Source: Ancylobacter radicis
Lineage (GTDB): Bacteria > Pseudomonadota > Alphaproteobacteria > Rhizobiales > Xanthobacteraceae
NCBI RefSeq assembly: GCF_018449475.1
Contig: NZ_JAHCQH010000015.1
Coordinates: forward strand, 744,001 to 808,000
Length of the DNA stretch: 64,000 bases
Reading direction: 5' to 3'
The notes under the pieces were generated by a model. The model was not told where the DNA came from. It ran no database searches and saw nothing but the letters and a program-made list of their open reading frames with translations. The first letter of the stretch is position 1. Each line of letters opens with the position of its first letter. Below are positions 1-64,000 of this stretch, piece by piece. The position numbers and the translations under genes are program-made.

Positions 1-70
1 CGGCGCTTCGAGAATTCGGATCAGGTGACGGCGGGCCCGGCGGGCGCTACAGAGCGGGCAGGAAACCATC

Positions 71-823
71 ATGCCGCGCTACAAGCTCACCATCGAATAT
101 GACGGCACGCCCTTTGTCGGCTGGCAGATCCAGGCGGCGGGGGAGAGCGTGCAGGGCGCGCTCGCCCGCGCGGTGGAGCGGTTCTGCGGCGAGGCGGTGA
201 GCGTGCAGGGCGCCGGGCGCACCGATGCCGGGGTGCACGCCACGGGCCAAGTCGCCCATGTGGAACTCGCCAAGGACTGGAAGCCGGACACGGTGCGCGA
301 CGCGATCAACGCGCATCTGCGCCCGCTGCCGATCGCCGTGCTGGCGGCGGAGCGCGCGGCCGACGATTTCCACGCCCGCTTCTCGGCGACCGGGCGGCGC
401 TATGTCTACCGCATCATCGCCCGCCGGCCCTCTCTCGTGCTGGAGCGCGACCGGGCCTGGCGGGTGCTGCGCCCGCTCGACGCGCCGGCGATGGCCGAAG
501 GCGCGGCGCGGCTGATCGGCCGGCACGATTTCACCACCTTCCGCGCCATTGGCTGCCAGGCCGCCTTGCCGGTGAAGACGCTGGACCGGCTGGAAGTGGA
601 GACGGTGCCGATCGAAGGGCCGGGGATGGAAATCCGCGTCCACGCGCAGGCCCGCTCCTTCCTGCACCATCAGGTGCGCTCCCTGGTCGGCACGCTGGTG
701 AAGGTGGGCGAGGGCGCGTGGACGGCGGATGATGTGAGCGCCGCACTGGAGGCAAAGGACCGCACCCGCTGCGGGCCGATGGCGCCGTCGGCCGGGCTTT
801 ATCTGGCGGAAGTGACCTATTGA
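71..823 (+). CDS. truA: tRNA pseudouridine(38-40) synthase TruA
   Basis: This is a 250-residue cytoplasmic enzyme that isomerises uridines 38-40 in the anticodon arm of tRNAs. The family signature [11 protein letters not shown] lies near residues 47-57, with the catalytic Asp at residue 52. The length is normal for bacterial TruA. The ATG at 71 is chosen because a purine-rich GCAGGAAA motif sits just upstream and the N-terminus [13 protein letters not shown] is canonical. In alphaproteobacteria truA usually follows fmt. The first ~28 bases of the window may hold the end of such a gene, but too little is present to name it. Confidence 0.96.
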
Positions 824-830
824 GGGGGCC

Positions 831-1160
831 CTACTGGGCGGCCGCCTTGTAGTCGGACTGCGCGTCGCGATAGGCGCACCAGTCGGCCCAGGCGGTGTGC
901 GGGGCGATGTGGAAACGCTCGCGCGCCCGGATCGCCTCGGCCTCGCCGGGCGGAACCCGCACGCAGACCGCATTGTCGCGCGCCTGCCAGACTTCGGCCT
1001 CGCTCAGCGGCGCGCCCTTGGCGGCTTCCAGTTCTTCCAGCACGTCGACCAGCGCCGGAACCGGCATGATGACCAGCGGTTCCGGCTGGGCGGGTTTTGC
1101 CGTCTTCCGGCGGAACAGTTTCGCAATCAATCGGGTCAACCTTTTCCCATTCCGTGACAA
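831..1160 (-). CDS. Small conserved-type hypothetical protein (109 aa)
   Basis: I do not recognise this protein. The frame is open for 109 codons between truA (tail to tail, 7 bp apart) and the pyrC terminator. It has a basic N-terminus (RLIAKLFRRK), then a proline/valine stretch and an acidic helix-like segment around residues 38-60. No in-frame ATG lies near the 5' end. The start given is TTG at 1160; a second TTG at 1139 is preceded by a GGGAAAAGG motif and may be the true start. There is no signal peptide or membrane segment. Its location inside an otherwise gene-free 380-bp stretch and its balanced composition make it plausible, but it could be spurious. Confidence 0.45.
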   Translation of the reverse strand: MSRNGKRLTRLIAKLFRRKTAKPAQPEPLVIMPVPALVDVLEELEAAKGAPLSEAEVWQARDNAVCVRVPPGEAEAIRARERFHIAPHTAWADWCAYRDAQSDYKAAAQ

Positions 1161-1173
1161 CGGAAAATGGGGG

Positions 1174-1208
1174 AAAAAGTTCCCGCCTGCCCCGCTCAGC
1201 GGGGCAGG
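1174..1208 (-). terminator. Rho-independent terminator of pyrC
   Basis: A perfect 10-bp inverted repeat (CCTGCCCCGC, 3-base loop, GCGGGGCAGG, 1186-1208) begins 2 bp beyond the pyrC stop codon. Read on the minus strand it is followed, after 7 bases, by a run of five T (1174-1178). The structure and position fit an intrinsic terminator, although the T run is slightly detached from the stem. Confidence 0.6.
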
Positions 1209-1209
1209 A

Positions 1210-2583
1210 TCAGCCGAGCCGTTCGATCAGGGTCGGCGTGCGGCTCGCGGTGGAGGCACCCAGCGCCTCAAGGAAGCGGATCGGCGCGCCCGAGGCGGGC
1301 GTCACCAGCTCGCCCTCCCACATCACGCGGTTGCCGCGAATGAGGGTGCCGACCGGCCAGCCGGTGACCTCGACCCCGTCATAAGGCGTCCAGCCGGGCT
1401 TGGAGGCGATCCAGGCGTTGGTGATGGTCTGGCGCCGCTTCAGGTCGACAATGGTGAAATCCGCGTCATAGCCCACCGCGATGCGGCCCTTGGTGGCGAT
1501 GCCGAAGATGCGGGCGGGGCCGGCGCTGGACAGGTCGACGAACCGCTCCAGCGACAGGCGGCCGGCATTCACATGGTCGAGCATCATCGGCACGAAGGTC
1601 TGCACGCCGGTCATGCCCGAGGGGCTTTCCGGGTAGGGCTTGGCCTTTTCTTCGAGGGTGTGCGGGGCGTGATCGGAGCCGAGCACGTCGACCACGCCCT
1701 CAGCGAGGCCGCGCCACAGCGCCGCCTTGTGGCGGGCGTCGCGGACGGGGGGATTCATCTGCACCAGCGAGCCGAGGCGGGCATACCAGTCGGCATCCAT
1801 GGTGAGGTGGTGCGGGGTGACCTCGACGGTGGCGACATCCTTGTGGCCGCGCAGGAACGCGATCTCCTCGGCGGAGGTGACGTGCAGCACATGGACGCGC
1901 TTGCCCTCCTCGCGGGCGAGGTTGACGAGGCGCGTCGTCGCAGTCAGCGCGGCGATCTCGTCGCGCCAGACCGGGTGGGACGAGGCATCGCCCGGCACGC
2001 GCAGATGGCGGCGCTCGGCGAGGCGCGGCTCGTCCTCGCAATGGAAGGCGGCGCGGCGGCGGATCACCTTGAGGATCGCCCGCACGCCCGGATCATCCGC
2101 CACCAGCAGCGAGCCGGTGGAGGAGCCGATGAACACCTTGATGCCGGCGGCGCCGGGCAGCATTTCCAGCTCCGGCAGGTCCTTCACATTCTCATGCGTG
2201 CCGCCGACGAAGAAGGCGAAGTCGCAATGCATGCGGCCCGTCGCGCGGCGGATCTTGTCGGCGAGAGCGTCGCCCGAGGTGGTGAGCGGGTTGGTGTTGG
2301 GCATCTCGAACACGCCGGTGACGCCGCCCATGACGGCGGCGCGCGAGCCGGATTCGAGGTCTTCCTTGTGCTCCATGCCCGGTTCGCGGAAATGCACCTG
2401 GGTGTCGATCACGCCGGGCAGCAGGGTGAGGCCGGTGCAGTCGATCGTCTCGCCGGCCTGGGCGGCATCGAACGACCCGATGCCGGCGATCCGGCCGGCC
2501 CGCACGCCGACATCGCGGGCGGCGATGCCGTCCTGATTCACCACCGTGCCGCCCTTGAGCAGAAGATCGAATGTCTCGGTCAT
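1210..2583 (-). CDS. pyrC: Dihydroorotase-family amidohydrolase (PyrC-like)
   Basis: This is a 457-residue amidohydrolase-superfamily protein, best assigned as dihydroorotase (reversible cyclisation of carbamoyl-aspartate in pyrimidine synthesis). The substrate-binding signature reads DTQVHFREPG at residues 60-69. The first metal-ligand His of the usual HxH pair is therefore Gln62, while His64 and Arg66 are kept. A candidate carboxylated lysine is Lys149 (GIKVFIGSSTG). His181, His234 and the GSDHAPH motif with Asp304 are present. The same Gln variant is, to my knowledge, common in rhizobial proteins annotated as dihydroorotase. pyrB is not adjacent. Allantoinase or hydantoinase activity is possible but less likely. 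Confidence 0.8.
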   Translation of the reverse strand: MTETFDLLLKGGTVVNQDGIAARDVGVRAGRIAGIGSFDAAQAGETIDCTGLTLLPGVIDTQVHFREPGMEHKEDLESGSRAAVMGGVTGVFEMPNTNPLTTSGDALADKIRRATGRMHCDFAFFVGGTHENVKDLPELEMLPGAAGIKVFIGSSTGSLLVADDPGVRAILKVIRRRAAFHCEDEPRLAERRHLRVPGDASSHPVWRDEIAALTATTRLVNLAREEGKRVHVLHVTSAEEIAFLRGHKDVATVEVTPHHLTMDADWYARLGSLVQMNPPVRDARHKAALWRGLAEGVVDVLGSDHAPHTLEEKAKPYPESPSGMTGVQTFVPMMLDHVNAGRLSLERFVDLSSAGPARIFGIATKGRIAVGYDADFTIVDLKRRQTITNAWIASKPGWTPYDGVEVTGWPVGTLIRGNRVMWEGELVTPASGAPIRFLEALGASTASRTPTLIERLG

Positions 2584-2725
2584 GGTCCCTCGCCGGTGAT
2601 GGGTGCGTGCGTCTTCCCGCGCTCATACGCCATAAAACGGCGAAGTTGAACGTGGGAGATGAACGCTCGCGTGGTTGTGGTTCGCGCATGCGGTTCGCGG
2701 ATCTGGCTCGCCGCAGCTCGCCCGC

Positions 2726-3781
2726 TCAGGCGAGCACGGCGAACTGCACCCGCACCCGCGTGCCGCGCTCGGGAACGGGACGGGCGCTGAACTGCGCCTC
2801 CCCGCCGAGCTGGGTGGCGAGCCCCTGAATGATGCGCATGCCGAGGCCGCGGCTGCGCGCCGAATCCAGCTCCTCCGGCATGCCGCGCCCGTCATCGGCG
2901 ATGGCGATCTCGTAGCGGCCATGGCCGCGCGGGCTGACGGTGATGGCGATCTCCCCCGGCCGGCCCGGCTCGAAGGCGTGCTTGAGCGAATTGGTGACGA
3001 TCTCCGCCACCAGCATGGACAGGGTGGTGAGCTGGGTGACGTTGAGCGGCAGGTCGGGCGCCTCGACCTGGCAGGTGATCGCCTGCCCGCCCGAGGCGGT
3101 GATGAGATCGCAGCACAGTTCGCGCAGGAACTGCCCGGTCGGCATGTCCAGCCGCTCGGGCGCGTAGAGCCGGCGGTGGATGCGGGCGATGGTGTCGAGC
3201 CGGGCGCGGGCCTCGTCGAGCGCGTTGATCGCCTGGGAGGGGTCGTCCGTCACCTTGCGCTTCTGCAGGGTCAGCAGCGCGGCGACGAACTGCATGTTGT
3301 TGGCGACGCGGTGCTGGAGTTCCTGGAACATGGTGCGCTGACTCTCATAGAGCCGCGCGGTGACCGCCTGCTCGGCGCGCAGCTTGTCCGCCGCGCCGAA
3401 GGTGAAGTGGATCAGCGTGATGTCGATGAAGGCGATGACGACGAAGAAACCCAGCGCCATCAGCGCCTGACCGGTCAGCTCCATATTGCTGGCCGGGCCG
3501 ATGAAGAAGAACCACGCCGCGAGGGTCGACAGCACGGCGCAGGTGATACCCGGCCGCAGCCCGCAGAAGAAGGTGGTGAGAATCACCGCGGGGAAGAAGG
3601 TGAGGAAGGGAAAGCCCGGCGGCAGGACAGAATCGACGGCAAAGCGCAGGGCCAGCGCCATCAGGAACATCGCCACGCCGAAGGCGTCCGCCAGGAGGCG
3701 GCTCTCGCGCAGCGGCCGGGCCAGCCGCACCAGACGCCAGAACAGTGAATCCGCCGGCGCGCCCGGCGGGTGGTCAGCCAT
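2726..3781 (-). CDS. Orphan membrane sensor histidine kinase (DUF4118 + HisKA_2)
   Basis: The predicted protein is a 351-residue sensor kinase. Residues ~30-130 form several hydrophobic helices resembling the KdpD-type DUF4118 membrane domain. A HisKA_2 dimerisation domain follows, with phospho-acceptor His157 in the motif ELQHRVANNMQ. An HATPase domain carries the N-box (Asn264, EIVTNSLKHAF) and a G-box DDGRGMPEEL. The open frame extends to 3934, but the ATG at 3781 is preferred because upstream codons run into the divergent promoter region and encode no recognisable sequence. No response regulator is adjacent. A Crp/Fnr regulator is transcribed divergently. HisKA_2/HWE kinases in alphaproteobacteria often feed the PhyR-EcfG general stress pathway; that role here is inference. 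Confidence 0.82.
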   Translation of the reverse strand: MADHPPGAPADSLFWRLVRLARPLRESRLLADAFGVAMFLMALALRFAVDSVLPPGFPFLTFFPAVILTTFFCGLRPGITCAVLSTLAAWFFFIGPASNMELTGQALMALGFFVVIAFIDITLIHFTFGAADKLRAEQAVTARLYESQRTMFQELQHRVANNMQFVAALLTLQKRKVTDDPSQAINALDEARARLDTIARIHRRLYAPERLDMPTGQFLRELCCDLITASGGQAITCQVEAPDLPLNVTQLTTLSMLVAEIVTNSLKHAFEPGRPGEIAITVSPRGHGRYEIAIADDGRGMPEELDSARSRGLGMRIIQGLATQLGGEAQFSARPVPERGTRVRVQFAVLA

Positions 3782-4031
3782 GATGGATGGCCGCGCCGCG
3801 AACACGGGACATAATCCACGCCCGGCGGGAAACGCCCGCCGCCGCGCATCGACCGTCATCGCGACGCATAACAAATACCCCCGAGACGCCGCTTGCCCGT
3901 GCGACAGTCTGCCGGGTTTTACCGCGCCCGTCACCGGGCTTCTGCGCAGTAGTGAACATTCGGCGTTCGATTGCGTTATCGCGCGGAAGGTACTGTGGAA
4001 CGTCTCTGGGACCGGTTATGAGGGCCATCCA

Positions 4032-4850
4032 ATGAAGCGCGATACCTCCGCCGATGACGGGCAGGCCGGGGGGCTCAGCGAGCCTTCCTCGGGGGGAAAC
4101 AATCTGCTCGGCGCGCTGCGCCCGAGCGATTTCGCGCTGCTGCGCGGCGCCCTGCGCCGGCTCGACCGCCCGGCCGGCGCGGTGCTTTACGAGCCGGGCG
4201 ACGATGTGCGCCACGTCTATTTTCCCTGCGGGCCGACGCTGGTCTCCTTCATGGTGCTGCTGGCCGACGGCCGGCCGGTGGAGGTCACCACGATCGGGCG
4301 CGAAGGCGCGGTCGGCGGCATCGTCAGCCAGGGGCGGCTGCCGGCCTATGCCCGCGCCGTGGTGCAGATCGGCGGGCCGCTGCTGCGGCTCGACACGGCG
4401 GAGCTTGAGCGCGCCAAGGATGCCTCGCCGGCGCTGCGGCACCTGTTCGCCCGCTATGCCGACTGCCTGCTGGCGCAGGTGTTCCAGCAGGTCACCTGCA
4501 ACGCCGCCCACTCGATCGAGCAGCGCACCGCCAAATGGCTGCTCGCCGCGCTCGACCGCACCGGCGACGAGAATATCCGCCTGACCCAGGAACAGCTCGC
4601 CTCCATGCTGGCGGTGGGGCGCTCCTATATCAGCCGGGTGATCCAGCAATTGCGCGAGAGCGGCGCGGTGGAGCCCTCGCGCGGGCGCCTCACCATCCGC
4701 GACACGCAGCGCCTGCGCACCATGAGCTGCGGCTGCCACAGCGTCGTGCGCAGCCATTTCGACGATGTGCTGGGCGGCGTCTACCCGACCGGCAACGAGA
4801 TCGCCGGCGGCGGCGGCATCATCACCAACGGACCGTCCTTCCGGCCCTGA
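4032..4850 (+). CDS. Crp/Fnr-family transcriptional regulator
   Basis: This 272-residue DNA-binding regulator has a cyclic-nucleotide-binding-like beta-roll at residues ~25-125. A long dimer helix follows, and then a Crp-type winged helix-turn-helix (from about residue 184, LTQEQLASMLAVGRSYISRVI). No N-terminal cysteine cluster of the Fnr oxygen sensor is present; two Cys occur near the C-terminus (SCGCHS). The ligand is unknown. The frame is open far upstream, but the ATG at 4032 gives the normal family N-terminus and leaves a ~250-bp divergent promoter region shared with the histidine kinase. The two genes may be co-regulated or functionally linked, which is only suggested by position. Confidence 0.88.
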   Translation: MKRDTSADDGQAGGLSEPSSGGNNLLGALRPSDFALLRGALRRLDRPAGAVLYEPGDDVRHVYFPCGPTLVSFMVLLADGRPVEVTTIGREGAVGGIVSQGRLPAYARAVVQIGGPLLRLDTAELERAKDASPALRHLFARYADCLLAQVFQQVTCNAAHSIEQRTAKWLLAALDRTGDENIRLTQEQLASMLAVGRSYISRVIQQLRESGAVEPSRGRLTIRDTQRLRTMSCGCHSVVRSHFDDVLGGVYPTGNEIAGGGGIITNGPSFRP

Positions 4851-4871
4851 GCGGGCTCGGGCGGGGTGATC

Positions 4872-5504
4872 TCAGGCAAGGCCCGGAAACAGCGCGCGCA
4901 GGCTCGCCACCAGCATCTCCATGGCGATGGCGGCGAGCACCATGCCCATCAGCCGCCGCGTGACCGTCATCACGGTCGGCGAAAGCACGCGCCCGATCCA
5001 CGGCGCCGCGATCAGCGCCGCGCCGAGCACGGCGATGAAGCCGGCCATGCCGGCCCCGAGCGCGACCAGGCGGGCCGTGCCGGCCGCCTGATGGGCGTAG
5101 ACGATGAGCGCCGAGATGGTGCCCGGACCGAGCAGGATGGGTATCGCCAGCGGGTAGAAGGCGACATTGGCGGCGCTGGCGAACTGCGCCCTTTCCGACG
5201 GCGAGCCGCCATGGGTGGCGCTCTCCTGCCCGTGCAGCATGGACAGGGCGATCAGCAGCACGATCAGCCCGCCGGCCAGGCGGAAATGATTCACGTCGAG
5301 CCCGAAGAAGGCGAGGATCGCCTCCCCCGCCACGGCCGAGACGAAGCAGCCGGTCGCCACCGTCGCGGTGACCAGGATCGCGGTGCGGCGCTGCTCGGCC
5401 TCCCCCATGCCGCCGGTCAGCGACAGGAAGATCGGCAGGTTGGCCACCGGGTTCATGATGGCAAACAGGGCGGCAAAGACCTTTGCCGCGAAGGCGACGT
5501 CCAT
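4872..5504 (-). CDS. MarC family (UPF0056) integral membrane protein
   Basis: This 210-residue multi-spanning inner-membrane protein has about six hydrophobic helices. The N-terminal segment AALFAIMNPVANLPIFLSLT is typical of the MarC/UPF0056 family, whose transport or other activity is not established; the name reflects an old antibiotic-resistance locus. The frame continues upstream to 5723, but the upstream residues are arginine-rich and non-conserved in character, so the ATG at 5504 is chosen. It ends 21 bp from the convergent Crp/Fnr gene. The 217 bp upstream separates it from a divergent HAD hydrolase and presumably carries both promoters. Confidence 0.85.
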   Translation of the reverse strand: MDVAFAAKVFAALFAIMNPVANLPIFLSLTGGMGEAEQRRTAILVTATVATGCFVSAVAGEAILAFFGLDVNHFRLAGGLIVLLIALSMLHGQESATHGGSPSERAQFASAANVAFYPLAIPILLGPGTISALIVYAHQAAGTARLVALGAGMAGFIAVLGAALIAAPWIGRVLSPTVMTVTRRLMGMVLAAIAMEMLVASLRALFPGLA

Positions 5505-5721
5505 GGAGGCTCCGAGGCGTTCCGGCTCACGCTGGGTGAGCAAAGCCCAGCGCCCCGCCGCTGTCCACGCGACGAAGCGGCGCCGGGCAGCGCCCAATCC
5601 GCGCAGGGGCAGCAAGGCAGGGGCAGACGCGGGGCGGCGGTCGAGAGGCGGCCCGCGGCGCATGGCTGGCCCGCCGCGCCGGCTCTTGCGCGCGCGGGCG
5701 CTCCATGGCACGAGCCGGGCC

Positions 5722-6624
5722 ATGCAAGAACACGCTGCCCCGCACGCCGCCCCATCTGCCGCCCCGCCGATCGTCCCCGGCTTCGCCGAGCTCGCGCCGC
5801 GCTATGATGTCGTGCTCTGCGACATCTGGGGCGTGCTGCATAATGGCGTCCTGGGTTCCGCCCCGGCGAGCGATGCCTTGCGGCGCGCCCGCGCGGCCGG
5901 CGCGACGGTGATCCTCGTCTCCAACGCGCCGCGCCCGGCCGATGTGGTGGCGCAGATCCTCGACGGCTTCGACGTGCCGCGCGACGCCTATGACGCGATC
6001 GTCACCTCCGGCATGGTGACCATGGCGCTGCTCGCCGAGCGGCCCGGCGCCAGGATGTGGCATCTCGGCCCGGAGCGCGATCTCGGCATTTATGACGGGC
6101 TCGACCTCGTCCAGACCGGCCTCGACGGCGCCGATCTGATCGTCTGTACCGGCCTGTTCGACGACACCACCGAGACCCCGGCCGATTATGCCGACACGCT
6201 GAAAAGCGCGAAGGCGCGCAATCTGCCCTTCATCTGCGCCAATCCCGACATTGTGGTGGAGCGTGGCGGCGACCTCATCTGGTGCGCCGGGGCCATCGCC
6301 GAGGCCTATGCCGAGCTTGGCGGCGAGGTGGTGTTCTGCGGCAAGCCGCACCGGCCGATCTACGAGACCGCTTTTGCCACCGCCACCCGCCTGCGCGGCG
6401 CGGCGCCCGACAAGGCGCGGATGATCGCCATTGGCGACGCGCTGCGCACCGATCTTGCCGGCGCGCTCGGCTTCGGCATCGACTGCCTGTTCGTTGCCGC
6501 CGGCATCCATGCCGGCGAGCTGGGGCTGGAGCATGGGGCGCAGGTCGACCCCGCCGCACTCGCCCGCCTCATGGCCGACGGGCCGGGACAGCCGGCGGCG
6601 GTGACGACGCGGCTTTCGTGGTGA
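5722..6624 (+). CDS. HAD-superfamily class IIA hydrolase (TIGR01459-like)
   Basis: This is a 300-residue cytoplasmic phosphatase-like protein. HAD motif I is CDIWGVLHNG with the nucleophile Asp34. Motif II is VSNAPRP, and the C-terminal part carries the Lys (CGKPHRPIY) and a GDALRTDLAGA acidic motif. The IIA cap is consistent with NagD/PGP-type enzymes, and the DIWGV variant is that of the alphaproteobacterial TIGR01459 group. The substrate is unknown. The ATG at 5722 was chosen over the longer open frame because the upstream residues overlap the marC promoter region. It is followed by ribF after 59 bp on the same strand, a pairing common in Rhizobiales. Confidence 0.85.
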   Translation: MQEHAAPHAAPSAAPPIVPGFAELAPRYDVVLCDIWGVLHNGVLGSAPASDALRRARAAGATVILVSNAPRPADVVAQILDGFDVPRDAYDAIVTSGMVTMALLAERPGARMWHLGPERDLGIYDGLDLVQTGLDGADLIVCTGLFDDTTETPADYADTLKSAKARNLPFICANPDIVVERGGDLIWCAGAIAEAYAELGGEVVFCGKPHRPIYETAFATATRLRGAAPDKARMIAIGDALRTDLAGALGFGIDCLFVAAGIHAGELGLEHGAQVDPAALARLMADGPGQPAAVTTRLSW

Positions 6625-6683
6625 TTGACGCCCATGCGGCGCGGGACCACTAAAGAGGCTCCTGATCCTTCGTGCCGGTCGAC

Positions 6684-7634
6684 ATGACTCACGCTGCCGC
6701 CTCATCCCATCCGTTCCGCATCCTGCGCGAGGCCGGTCCGCTGCCCGTGGAACTGGCCCGCCCGGTAATCGCCATCGGCAATTTCGACGGCGTGCATCGC
6801 GGCCATCGCGCGGTCATCGGCACCGCCATCGACCAGGCCCGCTCGCTTGGCCGGCCGGCGCTGGCGCTGACCTTCGAGCCGCATCCGCGCGCCTTCTTCC
6901 GGCCCGAGGAGCCGATGTTCCGGCTCACCCCGGACCCGATGAAGCTGCGCCGGCTGGCCGAGACCGGGCTCGACGGCGCGGTGGTGCTGCCCTTCGACGC
7001 CGCGCTCGCCGGGCTGGAGGCGGAGGCCTTCGTCGCCGACCTGCTGGTCGGGCGGCTCGGCGTCTCCATGGTGGTGGCGGGCTATGATTTCCATTTCGGC
7101 AAGGGCCGGGGCGGCTCGCCGATCTATCTGCGCGAGGCCGGCAAGCGCCACGGCTTCCCGGTCGAGATCGTGCCGCCGCTGCTCGACGAGGGGGCGCAGA
7201 TTTCCTCCAGCGTGATCCGCGCCGCGCTGGCGCAGGGCCGGGTCGAACAGGCCACCCACATGCTGGGCGCGCCCTGGGCGGTCGAGGCCGAGGTGATCCA
7301 TGGCGACAAGCGCGGGCGCGAGCTCGGCTACCCCACCGCCAATATGCGGCTCGACCCGGCGGTGACGCTGGCCCACGGCATCTATGCGGTGACGGTCGAT
7401 ATTGACGGCATCGCTCATAAGGGCGTGGCGAGCTTCGGCCGCCGCCCGACCTTCGACGACGGCGCCCCCCGGCTGGAGAGCTTCATCTTCGATTTCACCG
7501 GCGATCTCTATGGCCGGGTGCTGACCGTCGCCTTCCACGCCTATCTGCGCCCCGAGCTGAAATTCGACAGCATCGACGCGCTGATCGCGCAGATGGACAT
7601 CGACAGCGCCCGCGCCCGGGCGGCGCTCGCCTAA
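6684..7634 (+). CDS. ribF: Bifunctional riboflavin kinase / FAD synthetase RibF
   Basis: This 316-residue enzyme phosphorylates riboflavin to FMN and adenylylates FMN to FAD. The N-terminal nucleotidyltransferase domain carries GNFDGVHRGH at residues 32-41. A second family motif, ISSSVIR, lies further on. The C-terminal kinase domain has GYPTAN (PTAN 217-220) and ends with the conserved RPELKFDSIDALIAQM-like helix. ATG 6684 is preferred to the GTG at 6672. No FMN riboswitch is visible upstream. It overlaps the convergent lysR stop by 4 bp. Confidence 0.95.
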   Translation: MTHAAASSHPFRILREAGPLPVELARPVIAIGNFDGVHRGHRAVIGTAIDQARSLGRPALALTFEPHPRAFFRPEEPMFRLTPDPMKLRRLAETGLDGAVVLPFDAALAGLEAEAFVADLLVGRLGVSMVVAGYDFHFGKGRGGSPIYLREAGKRHGFPVEIVPPLLDEGAQISSSVIRAALAQGRVEQATHMLGAPWAVEAEVIHGDKRGRELGYPTANMRLDPAVTLAHGIYAVTVDIDGIAHKGVASFGRRPTFDDGAPRLESFIFDFTGDLYGRVLTVAFHAYLRPELKFDSIDALIAQMDIDSARARAALA

Positions 7635-8542
7635 AGTTCGGCGCTGCCGGGAAGCCCGGCGGCCAGCGCATCAAGCGCGACGCGCAGCTTCAGCGGCATG
7701 TGCGGACCCGCCGGCCAGAGCGCCTGCGTGGAGAAGATGCGGGCGGGCAGCGCCTTGAGCAGCGGCACCAGTGCGCCGGCAGTCACCCGATCCCGGATCA
7801 GCCAGCAGGGCAGCCAGGCGAGACCATGCCCGGCGGTCGCGGCATCCGCGATGGCTTCCAGATCGTCGAAGCGCAGCCGGCTCGGCGGCGTGGCCGTCAG
7901 CGGCGGGCCGTCCGCCTGCGGGAACTCCCAGGGCTTCACCCCGCCGTCCACCGCATAGACGATGGCGGCATGGTCCTTGAGATCGGCGAGGTCCGCCGGG
8001 GTGCCATGGACATCTAGATAGGCCGGCGCGGCGCAGACCACCATGCGCTGCTGCCCGAGGGTCCGGGTGGTCAGCCCGGTGCCGTGGAGCGCGCCCGGCG
8101 CGCCGTTGCGGATGGCGAGGTCGTAGCCATCCGCCAGCACATCGACCACCGCATCGGAAAAATGCACGTCGATGGTGAGGCGGGGGTGGCGCGCCACCAG
8201 GTCGGCCAGGATCGGCGCGACGCAGCGGCGGCCGAACAGCAGGGGGGCGGTGACACGCAGCCGCCCGACCGCCGCGTGCCGGCCGGAATCGAGCGCGGTT
8301 CGCGCCACCCGCAGCTCGTCCAGCGCGCGCAGGCAGTGCTGGTAATAGAGCTGCCCATCCTCGGTGAGCGTCTGGCTGCGCGTGGTGCGGTGGAACAGCC
8401 GGAGCTGCAGCCGCGCCTCCAGTCGCGCCACCGTCTTGGCCACCGCCGAGCGCGTGAGGCCGCGCCGCCCGGCCGCCGCCGAGAAGCTGCCGGATTCGAC
8501 GACCGCGACGAAGACGTCGATGCCCGCCAGCACCTCGCTCAT
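7631..8542 (-). CDS. LysR-family transcriptional regulator
   Basis: This is a 303-residue regulator with an N-terminal winged helix-turn-helix (residues ~5-60, FSAAAGRRGLTRSAVAKTVARLE) and a LysR substrate-binding domain of two periplasmic-binding-protein-like lobes. Sequence features such as LFHRTTRSQTLTEDG are typical of the large LysR subgroup acting on divergent oxidoreductase genes. The ATG at 8542 is chosen because residues before it look like read-through. A zinc-free medium-chain dehydrogenase gene lies divergently, 113 bp away, and is the obvious candidate target. Confidence 0.9.
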   Translation of the reverse strand: MSEVLAGIDVFVAVVESGSFSAAAGRRGLTRSAVAKTVARLEARLQLRLFHRTTRSQTLTEDGQLYYQHCLRALDELRVARTALDSGRHAAVGRLRVTAPLLFGRRCVAPILADLVARHPRLTIDVHFSDAVVDVLADGYDLAIRNGAPGALHGTGLTTRTLGQQRMVVCAAPAYLDVHGTPADLADLKDHAAIVYAVDGGVKPWEFPQADGPPLTATPPSRLRFDDLEAIADAATAGHGLAWLPCWLIRDRVTAGALVPLLKALPARIFSTQALWPAGPHMPLKLRVALDALAAGLPGSAEL

Positions 8543-8655
8543 GAAGGTCTCCCATTGGCGCCAGATGATCGCCAAAGTCGGGAAATTCTATCGCAACTGG
8601 ATCGTAAATCTCAACGCTAGGCTCGTCGTCAGTTCAAGCTTTGTGGAGACCGACG

Positions 8656-9717
8656 ATGGTGGATGAGATGGATTCGCGCGGGGAAACGGCAGAGGCGGGT
8701 CTCATGCGCCGCTGGGAGATGGACGGCTTCGGCCGTGACCGGCTGGAACTCCAGCAGGTGCCGGTGCCGCAGCCGGGCCCCGGCGAGGTGCTGGTGAAGA
8801 TGGCCGCCGTGTCGCTCAACTACCGCGACCAGCTGATCATCGCCGACGGCATGGGCGCGCCGCTCGATTTCCCCTTCACGCCGGCCTCCGACCTTGCCGG
8901 GACGGTGACGGCGCTCGGCACCGGCGCCCGCCGCTTCGCCCCCGGCGAGCGGGTCATCTCCACCTTCTTCCCCGGCTGGATCGACGGTCTGCCGGAGGGT
9001 GATTCGGCCCATCCGCCCTATCAGTCACTGGGCGGCGCTTATCCCGGCGTGCTGGCGGATTATGTGGCGCTGCCCGAGGACTGGCTGGTGCGGGCACCCG
9101 ACACGCTGGCGCTGGACGAGGCGAGCACGCTGTCCTGCGCCGGGCTCACCGCCTGGTTCGGGCTGGTCGAGCGCGGCGGGCTGAAGGCGGGCGACACCGT
9201 GCTGGTGGAAGGCACGGGCGGCGTCGCGCTGGCCGGGCTCGCCATCGCCCGCGCGCAGGGCGCCCGCACCATCGTGGTCTCCGGCAGCGCCGCCAAGCTG
9301 GAACGCGCGCGGGCGCTGGGCGCCGCCATCGGCATCGACCGCACGCAGGGCGACTGGGTGCAGGCGGTGCGGGCGGCCACAGGCGGACGCGGCGCCGACC
9401 ATATCCTCGCGCTTGCCGGCGGGGCGACGCTCGGCCGGGCGGTGGAGGTGGCGGCGATTGGCGGGCGGATAGCGCAGATCGGCATCATCGAGGGCTTCGA
9501 GGCCAGCCTGCCGCTCGGCCCGCTGATGCTGAAGCAGATCACTCTCAACGGCATCGGCGTCGGTCACCGCCGGGCGCTGGAGGATCTGGTGCGGGCGGTG
9601 GACATATCCGGGATCAAGCCGGTGATCGACGCCCATTACTCGCTCGCCGCGCTGCCGGCCGCGCTCGACCATCTCGATCGCGGCGCCTTCGGCAAGATCG
9701 TGATGACGCCCGACTAG
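8656..9717 (+). CDS. Medium-chain NAD(P)-dependent alcohol dehydrogenase / quinone oxidoreductase
   Basis: This 353-residue MDR-superfamily oxidoreductase has a GroES-like N-terminal domain (GEVLVKMAAVSLNYRDQLI) and a Rossmann cofactor domain with VEGTGGVALAGLAIA. It lacks the four-Cys structural zinc site, which points to the zinc-independent quinone-oxidoreductase-like branch; the substrate cannot be read. The ATG at 8656 has a GGAG motif 7 bases upstream. ATGs at 8668 and 8704 are alternatives. It is divergent from a LysR regulator that probably controls it. An inverted repeat GGGGCTGAC/GTCAGCCCC at 9735-9773 follows the stop and may help end transcription. Confidence 0.87.
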   Translation: MVDEMDSRGETAEAGLMRRWEMDGFGRDRLELQQVPVPQPGPGEVLVKMAAVSLNYRDQLIIADGMGAPLDFPFTPASDLAGTVTALGTGARRFAPGERVISTFFPGWIDGLPEGDSAHPPYQSLGGAYPGVLADYVALPEDWLVRAPDTLALDEASTLSCAGLTAWFGLVERGGLKAGDTVLVEGTGGVALAGLAIARAQGARTIVVSGSAAKLERARALGAAIGIDRTQGDWVQAVRAATGGRGADHILALAGGATLGRAVEVAAIGGRIAQIGIIEGFEASLPLGPLMLKQITLNGIGVGHRRALEDLVRAVDISGIKPVIDAHYSLAALPAALDHLDRGAFGKIVMTPD

Positions 9718-9854
9718 CGGTCGAGGGGCTCATAGGGGCTGACAGCGAGCCGCACCGCCGCGCCGTCAGCCCCGTTCCCTTTGCGCCGCCCCATCCCGCC
9801 CTTGCACCGCTTCGGCGCTGCGCTTAAACCGGGCGGCGAGTGAAGGAGCGCGTC

Positions 9855-12800
9855 ATGACGAGCCGCAACAGCGATGGGCGCACCCCGAAGGGTGCCACCG
9901 AGGGTGCCGCGACAGAGGCCGGCGAAGGCGGGGCGCAGGGGCACGATTATTCGTCGACCCTGTTCCTGCCGCAGACCGACTTCCCCATGCGCGCCGGCCT
10001 GCCGCAGCGCGAGCCGGAACTGCTGGCCCGCTGGGAGCGGATCGACCTCTATGGCCAGCAGCGCCGCGCGGGCGCCGGGAAGCCGCGCTTCGTGCTGCAT
10101 GACGGCCCGCCCTACGCCAATGGCAACATCCATATCGGCCACGCGCTGAACAAGATCCTGAAGGACGTCGTGGTGCGCTCGCAGGGCGCGCTCGGCCATG
10201 ACTCCAACTATGTGCCGGGCTGGGACTGCCACGGCCTGCCGATCGAGTGGAAGATCGAGGAACAGTACCGCGCCAAGGGCAAAAACAAGGACGAGGTGCC
10301 GGTCGTCGAGTTCCGCCAGGAATGCCGCGCTTTCGCGCAGGGCTGGATCGACATCCAGCGCGCCGAGTTCAAGCGGCTCGGCGTCGAGGGCGACTGGTCG
10401 CACCCCTATGTGACCATGAGCTATGACGCGGAAGCGCAGATCGCCCGCGAGATCATCAAATTCGCCGAGAACGGCCTGCTCTATCGCGGCTCCAAGCCCG
10501 TCATGTGGTCGGTGGTCGAGCGCACCGCGCTGGCCGAGGCGGAGGTCGAGTATCACGACCACCAGTCGACCACGATCTTCGTGAAATTCCCGGTTACCGG
10601 CTATCGCGAGCGCGTCGTGGCGAGCGGCGGGCTGCAGGCACCCGATCAGGCGGATGACATCCACCTGTTCCCCTCCTATGAGGGCGCCTCCGTCGTCATC
10701 TGGACCACCACGCCCTGGACCATCCCCGGCAACCGCGCCATCGCCTTCTCCAAGGACGTGACCTACGCGGTCTATGAGGTGACGGAAGCCGCCGCCGACA
10801 ACTGGGCCAAGGTGGGCGAGCATTTCATCCTCGCCGACAAGCTGGCGGCGGATGTGTTCAAGGCCGCCCGCGTCACCGCCTTCGAGCGGCGCCGGGAGGT
10901 CGACCCGACCCATCTGGTCTGCGCCCATCCGCTCAGCGGGACGGAGGGTGTCGGCGGCTATTACGACTTCCCGGTGCCGGTGGTGCCCGGCGATTTCGTC
11001 ACCGACGACACTGGCACCGGCTTCGTGCATATCGCGCCGGGCCATGGCGCCGACGACTTCAATCTCTACATCGCCGAGAAGCTCGGCGAGGTCCCGCACA
11101 CGGTCGGCCCGGACGGGCGCTATTACGAGCACGTGCCGCTGTTCGCCGGCGCCCGCGTCATGGACGACAAGGGCAAGGACGGCGACGCCAATGACGCGGT
11201 GATCAAGGCGCTGCTCGCCGCCGACCGGCTGATCGCGCGCGGCCGGCTGAAGCACCAGTACCCGCATAGCTGGCGCTCCAAGGCGCCGATCATCTTCCGC
11301 AACACGCCGCAATGGTTCATCGCGATGGACAAGGACATTGCGGCGACCGACGGCTCGTCCACCGAGGGCGACACGCTGCGCGCCCGCGCGCTGGGCGGCA
11401 TCGCCGGGGTGCAATGGGTGCCGGCAGCCGGGCGCAACCGCATCAACGGCATGATCGAGAACCGCCCGGACTGGGTGGTCTCGCGCCAGCGCGCCTGGGG
11501 CGTGCCGATCGCCGTCTTCGTGCGCGACAAGGGCGACGGCACGGTCGAAATCCTCAAGGACGAGAGGGTCAATGCCCGCATCGCCGCGGCTTTCGCCAGC
11601 GAGGGCGCGGATGCCTGGTACCAGGAAGGCGCGGCGCAGCGTTTCCTCGGCACCGATTACAGCGCCAATGAATGGCACAAGGTCGACGACATTCTCGACG
11701 TGTGGTTCGATTCCGGCTCCACCCACGCCTTCACGCTGGAAGTGCGCGAGGACCTCAAGGCCGACCGCGCCTTCTCGGGCGGGCCGGACCGGGTGATGTA
11801 TCTGGAAGGTTCGGACCAGCATCGCGGCTGGTTCCATTCCTCGCTGCTGGAAAGCTGCGGCACGCGCGGGCGCCCGCCCTATGACGTGGTGCTGACCCAT
11901 GGCTTCGTGCTCGACGAGCAGGGCCGCAAAATGTCGAAATCGGTCGGCAATGTCGTCGCCCCGCAGGAGGTCATCAAATCCTCCGGCGCCGACATCCTGC
12001 GCCTGTGGGTCTGCGCCTCCGACTATTCGGACGATCTGCGCATCGGCCCGGAAATCCTCAAGACCACGGTCGAGACCTACCGCAAGCTGCGCAACACGCT
12101 GCGCTGGCTTTTGGGCTCGCTGCACCATTACCGCGAGGCCGAGCGCATCGCGCTGGCCGAGATGCCGGCGCTGGAGCGCATGGTGCTGCACCGCCTCGCC
12201 GAGCTCGACAAGACGGTGCGCGAGGCCTACGCCGCGTTCGATTTCAAGCGCGTGCACGCGGCCCTGTCGGCCTTCATGACGACGGAGCTGTCGGCCTTCT
12301 ATTTCGACGTGCGCAAGGACGCGCTCTATTGCGACCCAATCTCCTCGGTGACGCGCCGCGCCTGCCTGACCGTGCTGGACGAGGTGTTCAACCGGCTGGT
12401 GGTGTGGCTGGCGCCGATCCTGCCCTTCACGGCGGAAGAGACGTGGCTGGCCCGTTTCCCCTCCGAGGCCGGCTCGGTGCATCTCATCGCCTTCCCGGAC
12501 ACCCCGGCGAAGTGGCGCGACGAGACGCTGGCCGATGAATGGCGCAAGATCCGCCAGGTGCGGCGCGTCGTGCTCGGGGCGCTGGAAGTGGAGCGCGCGG
12601 CCAAGCGCATCGGCTCCTCGCTAGAGGCGGCGCCGGTGATCCATGTGTCGGACCCGAAGCTGTTCGCGGCGGTGAGCGCGGTCGATCTGGCGGAAGTGTG
12701 CATCACCTCCGACGCGCATCTGATGCCGGATGAGGGCCCGGCCGACGCCTTCCGGCTCGACGACGTGCCGGGCGTGGCAGTGGTGCCGGCGCGGGCGCAG

Positions 12801-12929
12801 GGGCATAAATGCGCCCGCTCCTGGAAGATCTCGCCTCTGGTCGGCACCGATCCCGACTATCCCGACGTGACCCCGCGCGACGCCATGGCGCTGCGCGAGC
12901 TGGCCCACGCCCGCCGGGCCGCCGAGTGA
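9855..12929 (+). CDS. ileS: Isoleucyl-tRNA synthetase
   Basis: This 1024-residue class Ia aminoacyl-tRNA synthetase charges tRNA-Ile and edits misactivated valine. The HIGH motif is at residues 93-96 and KMSKS at 692-696. The inserted CP1 editing domain is present, as is an anticodon-binding helical domain after residue ~730. The ATG at 9855 follows a strong AAGGAG (9843-9848). The GTG at 9840 would overlap that ribosome-binding site and is rejected. The N-terminal ~30 residues are a poorly ordered Gly/Glu/Thr-rich extension. lspA follows 10 bp later, a conserved pairing. Confidence 0.97.
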
Positions 12930-12939
12930 CGCGCCCGCG

Positions 12940-13437
12940 ATGAAGCTGCCTCTGTCCGGCCCGCTCACCCGCTATGGCAGCGTCTTCGCGCTCGCCGCGC
13001 TGATCATCGACCAGGGCTCGAAGCTCGCCGTGCTGCACGGCGTCGATTTTGGGCCGGGCGGCGTCGTCACGGTCGCGCCGTTTCTCGATCTGGTGCGGGC
13101 GTGGAACACCGGCATCAGCTACGGCCTGTTCTCACAAGGCGTTGATGGCTGGTGGCTGCTGGGCGGGCTGAAGCTGCTCGCCGCCGTGCTGTTCTGGTTC
13201 TGGCTGGCGCGGGTCGACCGCAAGCTGGAAGCCGCCGCGCTCGGCCTGCTGATCGGCGGGGCGCTCGGCAACGCCGTCGACCGCGCGGCCTATGGCGCGG
13301 TGTTCGACTTCGTCTCGCTGCATGCCTTCGGCTTCTACTGGTACGTGTTCAACCTGTCCGATGTCGCCATTGTTGCCGGGGTGGGCCTGCTTCTGTATGA
13401 CTCCTTCCGCGGCGGCGCCGTAAAATCGCCGTCCTGA
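12940..13437 (+). CDS. lspA: Lipoprotein signal peptidase LspA
   Basis: This 165-residue inner-membrane aspartyl peptidase removes signal peptides from diacylglyceryl-modified prolipoproteins. Four hydrophobic segments are visible. The catalytic aspartates are Asp114 (GNAVDR) and Asp141 (FNLSD). The gene is coupled to ileS and precedes a block of envelope genes (BamF-like protein and M16 peptidases), an order seen in other alphaproteobacteria. Confidence 0.95.
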   Translation: MKLPLSGPLTRYGSVFALAALIIDQGSKLAVLHGVDFGPGGVVTVAPFLDLVRAWNTGISYGLFSQGVDGWWLLGGLKLLAAVLFWFWLARVDRKLEAAALGLLIGGALGNAVDRAAYGAVFDFVSLHAFGFYWYVFNLSDVAIVAGVGLLLYDSFRGGAVKSPS

Positions 13438-13529
13438 CGTGAGATCTCGCCCGCTGCCCCATCCTGTGGGGCGAGCGCACCGGGCACCGGCCCGGCGAGG
13501 CTTCCTCCGATGCCGCAGGAGACGACCGG

Positions 13530-14195
13530 ATGATGAAACGACCTTTCCCGACGCGCGCCCGCCTGATGGCCGGTGCCTTTGGCGCGGCCGTTCTGTTGGC
13601 CGCCGCGCCCGCCTTCTCGCAGGAGGAGAATTTCACCGGCCAGCTGCTGACCGGCCTCGGGCTGGTCGCGCCGACGCCGCCTGACATCAATTACCGCGAG
13701 CGCGCGCCGCTGGTAGTGCCGCCCTCGGGCGACGTGCTGCCGCCCCCGCGCAGTGGCGACGACATCACCAGCAATCCGGCCTGGCCGAAGGATGAGGACC
13801 TCGTCCGCAAGCAGGCCGCCGCGAAGAACGGCAGCTCGCTCGACCCGTTCAGCGACCGTCAGGCGACCCGCACCCTGACGCCCTCGGAAGTCGCCCGTGG
13901 CATCAACACGAGTGCGGCGAGCCCGAACGCCCAGGCCATGGCCAAGAACAACGCCTCCCGCGAGGACTGGCTGCGTCCCAGCCAGACCGGTTTCCTCGGC
14001 TGGGGCAACAAGCAGGAAAAGCCGCTCGTGTTCGAGGGCGAACCGCCGCGCGAGGCGCTGTTCCAGCCGCCGGAAGGCCTGATGACCCCGGCGCCCGGCG
14101 CGGCCTATGGCGTGGTCGCCGAGCGCCCCGAGGACAAGGCGTGGAACCTGCCGGACTGGTTCAGCCGCACGCAGAAGAACAACGACCGCAATTGA
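13530..14195 (+). CDS. Exported envelope protein, DUF3035/BamF-like
   Basis: This 221-residue protein has an N-terminal signal peptide (hydrophobic AGAFGAAVLLAAAPA, cleavage near AFS-QEE). The segment YRERAPLVVPPSGDVLPPP resembles the core of DUF3035/BamF, a BAM-complex-associated lipoprotein of alphaproteobacteria. The position between lspA and paired M16 peptidase genes also matches the known neighbourhood of that family. Unlike BamF proteins, there is no Cys at the end of the signal peptide, so this copy should be soluble rather than lipid-anchored. The rest is proline- and charge-rich and probably disordered. The ATG at 13530 (or 13533) follows a GCAGGAGA motif. Family assignment is inference from context and one motif. 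Confidence 0.7.
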   Translation: MMKRPFPTRARLMAGAFGAAVLLAAAPAFSQEENFTGQLLTGLGLVAPTPPDINYRERAPLVVPPSGDVLPPPRSGDDITSNPAWPKDEDLVRKQAAAKNGSSLDPFSDRQATRTLTPSEVARGINTSAASPNAQAMAKNNASREDWLRPSQTGFLGWGNKQEKPLVFEGEPPREALFQPPEGLMTPAPGAAYGVVAERPEDKAWNLPDWFSRTQKNNDRN

Positions 14196-14224
14196 GCGCC
14201 ATCTCCGGCCGCTTGCTCATGAAG

Positions 14225-14257
14225 CGCCCCGCCGCACCCCGGCGGGGCGTTTTCGTT
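14225..14257 (+). terminator. Rho-independent terminator
   Basis: A perfect 9-bp stem CGCCCCGCC (14225-14233), a 7-base loop and GGCGGGGCG (14241-14249) are followed directly by TTTTCGTTT. It lies 29 bp after the stop of the BamF-like gene and separates it from the M16 peptidase pair, which must therefore have its own promoter in 14258-14438. Confidence 0.82.
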
Positions 14258-14438
14258 TGGCCGCTCCCTGGGCCGCTCGTGGCAGCCCCGCGTGGCAACC
14301 TTTCGTGGCAACGCCTCACACGGGATTGAACCGGCGGCGCATTCTTGCCGTGCGTTCTGTGGCAGAGTTGTCGCTTCCCTGGCGGACCGGCCCTTCCGGT
14401 TTCGCCGGCAACGCTTAAATCGGATACCGTGACCGCAC

Positions 14439-15848
14439 ATGCTGTCTGGAAACTCGCCGTCTGGAACCCTGTCGACTGGAAAGCTGATGTCCGCCGTGAT
14501 GCTGATCGCCGCCTCGCTCGCCTCGAACACGCCGGCCCGCGCGGCCGATGTCGCCGAGTTCACGCTGGATAACGGCATGCAGGTGGTGGTGGTGCCCGAC
14601 CATCGCGCCCCCGTCGTCACGCATATGGTCTGGTACCGCGTCGGCTCGGCCGACGAGCAGGCGGGCAAGTCCGGCATCGCCCATTTCCTCGAACATCTGA
14701 TGTTCAAGGGCACGGAAAAGCACCCGGTCGGCGAGTTCTCGCAGGTCGTCGGCAAGCTCGGCGGGCAGGAGAACGCCTTCACCTCGCAGGACTACACCGC
14801 CTATTTCCAGCGCGTCGCCAAGGAGCATCTCGGCCGGGTGATGGAATTCGAGGCCGACCGCATGACCGGCCTCGTGCTCACCGACGAGGTGGTGCTGCCC
14901 GAGCGCGACGTGGTGCTGGAGGAGCGCCGGATGCGCACCGACAACGACCCCGCCGCGCAGCTGTCCGAGGCGTCGCAGGCGGCGATGTTCGTCAACCACC
15001 CCTATGGCCATCCGATCATCGGCTGGGAAGACGAGATCCGCGATCTCAACCGCGAGGACGCGCTGGCCTTCTACAAGCGTTTCTACACGCCCAACAATGC
15101 CATCCTCGTGGTCGCCGGCGATGTCGAGCCGGACGAGGTGAAGAAGCTCGCCGACGCCACCTATGGCAAGGTCGAGCGCCGGGCGGAGACCGCGCCGCGC
15201 GAGCGGCCGCAGGAGCCGACCCCGCGCGCCGAGCGCCGCCTCGTTCTCGCCGATCCCCGCGTCGGCCAGCCGAGCCTCTCGCGTGCCTATCTCGTGCCGT
15301 CCTACCGGATGGACAAGCCGGACAGCGTCGCGCTCGACGTGCTCGCGCAGGTGCTGGGCGGCGGTTCCACCGGCCGGCTCTACCGCACGCTGGTGGTCGA
15401 CAAGGGCCTCGCCGCCAATGCGGGCGCCTGGTACCAGTCGACCGCGCTCGACGCCACGCGCTTCGGCGTGTCCGTGAGCCCGCGCCCCGCGGTGACGATG
15501 GAGGCGCTGGAGACGGCGCTCGACGAGGCTATCGGCACGCTGGCCAAGGACGGGCCGGACGCGGGCGAGCTGGAGCGGGCCAAGACCCGCCTGGTCGCCG
15601 AGGCGATCTATGCGCAGGACAATCAGGCGACACTGGCGCGCATCTATGGCGCCGCGCTCACCACCGGCTCCACCGCCGAGGACGTGAAAATCTGGCCGGA
15701 CATGGTCAAGCAGGTCACGGCCGAGCAGGTGCGCGACGTCGCCCGGCGCTACCTCGTTCCCGCCCGCGCGGTGACCAGCGAGCTGCGCCAGGTGGCGCCG
15801 CAGCCGACCAATCCGCAGCCCGCCTCCCAGCCGGAGAAGCGTTCATGA
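14439..15848 (+). CDS. M16 family zinc metallopeptidase (catalytic subunit)
   Basis: This is a 469-residue exported peptidase of the pitrilysin/M16B family. The inverted zinc motif HFLEH is at residues 82-86, and the downstream Glu ligand is probably Glu162. An N-terminal hydrophobic segment ending in an ARA-AD-like cleavage site suggests export to the periplasm. The ATG at 14439 is retained although its ribosome-binding site is weak; an internal ATG at 14487 has a nearer GGAAAG. It overlaps the next gene by 4 bp (ATGA), indicating translational coupling and a heterodimeric M16 enzyme like mitochondrial processing peptidase. The natural substrate is unknown. Confidence 0.92.
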   Translation: MLSGNSPSGTLSTGKLMSAVMLIAASLASNTPARAADVAEFTLDNGMQVVVVPDHRAPVVTHMVWYRVGSADEQAGKSGIAHFLEHLMFKGTEKHPVGEFSQVVGKLGGQENAFTSQDYTAYFQRVAKEHLGRVMEFEADRMTGLVLTDEVVLPERDVVLEERRMRTDNDPAAQLSEASQAAMFVNHPYGHPIIGWEDEIRDLNREDALAFYKRFYTPNNAILVVAGDVEPDEVKKLADATYGKVERRAETAPRERPQEPTPRAERRLVLADPRVGQPSLSRAYLVPSYRMDKPDSVALDVLAQVLGGGSTGRLYRTLVVDKGLAANAGAWYQSTALDATRFGVSVSPRPAVTMEALETALDEAIGTLAKDGPDAGELERAKTRLVAEAIYAQDNQATLARIYGAALTTGSTAEDVKIWPDMVKQVTAEQVRDVARRYLVPARAVTSELRQVAPQPTNPQPASQPEKRS

Positions 15849-17281
15849 GCGTCGCCGCGACCGGCGCCGCTGGCCGGCTACCGCCCCGTATGGGCGGGCG
15901 CTCGCCCGGCCTGTTCCTGAAGACCCGTCTTCCCACGATCCTTGCTCTGGTGCTTGCCGTCATGACCATCGCCCTCGCCCCCGTCACACCGGCCCAGTCG
16001 CAGACCACCCGCATTCAGCGCGTGGTCAGCCCGGGCGGCATCGAGGCCTGGCTGGTCCATGACACCACGCTGCCGCTGGTGGCGATGGAGGTCGCCTTCA
16101 TCGGCGGCGCGGCGCAGGACCCGGCCGACAAGCCCGGCATCGCCAGCCTGATGGCCTCGCTGCTCGACGAGGGCGCCGGCGATCTCGACGCCCGGACCTT
16201 CCAGGACCGGATGGCCGAAAAGGCCATCGAGCTGCGTTTCGACGCTTCCCGCGACATGGTGAGCGGCTCGCTGCGCACGCTCTCGGAAAACACCGCGCCA
16301 GCCTTCGAGCTGATGCGCCTCGCGGTCACCGCGCCGCGCTTCGACGACGAGGCGGTGGAGCGCATCCGACAGGGCCAGCTCGCGGGCCTGCGCCGCCGGA
16401 TGAACGATCCCTCGACGCTGGCGAGCCTTGGCTGGTCGGCGACCGCCTTCCCCAACCATCCCTATGGCCGCCCGGTCGCCGGGACGCTGGAGAGCGTGCC
16501 GACCATCAGCCGCGCCGACCTTGCCGGCTTTGCCACGCGCACGCTGGCCCGCGACAATCTCAAGATCGCCGTGGTCGGCGACATCGACGCCGCCGCTCTC
16601 GGCCCGGCGCTGGACCAGATGTTCGGCGCCCTGCCGGCCAAGGCCCAGCTCACCCCGGTGCCCGATGTGGTGCCGCAGGGGCTCGGCACGACGGTGGTGA
16701 AGGAACTCGACGTGCCGCAGACCTCGGTCATCTTCGGCGGCATCGGGCTGATGCGCGACGACCCGGATTTCATTCCCGCCTTCGTGCTCAACCACATGCT
16801 CGGCGGCTCGGCCTTCTCCTCGCGCCTGTTCAAGGAAGTGCGCGAGAAGCGCGGCCTTGCCTATTCGGTCTACAGCCATCTCGCCCCGCTCGACCATGCC
16901 GCGCTGATCCTCGGCGGCACGGCGACCAAGAACGACCGCACCGCCGAATCGATCGAGCTGATCCGCGCCGAATATCTCAAGCTGCTGACGGATGGCCCGA
17001 GCGCGGAGGAGCTGGAGGACGCCAAGAGCTATCTGATCGGCTCCTTCGCGCTGCGCTTCGACAGCTCGGCCAAGGTCGCCTCCCAGCTCCTGCAGATCCA
17101 GATCGACAATCTCGGCATCGACTATATCGACCGGCGCAACGCGCTGGTCGCCGCCGTGACGCTGGACGACATCCGGCGCGTGGCCGCCCGGCTGCGCGAG
17201 GATCCCGCCCTGCTGTTCTCGCTGGTCGGCAAGCCCACCGGCATTACCCCGACAGCCATCCCCGGCGCGCAGGGCGGCTGA
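15845..17281 (+). CDS. M16 family peptidase partner lacking the zinc motif
   Basis: This 478-residue M16-fold protein is exported by an N-terminal signal (ILALVLAVMTIALAPVTPAQS). At the place of HxxEH it reads SLMASLLDEGAG, so it cannot bind zinc. It retains the substrate-binding Arg/Tyr region (FKEVREKRGLAYSVYS) of the second M16 domain. It is therefore the non-catalytic half of a pair with the preceding gene, which it overlaps by 4 bp. Such alpha/beta-type pairs are common in alphaproteobacteria and related to the mitochondrial MPP/bc1 core subunits. Confidence 0.9.
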   Translation: MSVAATGAAGRLPPRMGGRSPGLFLKTRLPTILALVLAVMTIALAPVTPAQSQTTRIQRVVSPGGIEAWLVHDTTLPLVAMEVAFIGGAAQDPADKPGIASLMASLLDEGAGDLDARTFQDRMAEKAIELRFDASRDMVSGSLRTLSENTAPAFELMRLAVTAPRFDDEAVERIRQGQLAGLRRRMNDPSTLASLGWSATAFPNHPYGRPVAGTLESVPTISRADLAGFATRTLARDNLKIAVVGDIDAAALGPALDQMFGALPAKAQLTPVPDVVPQGLGTTVVKELDVPQTSVIFGGIGLMRDDPDFIPAFVLNHMLGGSAFSSRLFKEVREKRGLAYSVYSHLAPLDHAALILGGTATKNDRTAESIELIRAEYLKLLTDGPSAEELEDAKSYLIGSFALRFDSSAKVASQLLQIQIDNLGIDYIDRRNALVAAVTLDDIRRVAARLREDPALLFSLVGKPTGITPTAIPGAQGG

Positions 17282-17466
17282 TCCCCGGCGCTGGAAGAGA
17301 CCTCTGGCGCGGTGGCATTTTCCTCCCGCGCAAAGTCTCGCCGCCGCAGGTTCCCCCGGCGCGCAATCGCCTGCTATAAGAACCGCCGGTCGATTGATGT
17401 CGATAGGGCCAGACCCGGTGACAGCCGGGGCATGGCCGTCTTACCAGCCTCGCGGGGAGTATGCGT

Positions 17467-18480
17467 ATGCGTGGAGCTGAACTGCTGAACCGGAGCCGCC
17501 GCGGGGGCGAGGCTCGGGGTCTTCGGAGTGCCCTGATCCTGCTGCCTCTCGGATTGCTGCTGGCCGGCTGTGCCGGCGCGGGCACGGGCGGTGGCAGCGG
17601 CAATGAAGGCCCGATGGGCACCGGCAATGCCGGCGACCAGGGCCTGTTCGGCTCGCAGATCCAGACCACCACCGTCGCCCCGGAGACGCAGGCCAATAAT
17701 GGTACGCCGGGCGGCGACACTTCCAATTTCTCCTGCCCGCCGGTCGAGGTGCGCGGCGGCGCCGCCGCCTGGCAGGTGACCGATCCCGCCGATGGCGGCG
17801 TGCGCTATCAGGCGACGCTGGGCCAGTTCTCCCGCGAATGCCGCTACACGGCGCCCGACATGACCATGCGCGTCGGCATACAGGGCCGCGTGCTGCTCGG
17901 CGCCAAGGGCGGGCCGGGGCGCATCAATGTGCCGATCCGCGTCGCCGTGGTGCAGGAAGGGCCGGCCCCCAAGTCGATCTGGACCAAGTTCTATTCCGTC
18001 CCGGTCGAGATCGGGCAGAGCGTGCTGCAGGTCGATTTCGGCCTTGTCGCTGACGATATCAGCTTCCCGCGTCCGAGCTATGACGTGCTCGACAAATATG
18101 TCGTCTATATCGGCTTCGACCCGCAGGGGGCGAACGAGAAGCCGGTGCGCCCGCGCCCGGCGCAGCAGACCCGCCCGCGCCCCGCTCCCGCCACCAGCGC
18201 GGCGCCGGCAACGCCGCGGCCGGCGGCCAGCACCACCCCGCCGCGCACCGCCCCGGCGGCGCAGACCACCCCGGTGCAGAGCGCCCCGGCCACAACCGCG
18301 CCCGCGGCGGCGGCGCCGGTTCAGACAGCTCCCGCCCCGGCGGCCACCGCTCCCGCCGCAAGCACTCCCGCTGCCACGGCTCCGGCCGCAAGCGCGCCGG
18401 CCGCAAGTGCGCCTGCATCGAGCGGCGACGCGCAGTGGATCGGCGCGCCCGCGCCGTCCGCCGGCACCTTCTCGCAATAG
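17467..18480 (+). CDS. Lipoprotein of unknown function with Ala/Pro/Thr-rich tail
   Basis: This 337-residue predicted lipoprotein has the lipobox LLAGC near residues 32-36. The middle (~residues 85-220) is a plausible globular beta-rich domain with four cysteines including SCPP and ECRY. From ~residue 225 to the end the sequence is a low-complexity Ala/Pro/Thr tail that is probably disordered and may span the periplasm or peptidoglycan. I do not recognise the domain. The ATG at 17467 is preferred because a GGGGAG lies 7 bases upstream; the ATG at 17461 is too close to it. LspA, which would process it, is encoded 4 kb upstream, though that is probably incidental. Confidence 0.8.
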   Translation: MRGAELLNRSRRGGEARGLRSALILLPLGLLLAGCAGAGTGGGSGNEGPMGTGNAGDQGLFGSQIQTTTVAPETQANNGTPGGDTSNFSCPPVEVRGGAAAWQVTDPADGGVRYQATLGQFSRECRYTAPDMTMRVGIQGRVLLGAKGGPGRINVPIRVAVVQEGPAPKSIWTKFYSVPVEIGQSVLQVDFGLVADDISFPRPSYDVLDKYVVYIGFDPQGANEKPVRPRPAQQTRPRPAPATSAAPATPRPAASTTPPRTAPAAQTTPVQSAPATTAPAAAAPVQTAPAPAATAPAASTPAATAPAASAPAASAPASSGDAQWIGAPAPSAGTFSQ

Positions 18481-18503
18481 ACCTGCTCGCAGTAGGTCGA
18501 CAC

Positions 18504-18531
18504 GTCATCCCGGCGGCCCCGCCGGGATGAC
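18504..18531. repeat. Palindromic repeat (GTCATCCCGG family), likely bidirectional terminator
   Basis: GTCATCCCGGCGG and its complement CCGCCGGGATGAC form a 28-base near-perfect palindrome between two convergent genes. The arm GTCATCCCGG is shared with the larger element at 23171-23273, so this looks like a short member of a dispersed intergenic repeat that also serves as a transcription stop. No T run follows on either strand. Confidence 0.65.
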
Positions 18532-18564
18532 CCTCCCGTCCCTAGGGGGACGACGCTGGCCCGG

Positions 18565-19920
18565 CTATTCCTCGTCGAAATGGCCCTTGCGGATGCGCCG
18601 CACGACGCTCCAGATCGTCAGCGCCACCAGCGGCACCGCCACCGCCGTCACCAGCCCGATATCGACATGCAGCCCCCACGCCTCGAAGCGGGCATGCAGG
18701 CCCTCCAGCGCGTAATGCAGCAGGCTGATGACGTAATAGGAGATGGCCGCCACCGAGAGGCCTTCGACCGTCTGCTGGAGGCGTAGCTGCATGCGCGCGC
18801 GCCGGTTCATCGAGCGCAGCAGATCGCGGTTCTGCTGCTCCAGCTCGACATCGACGCGGGTGCGCAGCAGGTTGGCGGCGCTGGACAGCTTGACCGACAG
18901 ATTGGCCTGACGCTGCTCGATCGCCTGGCAGGTGCGCATCGCCGGCTGGAGCCGGCGCGAGAGAAATTGCTGCCAGGTCGGGTAGCCGGAGACCGCCCGC
19001 TCGCCGATGGCGTTGAGCCGGCTCCTGACGATCTCCTCATAGGCCCGCGTCGCGCCGAAGCGGAACAGCGACGCGGCGGCGTCCGCCTCAAGCTCGGCGG
19101 CCAGCGAGGTGAGGGCGTCGAGCAGCTTGTTGTTGGCGGCCAGCCCCTCGGTCTCGCGCATCTCGCGGGTCAGCGTGCTCAGCTCGTTCTCGATGCGGGC
19201 GGCGGTCGGGGCGAGGCGCTGCGCCTCCGGCAGGCCCAGAAGCGCGAGCGTGCGGTAGGTCTCGACCTCCAGCAGGCGCTGGATCAGCGCGCCGGCGGCG
19301 TCGTCCGTCATGCCCCGGTCCCGCACCAGAATGCGCACGAAGCCGGAGGCATCGGGCTGGAAGTCGGTGGCGACCTCGGCGAGGCCGTCCTCGACATCCG
19401 AGCGCGCCAGGCTGGAACGGTCGAACAGCCGGTCGAGCGGCAGCGCGTCGGCGGTGTCGGTCACCAGTTGCAGATCGACCGCCACCAGCAGCGGGCCGGG
19501 CTGGGGCACCTGAAGCAGCGTGCGCGCCAGACTGCCCGAGGAGGGGTGGAAGGGCAGCCCGCCCTCGGTCAGGTCCTCGGCCGGCAGTTCCCACGTGTAG
19601 GTGGTGAACTCGGCGTGGCGCTCCCAGCGCAGCACGGCGCCGCCAAAGGCCACGCGGTGCTGCTTGGCGTCGCGGTGCGGGCCGGACTGGCCGCGCGCTA
19701 CGCACAGCGCAGCGAAGGCGGCCCGGTCGGCCTTCGCCTGCACGCGATCCACCAGAAAGGCGACATGGAGGATTCGCGCCGGCGTTCCCACCGGCATGAA
19801 GGGGCGGGCGTGCAGCTCGGCGAGCACCGGCGCGCGCAGCGGATGGTCGTAGAAGGCGCCCGCGCTCGGCATCCTGGGCGCGCCAGCGGGGGGATTAGTG
19901 GCGGGGGGACTGGACGTCAC
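18565..19920 (-). CDS. DUF3422 family membrane-anchored protein
   Basis: This 451-residue protein matches the DUF3422 family in its start FYDHPLRAPVLAELHARPF and its layout. A mixed alpha/beta N-terminal region is followed by a long helical coiled-coil-like region (~260-370), and two C-terminal transmembrane helices (ISYYVISLLHYALEG and VTAVAVPLVALTIWSVV) with a charged end. The function is unknown; the architecture suggests an inner-membrane anchor with a large cytoplasmic head. A GTG at 19920 is chosen because AGGGAG stands 8 bases upstream. The ATG at 19872 has no ribosome-binding site. Confidence 0.85.
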   Translation of the reverse strand: MTSSPPATNPPAGAPRMPSAGAFYDHPLRAPVLAELHARPFMPVGTPARILHVAFLVDRVQAKADRAAFAALCVARGQSGPHRDAKQHRVAFGGAVLRWERHAEFTTYTWELPAEDLTEGGLPFHPSSGSLARTLLQVPQPGPLLVAVDLQLVTDTADALPLDRLFDRSSLARSDVEDGLAEVATDFQPDASGFVRILVRDRGMTDDAAGALIQRLLEVETYRTLALLGLPEAQRLAPTAARIENELSTLTREMRETEGLAANNKLLDALTSLAAELEADAAASLFRFGATRAYEEIVRSRLNAIGERAVSGYPTWQQFLSRRLQPAMRTCQAIEQRQANLSVKLSSAANLLRTRVDVELEQQNRDLLRSMNRRARMQLRLQQTVEGLSVAAISYYVISLLHYALEGLHARFEAWGLHVDIGLVTAVAVPLVALTIWSVVRRIRKGHFDEE

Positions 19921-20157
19921 GCTTGATGCTCCCTGTTCGCCCGCCGTCCCGGCATCCAGCCGCCGCGCATGGAACTTTGGGCGGTACCAGTCGGTTGCAT
20001 GCGGACTGCCCCTCTGGCAAGCCCGGGGTGGCGGGGTCCGGCCCGGCCGAGACGGTGGTGGCATCAGGGTGTCGGGCGCTGTTGCGCAATGGCATCAGCC
20101 CGGCCGGTAAGCCAGAACGGATCAAAATTCGTTTGATTTGCCGCATGTGGCAGAGTC

Positions 20158-20937
20158 ATGAAAGTCGTTGGTCAGTTCGGGAATCAGGACATGAAGTTCG
20201 CGCGGTCATTGGGTCTTGGCATTGTCGCACTGGTCGCGGTCGCGCTGGCGTTTCTGCCGGCGGTCGCCGAAGCCCAGACCCGCAAGGCGCCGCAGGTGCG
20301 CGTCTACCTGCTGCGCGGCCTCGCCAACATCTTCTCCTTCGGCATGGACGAGCTGACCACCAAGCTCAATGCGCGCGGCATCAAGGCCAGCGTGCATTCC
20401 TATGTCGACTGGCAGACGCTCAGCGCGGTGGCCATCGAGGATGCCCGCGCCGGCAAGCGCCGCCCGACCCCGGTGATCATCATCGGCCATTCGCTGGGCG
20501 CGGACGCGGCTGTCTACATGGCCAACAAGGTCAGCGCCGCCGGCGTGCCGGTGCCGCTGGTCGTGACCTTCGATCCGGTGACGCCCACCACCGCCTCGGC
20601 CAAGATCGGCAAGGTGGTGAATTATTATCAGGCCGGCGGCGCCGGAAAGGCCGTCTCCGGCCCGCGCGTCGACAATGTCGACCTCACCGGCGCCGGCCAG
20701 CTCAGCCATTTCAACATCGAGAAGGCGGCCGAGCTGCATAACCGGGTCATCGCCATGATCGAGAAGCCGGCCCGGCCGCGCGCCCCGCGCCCCGCGCCGC
20801 AGGTGGCCGCGCCCGCGCCGGCGAGCCCGACCGCCGCCTCGCCCTCCGCCATCGCTCCCACGGTGAGCGCCACCGAGACGGCCGCCGCCCCCGGCAGCGC
20901 GGCGAGCGTGCCGGCGGTGATCCGCGCGCCGAACTGA
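20158..20937 (+). CDS. Secreted alpha/beta-hydrolase (lipase-like)
   Basis: This 259-residue exported protein has a signal peptide (LGIVALVAVALAFLPAVAEA-Q). The nucleophile elbow IIGHSLGAD gives the catalytic Ser, FDPVTP a likely acid and LSHFN a likely His, so an esterase/lipase/thioesterase fold is probable. After residue ~205 comes a Pro/Ala-rich low-complexity tail of ~55 residues. The ATG at 20158 is used; an internal ATG at 20191 is also possible. It is divergent from the DUF3422 gene across 237 bp in which I see no other feature. The substrate is unknown. Confidence 0.75.
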   Translation: MKVVGQFGNQDMKFARSLGLGIVALVAVALAFLPAVAEAQTRKAPQVRVYLLRGLANIFSFGMDELTTKLNARGIKASVHSYVDWQTLSAVAIEDARAGKRRPTPVIIIGHSLGADAAVYMANKVSAAGVPVPLVVTFDPVTPTTASAKIGKVVNYYQAGGAGKAVSGPRVDNVDLTGAGQLSHFNIEKAAELHNRVIAMIEKPARPRAPRPAPQVAAPAPASPTAASPSAIAPTVSATETAAAPGSAASVPAVIRAPN

Positions 20938-20953
20938 GGCGCGCGGCGTCTCC

Positions 20954-21346
20954 TCAGACGGCGGCCACCGAGAACACCGTGAAGGTGTGCATGTCGCCGT
21001 CTTCCTCGCGCACCGAGACATATTCGCCCGGCGCAAAGGCGTGGTCGCCGAAACGATAGCCGGCCTCGTCGTCCTCGCTCGCCTCCGGCTCGTAATCGAA
21101 CACCCAGGTGGCCCCGTTGGCCCCGCCCGCGCGGTGCACGAGATGGCCGTGCTCATGGGCGTCATTGCCCCAGAAGCGGGTCACGGTGCACAGCGCGCGC
21201 TGGCCCTTCCACGCCTCCAGGTCGATATGGCCCGCGCCATCCAGCGGGGCGACGAACTCATAGCCATGGCGCGCGCTGCCCTCGGGGAACTCCCTGGAGC
21301 GGGCGAGATGCAGGCGGATGCGCTGAAGAGTGGCGGCGTCGGACAT
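20954..21346 (-). CDS. Conserved hypothetical protein (130 aa)
   Basis: This is a small soluble protein of 130 residues with no signal peptide. From memory it belongs to a conserved Rhizobiales family whose members share LARSREFPEGSARHGYEF, a FWGND motif, WVFDYEPE and a C-terminal beta-rich part with FAPGEYVSV. No function is known to me. The ATG at 21346 follows a clear AGAGGAAA; the longer open frame upstream is unsupported. It is divergent from glcD. Confidence 0.82.
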   Translation of the reverse strand: MSDAATLQRIRLHLARSREFPEGSARHGYEFVAPLDGAGHIDLEAWKGQRALCTVTRFWGNDAHEHGHLVHRAGGANGATWVFDYEPEASEDDEAGYRFGDHAFAPGEYVSVREEDGDMHTFTVFSVAAV

Positions 21347-21648
21347 GGGTGTTTCCTCTTTTATCTGGGCCGGATTGACGGGTTGCCCCTGAAGGCCCGT
21401 CCCTCTAGGCCCGCCTCCCGGTTTGCCTATGACAGGGAAGATGGCCCCGCCTTGATCCGGCGCAAGCGGCGGGGCGGGCGATGGTGGGCCGGCAAAGGCA
21501 GCAGGCGAAGCTCCGGCACCGGCCGACGCACGCTTATTGGTCATTGGTCTATTTTTTTTACCATGGAAGCCGGCGCGGATTTCCCTAGAATGGCTCGAAA
21601 CGGAGAAGCCTCGCCCGGTCCAGCCGGCGCGACGCAGGGAGAAACGCC
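21347..21648. other. Intergenic region upstream of glcD (302 bp)
   Basis: No gene is visible here. It carries the ribosome-binding sites of the two divergent genes (AAGAGGAAA for the minus-strand gene, AGGGAGAAA for glcD). It also holds a candidate GntR/PdhR-like operator near 21536-21564, a run of eight T at 21552-21559, and a -10-like TAGAAT at 21586-21591 directed toward glcD. Confidence 0.6.
21536..21564 (+). promoter_or_regulatory. Candidate GntR/FadR-type operator in the glcD promoter
   Basis: Two tandem ATTGGTC heptamers (21536-21542 and 21543-21549) are followed by T8 and the opposing half-site TACCAT (21559-21564). The half-site ATTGGT/ACCAAT is that of the PdhR/LldR/GlcC branch of GntR regulators, which often control glycolate or lactate oxidation. 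The last half-site would sit about where the -35 lies relative to TAGAAT at 21586. The spacing between opposing half-sites is longer than the usual 3 bases, so this is only a candidate. Confidence 0.35.
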
Positions 21649-23145
21649 ATGTCCGGTCTCGTCATGCCGGCCCCCAAGGCCGAGGTGATGGCGCGGCGCG
21701 CCGAGATCATCGCCGATCTGCGCGCCATCGTGCCCGGCGAGGGGGTGATCGACGCCATCAACGAGATGCGGCCCTTCGAGAGCGACGGCGTCACCGCCTA
21801 TCGCCAGTTGCCGCTCGCCGTGGTGCTGCCCTCGACCACCGAACAGGTCTCGCAGGTGCTGGCCTATGCCAATGCCAACGGCATTCCCGTGGTGCCGCGC
21901 GGGGCGGGCACCTCGCTGTCGGGCGGGGCGCTGCCGCTGGCCGACGGCATTCTGCTCGGCATGGGCAAGTTCAACCGCATCCTCGACATCGACTTCGCCA
22001 ACCGCACCGTGGTCGCCCAGCCCGGCGTGACCAATCTCGGCATCACCACCGCCGTGGCGCATGAGGGCTTCTATTACGCGCCCGACCCCTCCTCGCAGAT
22101 CGCCTGCACCATTGGCGGCAATGTTGGGGAGAATTCCGGCGGCGTGCACTGCCTGAAATACGGCCTCACCACCAATAATGTGCTCGGCGTCGAGATGGTG
22201 CTGATATCGGGCGAGATCGTGCGCATCGGCGGCAAGCACCTCGATTCCGGCGGGCTGGATCTGCTCGGCCTGATCGTCGGCTCGGAAGGGCTGCTCGGCG
22301 TCGTCACCGAAGTCACCGTGCGCATCCTCAAGAAGCCGGAGACGGCGCGCGCGGTGCTGGTGGGCTTCCCGTCCTCGGAGGCGGCGGGCGCCTGCGTCGC
22401 CGCCATCATCGCCGCCGGCATCATTCCCGGCGGCATGGAGATGATGGACAAGATGATGGTCCACGCCGCCGAGGCCTTTCTCGGCGCCGGCTACCCGCTC
22501 GATGTCGAGGCGCTGCTGATCGTCGAGCTGGACGGGCCGGAAGCGGAGGTGAACCACCTCATCGAGCGCGTCGCGCAGATCGCTGGCGGCCTCGGCTGCC
22601 AGACGCTGCGCGCCTCCACCAGCGAGGAGGAGCGCATCGCCTTCTGGGCCGGGCGCAAGGCGGCCTTCCCGGCGGTCGGCCGCATCTCGCCGGATTATCT
22701 CTGCATGGACGGCACCATTCCGCGCAAGGCGCTGCCCGAGGTGCTCCGCCGCATGGAGGCGATGTCGGAGAAATACGGTCTGAAGTGCGGCAATGTCTTC
22801 CATGCCGGCGACGGCAATCTGCACCCGTTGATCTGCTACGACGCCAACACGCCCGGCGAGCTGGACAAGGCGGAGGCCTTCGGCGCGGACATATTGCTGC
22901 TCTGCGTCGAGGTCGGCGGCGTGCTCACCGGCGAGCATGGGGTAGGCGTCGAGAAGCGCGACCTCATGCCCTCCATGTTCAACGAGATCGACCTCGCCCA
23001 TCAGCAGCGGCTGAAATGCGCCTTCGATCCCGAGGCGCTCTTGAACCCCGGCAAGGTGTTCCCGGTGCTGCACCGCTGCGCGGAACTCGGCCGCATGCAT
23101 GTCTCCGGTGGCAAGCTGCCCTTCCCCGACATTCCGAGGTTCTGA
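21649..23145 (+). CDS. glcD: Glycolate oxidase FAD-linked subunit GlcD
   Basis: This 498-residue FAD-binding PCMH-type oxidoreductase is the large subunit of the GlcDEF complex that oxidises glycolate to glyoxylate at the membrane electron-transport chain. FAD-contact motifs PRGAGTSLSGGALPL and GGNVGENSGGVHCLKYG are present. The C-terminal FAD-oxidase domain contains GNVFHAGDGNLHP and ends LLNPGKVFP. The ATG at 21649 has AGGGAGAAA upstream. Unusually, glcE does not follow directly: a palindromic repeat and a deaminase gene lie between. Confidence 0.93.
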   Translation: MSGLVMPAPKAEVMARRAEIIADLRAIVPGEGVIDAINEMRPFESDGVTAYRQLPLAVVLPSTTEQVSQVLAYANANGIPVVPRGAGTSLSGGALPLADGILLGMGKFNRILDIDFANRTVVAQPGVTNLGITTAVAHEGFYYAPDPSSQIACTIGGNVGENSGGVHCLKYGLTTNNVLGVEMVLISGEIVRIGGKHLDSGGLDLLGLIVGSEGLLGVVTEVTVRILKKPETARAVLVGFPSSEAAGACVAAIIAAGIIPGGMEMMDKMMVHAAEAFLGAGYPLDVEALLIVELDGPEAEVNHLIERVAQIAGGLGCQTLRASTSEEERIAFWAGRKAAFPAVGRISPDYLCMDGTIPRKALPEVLRRMEAMSEKYGLKCGNVFHAGDGNLHPLICYDANTPGELDKAEAFGADILLLCVEVGGVLTGEHGVGVEKRDLMPSMFNEIDLAHQQRLKCAFDPEALLNPGKVFPVLHRCAELGRMHVSGGKLPFPDIPRF

Positions 23146-23170
23146 TGCGCGGGTTGCCCTCTCCCAACCC

Positions 23171-23273
23171 GTCATCCCGGCCGGAGCGCAGCGCCGATCC
23201 GGGATCGCGCGCCACTGCGGGTATTGCCAGACGATCCCGGCTCTCCGCGCTGACACGCTCCGGCCGGGATGAC
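23171..23273. repeat. Nested palindromic intergenic repeat (GTCATCCCGG family)
   Basis: An 18-bp perfect inverted repeat (23171-23188 and 23256-23273; arm GTCATCCCGGCCGGAGCG) encloses a second 9-bp pair CCGGGATCG (23199-23207) and CGATCCCGG (23232-23240). The whole 103-bp unit can fold into a branched hairpin. It lies between glcD and the deaminase and shares its arm with 18504-18531. It is a non-coding dispersed repeat and could attenuate or process the glc transcript. Confidence 0.8.
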
Positions 23274-23296
23274 GTCCTATGGGGACGGGGCGCGCG

Positions 23297-24712
23297 ATGA
23301 CCACCCTCCTCGTCCGCAACGCCACCGTTCTCGTCACGCTGGACGGCGCCCGGCGCGAGATCGCCGGCGGCGGTCTGTTCGCGCGCGACGGGATGATCGT
23401 CGAGGTCGGTCCGAGCGAGGCGCTGCCGGCCACCGCCGACACGGTGATGGACCTTGCCGGCCATGTGGTGCTGCCCGGCCTCGTCAATTGCCACCACCAT
23501 CTCGACCAGACGCTGACGCGCAATCTGCCGGCGGCGCAGAACGTGAACCTGTTCCGCTGGCTGAAGGCGCATTACCGGCTCTGGGCGGCGCGCACGCCGG
23601 AGGCCTCGCGCACCGCGACGCTGGTCGGCCTCGCCGAACTCGCGCTAAGCGGCTGCACCACCGCCTTCGACCACGCCTATGTGTTCCGCAATGGCTGCAA
23701 GGTCGACGACCAGATCGGCGCCGCCCGCGAGATCGGGATGCGCTTCATGGTCTCGCGCGGCTCCATGTCGCTCGGCCAGTCCAAGGGTGGCCTGCCGCCG
23801 GATGACTGCGTGGAGCGGGAAGAGGACATCCTCGCCGACTCTGAGCGCGTCATCGCCCGCTATCACGACGCCGCGCCCGGCTCGCTGCTGCAGATCGCGC
23901 TGGCGCCCTGCTCGCCCTTCTCGGTGACGCCCGGCCTGATGCGGGATTCCGCCGCCCTCGCCCGCGCCAAGGGCGTGCGGCTGCACACGCATCTGGCCGA
24001 GACCATCGACGAGGAACGCTACACGCTGGAGCGCTTCGGCAAACGGCCGGTCGCTTACATGGAAGATCTGGGCTGGCTGGGCGACGATGTCTGGTTCGCC
24101 CATGCGGTGCATGTGAACGATCACGAGATCGGCTGCTTTGCCGGCGCCGGCGTCGGCGTGTGCCATTGCCCCTCCTCCAATATGCGCCTCGCCTCCGGGA
24201 TCGCCCCGGTGAAGGCCTATCGGCGCGCGGGCGTGAAGGTCGGGCTCGGGGTGGACGGCTCGGCGTCGAATGACGGCAACAACCTGCTGACCGAGGCGCG
24301 CCAGGCCATGCTGCTGGCGCGGTTGCAAATCAGCCTGCGCCCGCCCGAGGGGCCGGACACCACGCTCTCCACCTCCGACCCCTCGCGCGACGCCGAATGG
24401 ATGAGCGCGCGCGAGGCGCTGGAGCTCGCCACGCTGGGCGGCGCCGCCGTGCTCGGGCGAGCCGACATCGGGTCGCTGGAGCCGGGCAAATGCGCGGATT
24501 TCTTCGCGCTGCGGCTGGATGATGTCGCCTTTGCCGGCGGGCTGTCCGACCCCGTCGCCGCCGCCCTGTTCTGCACCCCCGGCCCCGCCGCCTTTACCGT
24601 GGTCCACGGGCGCCCGGTGGTGGCGGAGGGGCGGATCGTCACCATCGACCTGCCGGCGGTCATCGCCGAACACAACACACATGCCGCGCGGCTCGCCGCG
24701 CTTGCGGAGTAG
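23297..24712 (+). CDS. 8-oxoguanine deaminase-like amidohydrolase
   Basis: This 471-residue amidohydrolase belongs to the TRZ/ATZ/guanine-deaminase group. The metal motif is NCHHHLDQTLTRNLP (His66/His68), with HTHLAE, HAVHV and GVDGSASND further on. The motif set, especially QIALAPCSPFSVT and CHCPSSNMRLASG, closely follows the Pseudomonas 8-oxoguanine deaminase family, which converts 8-oxoguanine to urate. Other heterocycle deaminations are possible. The ATG at 23297 gives the usual N-terminus; the ATG at 23279 overlaps the palindromic repeat region. Its 3' end is 3 bp from glcE, so it is co-transcribed with the glycolate oxidase genes, an uncommon arrangement. Confidence 0.8.
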   Translation: MTTLLVRNATVLVTLDGARREIAGGGLFARDGMIVEVGPSEALPATADTVMDLAGHVVLPGLVNCHHHLDQTLTRNLPAAQNVNLFRWLKAHYRLWAARTPEASRTATLVGLAELALSGCTTAFDHAYVFRNGCKVDDQIGAAREIGMRFMVSRGSMSLGQSKGGLPPDDCVEREEDILADSERVIARYHDAAPGSLLQIALAPCSPFSVTPGLMRDSAALARAKGVRLHTHLAETIDEERYTLERFGKRPVAYMEDLGWLGDDVWFAHAVHVNDHEIGCFAGAGVGVCHCPSSNMRLASGIAPVKAYRRAGVKVGLGVDGSASNDGNNLLTEARQAMLLARLQISLRPPEGPDTTLSTSDPSRDAEWMSAREALELATLGGAAVLGRADIGSLEPGKCADFFALRLDDVAFAGGLSDPVAAALFCTPGPAAFTVVHGRPVVAEGRIVTIDLPAVIAEHNTHAARLAALAE

Positions 24713-24715
24713 ACC

Positions 24716-26074
24716 ATGAGCGCCCTTATCAAGGAGCCAGCCTCCACCGAACGGCTCTGCCCGCGCGACGAGGCCGATGTGGTCGAGGCGGTGCGCTGGG
24801 CGGTCTCGAACGGGCGCACGCTCGATGTCGCCGGCTCGCGCTCCAAGGCCGGGCTCGGGCGCCACATCCAAACCGACGCGACGCTGGAGCTGGCGGCGCT
24901 TTCCGGCGTCACCCTCTATGAGCCGGAAGAACTGGTGCTGAGCGCGCGGGCCGGCACGCCCATCGCCGAGATCACGGCGCTTGTCGCCGCCTCGCACCAG
25001 ATGATGGCCTTCGAGCCGATGGATTACGGCCCGTTGTTCGGCCAGCCGGCCGGCGGGGGCACGCTGGGCGGGCTGATCGCCTGCAACCTTGCCGGGCCGC
25101 GCCGGCCGAGCGCGGGCGCGGCGCGCGACCATGCGCTGGGCCTGCGCGCCGTCTCCGGCCGCGCCGAGGCGTTCAAGGCGGGCGGGCGGGTGGTGAAGAA
25201 TGTCACCGGCTACGACCTGCCGCGCGGCCTTGCCGGCTCGCATGGCACGCTCGCCGCCTTCACCGAACTGACCATCAAGGTGCTGCCACGCCCGGAGACG
25301 GTGGAGACGCTGCTCATCCTCGGCCTCGACGAGGCGCAAGCCGCCAGCGCCATGAGCGCGGCCATGGGCTCCTATTACGACGTGTCCGGCTCGGCCCATC
25401 TGCCCGCCGACATCGCCGCACTTGTGCCAGCGGTGGCCGGGGCAGGGCGAGCGGTGACGGCGCTGCGGCTGGAAGGGGTGAAGCCGTCCATCCTGCACCG
25501 GCGCGGCAAGCTGGAGGAGATGTTGCGGGCGCGCGGCGAGCTGTCCTTCCTCAATGAGGCGGCCTCGCTCACCTTCTGGCAGGCGGTGCGGGATGTGGAG
25601 CCCTTCGCGGCAACTGTCACCTCTCCCCGTGGGGGAGAGGTCGGCGCGGGAACCGCGCCGGGTGAGGGGTTTTCGAGCGCGACTTCCCCCTCACCCCCCC
25701 CTCTCACCGTGGGGGAGAGGGAGAATATTCTCGACACCGCCCCCGCCATCTGGCGCGTTTCCGTCGCCCCCATGGCGGGGGCGGATGTGGTGGCGGCGCT
25801 GCGCCCGCTCGGCGCGCGGGCCTTTTATGACTGGGCCGGCGGCCTCGTCTGGATCGCCCTGCCCGATGGCACGCCGCGCTCCGCCGAGGTCCGTGCCGCC
25901 GTCGCGGCGACAGGCGGCGGGCACGCCACGCTGGTCCGCGCCAGCCTCGCGGCGCGGGCGGAGGAGGTGTTCCAGCCGCTCGACCCTGTCACCAAGGCGC
26001 TGGTGACGCGGATGAAGGATGGCTTCGACCCGGCCCGGGTGCTGAGCCCCGGCCGCATGTATGCGGGAGTCTAG
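24716..26074 (+). CDS. glcE: Glycolate oxidase FAD-binding subunit GlcE (with inserted repeat peptide)
   Basis: This 452-residue subunit of glycolate oxidase is about 40 residues longer than expected. The FAD-binding PCMH domain is recognisable (GQPAGGGTLGGLIACNLAGP, KNVTGYDLPRGLAGSHGTL). After residue ~301 the DNA contains a palindromic repeat (25619-25721) that stays in frame and encodes a Ser/Pro/Gly-rich insert of about 35-40 residues. The normal C-terminal domain (WRVSVAPMAG, FYDWAGGLVWIALP) resumes after it. The frame is intact, so the protein may still function with the extra loop. It is followed by glcF after 3 bp. Confidence 0.88.
   Translation: MSALIKEPASTERLCPRDEADVVEAVRWAVSNGRTLDVAGSRSKAGLGRHIQTDATLELAALSGVTLYEPEELVLSARAGTPIAEITALVAASHQMMAFEPMDYGPLFGQPAGGGTLGGLIACNLAGPRRPSAGAARDHALGLRAVSGRAEAFKAGGRVVKNVTGYDLPRGLAGSHGTLAAFTELTIKVLPRPETVETLLILGLDEAQAASAMSAAMGSYYDVSGSAHLPADIAALVPAVAGAGRAVTALRLEGVKPSILHRRGKLEEMLRARGELSFLNEAASLTFWQAVRDVEPFAATVTSPRGGEVGAGTAPGEGFSSATSPSPPPLTVGERENILDTAPAIWRVSVAPMAGADVVAALRPLGARAFYDWAGGLVWIALPDGTPRSAEVRAAVAATGGGHATLVRASLAARAEEVFQPLDPVTKALVTRMKDGFDPARVLSPGRMYAGV
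25619..25721. repeat. Palindromic repeat inserted in frame within glcE
   Basis: The element comprises a stem ACCTCTCCCC/GGGGAGAGGT (25619-25641), a second stem GGCGCGG/CCGCGCC (25643-25659) and a long-range pair GGGTGAGGGG (25660-25669) with CCCCTCACCC (25687-25696). It ends with a degenerate copy of the first hairpin, CCTCTCACC-GTG-GGGGAGAGG (25700-25720). From memory, the CCTCTCCCCGTGGGGGAGAGG motif is a widespread intergenic repeat in Rhizobiales genomes. Here it lies inside a coding sequence without breaking the frame. Confidence 0.8.
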
Positions 26075-26077
26075 GCC

Positions 26078-27403
26078 ATGCAGACCCATTTCTCCCTCGC
26101 CCAGCTCGCCGACCCGCAGACCGCCCGCTCCGAGCAGGTGCTGCGCGCGTGCGTCCATTGCGGCTTCTGCACCGCCACCTGCCCGACCTATGTGCTGCTG
26201 GGCGACGAGCTGGATTCGCCGCGCGGGCGCATCTACCTCATCAAGGACATGCTGGAGAATGACCGGCCGGCCACGGTCGAGGTCGCCAAGCATATCGACC
26301 GCTGCCTGTCCTGCCTGTCCTGCATGACCACCTGCCCCTCGGGCGTGCATTACATGCACCTCGTCGACCATGCCCGCGACCATGTGGAGAAGACCTATAA
26401 GCGCCCGCTGACGGACCGGTTGATCCGGGCGGTGCTGGCGCGGGTGCTGCCCAGTCGCGGCCTGTTCCGCCTGGCCATTGGCGGGGCGATGCTGGCCAAG
26501 CCCTTCGCCGGGCTGTTCGACGCCATCCCCGCTTTGCGCCCGGTCGCCGCCATGCTGCGCCTCGCCCCGGCGCGGCCCGCCACACGCGCGGCCAGCGAGG
26601 GGGAACGGCGCTTCCCGGCCAAGGGCCCGCGCCGCGCCCGCGTGGCGCTGCTCGATGGCTGCGCCCAGCCGGTGCTGCGCCCGGAGATCGACGAAGCGGC
26701 GATCCGCCTGATGACCCGCATGGGCGTCGAGATCGTCCGCCCGGTCGGCGGCGGCTGCTGCGGCTCGCTGACCCACCACATGGGCAAGGAGGAGCCGGCG
26801 CTCGCCAATGCCCGCGCCAATGTCGACGCCTGGTGGCGCGAGATTGCCGGCGAGGGGCTCGATGCCATTATCGTCACCACCTCGGGCTGCGGCACCACGA
26901 TCAAGGATTACGGCCACATGCTGCGCAACGAGCCGGCCTATGCCGAGCGCGCGGCCAAGGTGTCGGCGCTGGCCAAGGATGTGAGCGAATTTCTCGTGGA
27001 GCGCGAGCTCCCCGTTCCGGTGATCCCGGCCGGGCTGCGCGTCGCCTATCATTCCGCCTGCTCGCTCCAGCACGGCCAGAAGGTGCGCACGGCGCCCAAG
27101 GCGCTGCTGGCCAAGGCCGGCTTCACCGTGCTGGACCCGGCGGAAGGGCATCTGTGCTGCGGCTCGGCCGGCACCTACAACATTCTTCAGCCGGAAATCG
27201 CCGGGAAGCTGCGCGAGCGCAAGGTCGCCAATATCGAGCGTACCCAGCCGCAGATCATCGCCGCCGGCAATATTGGCTGCATGACGCAGATCGGCGGCGG
27301 CACCTCGATCCCGGTGGTGCATACGGTGGAACTGCTGGATTGGGCGACCGGCGGGCCCTCGCCCTTCCCGGTGCCGCTCGTCCCGGCTGTCGCGGCGGAG
27401 TGA
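26078..27403 (+). CDS. glcF: Glycolate oxidase iron-sulfur subunit GlcF
   Basis: This 441-residue electron-transfer subunit has two 4Fe-4S ferredoxin-type clusters near the N-terminus (Cys25/28/31/35 and Cys76/79/82/86). Two CCG-type cysteine-rich domains follow (GGGCCGSLTHH near residue 225 and GHLCCGSAGTY near residue 360), as in GlcF and heterodisulfide-reductase-like proteins. It passes electrons from GlcD/GlcE flavin toward the quinone pool. A 4-bp gap links it to the small ABM-domain gene. Confidence 0.93.
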   Translation: MQTHFSLAQLADPQTARSEQVLRACVHCGFCTATCPTYVLLGDELDSPRGRIYLIKDMLENDRPATVEVAKHIDRCLSCLSCMTTCPSGVHYMHLVDHARDHVEKTYKRPLTDRLIRAVLARVLPSRGLFRLAIGGAMLAKPFAGLFDAIPALRPVAAMLRLAPARPATRAASEGERRFPAKGPRRARVALLDGCAQPVLRPEIDEAAIRLMTRMGVEIVRPVGGGCCGSLTHHMGKEEPALANARANVDAWWREIAGEGLDAIIVTTSGCGTTIKDYGHMLRNEPAYAERAAKVSALAKDVSEFLVERELPVPVIPAGLRVAYHSACSLQHGQKVRTAPKALLAKAGFTVLDPAEGHLCCGSAGTYNILQPEIAGKLRERKVANIERTQPQIIAAGNIGCMTQIGGGTSIPVVHTVELLDWATGGPSPFPVPLVPAVAAE

Positions 27404-27407
27404 GCGG

Positions 27408-27761
27408 ATGATCGCGGTGATTTTCGAGGTCTGGCCGGCCGAGGGTGAGCGGGCGCATTATCTGGAACTGGCCGCCGCGCTGCGCGCGGACCTCATTGGC
27501 CGCGACGGCTTCATCTCGGTGGAACGCTTCGAGAGCCTAACCGAGCCCGGCAAGCTGCTCTCGCTCTCCTTCTGGCGCGATGAGGAGGCGGTGCGCGCCT
27601 GGCGCTGCCTGCCGTCGCACCGCAGCGCGCAGGCCGAGGGACGCGGCGGCGTCTTCGCCAATTACCGCCTGCGCGTCGCCGGCGTGCTGCGCGACTATGG
27701 CATGGACGCGCGGGATCAGGCGCCCGACGACAGCCGCGCCGTGCATCCGCCCGCGCCCTGA
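27408..27761 (+). CDS. Antibiotic biosynthesis monooxygenase (ABM) domain protein
   Basis: This 117-residue protein has a ferredoxin-like dimeric alpha/beta-barrel fold. The opening MIAVIFEVWP, the segment GFISVERFES and the motif LSLSFWRDEEAVRAWR are typical of ABM/YgiN-like proteins, which include heme- or quinol-modifying monooxygenases and many members of unknown role. GGAG of the glcF stop region serves as its ribosome-binding site. It is probably the last or next-to-last gene of the glc transcript; its substrate is unknown. Confidence 0.78.
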   Translation: MIAVIFEVWPAEGERAHYLELAAALRADLIGRDGFISVERFESLTEPGKLLSLSFWRDEEAVRAWRCLPSHRSAQAEGRGGVFANYRLRVAGVLRDYGMDARDQAPDDSRAVHPPAP

Positions 27762-27844
27762 GCGCCCGCGCCGGACACGGCGACAAGCCGGCCGGGGATG
27801 GGTATAGGAAAGCGATCCGCCTCCCCTGCCTGCCGGACCCCGCC

Positions 27845-28846
27845 ATGGCCTCCATTTCCCGCCGTCCCCGCCTGCTCATCCTGTCGCTCGGCGGCACCAT
27901 CACCATGACCGCCACGGCGGGCGGCGGCATTGCTCCGACACTCGGCGCGGCCGAGCTGGTGTCCGCCGTGCCGGGGCTCGCGGAGGTGGCGGAGATCGAG
28001 GCGCGCTCGCCTTTCAAGGTCGGCAGTTCCTCGCTGACGGTGGAGAACATCCTTTCCGTCGCCGCCACCATTGAAGCGGGCTTCGATGGCGACATTGACG
28101 GCGCGGTGGTCATTCAGGGCACGGACACGATCGAGGAGACGGCCTTCATCCTCGACCTGCTGCTGCGCGAGCCGAAACCCGTGGTGGTGGTCGGCGCCAT
28201 GCGCGGGCCCCAACAGCCGGGTGCCGATGGCCCCGCCAATCTGCTGTCCGCCGCCCTCGTTGCCGCGAGCCCGGCGGCGCGCGGGCTCGGCACGCTGGTG
28301 GTGCTGAATGACGAGATCCACGCCGCCCGCTTCATTCGCAAGGGCCATACCAGCCTCACCTCGGCCTTCGTCTCGGACAATGCCGGGCCGCTCGGGCTGG
28401 TGGCGGAGGGGCGCGTGCGGATCCTCACCCGCGTCGCGCCGCTGGATCTGCCGCCGCTCGCCATTGCGGGTGGGGACGTGCCGGCGGTGGCGCTGCTGAA
28501 GATCGGCATGGGCGATGATGGCCGGCTGATCGCCGCGACGCCCGGCCTCGGCTATGCCGGCCTCGTCATCGAGGGCGCCGGGGCCGGCCATGTGCCGGCG
28601 CCGGTGACGCAGATCGTCGGCGAGGTCGCCGCGCGCCTCCCCGTTCTGCTGGCGAGCCGGACGCTGTCCGGCCCCTCCTTCGAGCGGACCTATGCCTATC
28701 CCGGCTCGGAGATCGACCTTTTGGAGCGCGGCGCGCTGCCGGGTGGCTTCCTGCCCGGCCCCAAGGCGCGGTTGCTGCTAATGCTGGCCCTGCGCGCCGG
28801 CTGGGACCGTCAGGCGATCCGCGCCGGGCTCGCCGCCTTCGGCTAG
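27845..28846 (+). CDS. L-asparaginase-family protein
   Basis: This is a 333-residue enzyme of the asparaginase/glutaminase fold. The first catalytic Thr lies in LGGTI (Thr18) and the second active-site motif is IQGTDTIEE (Thr93/Asp94). A lysine follows in the region VVVGAMRGP. No clear signal peptide is present, so it is probably cytoplasmic. It deamidates asparagine (or a related amide) to aspartate and ammonia; the exact substrate cannot be read. It lies 83 bp after the ABM gene on the same strand and may have its own promoter. Confidence 0.88.
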   Translation: MASISRRPRLLILSLGGTITMTATAGGGIAPTLGAAELVSAVPGLAEVAEIEARSPFKVGSSSLTVENILSVAATIEAGFDGDIDGAVVIQGTDTIEETAFILDLLLREPKPVVVVGAMRGPQQPGADGPANLLSAALVAASPAARGLGTLVVLNDEIHAARFIRKGHTSLTSAFVSDNAGPLGLVAEGRVRILTRVAPLDLPPLAIAGGDVPAVALLKIGMGDDGRLIAATPGLGYAGLVIEGAGAGHVPAPVTQIVGEVAARLPVLLASRTLSGPSFERTYAYPGSEIDLLERGALPGGFLPGPKARLLLMLALRAGWDRQAIRAGLAAFG

Positions 28847-28882
28847 AGCTTTTTCGGTGAACTCCACCTCACCGAAAAGGCT
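28847..28882. terminator. Hairpin between convergent genes, possible bidirectional terminator
   Basis: AGCTTTTTCGGTGA (28847-28860), an 8-base loop and TCACCGAAAAGGCT (28869-28882) form a 14-bp stem with one G-T pair. It lies just past the asparaginase stop and faces the convergent mbfA stop at 28889. The A/T-rich stem base partly replaces a T tail, so terminator function is plausible but not certain. Confidence 0.5.
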
Positions 28883-28888
28883 CCAGAC

Positions 28889-29845
28889 TCAGGACGAGCC
28901 GATGAGAATGCCGGTGACCAGCACCAATATGCCGCCGAGCACCACCTGCACGATGGCCGAGGTGAACGGCGTGTCCATGTAGCGCGTGCGCACCCAGGCG
29001 ATGGCGAACAGCTCGACGGCGACGACCACGCCGGCAACCGCGGTGGCGGTCCAGAAATCGGTGATGAGATAAGGCAGGGTGTGGCCGAGCCCGCCCAGCA
29101 CCGTCATCACGCCGCAGGCGATGCCGCGCGGCCAGGGGCTGCCGCGCCCGGTGATCTCGCCATCATCAGACAAGGCCTCGGTCAGGCCCATGGAGATGCC
29201 GGCGCCGATGGAGGCGGCGAGGCCAACCAGGAAGGCCGCCCAGCTGTCCTGCGTGGCGAAGGCGGCGGCGAAAATCGGCGCCAGCGTCGAAATCGAGCCG
29301 TCGATCAGGCCGGCAAGGCCCGGCTGGACGATCTGCAGCACGAAAATGCGGTGGGCGGCGGCATCCTCGCTGTCCTTGGCGCTACCGGTCTCGATCTCCC
29401 CGCCCAGTTCCTGCGCCAGCGTCTCATGCGCCCCCTCGGCCTCGGCGAGGTCGGCGAGCAGCCGGCGCGTATCGGCATCGCGGGCGCGCTCGGCGGCCTT
29501 GATGTAGAATTGCTTGGCCTCGTACTCCATCATTTCGGCCTGCCCGCGCACCGCGTCGATGCGCAGCGTGTCGAGCAGCCAGATCGGGTTGCGCTTGAGG
29601 AAGCCCTTCACATCCTGCCGGGTGATATAGGGCAGCTCGCCGCCGAAGCGGCGCTTGAAGAGTTCATGCAGGGAGTGGCGGTGACCGCGCTCCTCCTCCG
29701 CCATCCGCTCGAACATGGCGGCGGTGGCCGGGTAGTCGCCGCGCAGGCGATTGGCGAATTGGAGGTAGATGCGGGCATCCTCCTCCTCATTGGAAATCGC
29801 CAAGGCGAGAATCTCCGCCTCGGTCAGCTCGTTGAACCGCTTCAT
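28889..29845 (-). CDS. mbfA: Membrane-bound ferritin MbfA (ferritin-like + VIT1-like)
   Basis: This 318-residue protein combines an N-terminal ferritin-like/erythrin domain (residues 1-~160) with a C-terminal VIT1/CCC1-like membrane domain of about five helices. The ferritin-like part has di-iron carboxylate helices [35 protein letters not shown] and EAEGAHE. This is the MbfA architecture known from Bradyrhizobium and Agrobacterium, an iron exporter that protects against iron and peroxide stress and is repressed by Irr. The ATG at 29845 has GAGG 7 bases upstream. An Irr-type operator lies 17 bp upstream of the start codon. Function is well supported by both domains and promoter. Confidence 0.92.
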
Positions 29846-29852
29846 GGGCACG

Positions 29853-29887
29853 CCTCTATTATTTAGAATCACTCTAAACAATAGAGG
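29853..29887 (-). promoter_or_regulatory. Irr control element (ICE-like) operator of mbfA
   Basis: TTTAGAATCACTCTAAA at 29862-29878 matches the published Irr box TTTAGAA-N3-TTCTAAA at all but one position. It is embedded in a wider palindrome, CCTCTATT (29853-29860) with AATAGAGG (29880-29887). The site lies just upstream of the mbfA ribosome-binding site, where a bound repressor would block transcription under iron limitation. The wider arms are not part of the known consensus. Confidence 0.78.
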
Positions 29888-30035
29888 CTGTTCTGCCTAT
29901 ACGGGTTATTGCGGGCGCGCATGCGCCGCGAGGCGGCGCCCCGGCACGTGGGACCAGCAAGCACGACCGGCCAGCAAGTCTCGTGCAAGCCTTTTGCCCT
30001 CTCTTGCATCAACATCAATGTGCAGGAGTCTCCCA

Positions 30036-32060
30036 ATGATGGGAATGCGCCTCGGGATCGCGTGGAAGCTGGGCATCGTGTCCGGCCTGCTCATCCTTCT
30101 ATCGGCCAGCGTGATCCTCAGCCGCAACATCGCGATGAGCCGGATCGAGGCGGCGGACGAGGCCGCCTTCCGCCAGAGCGAGATTCTGACGGAAACCAAG
30201 GAGGTGTCCGTCGCCCTCGCCGATATCCGCCTCAACGTGACGGAGTTGCGCCTCTCCTTCTCCAATCCCGAGAATGACGCGCTGCTGCGCCAGGTGAAGA
30301 AGGATCTGGCGGGAGCCCAGATGCGGCTCGACCGGCTGATGGAGCTGGAAACCCACGAGGACGACCTCGCGGTCTTCAAGCAGCTCAAGGCCAAGCTGCG
30401 CGAGATCGGCACGGCGACCGTCGATATCCGGGAATCCCAGGCGATCCAGCTCAACGCGGTGGACAGCCGCGCGGCCCTCGCCATGCGCGCGCGCACCGGC
30501 TTCTCCACGCTTTACGGCCAGTTGCTGGAAGCCGAGCAGCCGGACATGGCGAGCAACGTCCAGCCGCTCGATCCGCTGGTCGATGCCATCAACCTCGCCG
30601 CCGCGCTGTTCATCCTCGAAGGGGACGCCAAGCAGCTTCCGCTCATCGACTCCATGCGCGGGCGCGTCGTCCAGGTGCTGACCGACGTGAAGGAGCAGTT
30701 CGGCAGCAACCTGATGATCGCCCAGACGCTGGAGACCATCGACAAGGATTTCAAGGACTACATCGACACGGTCAAAGAGGGCATTACCGAGCTTCAGAAC
30801 CGCACCGCCTTCGTCGCCGAGCGCAGCGATCCGGCGATCAACGAGGCCGCGCGCGAACTCGCCGAAGTCACGAAAGCCAGCGCGGAGCAGGCGATCGAGG
30901 CGCAGCACGCCTCCGATGCGGCGCTGGTCGAGGGCATGACGCAGATCCTGATCTTCTCGATCGTCGCCATCCTCGCGGCCATCGCCGCGGCGATCTATTC
31001 CTTCTTCGGCATTGCCCGGCCGGTGCGCCATGTCAGCGAGGCGATGGAACGCGTGTCCGGGGGCGACCTCGCCACCGATATCCCCTATGCCGCGCGCAAG
31101 GACGAGATCGGTGACCAGGCGCGGGCGCTCACCTATTTCCGCGACAGCCTTGTCGAGGCCGAGCGCGAGCGGGCGGAGAGCCAGGCGGCCGAACAGCTTG
31201 CCGCCACGCGGCGGCGCGAGGAGATGCACCAGCTCGCCAACCAGTTCGAAGCCGCGGTCGGCGCGGTGGTCGACACCGTGGCCAAGGCGGCCAGCGAGTT
31301 GCAGACCGCCTCCGAGAGCCTCAACGCCACGGCGGATGAAACCACGGCGCAGGCCGCCTCGGTCAGCGCGGCGGCGCAGCTCGCCACCTCCAACGTGCAG
31401 GCGGTCGCCGCTGCCATCGAGGAGCTCTCCGCCTCGGCCCATGAGATCGGCGAGCGGTTGCAGCACTCGTCCAGCATGACCGAGCGGGCCGTGACCGAGG
31501 TGGACAACACCAGCGGCCAGATGACCCTGCTGCGTTCCTCGGCCGAGCAGATCGGCACCATCATCAGCCTGATCGACTCGATCGCCGGCCAGACCAACCT
31601 GCTCGCGCTCAACGCCACGATCGAATCCGCCCGCGCCGGCGAGGCGGGCCGCGGCTTCGCCGTGGTGGCGCACGAGGTCAAGGCACTGGCGGGCCAGACC
31701 GCGACCGCCACGGCCGGGATTTCCGAGCGGATTTCCGGCATTCAGGACTCCACCGGCGACGTGCTCGGCTCGATCACCGGCTTCAGCCGGACCATTGGCG
31801 AGTTGCGCGCGGCGGCAGCAGCGATCGCGGCGGCGATGGCCGAGCAGCACGCCACCACCTCGGAAGTCGCGCGCAGCATCCAGCAGGCCGCAACCGGCAC
31901 CCGCGAAGTGACCAGCAGCATGGGTGCGGTCGAGCGCGCGGCCCAGGCTTCCTCGGTCGCCGCCCATCAGGTGCTCGCCTTCGCCCGCGACCTGTCCCAG
32001 CAGGCGGTGGCGCTGCGCTCCGAGGTGCACAGCTTCGTGGAGACGGTCCGCGCCGCCTGA
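30036..32060 (+). CDS. Methyl-accepting chemotaxis protein
   Basis: This 674-residue transmembrane chemoreceptor has TM1 at residues ~8-28 and a large, mostly helical periplasmic sensor of about 270 residues (perhaps a two-bundle helical module). TM2 is at ~301-327, followed by a HAMP domain ([20 protein letters not shown]) and a cytoplasmic signalling domain. The hairpin tip of that domain reads [20 protein letters not shown]. No C-terminal CheR-binding pentapeptide is present. The ATG at 30036 has CAGGAG upstream. No che genes are nearby. The ligand is unknown; the flanking mbfA gene gives no strong hint. Confidence 0.92.
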
Positions 32061-32087
32061 CGGCCGGCAGATGACCCCACGACAGCA

Positions 32088-32115
32088 AAAAGGGCGGCCT
32101 CGCGGCCGCCCTTTT
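32088..32115. terminator. Bidirectional Rho-independent terminator
   Basis: AAAAGGGCGGCC (32088-32099), loop TCGC and GGCCGCCCTTTT (32104-32115) make a perfect 12-bp stem with A and T runs on either side. It lies between the convergent chemoreceptor and pnp genes and can terminate both. Confidence 0.88.
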
Positions 32116-32169
32116 CGATTCAACAGGTGTGGCAGGGGAGCGCCGGGGGCGCTCCCGCCAGCGGGCCAA

Positions 32170-34326
32170 TCACTCGGCCGCGCCAGCCTCGCCCTCGTCA
32201 CCCTTGCCCTTCGCCTCGAGATCCTCGCCCGTCTCCTGGTCGACGACCTTCATGGACAGGCGGGTCTTGCCGCGCTCGTCGAAGCCGAGCAGCTTGACCT
32301 TCACCTTGTCGCCTTCCTTGACGACGTCGGAGGGCTTGGCCACACGCTCCTTGGCGAGCTGCGAGACGTGCACGAGGCCGTCCTTGGCGCCGAAGAAGTT
32401 CACGAAGGCGCCGAAATCGACGACCTTCACCACGGTGCCCTCATAGATCTGGCCGATCTCGGGCTCCGAGGCGATGGATTTGATCCAGTTGAGCGCCGCC
32501 TTGATCGACTCGCCCGAGGCCGACGCCACCTTCACGGTGCCGTCGTCCTCGATGTTGATCTTGGCGCCGGTCTTCTCGACGATCTCGCGGATCACCTTGC
32601 CGCCCGAACCGATCACTTCACGGATCTTGTCGACCGGGATCTGGATCACCTCGATGCGCGGGGCGTGCTCGCCGAGTTCGGCGCGGGCGCCGGTCAGCGC
32701 CTTGCTCATCTCGCCGAGGATATGCGCGCGGCCATCCTTCGCCTGGCCGAGGGCGACCTTCATGATCTCCTCGGTGATGCCGGCGATCTTGATGTCCATC
32801 TGCAGGGCGGTGACGCCCTTGTCGGTGCCGGCCACCTTGAAGTCCATGTCGCCGAGGTGATCCTCGTCGCCGAGGATGTCGGAGAGCACGGCAAAGCGGT
32901 CGCCTTCAAGGATGAGGCCCATGGCGATACCCGCCACCGGGCGGCGCAGCGGCACGCCGGCATCCATCAGCGCCAGCGAGGTGCCGCAGACGGTCGCCAT
33001 GGAGGAGGAGCCGTTCGACTCCAGGATCTCGGACACCGCGCGCAGCGTGTAGGGGAACTCGTGCGCGGGCGGCAGGATCGGGCGGATGGCGCGCCAGGCG
33101 AGCTTGCCATGGCCGATTTCGCGGCGGCCGGGCGAACCCATGCGGCCGGTCTCGCCGACCGAGAAGGGGGGGAAGTTGTAGTGCAGCAGGAAGCGTTCCT
33201 TGTAGGTGCCTTCCAGGCTGTCGATGAACTGCTCGTCCTCGCCGGTGCCGAGCGTGGCGACGACCAGGGCCTGCGTCTCGCCGCGGGTGAACAGCGAGGA
33301 GCCGTGGGCGCGCGGCAGCACGCCGACTTCGGAGACGATCGGGCGCACGGTCTTGGTGTCGCGGCCGTCGATACGCACGCCATCATCGAGGATGGTCCAG
33401 CGCACGATCTTGGCTTCGAGCTCCTTGAGCACTTCGCCAAGGGTCTGGGCGTCCGGCACGTCCTTGCCCTCGGCGGCGAGAGCGGCGTAATGCGCCTTCG
33501 CCTTGGACTTGGCGGCACCGACCGCCTCGTAGCGGTCCTGCTTGCGGGCGATCTTGTAGGCGGCGCGCAGATCGGCCTCGATCAGCCCGCGCAGCTCGGT
33601 CTCGAGCGCGGAGTGATCCGGCGCGGCGAAGTCGCGCGGCTCCTTGGCGGCCTTCTCGGCGAGACGGATGATCGCCTCGATGACCGGCTGGAAGTGGCGG
33701 TGGCCGAACATGACCGCGCCGAGCATCACTTCCTCGGACAGTTCCTTGGCCTCGGACTCGACCATCAGCACGGCGTCGGTGGTGCCGGCGACCACGAGGT
33801 CGAGCGCCGATTCCTTGACCTCGTCGCTGGTCGGGTTCAGCACATATTCATTGTCGATGAAGCCGACGCGGGCGCCGCCGATCGGGCCCATGAAGGGCAC
33901 GCCGGACAGGGTCAGCGCGGCGGAGGCGGCGACCAGCGCGACGATGTCCGGGTCGTTCTCAAGATCGTGCGAGAGCACGGTGACAACGACCTGCGTGTCG
34001 TTCTTGTAGCCTTCCGCGAAAAGCGGACGGATCGGGCGGTCGATGAGGCGGGAGACGAGGGTCTCCTTCTCGCTCGGACGGCCCTCGCGCTTGAAGAAGC
34101 CGCCGGGAATGCGACCGGCCGCGTAGGCCTTTTCCTGGTAGTTCACGGTCAGCGGGAAGAAGTCCTGGCCGGGCTTCGGCGCCTTGGCCGAAACGGCGGT
34201 GGCGAGCACGGTGGTGTCGCCATAGGTCGCGAGCACGGCGCCGTCGGCCTGACGCGCCATGCGGCCGGTCTCGAGGACGAGCGTGCGCCCGCCCCAGTCG
34301 AGTTCCTCGCGGTGGATATCGAACAT
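32170..34326 (-). CDS. pnp: Polyribonucleotide nucleotidyltransferase (PNPase)
   Basis: This 718-residue phosphorolytic 3'-5' exoribonuclease is a degradosome component. Two RNase PH-like domains are separated by a helical linker. A KH domain ([19 protein letters not shown]) and an S1 domain ([17 protein letters not shown]) follow, with a short acidic/Gly tail. The ATG at 34326 gives the canonical [11 protein letters not shown] start; upstream codons in the open frame are not family-like. pnp is the last gene of the rimP-to-pnp block and sits 248 bp after rpsO. That gap holds a weak hairpin and probably a pnp promoter. Confidence 0.96.
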
Positions 34327-34535
34327 GTCTGTCTCTGGCTTTCCGAAACGGGGCCAGGGCAAGACGGCGAGAGGCTCGGCGGATGCCCGCTCCTCACGGA
34401 GCGGCTGCGGGTCCGAGCCCCCGGCGATCCTGCCATGGCGCGCCGCTTCTCGTCGGTCGCGGCGAGCCCCATGCCCGCCGCCTTTACGGTCGTCAGCGCC
34501 GCGGACCATCCGCTGGCGCCGTCTTTAAAGGCCGC

Positions 34536-34564
34536 GAGGCCCGCGCCGTTACAGCGCGAGCCTC
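34536..34564 (-). terminator. Weak hairpin between rpsO and pnp
   Basis: GAGGCCCGCGC (34536-34546) and GCGCGAGCCTC (34554-34564) pair with one mismatch, just beyond the rpsO stop. On the minus strand a short TTT follows only 9 bases later. It may be a partial terminator or RNase processing point, as known between rpsO and pnp in other bacteria; the evidence here is structural only. Confidence 0.35.
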
Positions 34565-34574
34565 GGGTCGTGCA

Positions 34575-34844
34575 TCAGCGGCGAATGCCCAGCCGCTCGA
34601 TCAGGGACTTGTAGCGGCCTTCCTCGGTCTTCTTGAGATAGTCGAGGAGGCCACGGCGCTGGGACACCAGCTTCAGAAGGCCGCGCCGGGAGTGGTTGTC
34701 CTTGGCGTGGATCTTGAAGTGGCCGGTGAGGTTGGCGATGCGCTCGGTGAGGATCGCGACCTGCACTTCAGCCGAACCCGTGTCGCCCGGCTTGGTGGCG
34801 TAGTCAGTGATGAGCTGCTGCTTGCGCTCGGCAGTAATCGACAT
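34575..34844 (-). CDS. rpsO: 30S ribosomal protein S15
   Basis: This 89-residue primary 16S rRNA-binding protein has exactly the normal length. The conserved motif [25 protein letters not shown] is present in the C-terminal half, written here only in part: DNHSRRGLL around residues 49-57. It lies between truB and pnp. A hairpin that includes its Shine-Dalgarno sequence stands immediately upstream, suggesting the feedback control typical of S15. Confidence 0.97.
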
Positions 34845-34852
34845 CGGAGAGT

Positions 34853-34875
34853 CCTTTCAGTGTCTAGATGAAAGG
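34853..34875 (-). promoter_or_regulatory. rpsO leader hairpin that masks the Shine-Dalgarno
   Basis: On the minus strand CCTTTCA (34875-34869) pairs perfectly with TGAAAGG (34859-34853) across a 9-base loop. The 3' arm contains the AAGGA Shine-Dalgarno of rpsO, whose ATG begins at 34844. Ribosomal protein S15 regulates its own translation through leader structures in several bacterial groups, including alphaproteobacteria. That this hairpin does so here is inference. Confidence 0.45.
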
Positions 34876-35046
34876 GCGGGGCGCGGCACGAACCCTCTCA
34901 AGGGTCCTGTCCGACGGTCGCCTCGCCGGATCCGCCGTTCGGCCGGGCCGGGATGTCGTCCAGCGCGGTCAAAGCAGACGGGTCGCGCGGACTCGTGTCC
35001 GCAACGCGCGCGCACCATACACGAAAACGCGGCCTTGGCTAGCCGA

Positions 35047-35079
35047 GCCCTCCGGCACCGGGGTGCGGCGCCGGAGGGC
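35047..35079 (-). terminator. Hairpin downstream of truB
   Basis: GCCCTCCGGC (35047-35056) and GCCGGAGGGC (35070-35079) form a perfect 10-bp stem with a 13-base loop, 9 bp beyond the truB stop. A TTTT run on the minus strand comes about 19 bases further on. It probably ends or processes the rimP-truB transcript and isolates rpsO, but it lacks an immediate T tail. Confidence 0.45.
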
Positions 35080-35088
35080 CTGCGTGCC

Positions 35089-36138
35089 CTACTTGCCGGC
35101 GTGGAAGATGCGCTTGGGGTAGATCTCGCCGGCCTCGGCCTCGCCGAGCGCGATGAGGCGCCCGCCGGCGGTGATCGCCACCGGCCCTTCGAGAATCGGC
35201 GCATCGCGCCCACGCAGGATGATCGGCTGACCATGCGCGAGGCGCGTCGCATCGGCGGGCGAGACGCGCAGGCAGGGCAGCGTGTCGAGGCCGATGGAGA
35301 CCGGGCGCAGCACATGCATCGGCGCGGCGTCGTCGCGCTCCTCGGACCAGGCGCGCAGCGTGGCGAGCGGCACCAGTTCCTCTTCCGGGAAGGTGCCGAC
35401 CCGCGTGCGGCGCAGCGCCGAGATATGACCGTGCGTGCCGAGGCGGCGGCCCATGTCGCGGGCCAGCGAGCGCACATAGGTGCCCTTGCCGCATTCGGTC
35501 TCGAACACCGCATGGTCGGCATCGGGCATCTCGACGAGATCGAGCGAGTGGATCACCACGGTGCGCGCGGCAAGTTCCACCTGCACGCCGTCGCGGGCAA
35601 GGTCATAGGCCCGCTCGCCATTGATCTTGAGCGCGGAATAGGCCGGCGGGACCTGCTCGATCTCGCCGCGGAACGCGTCGAGAATGGCGAGGATGGCCTC
35701 GCGCGCGGGACGCACCTCGGACTGGGCGACGGCCTTGCCCTCGCTGTCGTCGGTGTCGGTCTCGACCCCCCAGCGCACGGTGAAGCGGTAGACCTTGCGC
35801 CCTTCCATGACGAAGGGAACGGTCTTGGTCGCCTCGCCCAGCGCGATCGGCAGGCAGCCGGAGGCGAGCGGATCGAGCGTGCCGGCGTGACCGGCCTTCT
35901 TGGCCGAGAACAGCCATTTCACCGCCCCGACCGCCTGGGTCGAGGTCATGCCGACCGGCTTGTCGAGCAGCACCCAGCCGTCAATGTCGCGCTTGGGCCG
36001 GCGCTTGCGGGGCGGCAGCTCGGCGGGAGCCGTCTCGTCCGCGAGAGCCGGGCGGGCGGCGTCCGCCGGATGCGTCTCGGGGCCCGTATCCGCGCCCGTT
36101 TCGGGGAGCAGCGTCGTGGTATCGAGCGGGGCGGTCAT
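35089..36138 (-). CDS. truB: tRNA pseudouridine(55) synthase TruB
   Basis: This 349-residue enzyme makes pseudouridine 55 in the T-arm of tRNAs. The catalytic Asp89 lies in [12 protein letters not shown]. The TruB core begins at [16 protein letters not shown]. About 50 N-terminal residues are a Pro/Ala/Glu-rich and basic extension (PPRKRRPKR) not found in short TruB proteins. Its start overlaps the rbfA stop (ATGA), so the two are translationally coupled. Confidence 0.95.
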
Positions 36139-36575
36139 TCATCGGCCTCGTGGCTGTCGGTCTTGTCGTTCGTCTCGTGCCCGGCCTCGTCGAGGTCGCG
36201 CTGCACCTGCGGCAGGCGCAGCAAAGCGTCGATGCGCGCGCCTTCCTCGAAGGAGGTGTCGATGCGGAAGCGCAGCTCGGGGACGAATTTCAGTTCGATG
36301 CGGCGGCCAATCTCGCCGCGCAGCGGCTTGGCATTGGTCGCCAGCGCATCGATCGCCGCCTTCGCGTCCTTGCCGCCGAGCGGCATGACGTAGCAGGTGG
36401 CGATCTTCAGATCCGGGCTCATCCGCACCTCGGGCACGGTGATGAGCACCTTGGTGAGCGCCGGATCGGGCAGGTCGCCCCGCGCGAGGATATCGGAGAG
36501 GGCGTGACGCACCAGTTCGCCCACGCGCAACTGGCGCTGGCTCGGGCCGGAGCCCGAGCTCGCTCTGTTCTTCAT
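36135..36575 (-). CDS. rbfA: Ribosome-binding factor A
   Basis: This 146-residue KH-like protein is needed for late 30S maturation. [17 protein letters not shown] at the N-terminus and [17 protein letters not shown] in the core are family hallmarks. A short acidic C-terminal tail follows the domain. It overlaps truB by 4 bp and is separated from infB by 152 bp that contain a strong hairpin (36700-36721). Confidence 0.94.
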
Positions 36576-36699
36576 GATTCACAAACCTTCAGGGCCCCCG
36601 TCCGGTTGTCGCGGATCGGCGGAGCCAGCTTCGACCGGAACGCGCGGGTTTGGACCGCACATTCCCGTGGATGTTCGCGCCCCCCGCGGGAGGCGCGGA

Positions 36700-36721
36700 G
36701 GCTCCCCGCGTGCGGGGAGCC
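36700..36721 (-). other. Strong hairpin between infB and rbfA
   Basis: GGCTCCCCGC (36700-36709), two bases, GCGGGGAGCC (36712-36721) is a perfect 10-bp inverted repeat starting 7 bp after the infB stop. No T run follows on the minus strand, so it is more likely an mRNA stabilising or processing structure than a terminator. The remainder of the gap holds nothing recognisable. Confidence 0.5.
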
Positions 36722-36727
36722 GTGACG

Positions 36728-39469
36728 TCAGAGCGTGCGCTGCACGACCTCGACGCGGTAGCACTCGATCACATCGCCCGCGCGCATGTCCTGGTAGTTC
36801 TCGAAGGACATGCCGCACTCCTGGCCGGACTGCACCACATTCACCGCATCCTTGAAGCGGTTCAGCGTGGCGAGCTTGCCTTCGTGGATCACGACATTGT
36901 CGCGGATCAGGCGGACATGCTGGCCGCGCTCGACGATACCGTCGGTGACCAGGCAGCCGGCGACCTTGCCGATCTTGGAGACACCGAAGATCTCCTTGAT
37001 CAGCGCGTTGCCGAGCATGGTCTCGCGGTTGATCGGGGCGAGCAGGCCACCCATCGCCGCCTTCACGTCATCCACCAGGTCGTAGATGATGTTGTAGTAG
37101 CGGATTTCGATGCCGGCACGATCGGCCGCGTCGCGGGCTTCCTTGTTGGCGCGCACATTGAACGCGATGATCGCCGCGCCGGCCGTCTCGGCCAGCGTCA
37201 CGTCGCTCTCGTTCACGCCACCGGCGCCGGAGTGGATGATGCGGGCCTGCACCTCGTCGGTGCCGAGCTTCTCCAGCGAGGAGATGATCGCCTCGACCGA
37301 GCCGGACACGTCGCCCTTGATGATGAGCGGGAATTCCTTCCGGCCGGTCGTCTTGGCCTGGCTCATCATCTGCTCCAGCGAGCCGCGGACGGTGGCGGAA
37401 CGGGCCGCCGCCTTCTCGCGCTTCTGGCGCTGGCGATAGTCGGTGATCTCGCGGGCACGGGCTTCGTTTTCGACCACGGCGATGCGGTCGCCCGCCTCCG
37501 GCGTGCCGTTGAAGCCGAGCACCTCGACCGGGAAGGACGGACCCGCCCCGGTGACATTGACGCCCTTGTCGTCGATCAGGGCGCGCACGCGGCCCATCTC
37601 GGCGCCGGCCACGACGATGTCGCCGACATGCAGCGTGCCGCGCTGGACGAGCACGGTGGCCACCGGGCCACGACCACGATCGAGCTTGGCCTCGATGACG
37701 GTACCTTCCGCGTCGCGGTTGGGGTTCGCCTTGAGGTCGAGCACTTCCGCCTGAAGCGTGATCAGCTCCAGCAGCTTGTCGAGATTGGTCTGGGCCTTGG
37801 CCGACACCTCGACTTCGAGCGTATCGCCGCCGAGGCTTTCGACCTGGACTTCGTATTGCAGCAGCTCGGTGCGCACGCGCTCGGGCTTGGCATCCGGCTT
37901 GTCGATCTTGTTGATCGCGACGATCAGCGGGACCTTGGCGGCGCGGGCGTGGCTGATGGCCTCGACCGTCTGCGGCATCACGCCGTCATCGGCCGCCACC
38001 ACCAGCACCACGATGTCCGTCACCTTGGCGCCGCGGGCACGCATCGCCGTGAAGGCGGCGTGGCCGGGCGTGTCGATGAAGGTGACCTTGCCGCCGAGCG
38101 GTGAGGTCACCTGATAGGCACCGATATGCTGGGTGATGCCACCGGCCTCGCCGGAGACGACATTGGCCTTGCGGATCGCGTCGAGCAGCGAGGTCTTGCC
38201 GTGGTCGACATGGCCCATGATGGTCACGACCGGGGGGCGCGTCTCGAGATGCTCGGCCGTGTCCTCGGTGTCGAACAGGCCTTCCTCGACGTCGGATTCG
38301 GCGACGCGGCGGACCGTGTGGCCGAGTTCCTCGGCGATCAGCTGGGCGGTGTCGGCGTCGATCACGTCGGTGATCTTGACCATCTGGCCCTGCTTCATCA
38401 GCAGGCGGATCACGTCGACCGCGCGTTCGGCCATGCGGTTGGCGAGCTCCTGGATGGAGATCGTCTCCGGCACGGTCACTTCGCGGGCGATCTTTTCCTT
38501 CGCCTCGACATGGCGATGGCCGCTCATGCGCTGGGTGCGGCGGCGGAACGAGGCGACCGAACGCTGGCGCTCGTCCTCGGCCGACTGGGCGGTGACCACG
38601 GTCAGGCGGCCACGGCTCTTTTCAGGGCCGGCCGGACGGGTCGGCTTGGGCGGGGTGACCGGACGCGCGGGCGCGCCACCGGGACCACGGCGAACCGGAC
38701 GACGCTCTTCTTCCTCGGCATCCATCGGGCCGCGCGGCGTCGCGACGCGGGGAGCGCCGGGAGCGGCCGCCGTGGACGGCGCGGAGGGTTGGGCGGCGCG
38801 CGGCGCGGCCGGGGCGGAAGCGGCGGCCGGGGCCGGCTGGCTTTCGCCGAAACGCTTGCGCGCCTCTTCCTCGGACTTGCGCTTGGCCTCGTCATCGGCG
38901 GCGCGGCGCGCTTCTTCCTCGCGCTTGCGCGCTTCGGCGGCGTCACGCTCGATCTTCTCACGCGCCTCGCGCTCGGCGCGGCGGACGGCTTCTTCCTCGG
39001 CGCGCTTGCGCTCCTCGACCTCGCGGACGCGGGCGTCCTGCAAGGCGGCGGTGCGGGCGCGGGCCTCTTCCTCGGTCAGCGAGCGCAGCACCACGCCGCC
39101 CGGACGCGGACCCTGCGGCGCCGGACGCGGCGCCGAGAGGTTGGCGTTCGGCTGCGGCTGGGTGCGCAGCGGACGGCTCGGCTGAGCCGCGGCGGCAGCG
39201 GCAGCCGGAGCCGGAGCGGGACGGGACGGCTGGGCCGACGCCGGGGTCGGAGAAGGAGCGGCCGCAGCCGGCGCCTCGGGCTTGTCGCCCGGGCCGAGCA
39301 CACGGCGCTTCACCTTCTCGACCACGACGGACTTGGACCGTCCATGGCTGAAGCTCTGGCGGACGACGCCCTGCTCGACAGGTCGCTTGAGCGTGAGGGT
39401 CTTCCCCCCCTGGCCAGCACCCTGGCCAACGCCCACCGTCTTCTCGCCCGGGTTCTTCGTATCGGTCAT
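36728..39469 (-). CDS. infB: Translation initiation factor IF-2
   Basis: This 913-residue GTPase places initiator tRNA on the 30S subunit. The first ~390 residues form a long, charged, Ala/Pro- and Arg/Glu-rich region, probably disordered and helical ([17 protein letters not shown]). The IF2 N-domain, the GTPase domain with [17 protein letters not shown] and NKIDK, and C-terminal domains II-IV follow. The ATG at 39469 (MTDTKN) is chosen over the GTG at 39490, which overlaps the AGGAA ribosome-binding site. It sits 66 bp after the YlxR gene. Confidence 0.96.
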
Positions 39470-39535
39470 TCGGTATCCGTTCCTGTGCACTCCCGCCCCG
39501 TGCGTGAATGCGTCACTTATCGTCTGTCAGCCGGC

Positions 39536-40285
39536 TTATTCGGCGCGCCAGCCTTCGAGCCTTGTTACACGCGCGAGGAAGCCCGCGCTGGTCGGATGCG
39601 CAAGAAGCGCAGCATGTACCACATTTGCCCGCCCTAGCGCCAAGTCCAATTGTGCGCCCGGAAAAGCAACGACGCGGACGATCTCACGCCCCGCCGCTTC
39701 GCCGACCCGGCGGGCCAGCGCATCGAGTTTCGCCATGCCATCGGCCGCCGCGTCCGCCGCGTGCATCAGCCCCGCGACGGGCACCCGCCTCATGCCGGGA
39801 CGGGGCGCGGCGGATTGCAGCGCCTCGACGACCTTGGAATTGCCCGTCACCACCTGCCCGGCCTTATTGGCGAGGGCGAGGGCGGCGAGCGCATCCTTTT
39901 CGAGCAGCGCCTCCACGAGTTCGCAGAGACCCTCCTCGGCACGGCCCTGGCCGCGAAAGGCGCGGCTGAAAGCCTTCTTCTTCAACGCCTGCCGGAGCGC
40001 GCCCCGGTTGGCGGCGACCCAGGCGCCCCGGCCGGGAAGCCGGGCGGCGAGGTCGGGCACCACCGCGCCGTCGGGTCCGACGACGAAGCGGAGCATCTGC
40101 GCCACCGGCAGCACAGCGCGGGTGGCGAGGCATTGCCGTGTGGTCTCGCGGCGGACGGCCGCGGGACCGGCGTCGGTATCATCCGGCGCCCCCTCCGGGG
40201 CATCGGCCTCGGCATCAGGATCGGTCCCCGCAGCCCTTGCGGGATCCGGCCCCACGGGTCCGGCCTCGTCGTCCACCGTCGGCAT
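39536..40285 (-). CDS. YlxR (DUF448)/L7Ae-like RNA-binding protein
   Basis: This 249-residue protein matches the DUF448/YlxR domain (RQCLATRAVLPVAQMLRFVVGPDG, here cited in pieces: RQCLATRAVLP then RFVVGPDG) followed by an L7Ae/L30e-like domain (GQVVTGNSKVVEAL). Such fused proteins are usual between nusA and infB in Rhizobiales and probably bind RNA. The ATG at 40285 has GGAGG five bases upstream; the upstream in-frame GTG is not needed. The first ~45 residues are acidic and low complexity. Confidence 0.88.
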   Translation of the reverse strand: MPTVDDEAGPVGPDPARAAGTDPDAEADAPEGAPDDTDAGPAAVRRETTRQCLATRAVLPVAQMLRFVVGPDGAVVPDLAARLPGRGAWVAANRGALRQALKKKAFSRAFRGQGRAEEGLCELVEALLEKDALAALALANKAGQVVTGNSKVVEALQSAAPRPGMRRVPVAGLMHAADAAADGMAKLDALARRVGEAAGREIVRVVAFPGAQLDLALGRANVVHAALLAHPTSAGFLARVTRLEGWRAE

Positions 40286-40337
40286 TTCCGCCTCCGCGCC
40301 CGCCTGCGCCGTGCCCAAAACTCGCCTCAAGCCTGTC

Positions 40338-41941
40338 TCAGGCCTCGGGCTCGCCTTCGGTCGCGTCCTCCTCACCCGCCGTGGCGAGTTCGGTTTCCTC
40401 GATCCAGCCGGCCTTGACGCGGGCCTGCATGATCATCGCCTCGGCCTCCTCGCGGGAGACCTCGAAGCCTTCCAGCGCGCCCGGCGTGCGCACGGTCTCA
40501 CCGTCGCGCCGCTCGGTCCAGCCGACCAGATCGTCGGTGGCGCAGCCGGCCAGATCCTCGACCGTCTTGATGTCGTTCTCGCCGAACGCCACCAGCATGG
40601 CCGAGGTCACGCCCGGAACCGTGCGCAGCTCGTCCGCCACACCCAGTTCGCGGCGGCGGGCGTCGAAATCGGCTTCCACCTGCGCCAGATAGTTCTGCGC
40701 GCGGCTCTGCAGTTCCTGCGCCGTATCCTCGTCGAAGCCTTCGATGCCGGCGAGCTCGTTCAGCGGCACATAGGCCAGTTCTTCCAGCGTCGCGAAGCCC
40801 TCGGAAGCCAGAAGCTGGCCCATCATCTCGTCGAGATCGAGCGCCTCGGCGAAGATCTTGGAGCGTTCGGCGAATTCCTTCTGCCGGCGCTCGCTCTCTT
40901 CCGCCTCGGTCATGATGTCGATGTCCCAGCCGGTGAGCTGGGAGGCCAGGCGCACATTCTGGCCGCGGCGGCCGATCGCCAGGCTTAGCTGGGCATCCGG
41001 GACCACGACTTCAATACGCTCGCTGTCCTCGTCGAGCACCACCTTGACCACTTCGGCCGGGGCCAGCGCGTTGACGATGAAGGTCGCCACGTCCTGCGAC
41101 CACGGGATGATGTCGATCTTCTCGCCCTGCAGCTCGTTCACCACGGCCTGCACGCGCGAGCCGCGCATGCCGACGCAGGCGCCGACCGGATCGACCGAGG
41201 AATCGCGCGAGGTGACGGCGATCTTGGCGCGCGAGCCGGGATCGCGGGCCACCGCCCGGATCTCGACGATGCCGTCATAGATCTCCGGCACTTCCTGCGC
41301 GAACAGCTTGGCCATGAACTGGGGATGGGTGCGCGAGAGGAAGATCTGCGGCCCGCGCGGCTCGCGGCGTACGTCATAGACATAGGCGCGGATGCGGTCG
41401 CCGACCTTGAACACTTCGCGCGGCAGCAGCTCGTCGCGGCGCAGCGAGGCTTCGCCCCGACCGAGATCGACGACCACATTGCCGTATTCGACGCGCTTGA
41501 CCGCGCCATTGGTGATCTCGCCGATACGGTCCTTGTACTCGTCATACTGACGGTCGCGCTCGGCCTCGCGCACCTTCTGCACGATGACCTGCTTGGCCGA
41601 CTGCGCGGCGATGCGGCCGAAATCGAAGGGCGGCAGCGTGTCGGCGATCGAATCACCCACCTGCGCGGCCGGGTTCAGCCGGTTGGCGCTGACCAGATCG
41701 ATCTCGATCGCCGGATTGTCGACCTGGTCGACCACCAGCAGATGGCGGGCCAGACGCAGCTCGCCGGTACGCGGGTTGATTTCGGCATGAATGTCCGTCT
41801 CGGCGCCGTAGCGCGAGCGGGCCGCCTTGGCGATCGCATCTTCCATGGCGGCGATGACGATGCCCCGGTCGATGGATTTCTCACGCGCGACCGCATCGGC
41901 GATCTGCAGGAGTTCGAGCCGGTTTGCGCTGACCACGGCCA

Positions 41942-41942
<1 letters not shown>
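40338..41942 (-). CDS. nusA: Transcription termination/antitermination factor NusA
   Basis: This 534-residue RNA-polymerase-binding factor has an N-terminal polymerase-binding domain, an S1 domain (~130-200), two KH domains (GACVGMRGSRVQAVVNEL and LAIGRRGQNVRLASQLTG) and C-terminal helix-hairpin-helix repeats ending in an acidic tail. The first codon overlaps the last base of rimP. Together with rimP and infB it is co-transcribed, so it may regulate its own operon. Confidence 0.97.
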
Positions 41943-42820
<878 letters not shown>

Positions 42821-42835
42821 TCAGGTCCGCAATGC

Positions 42836-42868
42836 AAAAAGAGCGGGTTCCGGCGGCGGAACCCACTC
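42836..42868 (-). promoter_or_regulatory. Probable transcription attenuator in the rimP leader
   Basis: On the minus strand GAGTGGGTTCCG (42868-42857), a 4-base loop and CGGAACCCGCTC (42852-42841) form a 12-bp stem with one mismatch, immediately followed by TTTTT (42840-42836). The structure is a canonical intrinsic terminator, but it lies 33 bp upstream of the rimP start codon and points into the operon. A premature terminator ahead of rimP-nusA-infB is known in other bacteria (rimP leader); operation here is inference. Confidence 0.6.
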
Positions 42869-42910
42869 TCAACCGACCAGAAGTCGTTGTGAGATATGTG
42901 GAGTGAGGTG

Positions 42911-42940
42911 CTTATACATCCAAACGCCCCACCCATGCAA
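42911..42940 (-). promoter_or_regulatory. Candidate promoter of the rimP operon
   Basis: On the minus strand TTGCAT (42940-42935) and TATAAG (42916-42911) are separated by 18 bases, resembling a sigma-70 -35/-10 pair. Transcription from it would give a leader of about 100 bases containing the attenuator hairpin. No other good -10 is seen nearby. A further TTGACG motif upstream is a weaker alternative. Confidence 0.35.
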
Positions 42941-43017
42941 GCGCAGGGCACCGCCCGTCAACCCGGCGCACTGCCGGCGCCTTGCCGGCGCTCGCGTGCC
43001 ATCGCATAAGCGCAGCC

Positions 43018-43917
43018 ATGCCCGATGCCCCTGAAACGCCCGATATCCATCCCGTGCCCGCGCTCACCGAGCGCGCTCCGGCGAAGGTGAACCTGTCGCT
43101 GCGGGTGCTCGGCCGCCGGCCCGACGGCTATCACGAACTGGCGAGCGTGGTCGCCTTTGCCGGCGCGGCGGACCGGCTGACCCTGCGTCCCGGCCCCGAT
43201 CTGGCGCTCGCCCTGCGCGGACCGGGCGCGCCGGTGCTGGAGGCGGACGCCGACAATCTGGTGCTGCGCGCCGCGCGCGAACTCGCCGCCCGCGTGACCG
43301 GCCTGATGCTCGGCCGCTTCACCCTCGACAAAAGGCTGCCGGTCGCCGCCGGCCTTGGCGGCGGCTCGGCGGACGCGGCGGCGGCGCTGCGGCTGCTGGC
43401 CCGCGCCAACGGCCTCGCGCCGGAGGATGGCCGGCTGTTCGCGGCGGCGCTGGCCACCGGCTCGGATGTGCCCGCCTGTCTGCTCGGCCGTTCCTGCCTG
43501 ATGGGCGGGCGGGGCGAGAGCCTGACGCCCCTCGCCCTGCCGCGTTTCGGCGCGGTGCTGGTCAATCCGCGCGTGCCGATCGCCACCGCCGCGGTGTTCC
43601 GCGCGCTGTCGCTCCCGCCCGGCCCCATCCGGGGGCCGGAATCCGTCCCGCCCGGCTTCGCGACGCGGCAGGCGGCGCTCGGCTGGCTGGCCGATGAGCC
43701 GAACGATCTGGAGGCCCCCGCGCGCGGGCTGGCACCGGTGCTGGCACAGGTCGAGGCGGCGCTTGCCGCCACCCCCGGCGCGCACCTCGTGCGCATGTCG
43801 GGCTCGGGGGCGACCATGTTCGCGCTCTATGATGATTGCCGCGCCGCCGCCCGCGCCGGGCGGATGGTCGCCGCCGCCCATCCCGGCTGGTGGGTCAAAT
43901 CCACCGTGCTCGGCTGA
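43018..43917 (+). CDS. ispE: 4-diphosphocytidyl-2-C-methyl-D-erythritol kinase IspE
   Basis: This 299-residue GHMP kinase of the non-mevalonate isoprenoid pathway phosphorylates CDP-ME. The opening [22 protein letters not shown] and the ATP loop [17 protein letters not shown] are diagnostic, and the C-terminal GHMP motif [11 protein letters not shown] is present. The ATG at 43018 is chosen over one at 42982. It is divergent from the rimP operon, and YnfA follows 11 bp later. Confidence 0.95.
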
Positions 43918-43928
43918 CAGGCGAACCC

Positions 43929-44252
43929 ATGCGCTCCTCGGTGGTCTTCATCCTCGCCGCCCTCCTCGAAATCGCCGGCTGCTTCGCCTTCTGGGCGGTA
44001 CTGCGGCAGGGGGCAGGCGTGCTCTGGCTGGCGCCGGGCGTGCTCAGCCTGATCGGCTTCGCGGCGCTGCTCACCCAGATCGAGACGAGCGCCGCCGGGC
44101 GCGCCTTCGCCGCCTATGGCGGGGTCTATGTCGCCGCGTCGCTGGTCTGGCTCTGGGCGGTGGAGGGGTTCCGGCCCGACCGCTGGGACCTACTGGGCGG
44201 GGCGGTGTGCCTGGTCGGCGCGGCGATCATCGTGTTCGGCCCGCGCGGCTGA
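43929..44252 (+). CDS. YnfA/UPF0060 family small membrane protein
   Basis: This 107-residue inner-membrane protein has four hydrophobic helices. The N-terminal [18 protein letters not shown] and middle [19 protein letters not shown] strings are typical of UPF0060/YnfA, a family related in topology to small multidrug-resistance transporters; the substrate is not established. It is likely co-transcribed with ispE. Confidence 0.9.
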
Positions 44253-44268
44253 GTGGCCCTTAGCGCGC

Positions 44269-45216
44269 TCAGCCCAGCACGGCTTCCAGCCGGCGCTTCA
44301 CCTCGTCCTTGGCCGGCTCGGCGGCCTTGAAAATCGCCGCCACGCGGAAGAAGTCGAGCACCCGGAAATCATGCACATTGGGCCGGATGAGAATGTCCGG
44401 CGCGCCGGATTTCAGCTTCTCGCCGACGATCGAGCTGGCCATGATCTGCAAGGTGGCGAACATCGCCTCCAGTGCCTGCGGCACGCCGCGCGTATCGGCG
44501 CCATGGCCGCCGGTGATGTCGACGGCCAGCACGATGTCGGCCTTGGAGCGCAAGAGGTCGAAGGGCAGCGGATTGACCGCGCCGCCATCGACCAGCGTGT
44601 GGCCGCCGAGCTGCACCGGGCGCATCAGGCCGGGAATGGCCAGCGAGGCGGCAAGCGCCGGGCGCACCGGGCCGTGCTCGAACATTTTCTCGCAACGGCC
44701 CCAATAATCGGTCGCCACCACCTGGAACGGGATCGACAGTTCCTCGAAATTCTCCGGCACGACGTCCGGCAGAAAGGTGGCGACCACCTGCTCGGCATCG
44801 ATCAGCACCGGGTTGCCCAGCCCGCCGAACAGATCGGCTATGCGCCCGACGCGGGCGGCGAACAGCGCGCGCATCACCTCGCCGCGGTTGCGCAGCGTGT
44901 GGGCGACCAGTTGGCGCAGTTCCCTGGCCGGCATGCCGGCCGCATAGATGCTGCCGAAAAAGGCGCCGATGGACGCCCCGGCGATGGCGGTGGGCTTGAT
45001 GCCGAGCTCGTCCAGCGCCTCCAGCACGAGAATGTGCGCCAGGCCGCGCGCCCCGCCCGAGCCGAGGGCGACCGCGATGCGCGGCCCGGACGGCTCCGGC
45101 GCCACGCTCCCCTCGCCGGAGACGATGACGCCGTGATGGGCCGTCCCGACCGGTTGCGGTTCCGGGGACGGGCGCGGGCCGCGCCGGCCGCGCGAGGAGG
45201 TGGGATGATCGTCCAT
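44269..45216 (-). CDS. Patatin-like phospholipase (RssA type)
   Basis: This 315-residue putative lipid acyl hydrolase has the Ser-Asp dyad motifs of patatins. GGARGLAH is the oxyanion loop, GASIG carries the nucleophilic Ser and VDGGAVNPLP gives the Asp. No signal peptide is visible; ~45 N-terminal residues are polar and low complexity. The 17-bp gap to the convergent ynfA gene holds no clear terminator. The lipid substrate is unknown. Confidence 0.88.
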   Translation of the reverse strand: MDDHPTSSRGRRGPRPSPEPQPVGTAHHGVIVSGEGSVAPEPSGPRIAVALGSGGARGLAHILVLEALDELGIKPTAIAGASIGAFFGSIYAAGMPARELRQLVAHTLRNRGEVMRALFAARVGRIADLFGGLGNPVLIDAEQVVATFLPDVVPENFEELSIPFQVVATDYWGRCEKMFEHGPVRPALAASLAIPGLMRPVQLGGHTLVDGGAVNPLPFDLLRSKADIVLAVDITGGHGADTRGVPQALEAMFATLQIMASSIVGEKLKSGAPDILIRPNVHDFRVLDFFRVAAIFKAAEPAKDEVKRRLEAVLG

Positions 45217-45272
45217 GGCTTCGCCTCATACCGCCTTCATGCGGCAAATCCAGGAAGGATGCTGCTTCGCCC

Positions 45273-46544
45273 CTATGTAGGTTCGCCACCCAGCGCGCGC
45301 CAGGCGATATCGCTACGGCAGAACCCGTCCGGCCAGTCGATCAGGGCGATGGCGTCATAGGCCCGCTCGCGCGCCTCGGCGACATTGGCGCCGATGGCGG
45401 TGACGTTCAGCACGCGCCCGCCATTGGCGACCAGCTCGGTCCCCGCCCGCTTCGTGCCGGCGTGGAACACCTTCACCCCCGGCACCTGTTCGGCGGCGCC
45501 GATGCCTGCGATGCGCGTGCCTTTCTGATAGGCGCCGGGATAGCCGCGCGCGGCCATCACCACGGTGATCGCCGCCTCGGGCTTGAAGGGGACCGGCTGA
45601 TCCTCCAGCCGCCCCGTCGCGACGGCGTGGAGCAGGGGTAGGATGTCGCTGTCCATCCGCAGCATCAGCACCTGGCATTCCGGGTCGCCGAAGCGGACAT
45701 TGTATTCGATCAGCTTGGGCCCCTCGCGGGTGATCATCAGCCCGGCGAACAGCACGCCGCGATAGGCGCTCGCCGCATCGGCCAGCGCGCGGGCGGTGGG
45801 CCGGATGATGTCGTGCAGGGTGCGCCGCTCGATATCGGCGGTGAACACGGGCGCCGGCGAATAGGCACCCATGCCGCCGGTATTGGGGCCGCGGTCGCCA
45901 TCATAGGCGCGCTTGTGGTCCTGCGCCGAGCCGAAGGGCAGCACCGTCTCGCCGTCGACCAGGCAGAAGAAGGAAACCTCCTCGCCTTCGAGGAATTCCT
46001 CGATCAGGATCTCGGTGCCTTCCCCGCCCATGGCGAAGACCTCGTCGACGCCGTCCAGTGCCTCGTCGACGGTCATGGCGACGATGACGCCCTTGCCGGC
46101 CATCAGCCCGTCGGCCTTGAGCACGATGGGCGCGCCCTGCTGGCGGATGAACGCGCGCGCGGCCTCGACCTGCGTGAACCGGCCGAAGGCGGCGGTCGGG
46201 ATGCCGTGCGCCTTGCACAATTCCTTGGTGAACAGCTTGGAGCCTTCGAGCTGGGCCGCCACGCGGCGCGGGCCGAACACCGGCAGGCCCTCACTGATCA
46301 GCCGGTCGGCGATGCCGTCAACCAGCGGCGCCTCGGGGCCGACGATCACGAAATCGATCTTCTGCGCCCCGCACAGGGTGACGATGGCGTCATGGTCGTC
46401 GAGCGGGACGTCGAAGCAGGTCGCGTGCTCGGCAATGCCCGGATTGCCCGGCACCGCGTAAAGCCGGCCGAGCAGCGGGCTCTGCGCCAGTTTCCAGGCG
46501 AGGGCGTGCTCACGCCCCCCCGAACCGAGCAGAAGAACATTCAT
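45273..46544 (-). CDS. purD: Phosphoribosylamine-glycine ligase PurD
   Basis: This 423-residue ATP-grasp enzyme catalyses the second step of purine synthesis (GAR formation). The N-terminal [19 protein letters not shown], the ATP-grasp strand [18 protein letters not shown] and the metal-binding [10 protein letters not shown] are characteristic. It lies 56 bp upstream, in transcription terms, of the patatin gene on the same strand. The 225 bp before its start hold an inverted repeat element and no gene. Confidence 0.96.
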
Positions 46545-46650
46545 GCGGCAAGCCTCCAGCGCCCCGACCTCGCGCTTCGCCTAAACGTTCGGGCGGGATG
46601 GGGCAAGGGTTGTTCAATGCATGGCCACCGGCGGGGTACCGACCTGTTCG

Positions 46651-46756
46651 TGCTTCGAGGCTGCCCTGGCGGGCAGCACCTCAGCATGACGGCCGTCGAG
46701 CCGTCCCCGTGTGCCGTCATCCTGAGGTGCTCGGGCGCAGCCCGAGCTCGAAGGAT
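46651..46756. repeat. Inverted pair of CCTCAGGATGAC-type repeats
   Basis: The left arm (46651-46693: CTTCGAG...GCACCTCAGCATGACGGC) is a diverged inverted copy of the right arm (46713-46756: GCCGTCATCCTGAGGTGC...CTCGAAGGAT). The right arm itself contains CTCGGGC-GCA-GCCCGAG, a small hairpin. From memory, GTCATCCTGAGGTGC is a recurrent intergenic repeat in rhizobial genomes. It lies between macB and purD and differs from the other two repeat families in this window. Confidence 0.72.
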
Positions 46757-46769
46757 ACCCGGCGCGGCC

Positions 46770-48782
46770 CTACTCGTAGGCCAGCGCCACCACCGGGTCC
46801 ATGCCGGCGGCCTTGCGGGCCGGCAGGTAGCCGAAGATCAGCCCGGTGAGGAAGGCGCAGCCGAAGGCGAGCAGCGCCGGCAGCAGCGACAGCACGATGG
46901 TCACGCCGAGATATTCCAGCAGCAGCGCCACGCCGACGCCGAGGCCCACGCCCACCGCGCCGCCGACGCCGCACACCACCAGTGCCTCGGTGTTGAACTG
47001 CAGCATGATGTTGCTCATGCGCGCCCCGGTGGCCATGCGGATGCCGATCTCGCGGGTGCGCTCGGTCACGCTCACCAGCATGATGTTCATCACGCCGATG
47101 CCCGCCACCAGCAGCGAGATGGCGGCGACGCAGCCCAGCACCAGCGTCAGCGTGTTCTGCGTCTCCATCGCCGTTTCCAGGAACTGCGCGGTGTTGCGCA
47201 CCTGGAAATCCTCCGACTGGTGGCGCTCGGTGATGATGCGGGTGATGTCCTGCTCGACGCGGGGAATGTCCCCGGCGTTCTCGACCTTCACCGTGATCGA
47301 ATTGACGAAGCGCCGGCCGAAGACGCGCACGAAACCGGTGGAGACCGGGACCAGCGCCACGTCGTCCTGGTCCTGGCCGAAGGCGTTGGCGCCGCGCGGG
47401 GCGAGCACGCCGATCACCTCATAGGGCACGTTCTTCACCAGCACGTAGCGCCCGAGCGGGTCGTCCTCGCCGAACAGATTGTTCACCACCGTCTCGCCGA
47501 GCACGATCACCGGGGCGTAGGTGCGCACATCGGCGGGGGTGAACATCACACCGCGCGCCAGCGACCAGTCGCGGGCGGCGAGATAATCCGCGCTGGTGGC
47601 GGTTATGGAGGTGTAATAATCCGCCGAGCCGAAGCGCATCGTGTAGCGCCCGGTCCGCTCCGGCGCGACCGCGCTGATGCCCGGTATGACCTTCAGCGCA
47701 TCGGAATCCTCCGGCAGCAGGGTCGCATTGTCGCCGCTGGAGCGGATGCCGGCGGCGCCGGGCCGCACGATCAGCAGGTTGGTGCCGATCTGCGAGATGC
47801 GCTCCATCACGCTCTGCTTGCCGCCATCGCCGACCGCCAGCATGGTGATGACCGAGGCGACGCCGATGACGATGCCGAGCAGGGTCAGCGCGGTGCGGAA
47901 CACATTCGACCCCATCGAGGCGAAGGCCATGCGCACCGCCTCGGCGAGATCGGGAAGGAAGCGGGCAAAGCCCCCAGCCCCATTGCCCCGGCTCGCCGGC
48001 AGCGGCGCCCGGTCGGGTTCGGGCTCATGCCGTTCGTCCGAGACGATGCGCCCGTCCTGGAAGCGCACGACGCGCCGGGCGTGCGCGGCGACATCGGGAT
48101 CATGGGTGATGAGGATGACCGTGTGGCCTTCCGCGTTCAGCTCGGTGAGCAGGGCCAGCACGTCCTCGCCGCTGCGCGAATCGAGCGCGCCGGTCGGCTC
48201 GTCGGCGAGGATCACCGGGGCCGCGTTCATCAACGCGCGGGCGATCGAGACGCGCTGCTGCTGGCCGCCGGAAAGCTGGTTCGGCCGATGGCCGGCGCGA
48301 TCGCCAAGGCCGAGCCGGGCGAGCAGCTGGTGCGAGCGGGTCTCCCGCCGCTCCTGCGCCGTGCCGGCATAGATCGCCGGGATTTCCACATTCTCCGCCG
48401 CCGTCAGGGTGGGCAGCAGATTGTACCGCTGGAACACGAAGCCGAAGGTGGAGCAGCGCAGGGCGGCGAGCTGGTCCTTGTCGAGGCCGGCGACATCCAC
48501 CCCGTCCACCCGGTAGCTGCCGGCGGAAGGCCGGTCGAGGCAGCCGACAATGTTCATCAGCGTCGACTTGCCCGAACCGGACTGGCCCATGATGGCGACG
48601 AACTCGCCGGGATGGATGGCCAGCGACACGCGGTCGAGCGCGCGCACCACGGTTTCCCCATTGGGGTAGATGCGGCTCACATCGGTGAGTTCGAGGATCG
48701 GGCGGGGAGGCGTGCCGGGGGAGGCGACGGGCGCGGGCAATGCGTCGAGACGGGACCCGAGATCGCGCGTGAGATCGTCCAT
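46770..48782 (-). CDS. macB: MacB-type ABC transporter (ATPase + permease)
   Basis: This 670-residue inner-membrane half-transporter has an N-terminal ATPase with Walker A GQSGSGKST, signature LSGGQQQR and Walker B ILADEPTGALD. TM1 is near residue ~290, followed by a large periplasmic MacB core and three C-terminal TM helices (VTERTREIGIRMATGAR junction). It acts with MacA and a TolC-like outer-membrane channel to export peptides, macrolides or siderophores. The start is 10 bp after the macA stop. No TolC gene is present in the window. Confidence 0.93.
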   Translation of the reverse strand: MDDLTRDLGSRLDALPAPVASPGTPPRPILELTDVSRIYPNGETVVRALDRVSLAIHPGEFVAIMGQSGSGKSTLMNIVGCLDRPSAGSYRVDGVDVAGLDKDQLAALRCSTFGFVFQRYNLLPTLTAAENVEIPAIYAGTAQERRETRSHQLLARLGLGDRAGHRPNQLSGGQQQRVSIARALMNAAPVILADEPTGALDSRSGEDVLALLTELNAEGHTVILITHDPDVAAHARRVVRFQDGRIVSDERHEPEPDRAPLPASRGNGAGGFARFLPDLAEAVRMAFASMGSNVFRTALTLLGIVIGVASVITMLAVGDGGKQSVMERISQIGTNLLIVRPGAAGIRSSGDNATLLPEDSDALKVIPGISAVAPERTGRYTMRFGSADYYTSITATSADYLAARDWSLARGVMFTPADVRTYAPVIVLGETVVNNLFGEDDPLGRYVLVKNVPYEVIGVLAPRGANAFGQDQDDVALVPVSTGFVRVFGRRFVNSITVKVENAGDIPRVEQDITRIITERHQSEDFQVRNTAQFLETAMETQNTLTLVLGCVAAISLLVAGIGVMNIMLVSVTERTREIGIRMATGARMSNIMLQFNTEALVVCGVGGAVGVGLGVGVALLLEYLGVTIVLSLLPALLAFGCAFLTGLIFGYLPARKAAGMDPVVALAYE

Positions 48783-48791
48783 GGCGCGCCC

Positions 48792-49970
48792 TCAGCCGAG
48801 GCGCGGCGGCATGGACGGGCGCGGCCCGCCCGCGCCGCCGGGCCGTCCGGTAGCCGCCGCGGTGCCGGTCACCACCGTCTCGCCGGGCGCGAGGCCCTCG
48901 ATCACCTGCGTGAGCGAGCGGTTGGACAGGCCGGTCCTGATGGTCCGTTCCTGCGGGCCGGCGGGGGTCATCACCCGCACCGTGGCCGTGCCGTCGCGCC
49001 GGGTGCGCACCGCCGGGGTCGGCACCAGCGGCACGCCCTTGGCCTCGCCGAGGCGGAAGAACACCTGCGCGGTCATGTCGGTCATCAGCGTCAGGTCGGG
49101 GTTCGGCACGTCGATCAGCACATTGTAGAGCACGACATCGTTGACGATGGTCGGGGTCGGCTCGATCTGCCGCACCGCGCCTTCCCAGCGCCGGTCCGGC
49201 AGGCCGAGCGTGGAGAAATAGGCGGGGGTGCCGACCGTGATCCGGGGAATGTCGCCCTCGGCCACCTGCGCCGTCACCGTCATGGTCTGCAGGTCGGCGA
49301 TGCGCAGCACGATGGGCGCGCTCTGGTTGGCATTCAGCGTCGAGCCTTCGCGGGCGGTGATGGACACCACCGTGCCGTCCATCGGGGCGTAGATCTTGGT
49401 GTAGCCGAGATTGGCGAGATCGCCTTCCAGCGTCGCCTGCGTCTGGGCGATCTGCGCTTTCAGCGCGTCGATCTTGGCGTAGGAGATGCGCATGGTGGCC
49501 TCGGCCGCCTCCGCCGCGTCGCGGCTGCCGGCCTGCTTCGACCAGAGTTCCTGCGCGCGGTCGTTGCGCAGCCGGTCGAGGGTCAGCTGCGCCTCGGCCT
49601 GGGCCAGCTGGGCGCGCAGATTGTCGAGGCTGGCGCGGTCGCCATTGACCCGCGTCTGGTAGACGGTGGGGTCGATCTCGGCGAGCAGCTCGCCCTTCTT
49701 CACCACGGCGCCCACATCGGGATGGATGACGCGAAGCTGGCCCGACACCTGCGTGCCGACATCGACATAGGTCTTGGGTTGCATCTTGGCGATGGCGGTG
49801 ACGGTGGTCTCGATATCGCCGAGTTCGACGGTCGCCGTCTGGTAGGCGGGCCCCGCCTCGGAGCCGGCGCGCGTGCTGTAGTAATAGGCGCCGCCGCCGG
49901 CCGCGGCCAGGGCGATCGCCACGATCCACGGCCACCGCCGACGCCGCCGCACCGCCACTGTCGTCGCCAT
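48792..49970 (-). CDS. macA: MacA-type periplasmic adaptor protein
   Basis: This 392-residue membrane-fusion protein has one N-terminal transmembrane anchor (WPWIVAIALAAAGGGAYYY), a barrel-sandwich/lipoyl region (YVDVGTQVSGQLRVIHPDVG), a helical hairpin (AEAQLTLDRLRNDRAQELWS) and a C-terminal beta domain. The ATG at 49970 with GGAAGG upstream is preferred over the ATG at 49995-49997. It forms an operon with macB. The adaptor links MacB to an outer-membrane channel encoded elsewhere. Confidence 0.92.
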   Translation of the reverse strand: MATTVAVRRRRRWPWIVAIALAAAGGGAYYYSTRAGSEAGPAYQTATVELGDIETTVTAIAKMQPKTYVDVGTQVSGQLRVIHPDVGAVVKKGELLAEIDPTVYQTRVNGDRASLDNLRAQLAQAEAQLTLDRLRNDRAQELWSKQAGSRDAAEAAEATMRISYAKIDALKAQIAQTQATLEGDLANLGYTKIYAPMDGTVVSITAREGSTLNANQSAPIVLRIADLQTMTVTAQVAEGDIPRITVGTPAYFSTLGLPDRRWEGAVRQIEPTPTIVNDVVLYNVLIDVPNPDLTLMTDMTAQVFFRLGEAKGVPLVPTPAVRTRRDGTATVRVMTPAGPQERTIRTGLSNRSLTQVIEGLAPGETVVTGTAAATGRPGGAGGPRPSMPPRLG

Positions 49971-50143
49971 CAACCCGCCTTCCGACCTCTGAAGCATCGC
50001 CCGTCCACTCGCCTGACCCCTTGTTCCGGGATAAGGCGGAAGCCGCAGCGCACAAAGTGAATTCGCGGTAATGATAGGCGGCGCCTATCGAACTGGAAAC
50101 GCTCTAAAAAATGTCAGGCGTCGGGGTGGCGCCCGGGCGGCAC

Positions 50144-50335
50144 TCAGCGGTCCTGCGGACGATAGTCGCCGGTTACCGGATCGCGGCGCAGGGTGCTCCG
50201 GCCGGCCGCGCGCGCCTCCTCGCCCTCACGGCGCGCATCCAGCTCGGCATTGACGCGGCGGGATTCGCTGGCGAGGCGCTTGACCAGCGCGGCGGCGCCG
50301 AGGGCACCGAGGGCGAGGACGATAAAGGGGGGCAT
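50144..50335 (-). CDS. Small single-pass membrane protein downstream of SohB
   Basis: This 63-residue protein has one N-terminal hydrophobic helix (FIVLALGALGAAALV), a charged helical middle and the motif TLRRDPVTGDYRP at the end. A small protein with this ending follows S49 peptidase genes in many Rhizobiales, from memory. GGAGG lies 7 bases before the ATG. Probably co-transcribed with the SohB gene 23 bp upstream. The function is unknown. Confidence 0.78.
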   Translation of the reverse strand: MPPFIVLALGALGAAALVKRLASESRRVNAELDARREGEEARAAGRSTLRRDPVTGDYRPQDR

Positions 50336-50358
50336 GGCGTGTCCTCCGTCTCAGCCCG

Positions 50359-51267
50359 TCACAGGCCGTAACGCTGCCAGAGCGAACGCTCCTCGGCACG
50401 CGCCAGCAGGGTTTCGGCAAAACCGGCGCCGGCGCTGCCCAGCCCCGCCTCCGGCCCGTCGAGCGCGCTATGGGACAGCCCCGGCACACGCCGGCTCAGG
50501 AAACCACCGCGCGCCTCGATCAGCGGGGTGAGCACCTTGTCGCCATAACGCGCCTTGAGGAAGGAACGCAGGTCGCCGATCGAATCGACGAGGCCGAGTT
50601 CCTGCGCCTGCGGCGCCGCCCAGAACTCGCCGGAGAACAGCGTCTCATCGTCGCCGTTGAGCACATCGCCGCGCCGCTGCCGGACAAGGCCAGTGAAGGC
50701 GACATGGACGTCCTGCTGGATCGCCTTGAGCCGCTCGACATCCTCCGCCTTCTCGGGCTGGAACGGGTCGAGCATCACCTTGCGGGCGCCGGCGGTGTAG
50801 ACGCGCCGCTCAATGCCGAGCTTGTCCAGCACGCGGTCGAAGCCGAAGCCGGCGCTGACCACGCCGATCGAGCCGAGGATGGAGAACGGATCGGCGACGA
50901 TCTCGTCGGCGGCGCAGGCGAGCATGTAGCCGCCGGACGCGGCGACATCCTCGACAAAGGCGATGACCGGGATCTTCTTCTCCTCCGCCAGCAGGCGGAT
51001 GCGGCGATAGATCAGATGCGACTGCACCGGCGAGCCGCCCGGCGAATTGATCACCAGCGCCACCGCCTTCGCGCCCTTGACCGCGAAGGCGCGGTCGAGC
51101 GAGCGGGAAATGCCGGCGAAGGTCAGGCCCGGATTGAACGGCCGGGACATGCCGATGGCGCCGGAGAGCCGCACCACCGGCACGATGGCGGCGTCGGCCC
51201 GCATCCGCGCGGGCAGGATCGGATCGAGGCGGCGGCGGAGATCGGCGAGAAAGGAGGAGCTGGCCAT
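50359..51267 (-). CDS. S49 family serine peptidase (SohB/SppA-like)
   Basis: This 302-residue Ser/Lys-dyad protease has the likely nucleophile Ser111 in VAASGGYMLA and the likely general base Lys163 in AGARKVMLDPF. VINSPGGSPVQS is the oxyanion-region motif. There is no strong N-terminal membrane helix, unlike E. coli SohB, so it may associate with the membrane through its small downstream partner or be cytoplasmic. The ATG at 51267 is used. SppA-type enzymes degrade cleaved signal peptides. Confidence 0.9.
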   Translation of the reverse strand: MASSSFLADLRRRLDPILPARMRADAAIVPVVRLSGAIGMSRPFNPGLTFAGISRSLDRAFAVKGAKAVALVINSPGGSPVQSHLIYRRIRLLAEEKKIPVIAFVEDVAASGGYMLACAADEIVADPFSILGSIGVVSAGFGFDRVLDKLGIERRVYTAGARKVMLDPFQPEKAEDVERLKAIQQDVHVAFTGLVRQRRGDVLNGDDETLFSGEFWAAPQAQELGLVDSIGDLRSFLKARYGDKVLTPLIEARGGFLSRRVPGLSHSALDGPEAGLGSAGAGFAETLLARAEERSLWQRYGL

Positions 51268-51357
51268 GGTGATCCACGTGGGTGTGTCCATCCACATAGG
51301 GCGCCCAGCCGCCCGGCTCAAGCGGCCGGCGCAAACACCGCGCCTGTGCCTCTGGAG

Positions 51358-52149
51358 CTAGATTCCCTCGCCCTGCCGCAGCAGGCGTTCCGCCTCGGCA
51401 CTCGGGCGCCCGTCCGGCCCGGCAAGCACGAGGCCGGGCAGGAAGGCGGGCGGGGTGCGCCGGCCTTTCACCGCGCCGATCAGCAGGCGGATCGCCGGCG
51501 CCTCGGCGCGCGGATGCACAGGACGGATCGTCACGGCACCGAAACGTCCTGAAAGGCCCGCCAGCAGCGTCTCCAGCGCCTCCGGCCGGTGGATCAGCGC
51601 CAGCCGCCCACCCGCCTCCAGCAGCCGCTCGGCCGCGCGCAGCCAGGGCTCGATCGCACCATCAGCCACGCTGTGCGCCAGCGCCCGCCGCGCGCGGGGC
51701 GAGACACGGTGACGCGCCGGATCGTTGAAAGGCGGGTTCATCAGCACGAGATCGGCCGCGCGCGCCGCCGGTTCAGCGGGACCGGAGGGGCGGGCGAGGC
51801 GGGTCACATCCTCCGTCACCACGCGAACGCGGCCCGACAGGTCCGGCTGCTGCCGGTCGGCGTTGCGGCGGGCAAGTTCAGCGGTGGCGCGGTCGATCTC
51901 GACCAGCGTCACCGTGGCGGCGGGAAGGCGGATCGCCAGAGCCAGCCCGGCCGCACCGACGCCCGATCCCAGATCGACCGCGCGGTGCGCATCGGCCGGG
52001 GCGCTGGCGGCGAGCAGCAGCGCGTCATGGCCGGCCCGGTGGCCGCGCGCCGGCTGGAGCAGCCTCAGCCGACCGCCGAGCAGCGCGTCATCGGTCAGCG
52101 CCTCGCCCTCATCGACCAGCGCCGGGACATCGGGATGGGTCACGCTCAC
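51358..52149 (-). CDS. tRNA1(Val) (adenine37-N6)-methyltransferase-like protein
   Basis: This 263-residue class I SAM-dependent methyltransferase has AVDLGSGVGAAGLALA as SAM motif I and NPPF at residues 138-141, the catalytic motif of N6-adenine methyltransferases. The opening LLGGRLRLLQPARGHRAGHDALLLA is the TrmN6/YfiC signature. It probably modifies A37 of tRNA-Val, though RNA or protein substrates cannot be excluded. The start overlaps the DUF2007 gene stop by 4 bp. Confidence 0.88.
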   Translation of the reverse strand: MSVTHPDVPALVDEGEALTDDALLGGRLRLLQPARGHRAGHDALLLAASAPADAHRAVDLGSGVGAAGLALAIRLPAATVTLVEIDRATAELARRNADRQQPDLSGRVRVVTEDVTRLARPSGPAEPAARAADLVLMNPPFNDPARHRVSPRARRALAHSVADGAIEPWLRAAERLLEAGGRLALIHRPEALETLLAGLSGRFGAVTIRPVHPRAEAPAIRLLIGAVKGRRTPPAFLPGLVLAGPDGRPSAEAERLLRQGEGI

Positions 52150-52370
52150 TCGGTCCGCAGTTCGGCGCCCAGCCCGGCCTCGCGCAGCAGGGCGCGGGCC
52201 TCGTCGAGCGCGTCCTCTTCCACCAGCAGGCGGCGCGGCAGCAGGCCGATGGAGCCTTCCATCACGCTCATGTGTTGGTCGAGCATCAGATACACGATGC
52301 CCGCGCCATCGAGCAGCGCCCCGATGGCGGAAAGAAGAACGATGTCATTGGTCCGCAAGAGTTCACGCAT
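52146..52370 (-). CDS. DUF2007 domain protein
   Basis: This 74-residue protein has MRELLRTNDIVLLSAIGALL and GLLPRRLLVEEDALDEAR, matching the small DUF2007 family whose members resemble the PII-like fold and often lie beside a TrmN6-type gene in Rhizobiales. The function is unknown. The ATG at 52370 is chosen; upstream residues in the open frame are not family-like. It is divergent from the polyprenyl diphosphate synthase across ~217 bp. Confidence 0.85.
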   Translation of the reverse strand: MRELLRTNDIVLLSAIGALLDGAGIVYLMLDQHMSVMEGSIGLLPRRLLVEEDALDEARALLREAGLGAELRTE

Positions 52371-52587
52371 AAGGATATAATGCCACGGAAAGAGCCGGCG
52401 ATGCATAACGTTGCGGCAATTTCGCAACAGGGACTATTTCCGTCTTTCCGCCATTTACGCTATGCGAGGGGGCCGTCGCCCACAATCGAGCGGCACCCGC
52501 GCGCTGTCGTGGGGGCTGGCACCCTTGCAGCGGCGGCGATCCGCGCTCCATATGGTGCCCGCCCACCGACCAACCGGAAAGCATGCC

Positions 52588-53610
52588 GTGGCCGTTGTCC
52601 TGCCTTTCGATCCCGTCGCCGAGGTCTCGGCCGCGCCCTCCATCGAGGGTATCGTCACTCTGGTTCGCGCGGACATGGAGCGGGTCAACGCCCTGATCCT
52701 CTCGCGCACCGGCTCGGACGTGACGATGATCCCGGAAGTGGCGCAACACCTCATCTCCTCCGGCGGCAAGCGGCTGCGGCCGATGTTGACGCTGGCGACC
52801 GCCGATCTGTGCGGCTACCAAGGCGAGGGCGATGTGAAGCTCGCCGCCTCGGTGGAATTCATGCACACCGCGACGCTGCTGCATGACGACGTGGTCGACG
52901 ACAGCGAGATGCGCCGGGGCAAGCTCGCCGCCCGCATGCTGTGGGGCAATGAGGCCAGCGTTCTGGTCGGCGATTTCCTGCTCGGCCAGGCGTTCCGCAT
53001 GATGATCGAGGTCGGCAACCTCACCGCGCTCGACATTCTCTCCACCGCCGCCGTGGTGATCGCCGAGGGCGAGGTGGCCCAGCTCGCCGCTGCCAAGAAC
53101 ACCGCGACCAGCGAGGACGACTATCTCGCCGTCATTCGCGGCAAGACCGCCGAACTGTTCGCCGCCGCCTGCGAGGTCGGCCCGGTCCTCGCCGGCCGGC
53201 CCAAGCTGGAACAGGCCGCCTGCCGCAGCTACGGCATGAATCTCGGCATCGCCTTCCAGCTGATCGACGACGCGCTCGACTATGGCGGCTCGGGCGCCGA
53301 TCTCGGCAAGAATGTCGGCGACGATTTCCGCGAGGGCAAGATCACGCTGCCCATCGTGCTCGCCTTCCGGCGCGGCGATGAGGAGGAGCGGGCCTTCTGG
53401 CGCCGCTGCCTGGAGCGCGGCGAGATCGCCGAGGGCGACCTCGAGCGCGCCATCGCGCTGCTGGCCGGGCACAAGACCATTGCCGACACGGTGGAGCGCG
53501 CCCGCCATTACGGCGCCATGGCGAAGGACGCACTCGGCATCTTCCCGGCCGGTCCGACCCGCAGCGCGCTGATCGACGTGGTCGACTTCTGCGTCTCGCG
53601 CGCCCACTAA
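52588..53610 (+). CDS. Polyprenyl (octa/decaprenyl) diphosphate synthase
   Basis: This is a 340-residue trans-prenyltransferase making the ubiquinone side chain. The first aspartate-rich motif is LLHDDVVDD (Asp100, Asp101, Asp104) and the second is LIDDALDY (Asp227, Asp228, Asp231). The start is GTG at 52588, supported by GGAAAG 8 bases upstream; an in-frame ATG lies at 52552 with no good site. In the alphaproteobacterial group the product is usually decaprenyl, but chain length cannot be read. Confidence 0.92.
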   Translation: MAVVLPFDPVAEVSAAPSIEGIVTLVRADMERVNALILSRTGSDVTMIPEVAQHLISSGGKRLRPMLTLATADLCGYQGEGDVKLAASVEFMHTATLLHDDVVDDSEMRRGKLAARMLWGNEASVLVGDFLLGQAFRMMIEVGNLTALDILSTAAVVIAEGEVAQLAAAKNTATSEDDYLAVIRGKTAELFAAACEVGPVLAGRPKLEQAACRSYGMNLGIAFQLIDDALDYGGSGADLGKNVGDDFREGKITLPIVLAFRRGDEEERAFWRRCLERGEIAEGDLERAIALLAGHKTIADTVERARHYGAMAKDALGIFPAGPTRSALIDVVDFCVSRAH

Positions 53611-53633
53611 GAGCGCCAACGGCGGGCCGGCAC

Positions 53634-54062
53634 TCAGCGCCGGCTGGCGAAGAAGTCCTTGAGCAGCATGGCCGCCTCGCTCTCGCCCAGCCCGCCATAG
53701 AGATCGGGCCGGTGATGGCAGCTCGGCTGCGAGAAGAAGCGCACGCCGCTTTCCACCGCCCCGCCCTTGGGGTCCGCCGCGCCGTAATAGACCCGGCGCA
53801 GCCGCGCCCAGGCGATGACGCCGGCGCACATGGTGCAGGGCTCCAGCGTGACATAGAGATCGCAGTCGGGCAGACGGTCCGATCCCAGCCGCGCCGCGGC
53901 GGCGCGGATCGCCAGCATCTCGGCATGGGCGGAGGGGTCGTTCAGCTCGCGCGTGCGGTTGCCGTCGGCCGCGATCACCGCGCCGTCCCGCACGATCACC
54001 GCGCCGACCGGCACTTCGCCGCGCGCCGCGGCCAGCCGGGCCTGCTCCAGCGCCGCCGTCAT
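53634..54062 (-). CDS. tadA: tRNA-specific adenosine deaminase TadA
   Basis: This 142-residue zinc deaminase converts A34 to inosine in tRNA-Arg. The zinc ligands are His46 with Glu48 (HAEM) and Cys76/Cys79 (PCTMC). The ATG at 54062 is chosen; a GTG at 54083 is possible. It is convergent with the polyprenyl synthase gene (23 bp apart) and divergent from the RluB-like gene. Confidence 0.95.
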   Translation of the reverse strand: MTAALEQARLAAARGEVPVGAVIVRDGAVIAADGNRTRELNDPSAHAEMLAIRAAAARLGSDRLPDCDLYVTLEPCTMCAGVIAWARLRRVYYGAADPKGGAVESGVRFFSQPSCHHRPDLYGGLGESEAAMLLKDFFASRR

Positions 54063-54216
54063 GAAGCTCGATCCTGCCGTCACCTGCCCCGCACCGTTCT
54101 CGTAAAAGCTCGCCTCTGCGCACCGGACGTGCTAGCACCCGCGACCCATTGCAGATATCGCTTAGAGACGCCCGGCGCCCTGATCGCCCGGCGCGTAGCC
54201 CGGACGCCCGCATCCC

Positions 54217-56412
54217 ATGCCCAAGAATACCCCGCCCCGCAAGGAACAGAATCGCGTGCCGCGCGCCCCCCGCGCGCTGACGCCGGCCGAACCCCGCGAC
54301 GCCGAGCGCATCGCCAAGGTGGTCGCCCGCGCCGGCCTCGGTTCGCGCCGCGAAATCGAGGAATGGATCCTCGCCGGGCGCGTCGCGGTGAATGGCGAGG
54401 TTCTGGAGAGCCCGGCCCGCACCGTCACCGCCGAGGACAAGATCACCGTCGACGGCGTCGCGCTGCCCGAGAAGGAGCGCACGCGGCTGTTCCTCTACCA
54501 CAAGCCCAAGGGCGTGGTGACGACCAATTACGACCCCGAGGGACGCCCGACCCTGTTCGAGATCCTGCCGGGCGGCCTGCCGCGCCTGGTCTCGGTCGGC
54601 CGGCTCGATCTCAACACCGAAGGGCTGATCCTGCTCACCAATGATGGCGGCCTCGCCCGCGTGCTGGAGCTGCCGGAAACCGGCTGGCTGCGCCGCTACC
54701 GGGTGCGCGCCAAGGGCGACATCACCCAGGACAAGCTCGACGCGCTGATCGCCGGCATCACCGTGGACGGCGTGCATTACGGGCCGATCGAAGCGGTGCT
54801 GGACCGCGTGCAGGGCGCCAATGTGTGGCTCACTTTGGCGCTGCGCGAGGGCAAGAACCGCGAAGTCCGCAATGTGCTCGGCAGCCTCGGCCTCGACGTC
54901 AACCGGCTGATCCGCCTCTCCTATGGCCCGTTCCAGCTCGGCGAGATCGTCCAGGGCGCGGCCGAGGAAGTGCGCACCCGCATCCTGATGGACCAGCTCG
55001 GCCCGGAGCTTTCCGCCGCCGCCGGTGCCGATTTCGACGGGCCGCTGTTCGATCACGCGGTCGAGGATGAGGCCCCGCGCAAGCCCTCCAAGGCCCGCTA
55101 CGCCAAGGTGGAAGGCGCCGAGGACCGCCCGCGCCGCAAGCCGATCGACGCCGAGCCGGCGCCCGACAAGACCGTGAGCACCGGCATGCTGTCCGATCGC
55201 AAGGGCCGCAAGGTTCTGGTGCAGCGCGTGCGCAGCAACGAGCCGGAAGCCGTGGAAGAGGAACGCCCGGAGCGCGAGGAACGCCGCCCGGCCCGTGGAC
55301 CGGGTCGTGACAAGGCACGCGGTCCCGGCCGCGACCGCAAGGCCGCCGGGCCGCGTCCCTCCCGTCCCCGCGCGAGCGAGGAGCGCGATGGACCGAGCGG
55401 CGGCGAGCGGGGCGGCGAACGCACCTTCCGCGCCCGCAGCGACCGTCCCGTCCGCAGCGACGAGGACCGTCCCGCGCGCCCGGAGGGTGACCGTCCGTTC
55501 CGCGAGCGCGCCCCGCGTCCCGAGGGCGACCGTCCGTTCCGTGAGCGCACCCCGCGCGCCGAGGGCGATCGTCCGTTCCGCGAGCGCGCCCCGCGTCCCG
55601 AAGGCGACCGTCCGTTCCGCGAGCGGCCCCCGCGCGCCGAGGGCGATCGTCCGTTCCGCGAGCGGCCCCCGCGCGCCGAGGGCGATCGTCCGTTCCGCGA
55701 GCGCGCCCCGCGTCCCGAAGGCGACCGTCCGTTCCGTGAGCGTGCTCCGCGCCCCGAGGGCGACCGTCCGTTCCGCGAACGCGCTCCGCGTCCCGAGGGG
55801 GGGCGCCCCTATCGCGGCGCGGATAATGACCGGCCGTTCAGCGGGCGGGTGAAGTCCGAGCAGAACCGCACCCGCCGTCCGCGCGTCGCCGAGATGGGCG
55901 ATGCTCCGCGCGGTGATGACCGGCCGCGCCGGGACGAGGGCGAGCGCCCTGCCCGCCGCGAGCGTCCGGAAGGTGGCCGGTCGTTCGGCAACCGGGACGG
56001 CGGCGAGAAGCGCGCCTATGGCGCCAAGAATTTCGCCGACAAGCCGGGCGGGCGTTCCTTCGGCGACAAGCCGTCGGGCGGACGGTCGTTTGGCGGCAAG
56101 CCGGGCGATGACAGGCCGGGCAAATCGTTTGGCGGTAAGTCGTTTGGCGGTAAGCCGGGTGGCAAGTCGTTCGGCGACCGCTCCGGCCCGCGCACCGGCG
56201 ATGCGCCGCGCGGCGAGCGCCCCTCCGGCGGGCGGCCCGCCGGCAAATCGTTCGGCGACAGGCCGGGTGGTAAGTCGTTCGGCGGCAAGCCCGGCGCGCC
56301 CCGTTCGGGCGGCAAGCCTTCGGGCGGCAGACCTTCCGGTGACCGGCCTTCGGGCGGCAAGCCGTCCGGTGGCAAGCCCGGCGGGCGTCCCGGCCGGCCG
56401 CCGCGTGGCTGA
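54217..56412 (+). CDS. RluB-like pseudouridine synthase with long repetitive basic tail
   Basis: This 731-residue protein has an S4 RNA-binding domain at ~30-80 and an RsuA/RluB pseudouridine synthase domain at ~90-265, with catalytic Asp131 in VGRLDLNTEGL. Such enzymes modify 23S rRNA (RluB type) and are usually ~250-300 residues. Here ~450 further residues form an Arg/Gly/Pro-rich, surely disordered tail. It includes eight tandem copies of a 13-residue unit of the type RPFRERAPRPEGD (55492-55803), and a Gly/Lys/Ser/Phe-rich end with repeated GGKSFG. The tail probably binds RNA. Rhizobial homologues also have extended tails, but the tandem array marks this copy. rsmD follows 19 bp later. Confidence 0.92.
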   Translation: MPKNTPPRKEQNRVPRAPRALTPAEPRDAERIAKVVARAGLGSRREIEEWILAGRVAVNGEVLESPARTVTAEDKITVDGVALPEKERTRLFLYHKPKGVVTTNYDPEGRPTLFEILPGGLPRLVSVGRLDLNTEGLILLTNDGGLARVLELPETGWLRRYRVRAKGDITQDKLDALIAGITVDGVHYGPIEAVLDRVQGANVWLTLALREGKNREVRNVLGSLGLDVNRLIRLSYGPFQLGEIVQGAAEEVRTRILMDQLGPELSAAAGADFDGPLFDHAVEDEAPRKPSKARYAKVEGAEDRPRRKPIDAEPAPDKTVSTGMLSDRKGRKVLVQRVRSNEPEAVEEERPEREERRPARGPGRDKARGPGRDRKAAGPRPSRPRASEERDGPSGGERGGERTFRARSDRPVRSDEDRPARPEGDRPFRERAPRPEGDRPFRERTPRAEGDRPFRERAPRPEGDRPFRERPPRAEGDRPFRERPPRAEGDRPFRERAPRPEGDRPFRERAPRPEGDRPFRERAPRPEGGRPYRGADNDRPFSGRVKSEQNRTRRPRVAEMGDAPRGDDRPRRDEGERPARRERPEGGRSFGNRDGGEKRAYGAKNFADKPGGRSFGDKPSGGRSFGGKPGDDRPGKSFGGKSFGGKPGGKSFGDRSGPRTGDAPRGERPSGGRPAGKSFGDRPGGKSFGGKPGAPRSGGKPSGGRPSGDRPSGGKPSGGKPGGRPGRPPRG
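55492..55803 (+). repeat. 39-bp tandem repeat array (8 copies) in the RluB-like gene
   Basis: Eight consecutive 39-bp units encode RPFRER[A/T/P]PR[P/A]EG[D/G]. Neighbouring units differ by only a few bases, mostly synonymous, which points to recent slippage or unequal recombination. A ninth, degenerate unit (RPYRGADND) follows. Because the unit is a multiple of three, copy number can vary without frameshift. Confidence 0.93.
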
Positions 56413-56431
56413 TCCGCGGAGCGTGTGAACC

Positions 56432-56989
56432 GTGCGCATCGTCGGCGGGCGCTTCAAGGGCCGCACCCTGCGCGGCCCCTCCACCAACGCCACGCGGCCG
56501 ACCTCGGATCGGCTGCGTGAGGCGTTGTTCAACGTGCTTGCCCATGCCTATGGCGACCCGGCCGAGGGCGCGCGCGTGCTCGACCTGTTCGCCGGCACCG
56601 GCGCGCTGGGACTGGAGGCGCTTTCGCGCGGGGCGGCCTTCGCCGTCTTCGTCGAGGAGGCGGCCGAGCCGCGCGGCCTGATCCGCGCCAATATCGAGGC
56701 TCTGGGCCTCGACGGCATCACCCGCATCTTCCGCCGCGACGCCACCAAGCTCGGCGCCGCCCTCGCCAATGATGCCTTCGATCTGGTCTTCTGCGACCCG
56801 CCCTATGGAAAGGGCCTCGCGGTGGCGGCGCTGGAGTGCGCCCGCGCGGGCCGCTGGCTGGCGCCGGACGCGCTGGTGATCGTCGAGGAATCGGTCGAGG
56901 CCGCCTTCGCCGCGCCGGATGGCTTCGAGGAGCTGGAGCGCCGGCGCTACGACACCAGCGAACTGATTTTTCTGCGCGCGGCTGCGTGA
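56432..56989 (+). CDS. rsmD: 16S rRNA (guanine966-N2)-methyltransferase RsmD
   Basis: This 185-residue methyltransferase of the Rossmann class carries the N-terminal MRIVGGRFKGRTL, the SAM-binding VLDLFAGTGALGLEALSRGA (here VLDLFAGTGALG) and the catalytic DPPYGKG. The start codon is GTG at 56432, 19 bp after the RluB-like gene, so the two rRNA-modification genes form one transcription unit. Confidence 0.95.
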   Translation: MRIVGGRFKGRTLRGPSTNATRPTSDRLREALFNVLAHAYGDPAEGARVLDLFAGTGALGLEALSRGAAFAVFVEEAAEPRGLIRANIEALGLDGITRIFRRDATKLGAALANDAFDLVFCDPPYGKGLAVAALECARAGRWLAPDALVIVEESVEAAFAAPDGFEELERRRYDTSELIFLRAAA

Positions 56990-57018
56990 CCCTGCATGGC
57001 GGGACCCGGTGGCGGGGT

Positions 57019-57852
57019 TCAGCCCACCGCCGCCACCGCCTCGATGATGCGGGCAATGTCTTCCTCGCGGGAGAGGCGGTGGTCGCCATCCTTCACCAGC
57101 GTGATCACCACATCGTCCTCGGCCAGGCACGTGACCAGCTTCATCGCGTGCTGCCACGGCACCACCTCGTCGGCGACGCCCTGAAGGATGCGCACCGGGC
57201 AGCCGACCGCAAAGGGGGCGCCCAGCACGAGATTGCGCCGCCCGTCCTCGATGAAGGCGCGGGTGATCGGGGTGGGCTCGCCATAATCGGAGGCGCGGTA
57301 CCACACGCCCTTTTCCTCGATCTCGGCGCGGATTTCGGGCGTCATCACCTTCCACATCAGCTCCTCGGAAAAGTCCGGTGCCGGGGCGATCAACACCAGC
57401 CCGGCAAGGCGCGCGCTGTCGCCCCGCGCGGCCAGCGCCCGCGCCAGCAGCAGCGCGATCCAGCCACCCATCGAGGAACCGACAACCACCTGCGGGCCTT
57501 CGGTTTCACTGTCGAACACGGCGAGCGCCTCCTGCGCCCAGCGCGAGATCGTGCCGTCGATGAAGGCGCCCTCGGATTCGCCATGGCCGGAATAGTCGAA
57601 ACGCACCACCGGCCGGCCGCTCGCCGCGCCCCACTGCGCCAGCCGCTCCGCCTTGGTGCCGCGCATGTCGGACAGATACCCCCCGCACCACAGCACCCCC
57701 GGCGCCTCATCGGTCGCCCTGCCGGGCGTGCGGCGCAGGGCGATGCGGCGGGCATCGCTGCCGACCGAGAGAAACTCCGGCGCCGCCAGAGTCACGGCAT
57801 CGGGCTTTGTGGTCGCGGTCTTTGTGGTCGCGGTCTTGGCGATCTCGGTCAT
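57019..57852 (-). CDS. Alpha/beta hydrolase, ABHD10-like
   Basis: This 277-residue serine hydrolase has nucleophile Ser127 in VVGSSMGGW, an acid in QGVADEVVPW and His in KDGDHRLS. The motif CGGYLSDMRGTKAERL and RFDYSGHGES resembles the mitochondrial ABHD10 group (thioesterase/glucuronidase), suggesting an alphaproteobacterial relative. The ATG at 57852 is used. A repeated KTATTK stretch lies at the N-terminus. It is convergent with rsmD and divergent from infC. Confidence 0.85.
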   Translation of the reverse strand: MTEIAKTATTKTATTKPDAVTLAAPEFLSVGSDARRIALRRTPGRATDEAPGVLWCGGYLSDMRGTKAERLAQWGAASGRPVVRFDYSGHGESEGAFIDGTISRWAQEALAVFDSETEGPQVVVGSSMGGWIALLLARALAARGDSARLAGLVLIAPAPDFSEELMWKVMTPEIRAEIEEKGVWYRASDYGEPTPITRAFIEDGRRNLVLGAPFAVGCPVRILQGVADEVVPWQHAMKLVTCLAEDDVVITLVKDGDHRLSREEDIARIIEAVAAVG

Positions 57853-58166
57853 GGCTGGCAGTCCTCTCGGCAGGCGGCTCGGCACGCCGCGGGGTGCGTG
57901 GCGCGCAGGCGCGGGCGGGCGACTTGCGATTCACGCCGGCCACGCCACATTCCCCTACAGGTGCGTCGCCCGCGTGCAAGGGCCGTTGGGCTTATCTTTG
58001 CCCTTATGTGCGGCGCAGCGCATTTTCCGTTTCGTCATACCGTTGACTTCTGTCGGGTTTGTCACGATCTTCTGCGACCGTTTTACGCGCGCAGAAACGA
58101 GCCGGCCGGCAAGAACTCGCGGCGCGTCGAAACGGATTTTCTGAAATGGCAGAGGAGAAAACCGCC
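57853..58166. other. Intergenic region ahead of infC (314 bp)
   Basis: No gene is seen. It holds the infC ribosome-binding site and a -35-like TTGACT (58043-58048), with no convincing -10. The GC-rich half near 57853-57960 holds the hydrolase 5' region. An open frame through 58059-58166 could extend infC upstream, but it lacks a ribosome-binding site. Confidence 0.45.
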
Positions 58167-58169
58167 ATT
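58152..58169 (+). promoter_or_regulatory. infC ribosome-binding site and ATT start codon
   Basis: A GAGGAG (58152-58157) precedes ATT (58167-58169) by 9 bases, and the ATT is followed by the family N-terminus RRPMRPVAP. The only upstream ATG (58146) overlaps this site and has no Shine-Dalgarno of its own. Non-AUG starts on infC are a known autoregulatory device, since IF-3 itself rejects such codons. Confidence 0.7.
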
Positions 58170-58703
58170 CGTCGCCCCATGAGACCCGTCGCGCCGGAAA
58201 AGGACGGTCCGCGCGTCAACGAAGACATCCGGATCCGCGAAGTGCAGCTCATCGATCAGGATGGGCTTAATCTCGGCGTCATTCAGACTCGGGATGCCAT
58301 TCTGCGTGCGCAGGAAGCCGGCCTCGATCTGGTCGAGATCGCGCCGAACTCCGTGCCGCCGGTTTGCAAGATCCTCGATTACGGCCGCTTCAAGTATCAA
58401 AACCAGAAGAAGGCCAACGAGGCGCGCAAGAAGCAGCACATCGTTGAGATCAAGGAAATCAAGCTGCGTCCCGGCATCGACACCCACGACTATGAGGTGA
58501 AGATGAAGGCCATCCACCGCTTCTTCGAGGAAGGCGACAAGGTGAAGATCACCCTGCGCTTCCGCGGCCGCGAGATGGCGCATCAGGAACTCGGCTACAA
58601 GCTGCTGAACAAGGTGAAGGAAGAACTCGCGCCGATCGCCAAGGTCGAAGCGGAGCCCTCGCTGGAAGGCCGGCAGATGATCATGGTGCTGGCCCCGCGC
58701 TGA
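58167..58703 (+). CDS. infC: Translation initiation factor IF-3
   Basis: This 178-residue factor prevents premature subunit joining and discriminates against non-AUG initiation. The N-domain ([16 protein letters not shown]) and the C-domain ([17 protein letters not shown]) are both intact and of normal length. The start is taken as ATT at 58167, with GAGGAG 9 bases upstream; an ATG at 58146 would add seven non-conserved residues. A hairpin without a T tail (58732-58762) follows. rpmI/rplT, usual partners elsewhere, are absent. Confidence 0.93.
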
Positions 58704-58731
58704 GCGGAGCCGGCCCAGCTTGGGCAGACTG

Positions 58732-58762
58732 TCCCGGAACGGCCGCGAGGCCGGGTCCGGGA
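58732..58762 (+). terminator. Possible terminator hairpin after infC
   Basis: TCCCGGA (58732-58738) with TCCGGGA (58756-58762), and an inner CGGCC/GGCCG pair (58740-58744 and 58749-58753) around GCGA, form a bulged stem 29 bp past the infC stop. The following sequence TATTGCTGTT is only moderately T-rich, so termination is uncertain. Confidence 0.35.
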
Positions 58763-58849
58763 TATTGCTGTTGGCTGCCCCGCGACAGGTGGGGCGGCGA
58801 AGATCACGGCCCCACTGACGGCCCCAACTGACGCCCCCTTGGCGGCGCG

Positions 58850-60190
58850 TCAGTCCGGCAGGCTGCCATTCTCGCCCAGCACCGCCCCGGCGAGATAGAG
58901 CGAGCCGGCGATCAGCACGCGCGGCGCCGGCGCCACCGGAAATGTCGCGAGCCCTTCCAGCGCCGCCGCCACACTCGGCGCGGTCGAGGCGCTGATGCCA
59001 TGCACTGCGGCGGCCGCGGCCACCGCTTCGGGCGGCTGGCCCTTGTGCTCGCCCGGCACCGGCACGGCGATCACCTCCCGCGCCAGCCCCGCGAAGGGCG
59101 CAAGGAAGGTGCCGGAATCCTTCGTTCCCAGCATACCGACAATCAGCACCAGAGGCCGCGACACGCGATCCTCCAGATCGGCCAGCGCGGCGGCGAGCGC
59201 CTGCCCGCCGGCGGCATTGTGACCGCCATCAAGCCAGATATCGACGCCGGCCGGCGCCCGCTGGGTCAGCGGCCCCGGCCCCAGGCGCTGCAGCCGCGCC
59301 GGCCAGCTCGCCTGGCGCATCCCCTCCTCGAAGGCGGCGGGCGGCAGGCGCAAGGCGGGATCGCGCTGCCCGGCCACGCGCAGCGCCTCGACGGCAAGGC
59401 CGGCATTGCCGATCTGGTGCGGGCCGACCAGGCGCGGGCGCGGCAGATCGAGCAGCCCGTCCTCATCGGCCACCACGAGCCGGCCGGATTCCTCATGGGC
59501 CTGGAAATGCTCGCCCATCACCGCCAGCTTCACGGCCAGCCGCGCGGCCTGCCGCTCGATGACCTTGAGCGCCTCCGCCGGCTGCCGGGCGATCACCGCC
59601 GGCACGCCGCGCTTCAATATGCCGGCCTTCTCGCCGGCAATGGCGGCCACCGTCTCGCCGAGGAAATCGACATGGTCGATCGAAACCGGCGTGATGACGC
59701 TGACCAGCGGCGCCTCGATCACATTGGTGGCGTCGAGCCGCCCGCCGAGCCCGACCTCCAGCAGCAACACATCCGCCGGCACCTCGGCGAACAGCAGCAG
59801 CGCCGCCGCCGTGGTGATCTCGAAGAAGGTGATCGGCGCCCCCTCATTGGCCGCCTCGGCCCGGCTGAGCGCCTCGGTCAGCGTCGCGTCGTCGACCAGC
59901 GTGCCGGCGAGGCGGATGCGCTCGTTGAAGCGCACCAGATGGGGCGAGGTATAGACATGCACGCGCTTGCCGGCGGCCTCCAGCACGGCGCGCATGAAGG
60001 CGACGGTGGAACCCTTGCCATTGGTGCCGGCGACATGGATCACCGGCGGCAGGCGCCGCTCGGGATGGCCGAGCCGCTCCAGCACCCGCTGCATGCGCTC
60101 CAGCGAGAGGTCGATCAGCTTGGGGTGCAGCGCCAGCAGCCGCGCGAAGATATCCTCGACCGGAGGGAGAGCAGCAGGCGCGGCGGACAT
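58850..60190 (-). CDS. folC: Folylpolyglutamate / dihydrofolate synthase FolC
   Basis: This 446-residue Mur-ligase-family enzyme adds glutamate to dihydropteroate and folates. The P-loop GTNGKGSTV, HLVRFNERIRLAG and DGGHNAAG motifs are characteristic. The ATG at 60190 is chosen; earlier codons in the frame are an Arg/Pro-rich run. It follows accD by 10 bp in a conserved alphaproteobacterial block trpF-trpB-trpA-accD-folC. Confidence 0.95.
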   Translation of the reverse strand: MSAAPAALPPVEDIFARLLALHPKLIDLSLERMQRVLERLGHPERRLPPVIHVAGTNGKGSTVAFMRAVLEAAGKRVHVYTSPHLVRFNERIRLAGTLVDDATLTEALSRAEAANEGAPITFFEITTAAALLLFAEVPADVLLLEVGLGGRLDATNVIEAPLVSVITPVSIDHVDFLGETVAAIAGEKAGILKRGVPAVIARQPAEALKVIERQAARLAVKLAVMGEHFQAHEESGRLVVADEDGLLDLPRPRLVGPHQIGNAGLAVEALRVAGQRDPALRLPPAAFEEGMRQASWPARLQRLGPGPLTQRAPAGVDIWLDGGHNAAGGQALAAALADLEDRVSRPLVLIVGMLGTKDSGTFLAPFAGLAREVIAVPVPGEHKGQPPEAVAAAAAVHGISASTAPSVAAALEGLATFPVAPAPRVLIAGSLYLAGAVLGENGSLPD

Positions 60191-60200
60191 GGCACGAGCC

Positions 60201-61136
60201 TCAGGCGGCCGGCGACGGCAGGGCCGGCGTCTCGGGCGCGGCGGGGGCCGGCTCGGTGGGAGCCGTTTCAACCGGCTGGGCGGGCGCGGGTGCGCGCATC
60301 AGCAGGCGGCACAGCCGGCCGAGCGTGGCGCGCATCTCGTGGCGGTGCACGACGAGGTCGATCATGCCGTGGTCGCGCAGATATTCGGCGCGCTGGAAGC
60401 CCTCGGGCAGCTTCTCGCGGATCGTCTGCTCGATGACGCGCGGGCCGGCAAAGCCGATCAGCGCGCCCGGCTCGGCGATCTGGATGTCGCCCAGCATGGC
60501 ATAGGAGGCAGTGACGCCACCGGTGGTCGGGTTGGTCAGCACCACGATGTAGGGGAGCTTGGCCTCGCGCAGTTCCTGGATGGCGCAGGTGGTGCGCGGC
60601 ATCTGCATCAGCGAGAGGATGCCCTCCTGCATGCGCGCCCCGCCGGACGAGGCGAACATGATGAAGGGCGTGCCGCGCGAGGCTGCGGTCTCAAGGCCCG
60701 TCACGATGGCCTCGCCCGCCGCCATGCCGAGCGAACCGCCCATGAAGCCGAAATCCTGCACGGCGATGGTGACGGGCAAGCCTTCGAGCTTGCCATAGCC
60801 GACCTTCACCGCATCCTGTGCGCCGGTCTTGGTGCGGGCGTCCTTGAGACGGTCGACATAACGCTTCTCGTCGCGGAACTTCAGCGGGTCGGCAACCACC
60901 TGCGGCAGGGCGATGTCGTACCATTTGCCGCCGTCGAACACCGAGCGGAGCCGCGCCAGCGGGTCCATGCGCATATGGTAGTTGGAGCCGGGAATGACGT
61001 GGAGATTGGCCTCCAAATCCTTGTGGAACACCATCTGCCCGGTCTCGGGGCACTTCACCCAGAGATTCTCCGGCACCTCGCGGCGATTGAGGAAGCTGTT
61101 CAGCTTCGGGCGGACGACGTTCGAGATCCAGTTCAA
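60201..61136 (-). CDS. accD: Acetyl-CoA carboxylase carboxyltransferase subunit beta AccD
   Basis: This ~311-residue carboxyltransferase subunit starts fatty-acid synthesis with AccA, AccB and AccC. The crotonase-like core has [30 protein letters not shown] and [14 protein letters not shown]. The start is taken as TTG at 61136, giving the canonical N-terminus (M)[11 protein letters not shown] with CCGGAG upstream; an ATG at 61190 adds 18 unmatched residues. The N-terminal zinc ribbon is degenerate: only one of its four cysteines (WVKCPET) remains, as in other rhizobial AccD proteins. The last ~30 residues are Pro/Ala-rich. Confidence 0.93.
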
Positions 61137-61248
61137 CGGCGTGGCTCCGGACGGTGGGACGGCGGCCGCGCAAGACGGCCGCATCCTCATCTAATCGCCG
61201 ACAAGGGCGATGAAAAGGCGGGAAAGGGTGAGGAGCGCGCGCGGGCGC

Positions 61249-62100
61249 CTATTCGGCCGCTTCGCGCCGCGTGCCGCGCACCGCCTCGGCCAGCTGGCCG
61301 ACCAGGCTGGTGACGGCCCCGACCGTGCCGGCGGTGGCCCGGTCCTCGCCGTCGAGCGTGCCGCGCAGCGCGTCGATCAGCGCCGAGCCGACCACCACGC
61401 CATCGGCACCGGCCGCGATCGCCGCCGCCTGCGCCGGGGTGCGCACGCCGAAACCGACGGCGACCGGCAGCGCGGTGTGGCGCTTGATGCGCGCCACCGC
61501 CTGGCCGACCACATCGGCGTCGGGCGTCGCCGAACCGGTAATACCGTTGATCGAGACGTAATAGACAAAGCCCGCCGTGTTCGCGAGCACGGTCGGCAGG
61601 CGCTTGTCGTCGGTGGTGGGCGTGGCGAGGCGGATGAAGGCGAGGCCCGCCTTCAGCGCCGGCAGGCACAGCTCATTGTCTTCTTCCGGCGGCAGGTCGA
61701 CGACGACCAGCCCGTCCACACCGGCGGCCTTGGCATCCGCGAGGAAGCGGTCGACGCCATAGATATAGACCGGGTTGTAATAACCCATCAGCACCAGCGG
61801 CGTGGTGTCGTCGGTCTTGCGGAACTCGCGGACCATGGCGATGGTCTTGGCGAGCGTCTGCCCGGCTTTCAGCGCGCGCAGGCCCGCCGCCTGAATGGCG
61901 GGGCCGTCGGCCATCGGGTCGGTGAACGGCACGCCAAGCTCGATGATGTCGGCCCCGGCGGCCGGCAGCGCCTTCAGCAAAGTGAGCGAGGTGTCGTAAT
62001 CCGGGTCGCCGGCGGTGATGAAGGTCACCAGCGCCGCGCGGCCCGCCGAAGCGCAGGCCTTGAAGCGGTGATCGAGCCGGGTGATCGGGCGCGTGGTCAT
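61249..62100 (-). CDS. trpA: Tryptophan synthase alpha subunit
   Basis: This 283-residue TIM-barrel enzyme cleaves indole-3-glycerol phosphate to indole. The catalytic residues are Glu54 (IIELGVPF) and Asp65 (DPMADGP). The start overlaps the trpB stop by 4 bp, consistent with the coupled synthesis of the alpha2-beta2 complex. accD follows after 112 bp. Confidence 0.96.
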
Positions 62101-63329
62101 AGGCTGGTCCCCAGAATCTCCGCCACCTGCGGAATGTCCTTGTCGCCGCGGCCGGACATGTTGACCACCATCAGGTGATCCTCCGGCAGGGTCGGCGCGA
62201 GTTCGATCACCTTGGCCAGCGCATGGGCCGGCTCCAGCGCCGGGATGATGCCCTCGAGCTTGGAGACAAGCTGGAAGGCGCTCAGCGCCTCGTCATCGGT
62301 CGCGGAGATGTAGGTCGCGCGGCCGGTGTCGTGCAGCCAGCTATGCTCCGGGCCGATGCCGGGATAGTCGAGGCCAGCCGAGATGGAATGCGCCTCGGTG
62401 ATCTGCCCGTCATCGTCCATCAAGAGATAGGTGCGGTTGCCGTGCAGCACGCCCGGACGCCCGCCGGTGAGCGAGGCGGCGTGCTGGCCGGACGGTATGC
62501 CGTGGCCGGCCGCCTCGACGCCGAAGATCTGCACGGTCGGATCGTCGAGGAAGGGATGGAACAGGCCCATGGCGTTGGAGCCGCCGCCGATGCAGGCGAT
62601 CAGGCTGTCCGGCAGCCGGCCTTCCTGCTCCTCCATCTGGGTGCGGGTCTCATGGCCGATGATCGACTGGAAGTCGCGCACCATGCCGGGATAGGGGTGC
62701 GGGCCGGCAACCGTGCCGATGCAGTAGAAGGTGTCGTGCACGTTGGTCACCCAGTCGCGCAGCGCCTCGTTCATGGCGTCCTTGAGCGTGCTGGAGCCGG
62801 ACTTCACCGGCACCACCTCGGCGCCGAGCATCTTCATGCGGAACACGTTCGGCGCCTGCCGGGCAACGTCGACGGCGCCCATATAGACCACGCATTTCAG
62901 CCCGTAGCGGGCGCACAGCGTGGCAGTGGCGACGCCGTGCTGGCCGGCACCGGTCTCGGCGATGATCCGCTCCTTGCCCATGCGGCGGGCCAGCAGAATC
63001 TGGCCGAGGACGTTGTTCACCTTGTGCGAGCCGGTGTGGTTCAGCTCCTCACGCTTGAAATAGATCTTGGCGCCCTTGCCGGCCGGGGCACCCTTGCGCA
63101 GGTGCTCGGTGAAACGCTCGGCGTAATAGAGCGGGCTCGGGCGGCCGACATAATGCTTCAGCCCCGAATCCATTTCCGCCTTGTAGGCCGGGTCGGCTTT
63201 CGCCGCCTCATAGGCCTTCTCCAGGTCGAGGATCAGCGGCATGAGCGTTTCGGCGACGAAACGACCGCCGAAAATGCCGAAATGCCCGTTCTCGTCGGGG
63301 CCGGTGCGGAAGGAGTTCAGAACGTTCAC
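62097..63329 (-). CDS. trpB: Tryptophan synthase beta subunit
   Basis: This 410-residue PLP enzyme condenses indole with serine. The PLP lysine is Lys103 in the motif [11 protein letters not shown]. The GGGSNAMG phosphate-binding loop is present. It overlaps trpF and trpA by 4 bp each. Confidence 0.97.
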
Positions 63330-64000
63330 GACGGTCTCGTCTCTCTGGCGGGTGAAGGGCGGGCGGGATCGGCGGGGCCGGAAGCCGCCAACGCGGACGC
63401 CTCGCGCGCCGCGCGCACGAAGGCGGCGATGCGGTCGGGGTCCTTGATGCCGGGGGCACGCTCGACACCGGAGGATACGTCCACGCCGCCCGGCTGGATG
63501 AGCCGCACGGCCGCGCCGACATTGTCCGGATCCAGTCCCCCTGACAACATGAAGGGCCGGGTCAGGTCAAGACCGGCGAGATTCGGGCCCGTCAGCAGGT
63601 TCCAGTCGAAGGCGACGCCATTGCCGCCGGGCAGCACGGCGTCCTTGGGTGGCTTGGCGTCGAGCAGCAGCCGGTCGGCCGCCGCCGCATAGGCGGGAAG
63701 GACAGCCAGATCCTGCGCCCCGCCAATGCCGATCGCCTTCATCACCGGAAGGCCGAAGCGGGCGCGGATGGCGCGAATGCGGGCCGGGTCTTCCGCGCCG
63801 TGAAGCTGGAGCAGGTCCGGGTGGATCGCCGCGACGATGCCGGCGAGCGCCGCGTCGTCCGCATCGACGCTCAGCGCGACAATCTGCGCGCGACCACGCA
63901 CCTGCGCCGCCAGACCGGCGGCACGGGCGAGGTCGAGATGGCGCGGGCTCCGGGCGAAGAACACCATGCCGACCATGTCGGCTCCGGCCTCTAGCGCCGC
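63326..64000 (-). CDS. trpF: Phosphoribosylanthranilate isomerase (5' end outside the window)
   Basis: This TIM-barrel isomerase converts phosphoribosylanthranilate to CdRP. The visible part ends with the normal C-terminus. It contains [24 protein letters not shown] and VDVSSGVE, typical of TrpF. Reading continues in frame past the last ATG (63976) to the window edge as AALEAGAD, a conserved upstream segment, so the gene is cut by the window and its true start lies beyond 64000. It overlaps trpB by 4 bp. Confidence 0.94.

Follow-up and report, generated by a model that had tools for sequence, protein, structure and literature searches.

A dispersed palindromic repeat in frame within glcE of Ancylobacter radicis, and repeat-filled linkers in other conserved proteins of the genus

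The stretch of Ancylobacter radicis DNA analysed here (the window, 64 kb) contains a glc-like gene cluster in which glcE, encoding the FAD-binding subunit of glycolate oxidase, carries a palindromic element inside its coding sequence. The cluster and a neighbouring repeat copy of another family (type D, see below) are arranged as follows:

21649: FAD-linked oxidase of the glcD type
23170..23274, + strand: type-D repeat copy outside genes, lying between glcD and the amidohydrolase gene, 78% identical to the type-D query
23279-24712: amidohydrolase gene, between glcD and glcE
24716..26074, + strand: glcE, an open reading frame of 452 aa, host gene of the element
26078: iron-sulphur/cysteine-rich protein of the glcF type
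27845: asparaginase

Shorter stretches resembling types D, C and B are also present in the window, at 40162-40208, 46717-46756 and 14117-14145.

The product of the host gene matched the GlcE model NF008439 in two stretches (4e-78; 262.7 bits, below the cut-off of 284). Matches to solved GlcE relatives lay mainly in the FAD part, and a fold search returned FAD-linked oxidase relatives in general. The dN/dS of the glcE core was 0.19 and 0.20 when the A. radicis gene was paired with two element-free sisters, and 0.105 between these two empty sisters. These ratios point to purifying selection on the core; the higher values of the A. radicis pairings may reflect a slight relaxation. The conserved core and its dN/dS rule out that glcE is a pseudogene. 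It should be mentioned that the pairs were computed without two alignment rows (L051, L052), which sit in the glcE codon tree at the end of a branch 11 substitutions per site long; these rows are most likely one codon out of step, and nothing reported here rests on that tree, the comparison of linkers across the genus having used protein columns.

The element in glcE is built from inverted repeats, in the order hairpin, central stem, long arms, hairpin:

25617..25724, + strand: type-A palindromic element, head-to-head form, coding for residues 301-337 of GlcE
25619..25641: terminal hairpin H1 (inverted repeat 25619-25628/25632-25641), 10-bp stem and 3-nt loop
25642..25660: central hairpin of 19 nt (inverted repeat 25642-25649/25653-25660)
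25660..25696: long inner stem GGGTGAGGGG / CCCCTCACCC with a 17-nt spacer (inverted repeat 25660-25669/25687-25696)
25699..25721: terminal hairpin H2 (inverted repeat 25699-25708/25712-25721), a near-copy of H1 (95% over 21 nt)

A preliminary description of this DNA had placed a palindromic repeat with three stems here, in frame within glcE. The position is borne out, the reading frame of glcE runs uninterrupted across the whole element, and stem structures are indeed present; their number is four rather than three. The RNA fold of 25612-25728 reached -73.6 kcal/mol (z -5.0), a value equalled by 0/200 shuffles. When the 21-mer proposed in that description was searched with up to 3 mismatches, the window gave three matches at two places, both inside the glcE element, against 0.01 expected. 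A chance palindrome is ruled out by this match count and by the fold. No Rfam family reached its gathering threshold in the 64-kb window (the best weak match was sX13, with 23.4 bits against 50), and an Rfam RNA was rejected as the identity of the element.

The peptide read from the element, TSPRGGEVGAGTAPGEGFSSATSPSPPPLTVGERE, agrees with the Ser/Pro/Gly-rich loop of about 35-40 residues that had been anticipated: S, P, G, T, A or E make up 83% of the 35-residue insert. The linker segment measures 153 nt in A. radicis versus 51 nt in the element-free sister G014, a difference of 102 nt. In an AlphaFold2 model built from 37 sequences, residues 302-327 fell below pLDDT 50, and the block values from residue 291 to 350 ran 88, 41, 29, 41, 69 and 88. 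The insert is thus predicted to form a disordered loop between confident segments, namely a helix at 281-292 and a strand at 344-349. The earlier wording, which put the loop between the FAD domain and the C-terminal domain, proved loose as to domains, since FAD_binding_4 already ends at residue 151.

Type A is a dispersed repeat. Its unit consists of a hairpin, CCTCTCCCC-loop-GGGGAGAGG, adjoining the arm CCCCTCACCC, and units are often paired in inverted orientation, either head to head or tail to tail. In the A. radicis genome (4.2 Mb, 25 contigs) we obtained at least 35 matches, grouped by hand into at least 25 clusters; this is a lower bound, 40 of the 57 first candidates having been scored. 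The type was present in 27/30 Ancylobacter genomes and, with at most seven candidates scored per genome, in 39 of 121 genomes of the order, A. radicis included. No match to the Y1/RAYT transposase family (PF01797), whose presence marks RAYT-associated REPs, was detected in A. radicis; the control was positive in 5/14 genomes.

To describe the distribution of the insert, GlcE was compared in 30 Ancylobacter genomes including that of A. radicis (G000). Membership in the genus was set by named loci, and G005, G009, G016 and G028 agreed with loci named A. tetraedralis, A. polymorphus, A. amanitiformis and A. aquaticus. In 22 genomes the linker was short, with 25 or 31 codons over the segment compared, and these empty linkers have an ALPEGG-like sequence in common. 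The remaining eight had a filled linker. Five of them carried type A (G000, G002, G005, G020) or its probable relic (G016), and three carried, in the same linker, an unrelated CGTC-tagged repeat that we call type B (G009, G015 and, partly, G028). Two of the 30 glcE matches contained a stop, which lay before the start codon, in the upstream extension of the match. Outside the genus, an insert of comparable size was not seen in GlcE among 31 genomes and the 37 examined of 80 named loci: in 28 of these genomes the two flanking matches were at most about 30 nt apart, and G036, G039 and G041 gave weak matches at the level of paralogues. Of the named loci examined, 33 had short linkers and four long ones, all from Ancylobacter; these four belong to species already among the 30 genomes. 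The expectation that relatives would be without the insert was therefore confirmed both within the genus (22/30) and among the named loci (33/37).

Further in-frame copies were found in other genes of A. radicis, as had also been foreseen. Its cobN contains one type-A and one type-B copy in frame, and the CobN family PF02514 spans both inserts (residues 146-729 of L026:846-3038). A type-A copy is likewise in frame in a DNA ligase of the repair type (the 'cisplatin damage response' family TIGR04120) and in uvrC (TIGR00194, 2e-162). Thus two of the four host proteins are DNA-repair enzymes. Two of these features were placed as follows:

L026:2259-2355: type-B copy in cobN, in frame
L317:995-3049 (C13:243994-246048 of the A. 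radicis genome), - strand: uvrC with in-frame type-A element

The uvrC gene came to light as a host in a codon-score census of 118 loci of the A. radicis genome, comprising 178 merged element stretches of at least 30 nt; in this census copies are incompletely sampled, type B least completely. Nine stretches were flagged. Eight lie in glcE, cobN, the ligase and uvrC, and for the ninth, a type-C copy in ORF L173, codon scores were weak and Pfam gave no match; it was not counted as lying in a host gene. Hence 8/178 element stretches are in frame in supported genes, which fits the earlier characterization of the repeat as 'intergenic-type'; by cluster, the proportions were 4/25 for type A and, for type B, 1/30 of the loci fetched. 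In neither type were the elements more open than shuffles: type A left on average 3.0 of six frames open versus 3.6 for mononucleotide shuffles (16 copies), and type B 3.2 versus 3.4 (30 copies), so that a special openness in all frames was rejected. Since about half of the frames are open, survival in a gene requires only a stop-free frame and a length divisible by three.

Besides type A, three repeat families occur in the linkers. The type-B unit in the cobN of A. radicis reads CGTC + ATGGCCGGG + CTTGG + CCCGGCCAT + CCA and is accompanied by an inverted partner. By reading, type B shows the features of the CGTC-tagged REPs, head-to-head dimers among them, and type A does not, its stem ACCTCTCCCC/GGGGAGAGGT having 10 bp and its loop 3 nt. 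Types B, C and D have CGTCAT...ATGACG-like ends in common; CGTC ends are missing from type A. The A. radicis genome gave at least 77 matches to type B, 65 to type C and 47 to type D, partial counts from 40 of 223, 69 and 75 first candidates respectively, with many places, as for type A, counted on both strands. The type-D query was a copy directly upstream of cobN in G014 (L202), apart from the copy inside that gene, and linker copies of type D were compared directly with the A. radicis copies. At the matching place upstream of cobN in G028 (G028:C2:1213695-1213790) there is a type-D copy 88% identical to that of G014.

Across the 30 genomes, linker 1 of cobN was filled in 21 and linker 2 in 18, plus G013 with an assembly gap; the ligase linker was filled in ten. 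In G013 (L222) a run of 5 N inside the type-C copy splits the cobN reading frame, which cannot be read there; assemblies may break at these palindromes. For uvrC, three or more type-A arm motifs were counted in 15 genomes, one or two in eight (some of these may be due to chance) and none in seven; the linker was long or fairly long in all 30, with arm motifs in 23. The uvrC element forms a graded series across the genus, from intact copy to relic, which suggests an old insertion. Besides the two linkers, the CobN alignment had only two inner gappy regions of at least 15 columns, which were 18 and 15 columns long. The match to the solved CobN structure 9uk9 breaks off at residue 188 and restarts at 226, and cobN linker 1 thus has no counterpart in that structure.

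The families are distributed over the linkers in 11 family-by-linker combinations (five linkers of four proteins, four families). Types A and B occur in glcE, types A, B and C in cobN linker 1, type A in the ligase and in uvrC, while cobN linker 2 holds all four families. When 40 filled linkers were compared with the 118 A. radicis loci, the host copies of A. radicis itself being masked, each matched at least 32 loci, a number that is no count of family members, as palindromes match across families; the best identities were 73-100% over 38-133 nt. For cobN linker 2, identity to dispersed A. radicis copies was 83-87% for type B, 82-86% for type C and 74-97% for type D. The existence of empty and filled orthologues and of four host proteins supports the earlier suggestion that such repeats can insert into protein linkers.

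Filled linkers differ widely in the state of the repeats that they contain. The fold z of the linker, computed with 40 shuffles each and with flanks included, ranged from -10.3 (G002) to +0.7 (G016) in glcE and from -6.1 to +0.7 in uvrC. The strength of the palindrome has therefore been lost in some species with the frames still open, which speaks for passenger DNA that decays where it lies rather than for a hairpin or peptide under selection. In G015, cobN linker 2 contains CGTCATGACG, in which the two ends of a CGTC repeat are fused and which was found in no other of the 30 genomes, and cobN linker 1 contains a fused CCCCC-GAGGGG; we read both fusions as deletion scars. Several linkers hold more than one repeat: in cobN linker 1 a half type-A copy stands beside type B in G011 and G019, and a type-A arm beside type C in G010; in cobN linker 2 of G020, type B stands beside type C. 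The ligase linker of G016 (L241) contains three tandem 48-nt half-units of type A, which indicates that linkers also grow by tandem duplication. A perfect palindrome of 28 nt, ACCAACATCGGATGCATCCGATGTTGGT, was present in frame within the type-A copy of cobN linker 1 in G004 and G024 (L219, L228) and is possibly a fifth kind of repeat.

How often the linkers were entered can be bounded from below. In G000, G002 and G020 the type-A copies within glcE have the same orientation, reading frame and spacing. Their central hairpin is 19 nt long, as in all four glcE copies measured (with G005), versus 15 or 17 nt (not counting a leading T) in the 36 head-to-head copies from outside glcE in a set of 38. 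Moreover, the A. radicis copy is 87% identical to the glcE copy of G002 versus 81% to the closest dispersed copy of its own genome. On these sequence comparisons, the common spacing and the closeness to G002 are easier to reconcile with one old insertion, followed by loss or by exchange of alleles, than with separate gains. The tree, on the other side, scatters the glcE type-A species among empty ones, and simple loss would not restore the ALPEGG-like sequence that the empty linkers have in common. The pattern may be due to allele exchange, to an old insertion with loss, or to one subfamily having inserted repeatedly. The distance from arm to hairpin is often 12 nt in the coding copies (glcE, cobN, ligase) and 13 nt in 35/36 head-to-head copies outside glcE; the 12-nt spacing is a possible hint of selection.

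Fitch counts of family changes on the concatenated tree were 6 for glcE, 13 and 15 for cobN linkers 1 and 2 and 8 for the ligase, with states typed by hand and with a one-motif 36-nt linker (G005) and cobN linker 2 of G013 scored as empty. As the backbone of this tree is weak (several nodes at 41-60) and the glcE copies agree in spacing, we use only a minimum, in which each family entered each of its linkers once: two for glcE, three and four for cobN linkers 1 and 2, and one each for the ligase and uvrC, together at least 11. For the same two reasons, four separate type-A gains in glcE are not claimed. No clean empty/filled pair with target duplication and no exact insertion boundary was found in the linkers compared; the flanking codons differ too, and the insertion event itself is inferred.

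In our opinion, the stretch in glcE, a copy of the dispersed REP-like palindromic repeat of type A, very probably entered a flexible linker and has been tolerated by the host as passenger DNA. According to this scheme, a type-A copy would have entered glcE at the linker with a net length divisible by three and a stop-free frame; once tolerated, the palindrome would decay while the frame stays open. Insertion would occur elsewhere too and be removed by selection from most coding positions, linkers serving as refuges; loss would proceed by deletion within the palindrome, and the encoded peptide would have no required function. More tentatively, a few Ancylobacter linkers might be long-lived refuges that several families enter and in which they stack, decay and are deleted, repeat DNA supplying linker length and sequence and targeting at the DNA level perhaps adding to selection. 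That such targeting by itself explains the pattern, through an activity or a local structure left by earlier repeats that attracts new elements to the same spot, seems to us rather doubtful. Up to four families share one linker, copies are stacked in G011, G019, G010 and G020, and the 28-nt palindrome of G004 and G024 lies within another copy, all as a hotspot would have it; however, the same concentration would be expected if selection removed insertions from folded parts, we identified no target sequence common to the sites, and the search for a transposase gene, limited to Y1, found none.

The element could also be a domesticated module kept by selection, either because hairpins in its mRNA delay the ribosome between one folding unit and the next or because the peptide serves a function. 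The very stable fold in glcE, the position of the insert between folded segments, the spacing and frame common to three glcE copies and the 12-nt arm spacing, frequent in coding copies and rare in copies outside glcE, speak for this. We nevertheless consider it improbable, as 22/30 species do without the insert in GlcE, the same linkers are occupied by unrelated families that encode different peptides, the fold has gone in several filled linkers and the elements are no more open than shuffles. Equally hard to accept is that each linker received one ancient insertion that diverged in place into seeming families, a reading offered for RPE-4/6/7 in the part of the Rickettsia study accessible to us (PMC3767692). 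The ends common to types B, C and D, the spacing signature of the glcE type-A copies and the linker of uvrC, long or fairly long throughout and with arm motifs in most genomes as from one old insertion, would agree with it, but the 40 linker copies each match many dispersed copies of the A. radicis genome and would have had to converge on them, type A is without CGTC ends, and empty linkers exist within the same genus. An error of assembly or annotation, or a decaying gene, is extremely improbable: palindromes do break assemblies, as the N run in G013 illustrates, yet such inserts recur in several separate genomes with an open frame and a conserved core.

In-frame palindromic repeats have precedents in the literature, compared here from the accessible portions of the papers cited. 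According to the available text of Di Nocera et al. (2013; PMC3733652), CGTC-tagged REPs have an unpaired CGTC (or TGTC/CCTC) tag, a stem of 8-9 bp that begins with AT, a 4-5 nt loop and mostly a CCA tail, and lack a dedicated transposase. CGTC and GTAG REPs are mostly intergenic, with some inside conserved genes, often DNA repair genes such as those for excinuclease ABC and, in O. terrae, a DNA ligase; harmless residence in flexible linkers was already suggested there, and Starkeya novella, now Ancylobacter novellus, is listed among the REP-rich species. The repeats studied here are similar in being dispersed palindromes, some of them intragenic, that hit repair genes, and type B fits the CGTC description, so that part of the cobN findings may already be contained in the lists of that paper. 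Type A differs by its 10-bp stem, its 3-nt loop and the absence of either tag. In the same portion of that paper, different REPs at about the same site are described in one case, recB of Xanthomonas. Br-REP1 and Br-REP2 of Bradyrhizobium are likewise multi-stem repeats, from the same order, and Br-REP1 with its flanks forms three palindromes; they are intergenic, and the printed consensus, compared by eye, is unlike type A (PMC5082802, as accessible). In-frame MITE fusions, such as ERIC, YPAL of Yersinia, the 107-bp element of Neisseria and QMITE of Coxiella, are small repeats read through as protein too (PMC2229807, PMC5896051, in the parts available), while no target duplication was found at the Ancylobacter inserts. 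In the open-access literature, subscription papers and supplements aside, we found no description of a coding sequence that carries type A, nor of linkers that several families have entered in a single genus. As far as searched, both are new, the latter with empty sites in the same genus.

A further likeness, pointed out for Rickettsia in the preliminary description, is to the protein-coding palindromes of Rickettsia (RPE) and Wolbachia (WPE), which in the accessible text of PMC2229807 and PMC3767692 are palindromes of about 100-150 bp in frame in unrelated proteins at solvent-exposed sites. The likeness holds for behaviour: here too a dispersed palindrome is in frame in several unrelated conserved proteins (GlcE, CobN, the ligase and UvrC). 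The Ancylobacter host is free-living. Its linkers also show that conserved enzymes can gain new linker sequence from repeat DNA. The Rickettsia japonica study, in its available part, compared orthologues filled at the same place and left open whether hotspot insertions or one diverged insertion account for the copies at one gene site (PMC3767692), whereas in Ancylobacter empty and filled linkers occur within one genus. The genus is free-living and culturable, the same linkers occur in it empty, filled, mixed and decayed, and its repeat families can be separated through their dispersed copies, which makes the choice between hotspot and common origin testable.
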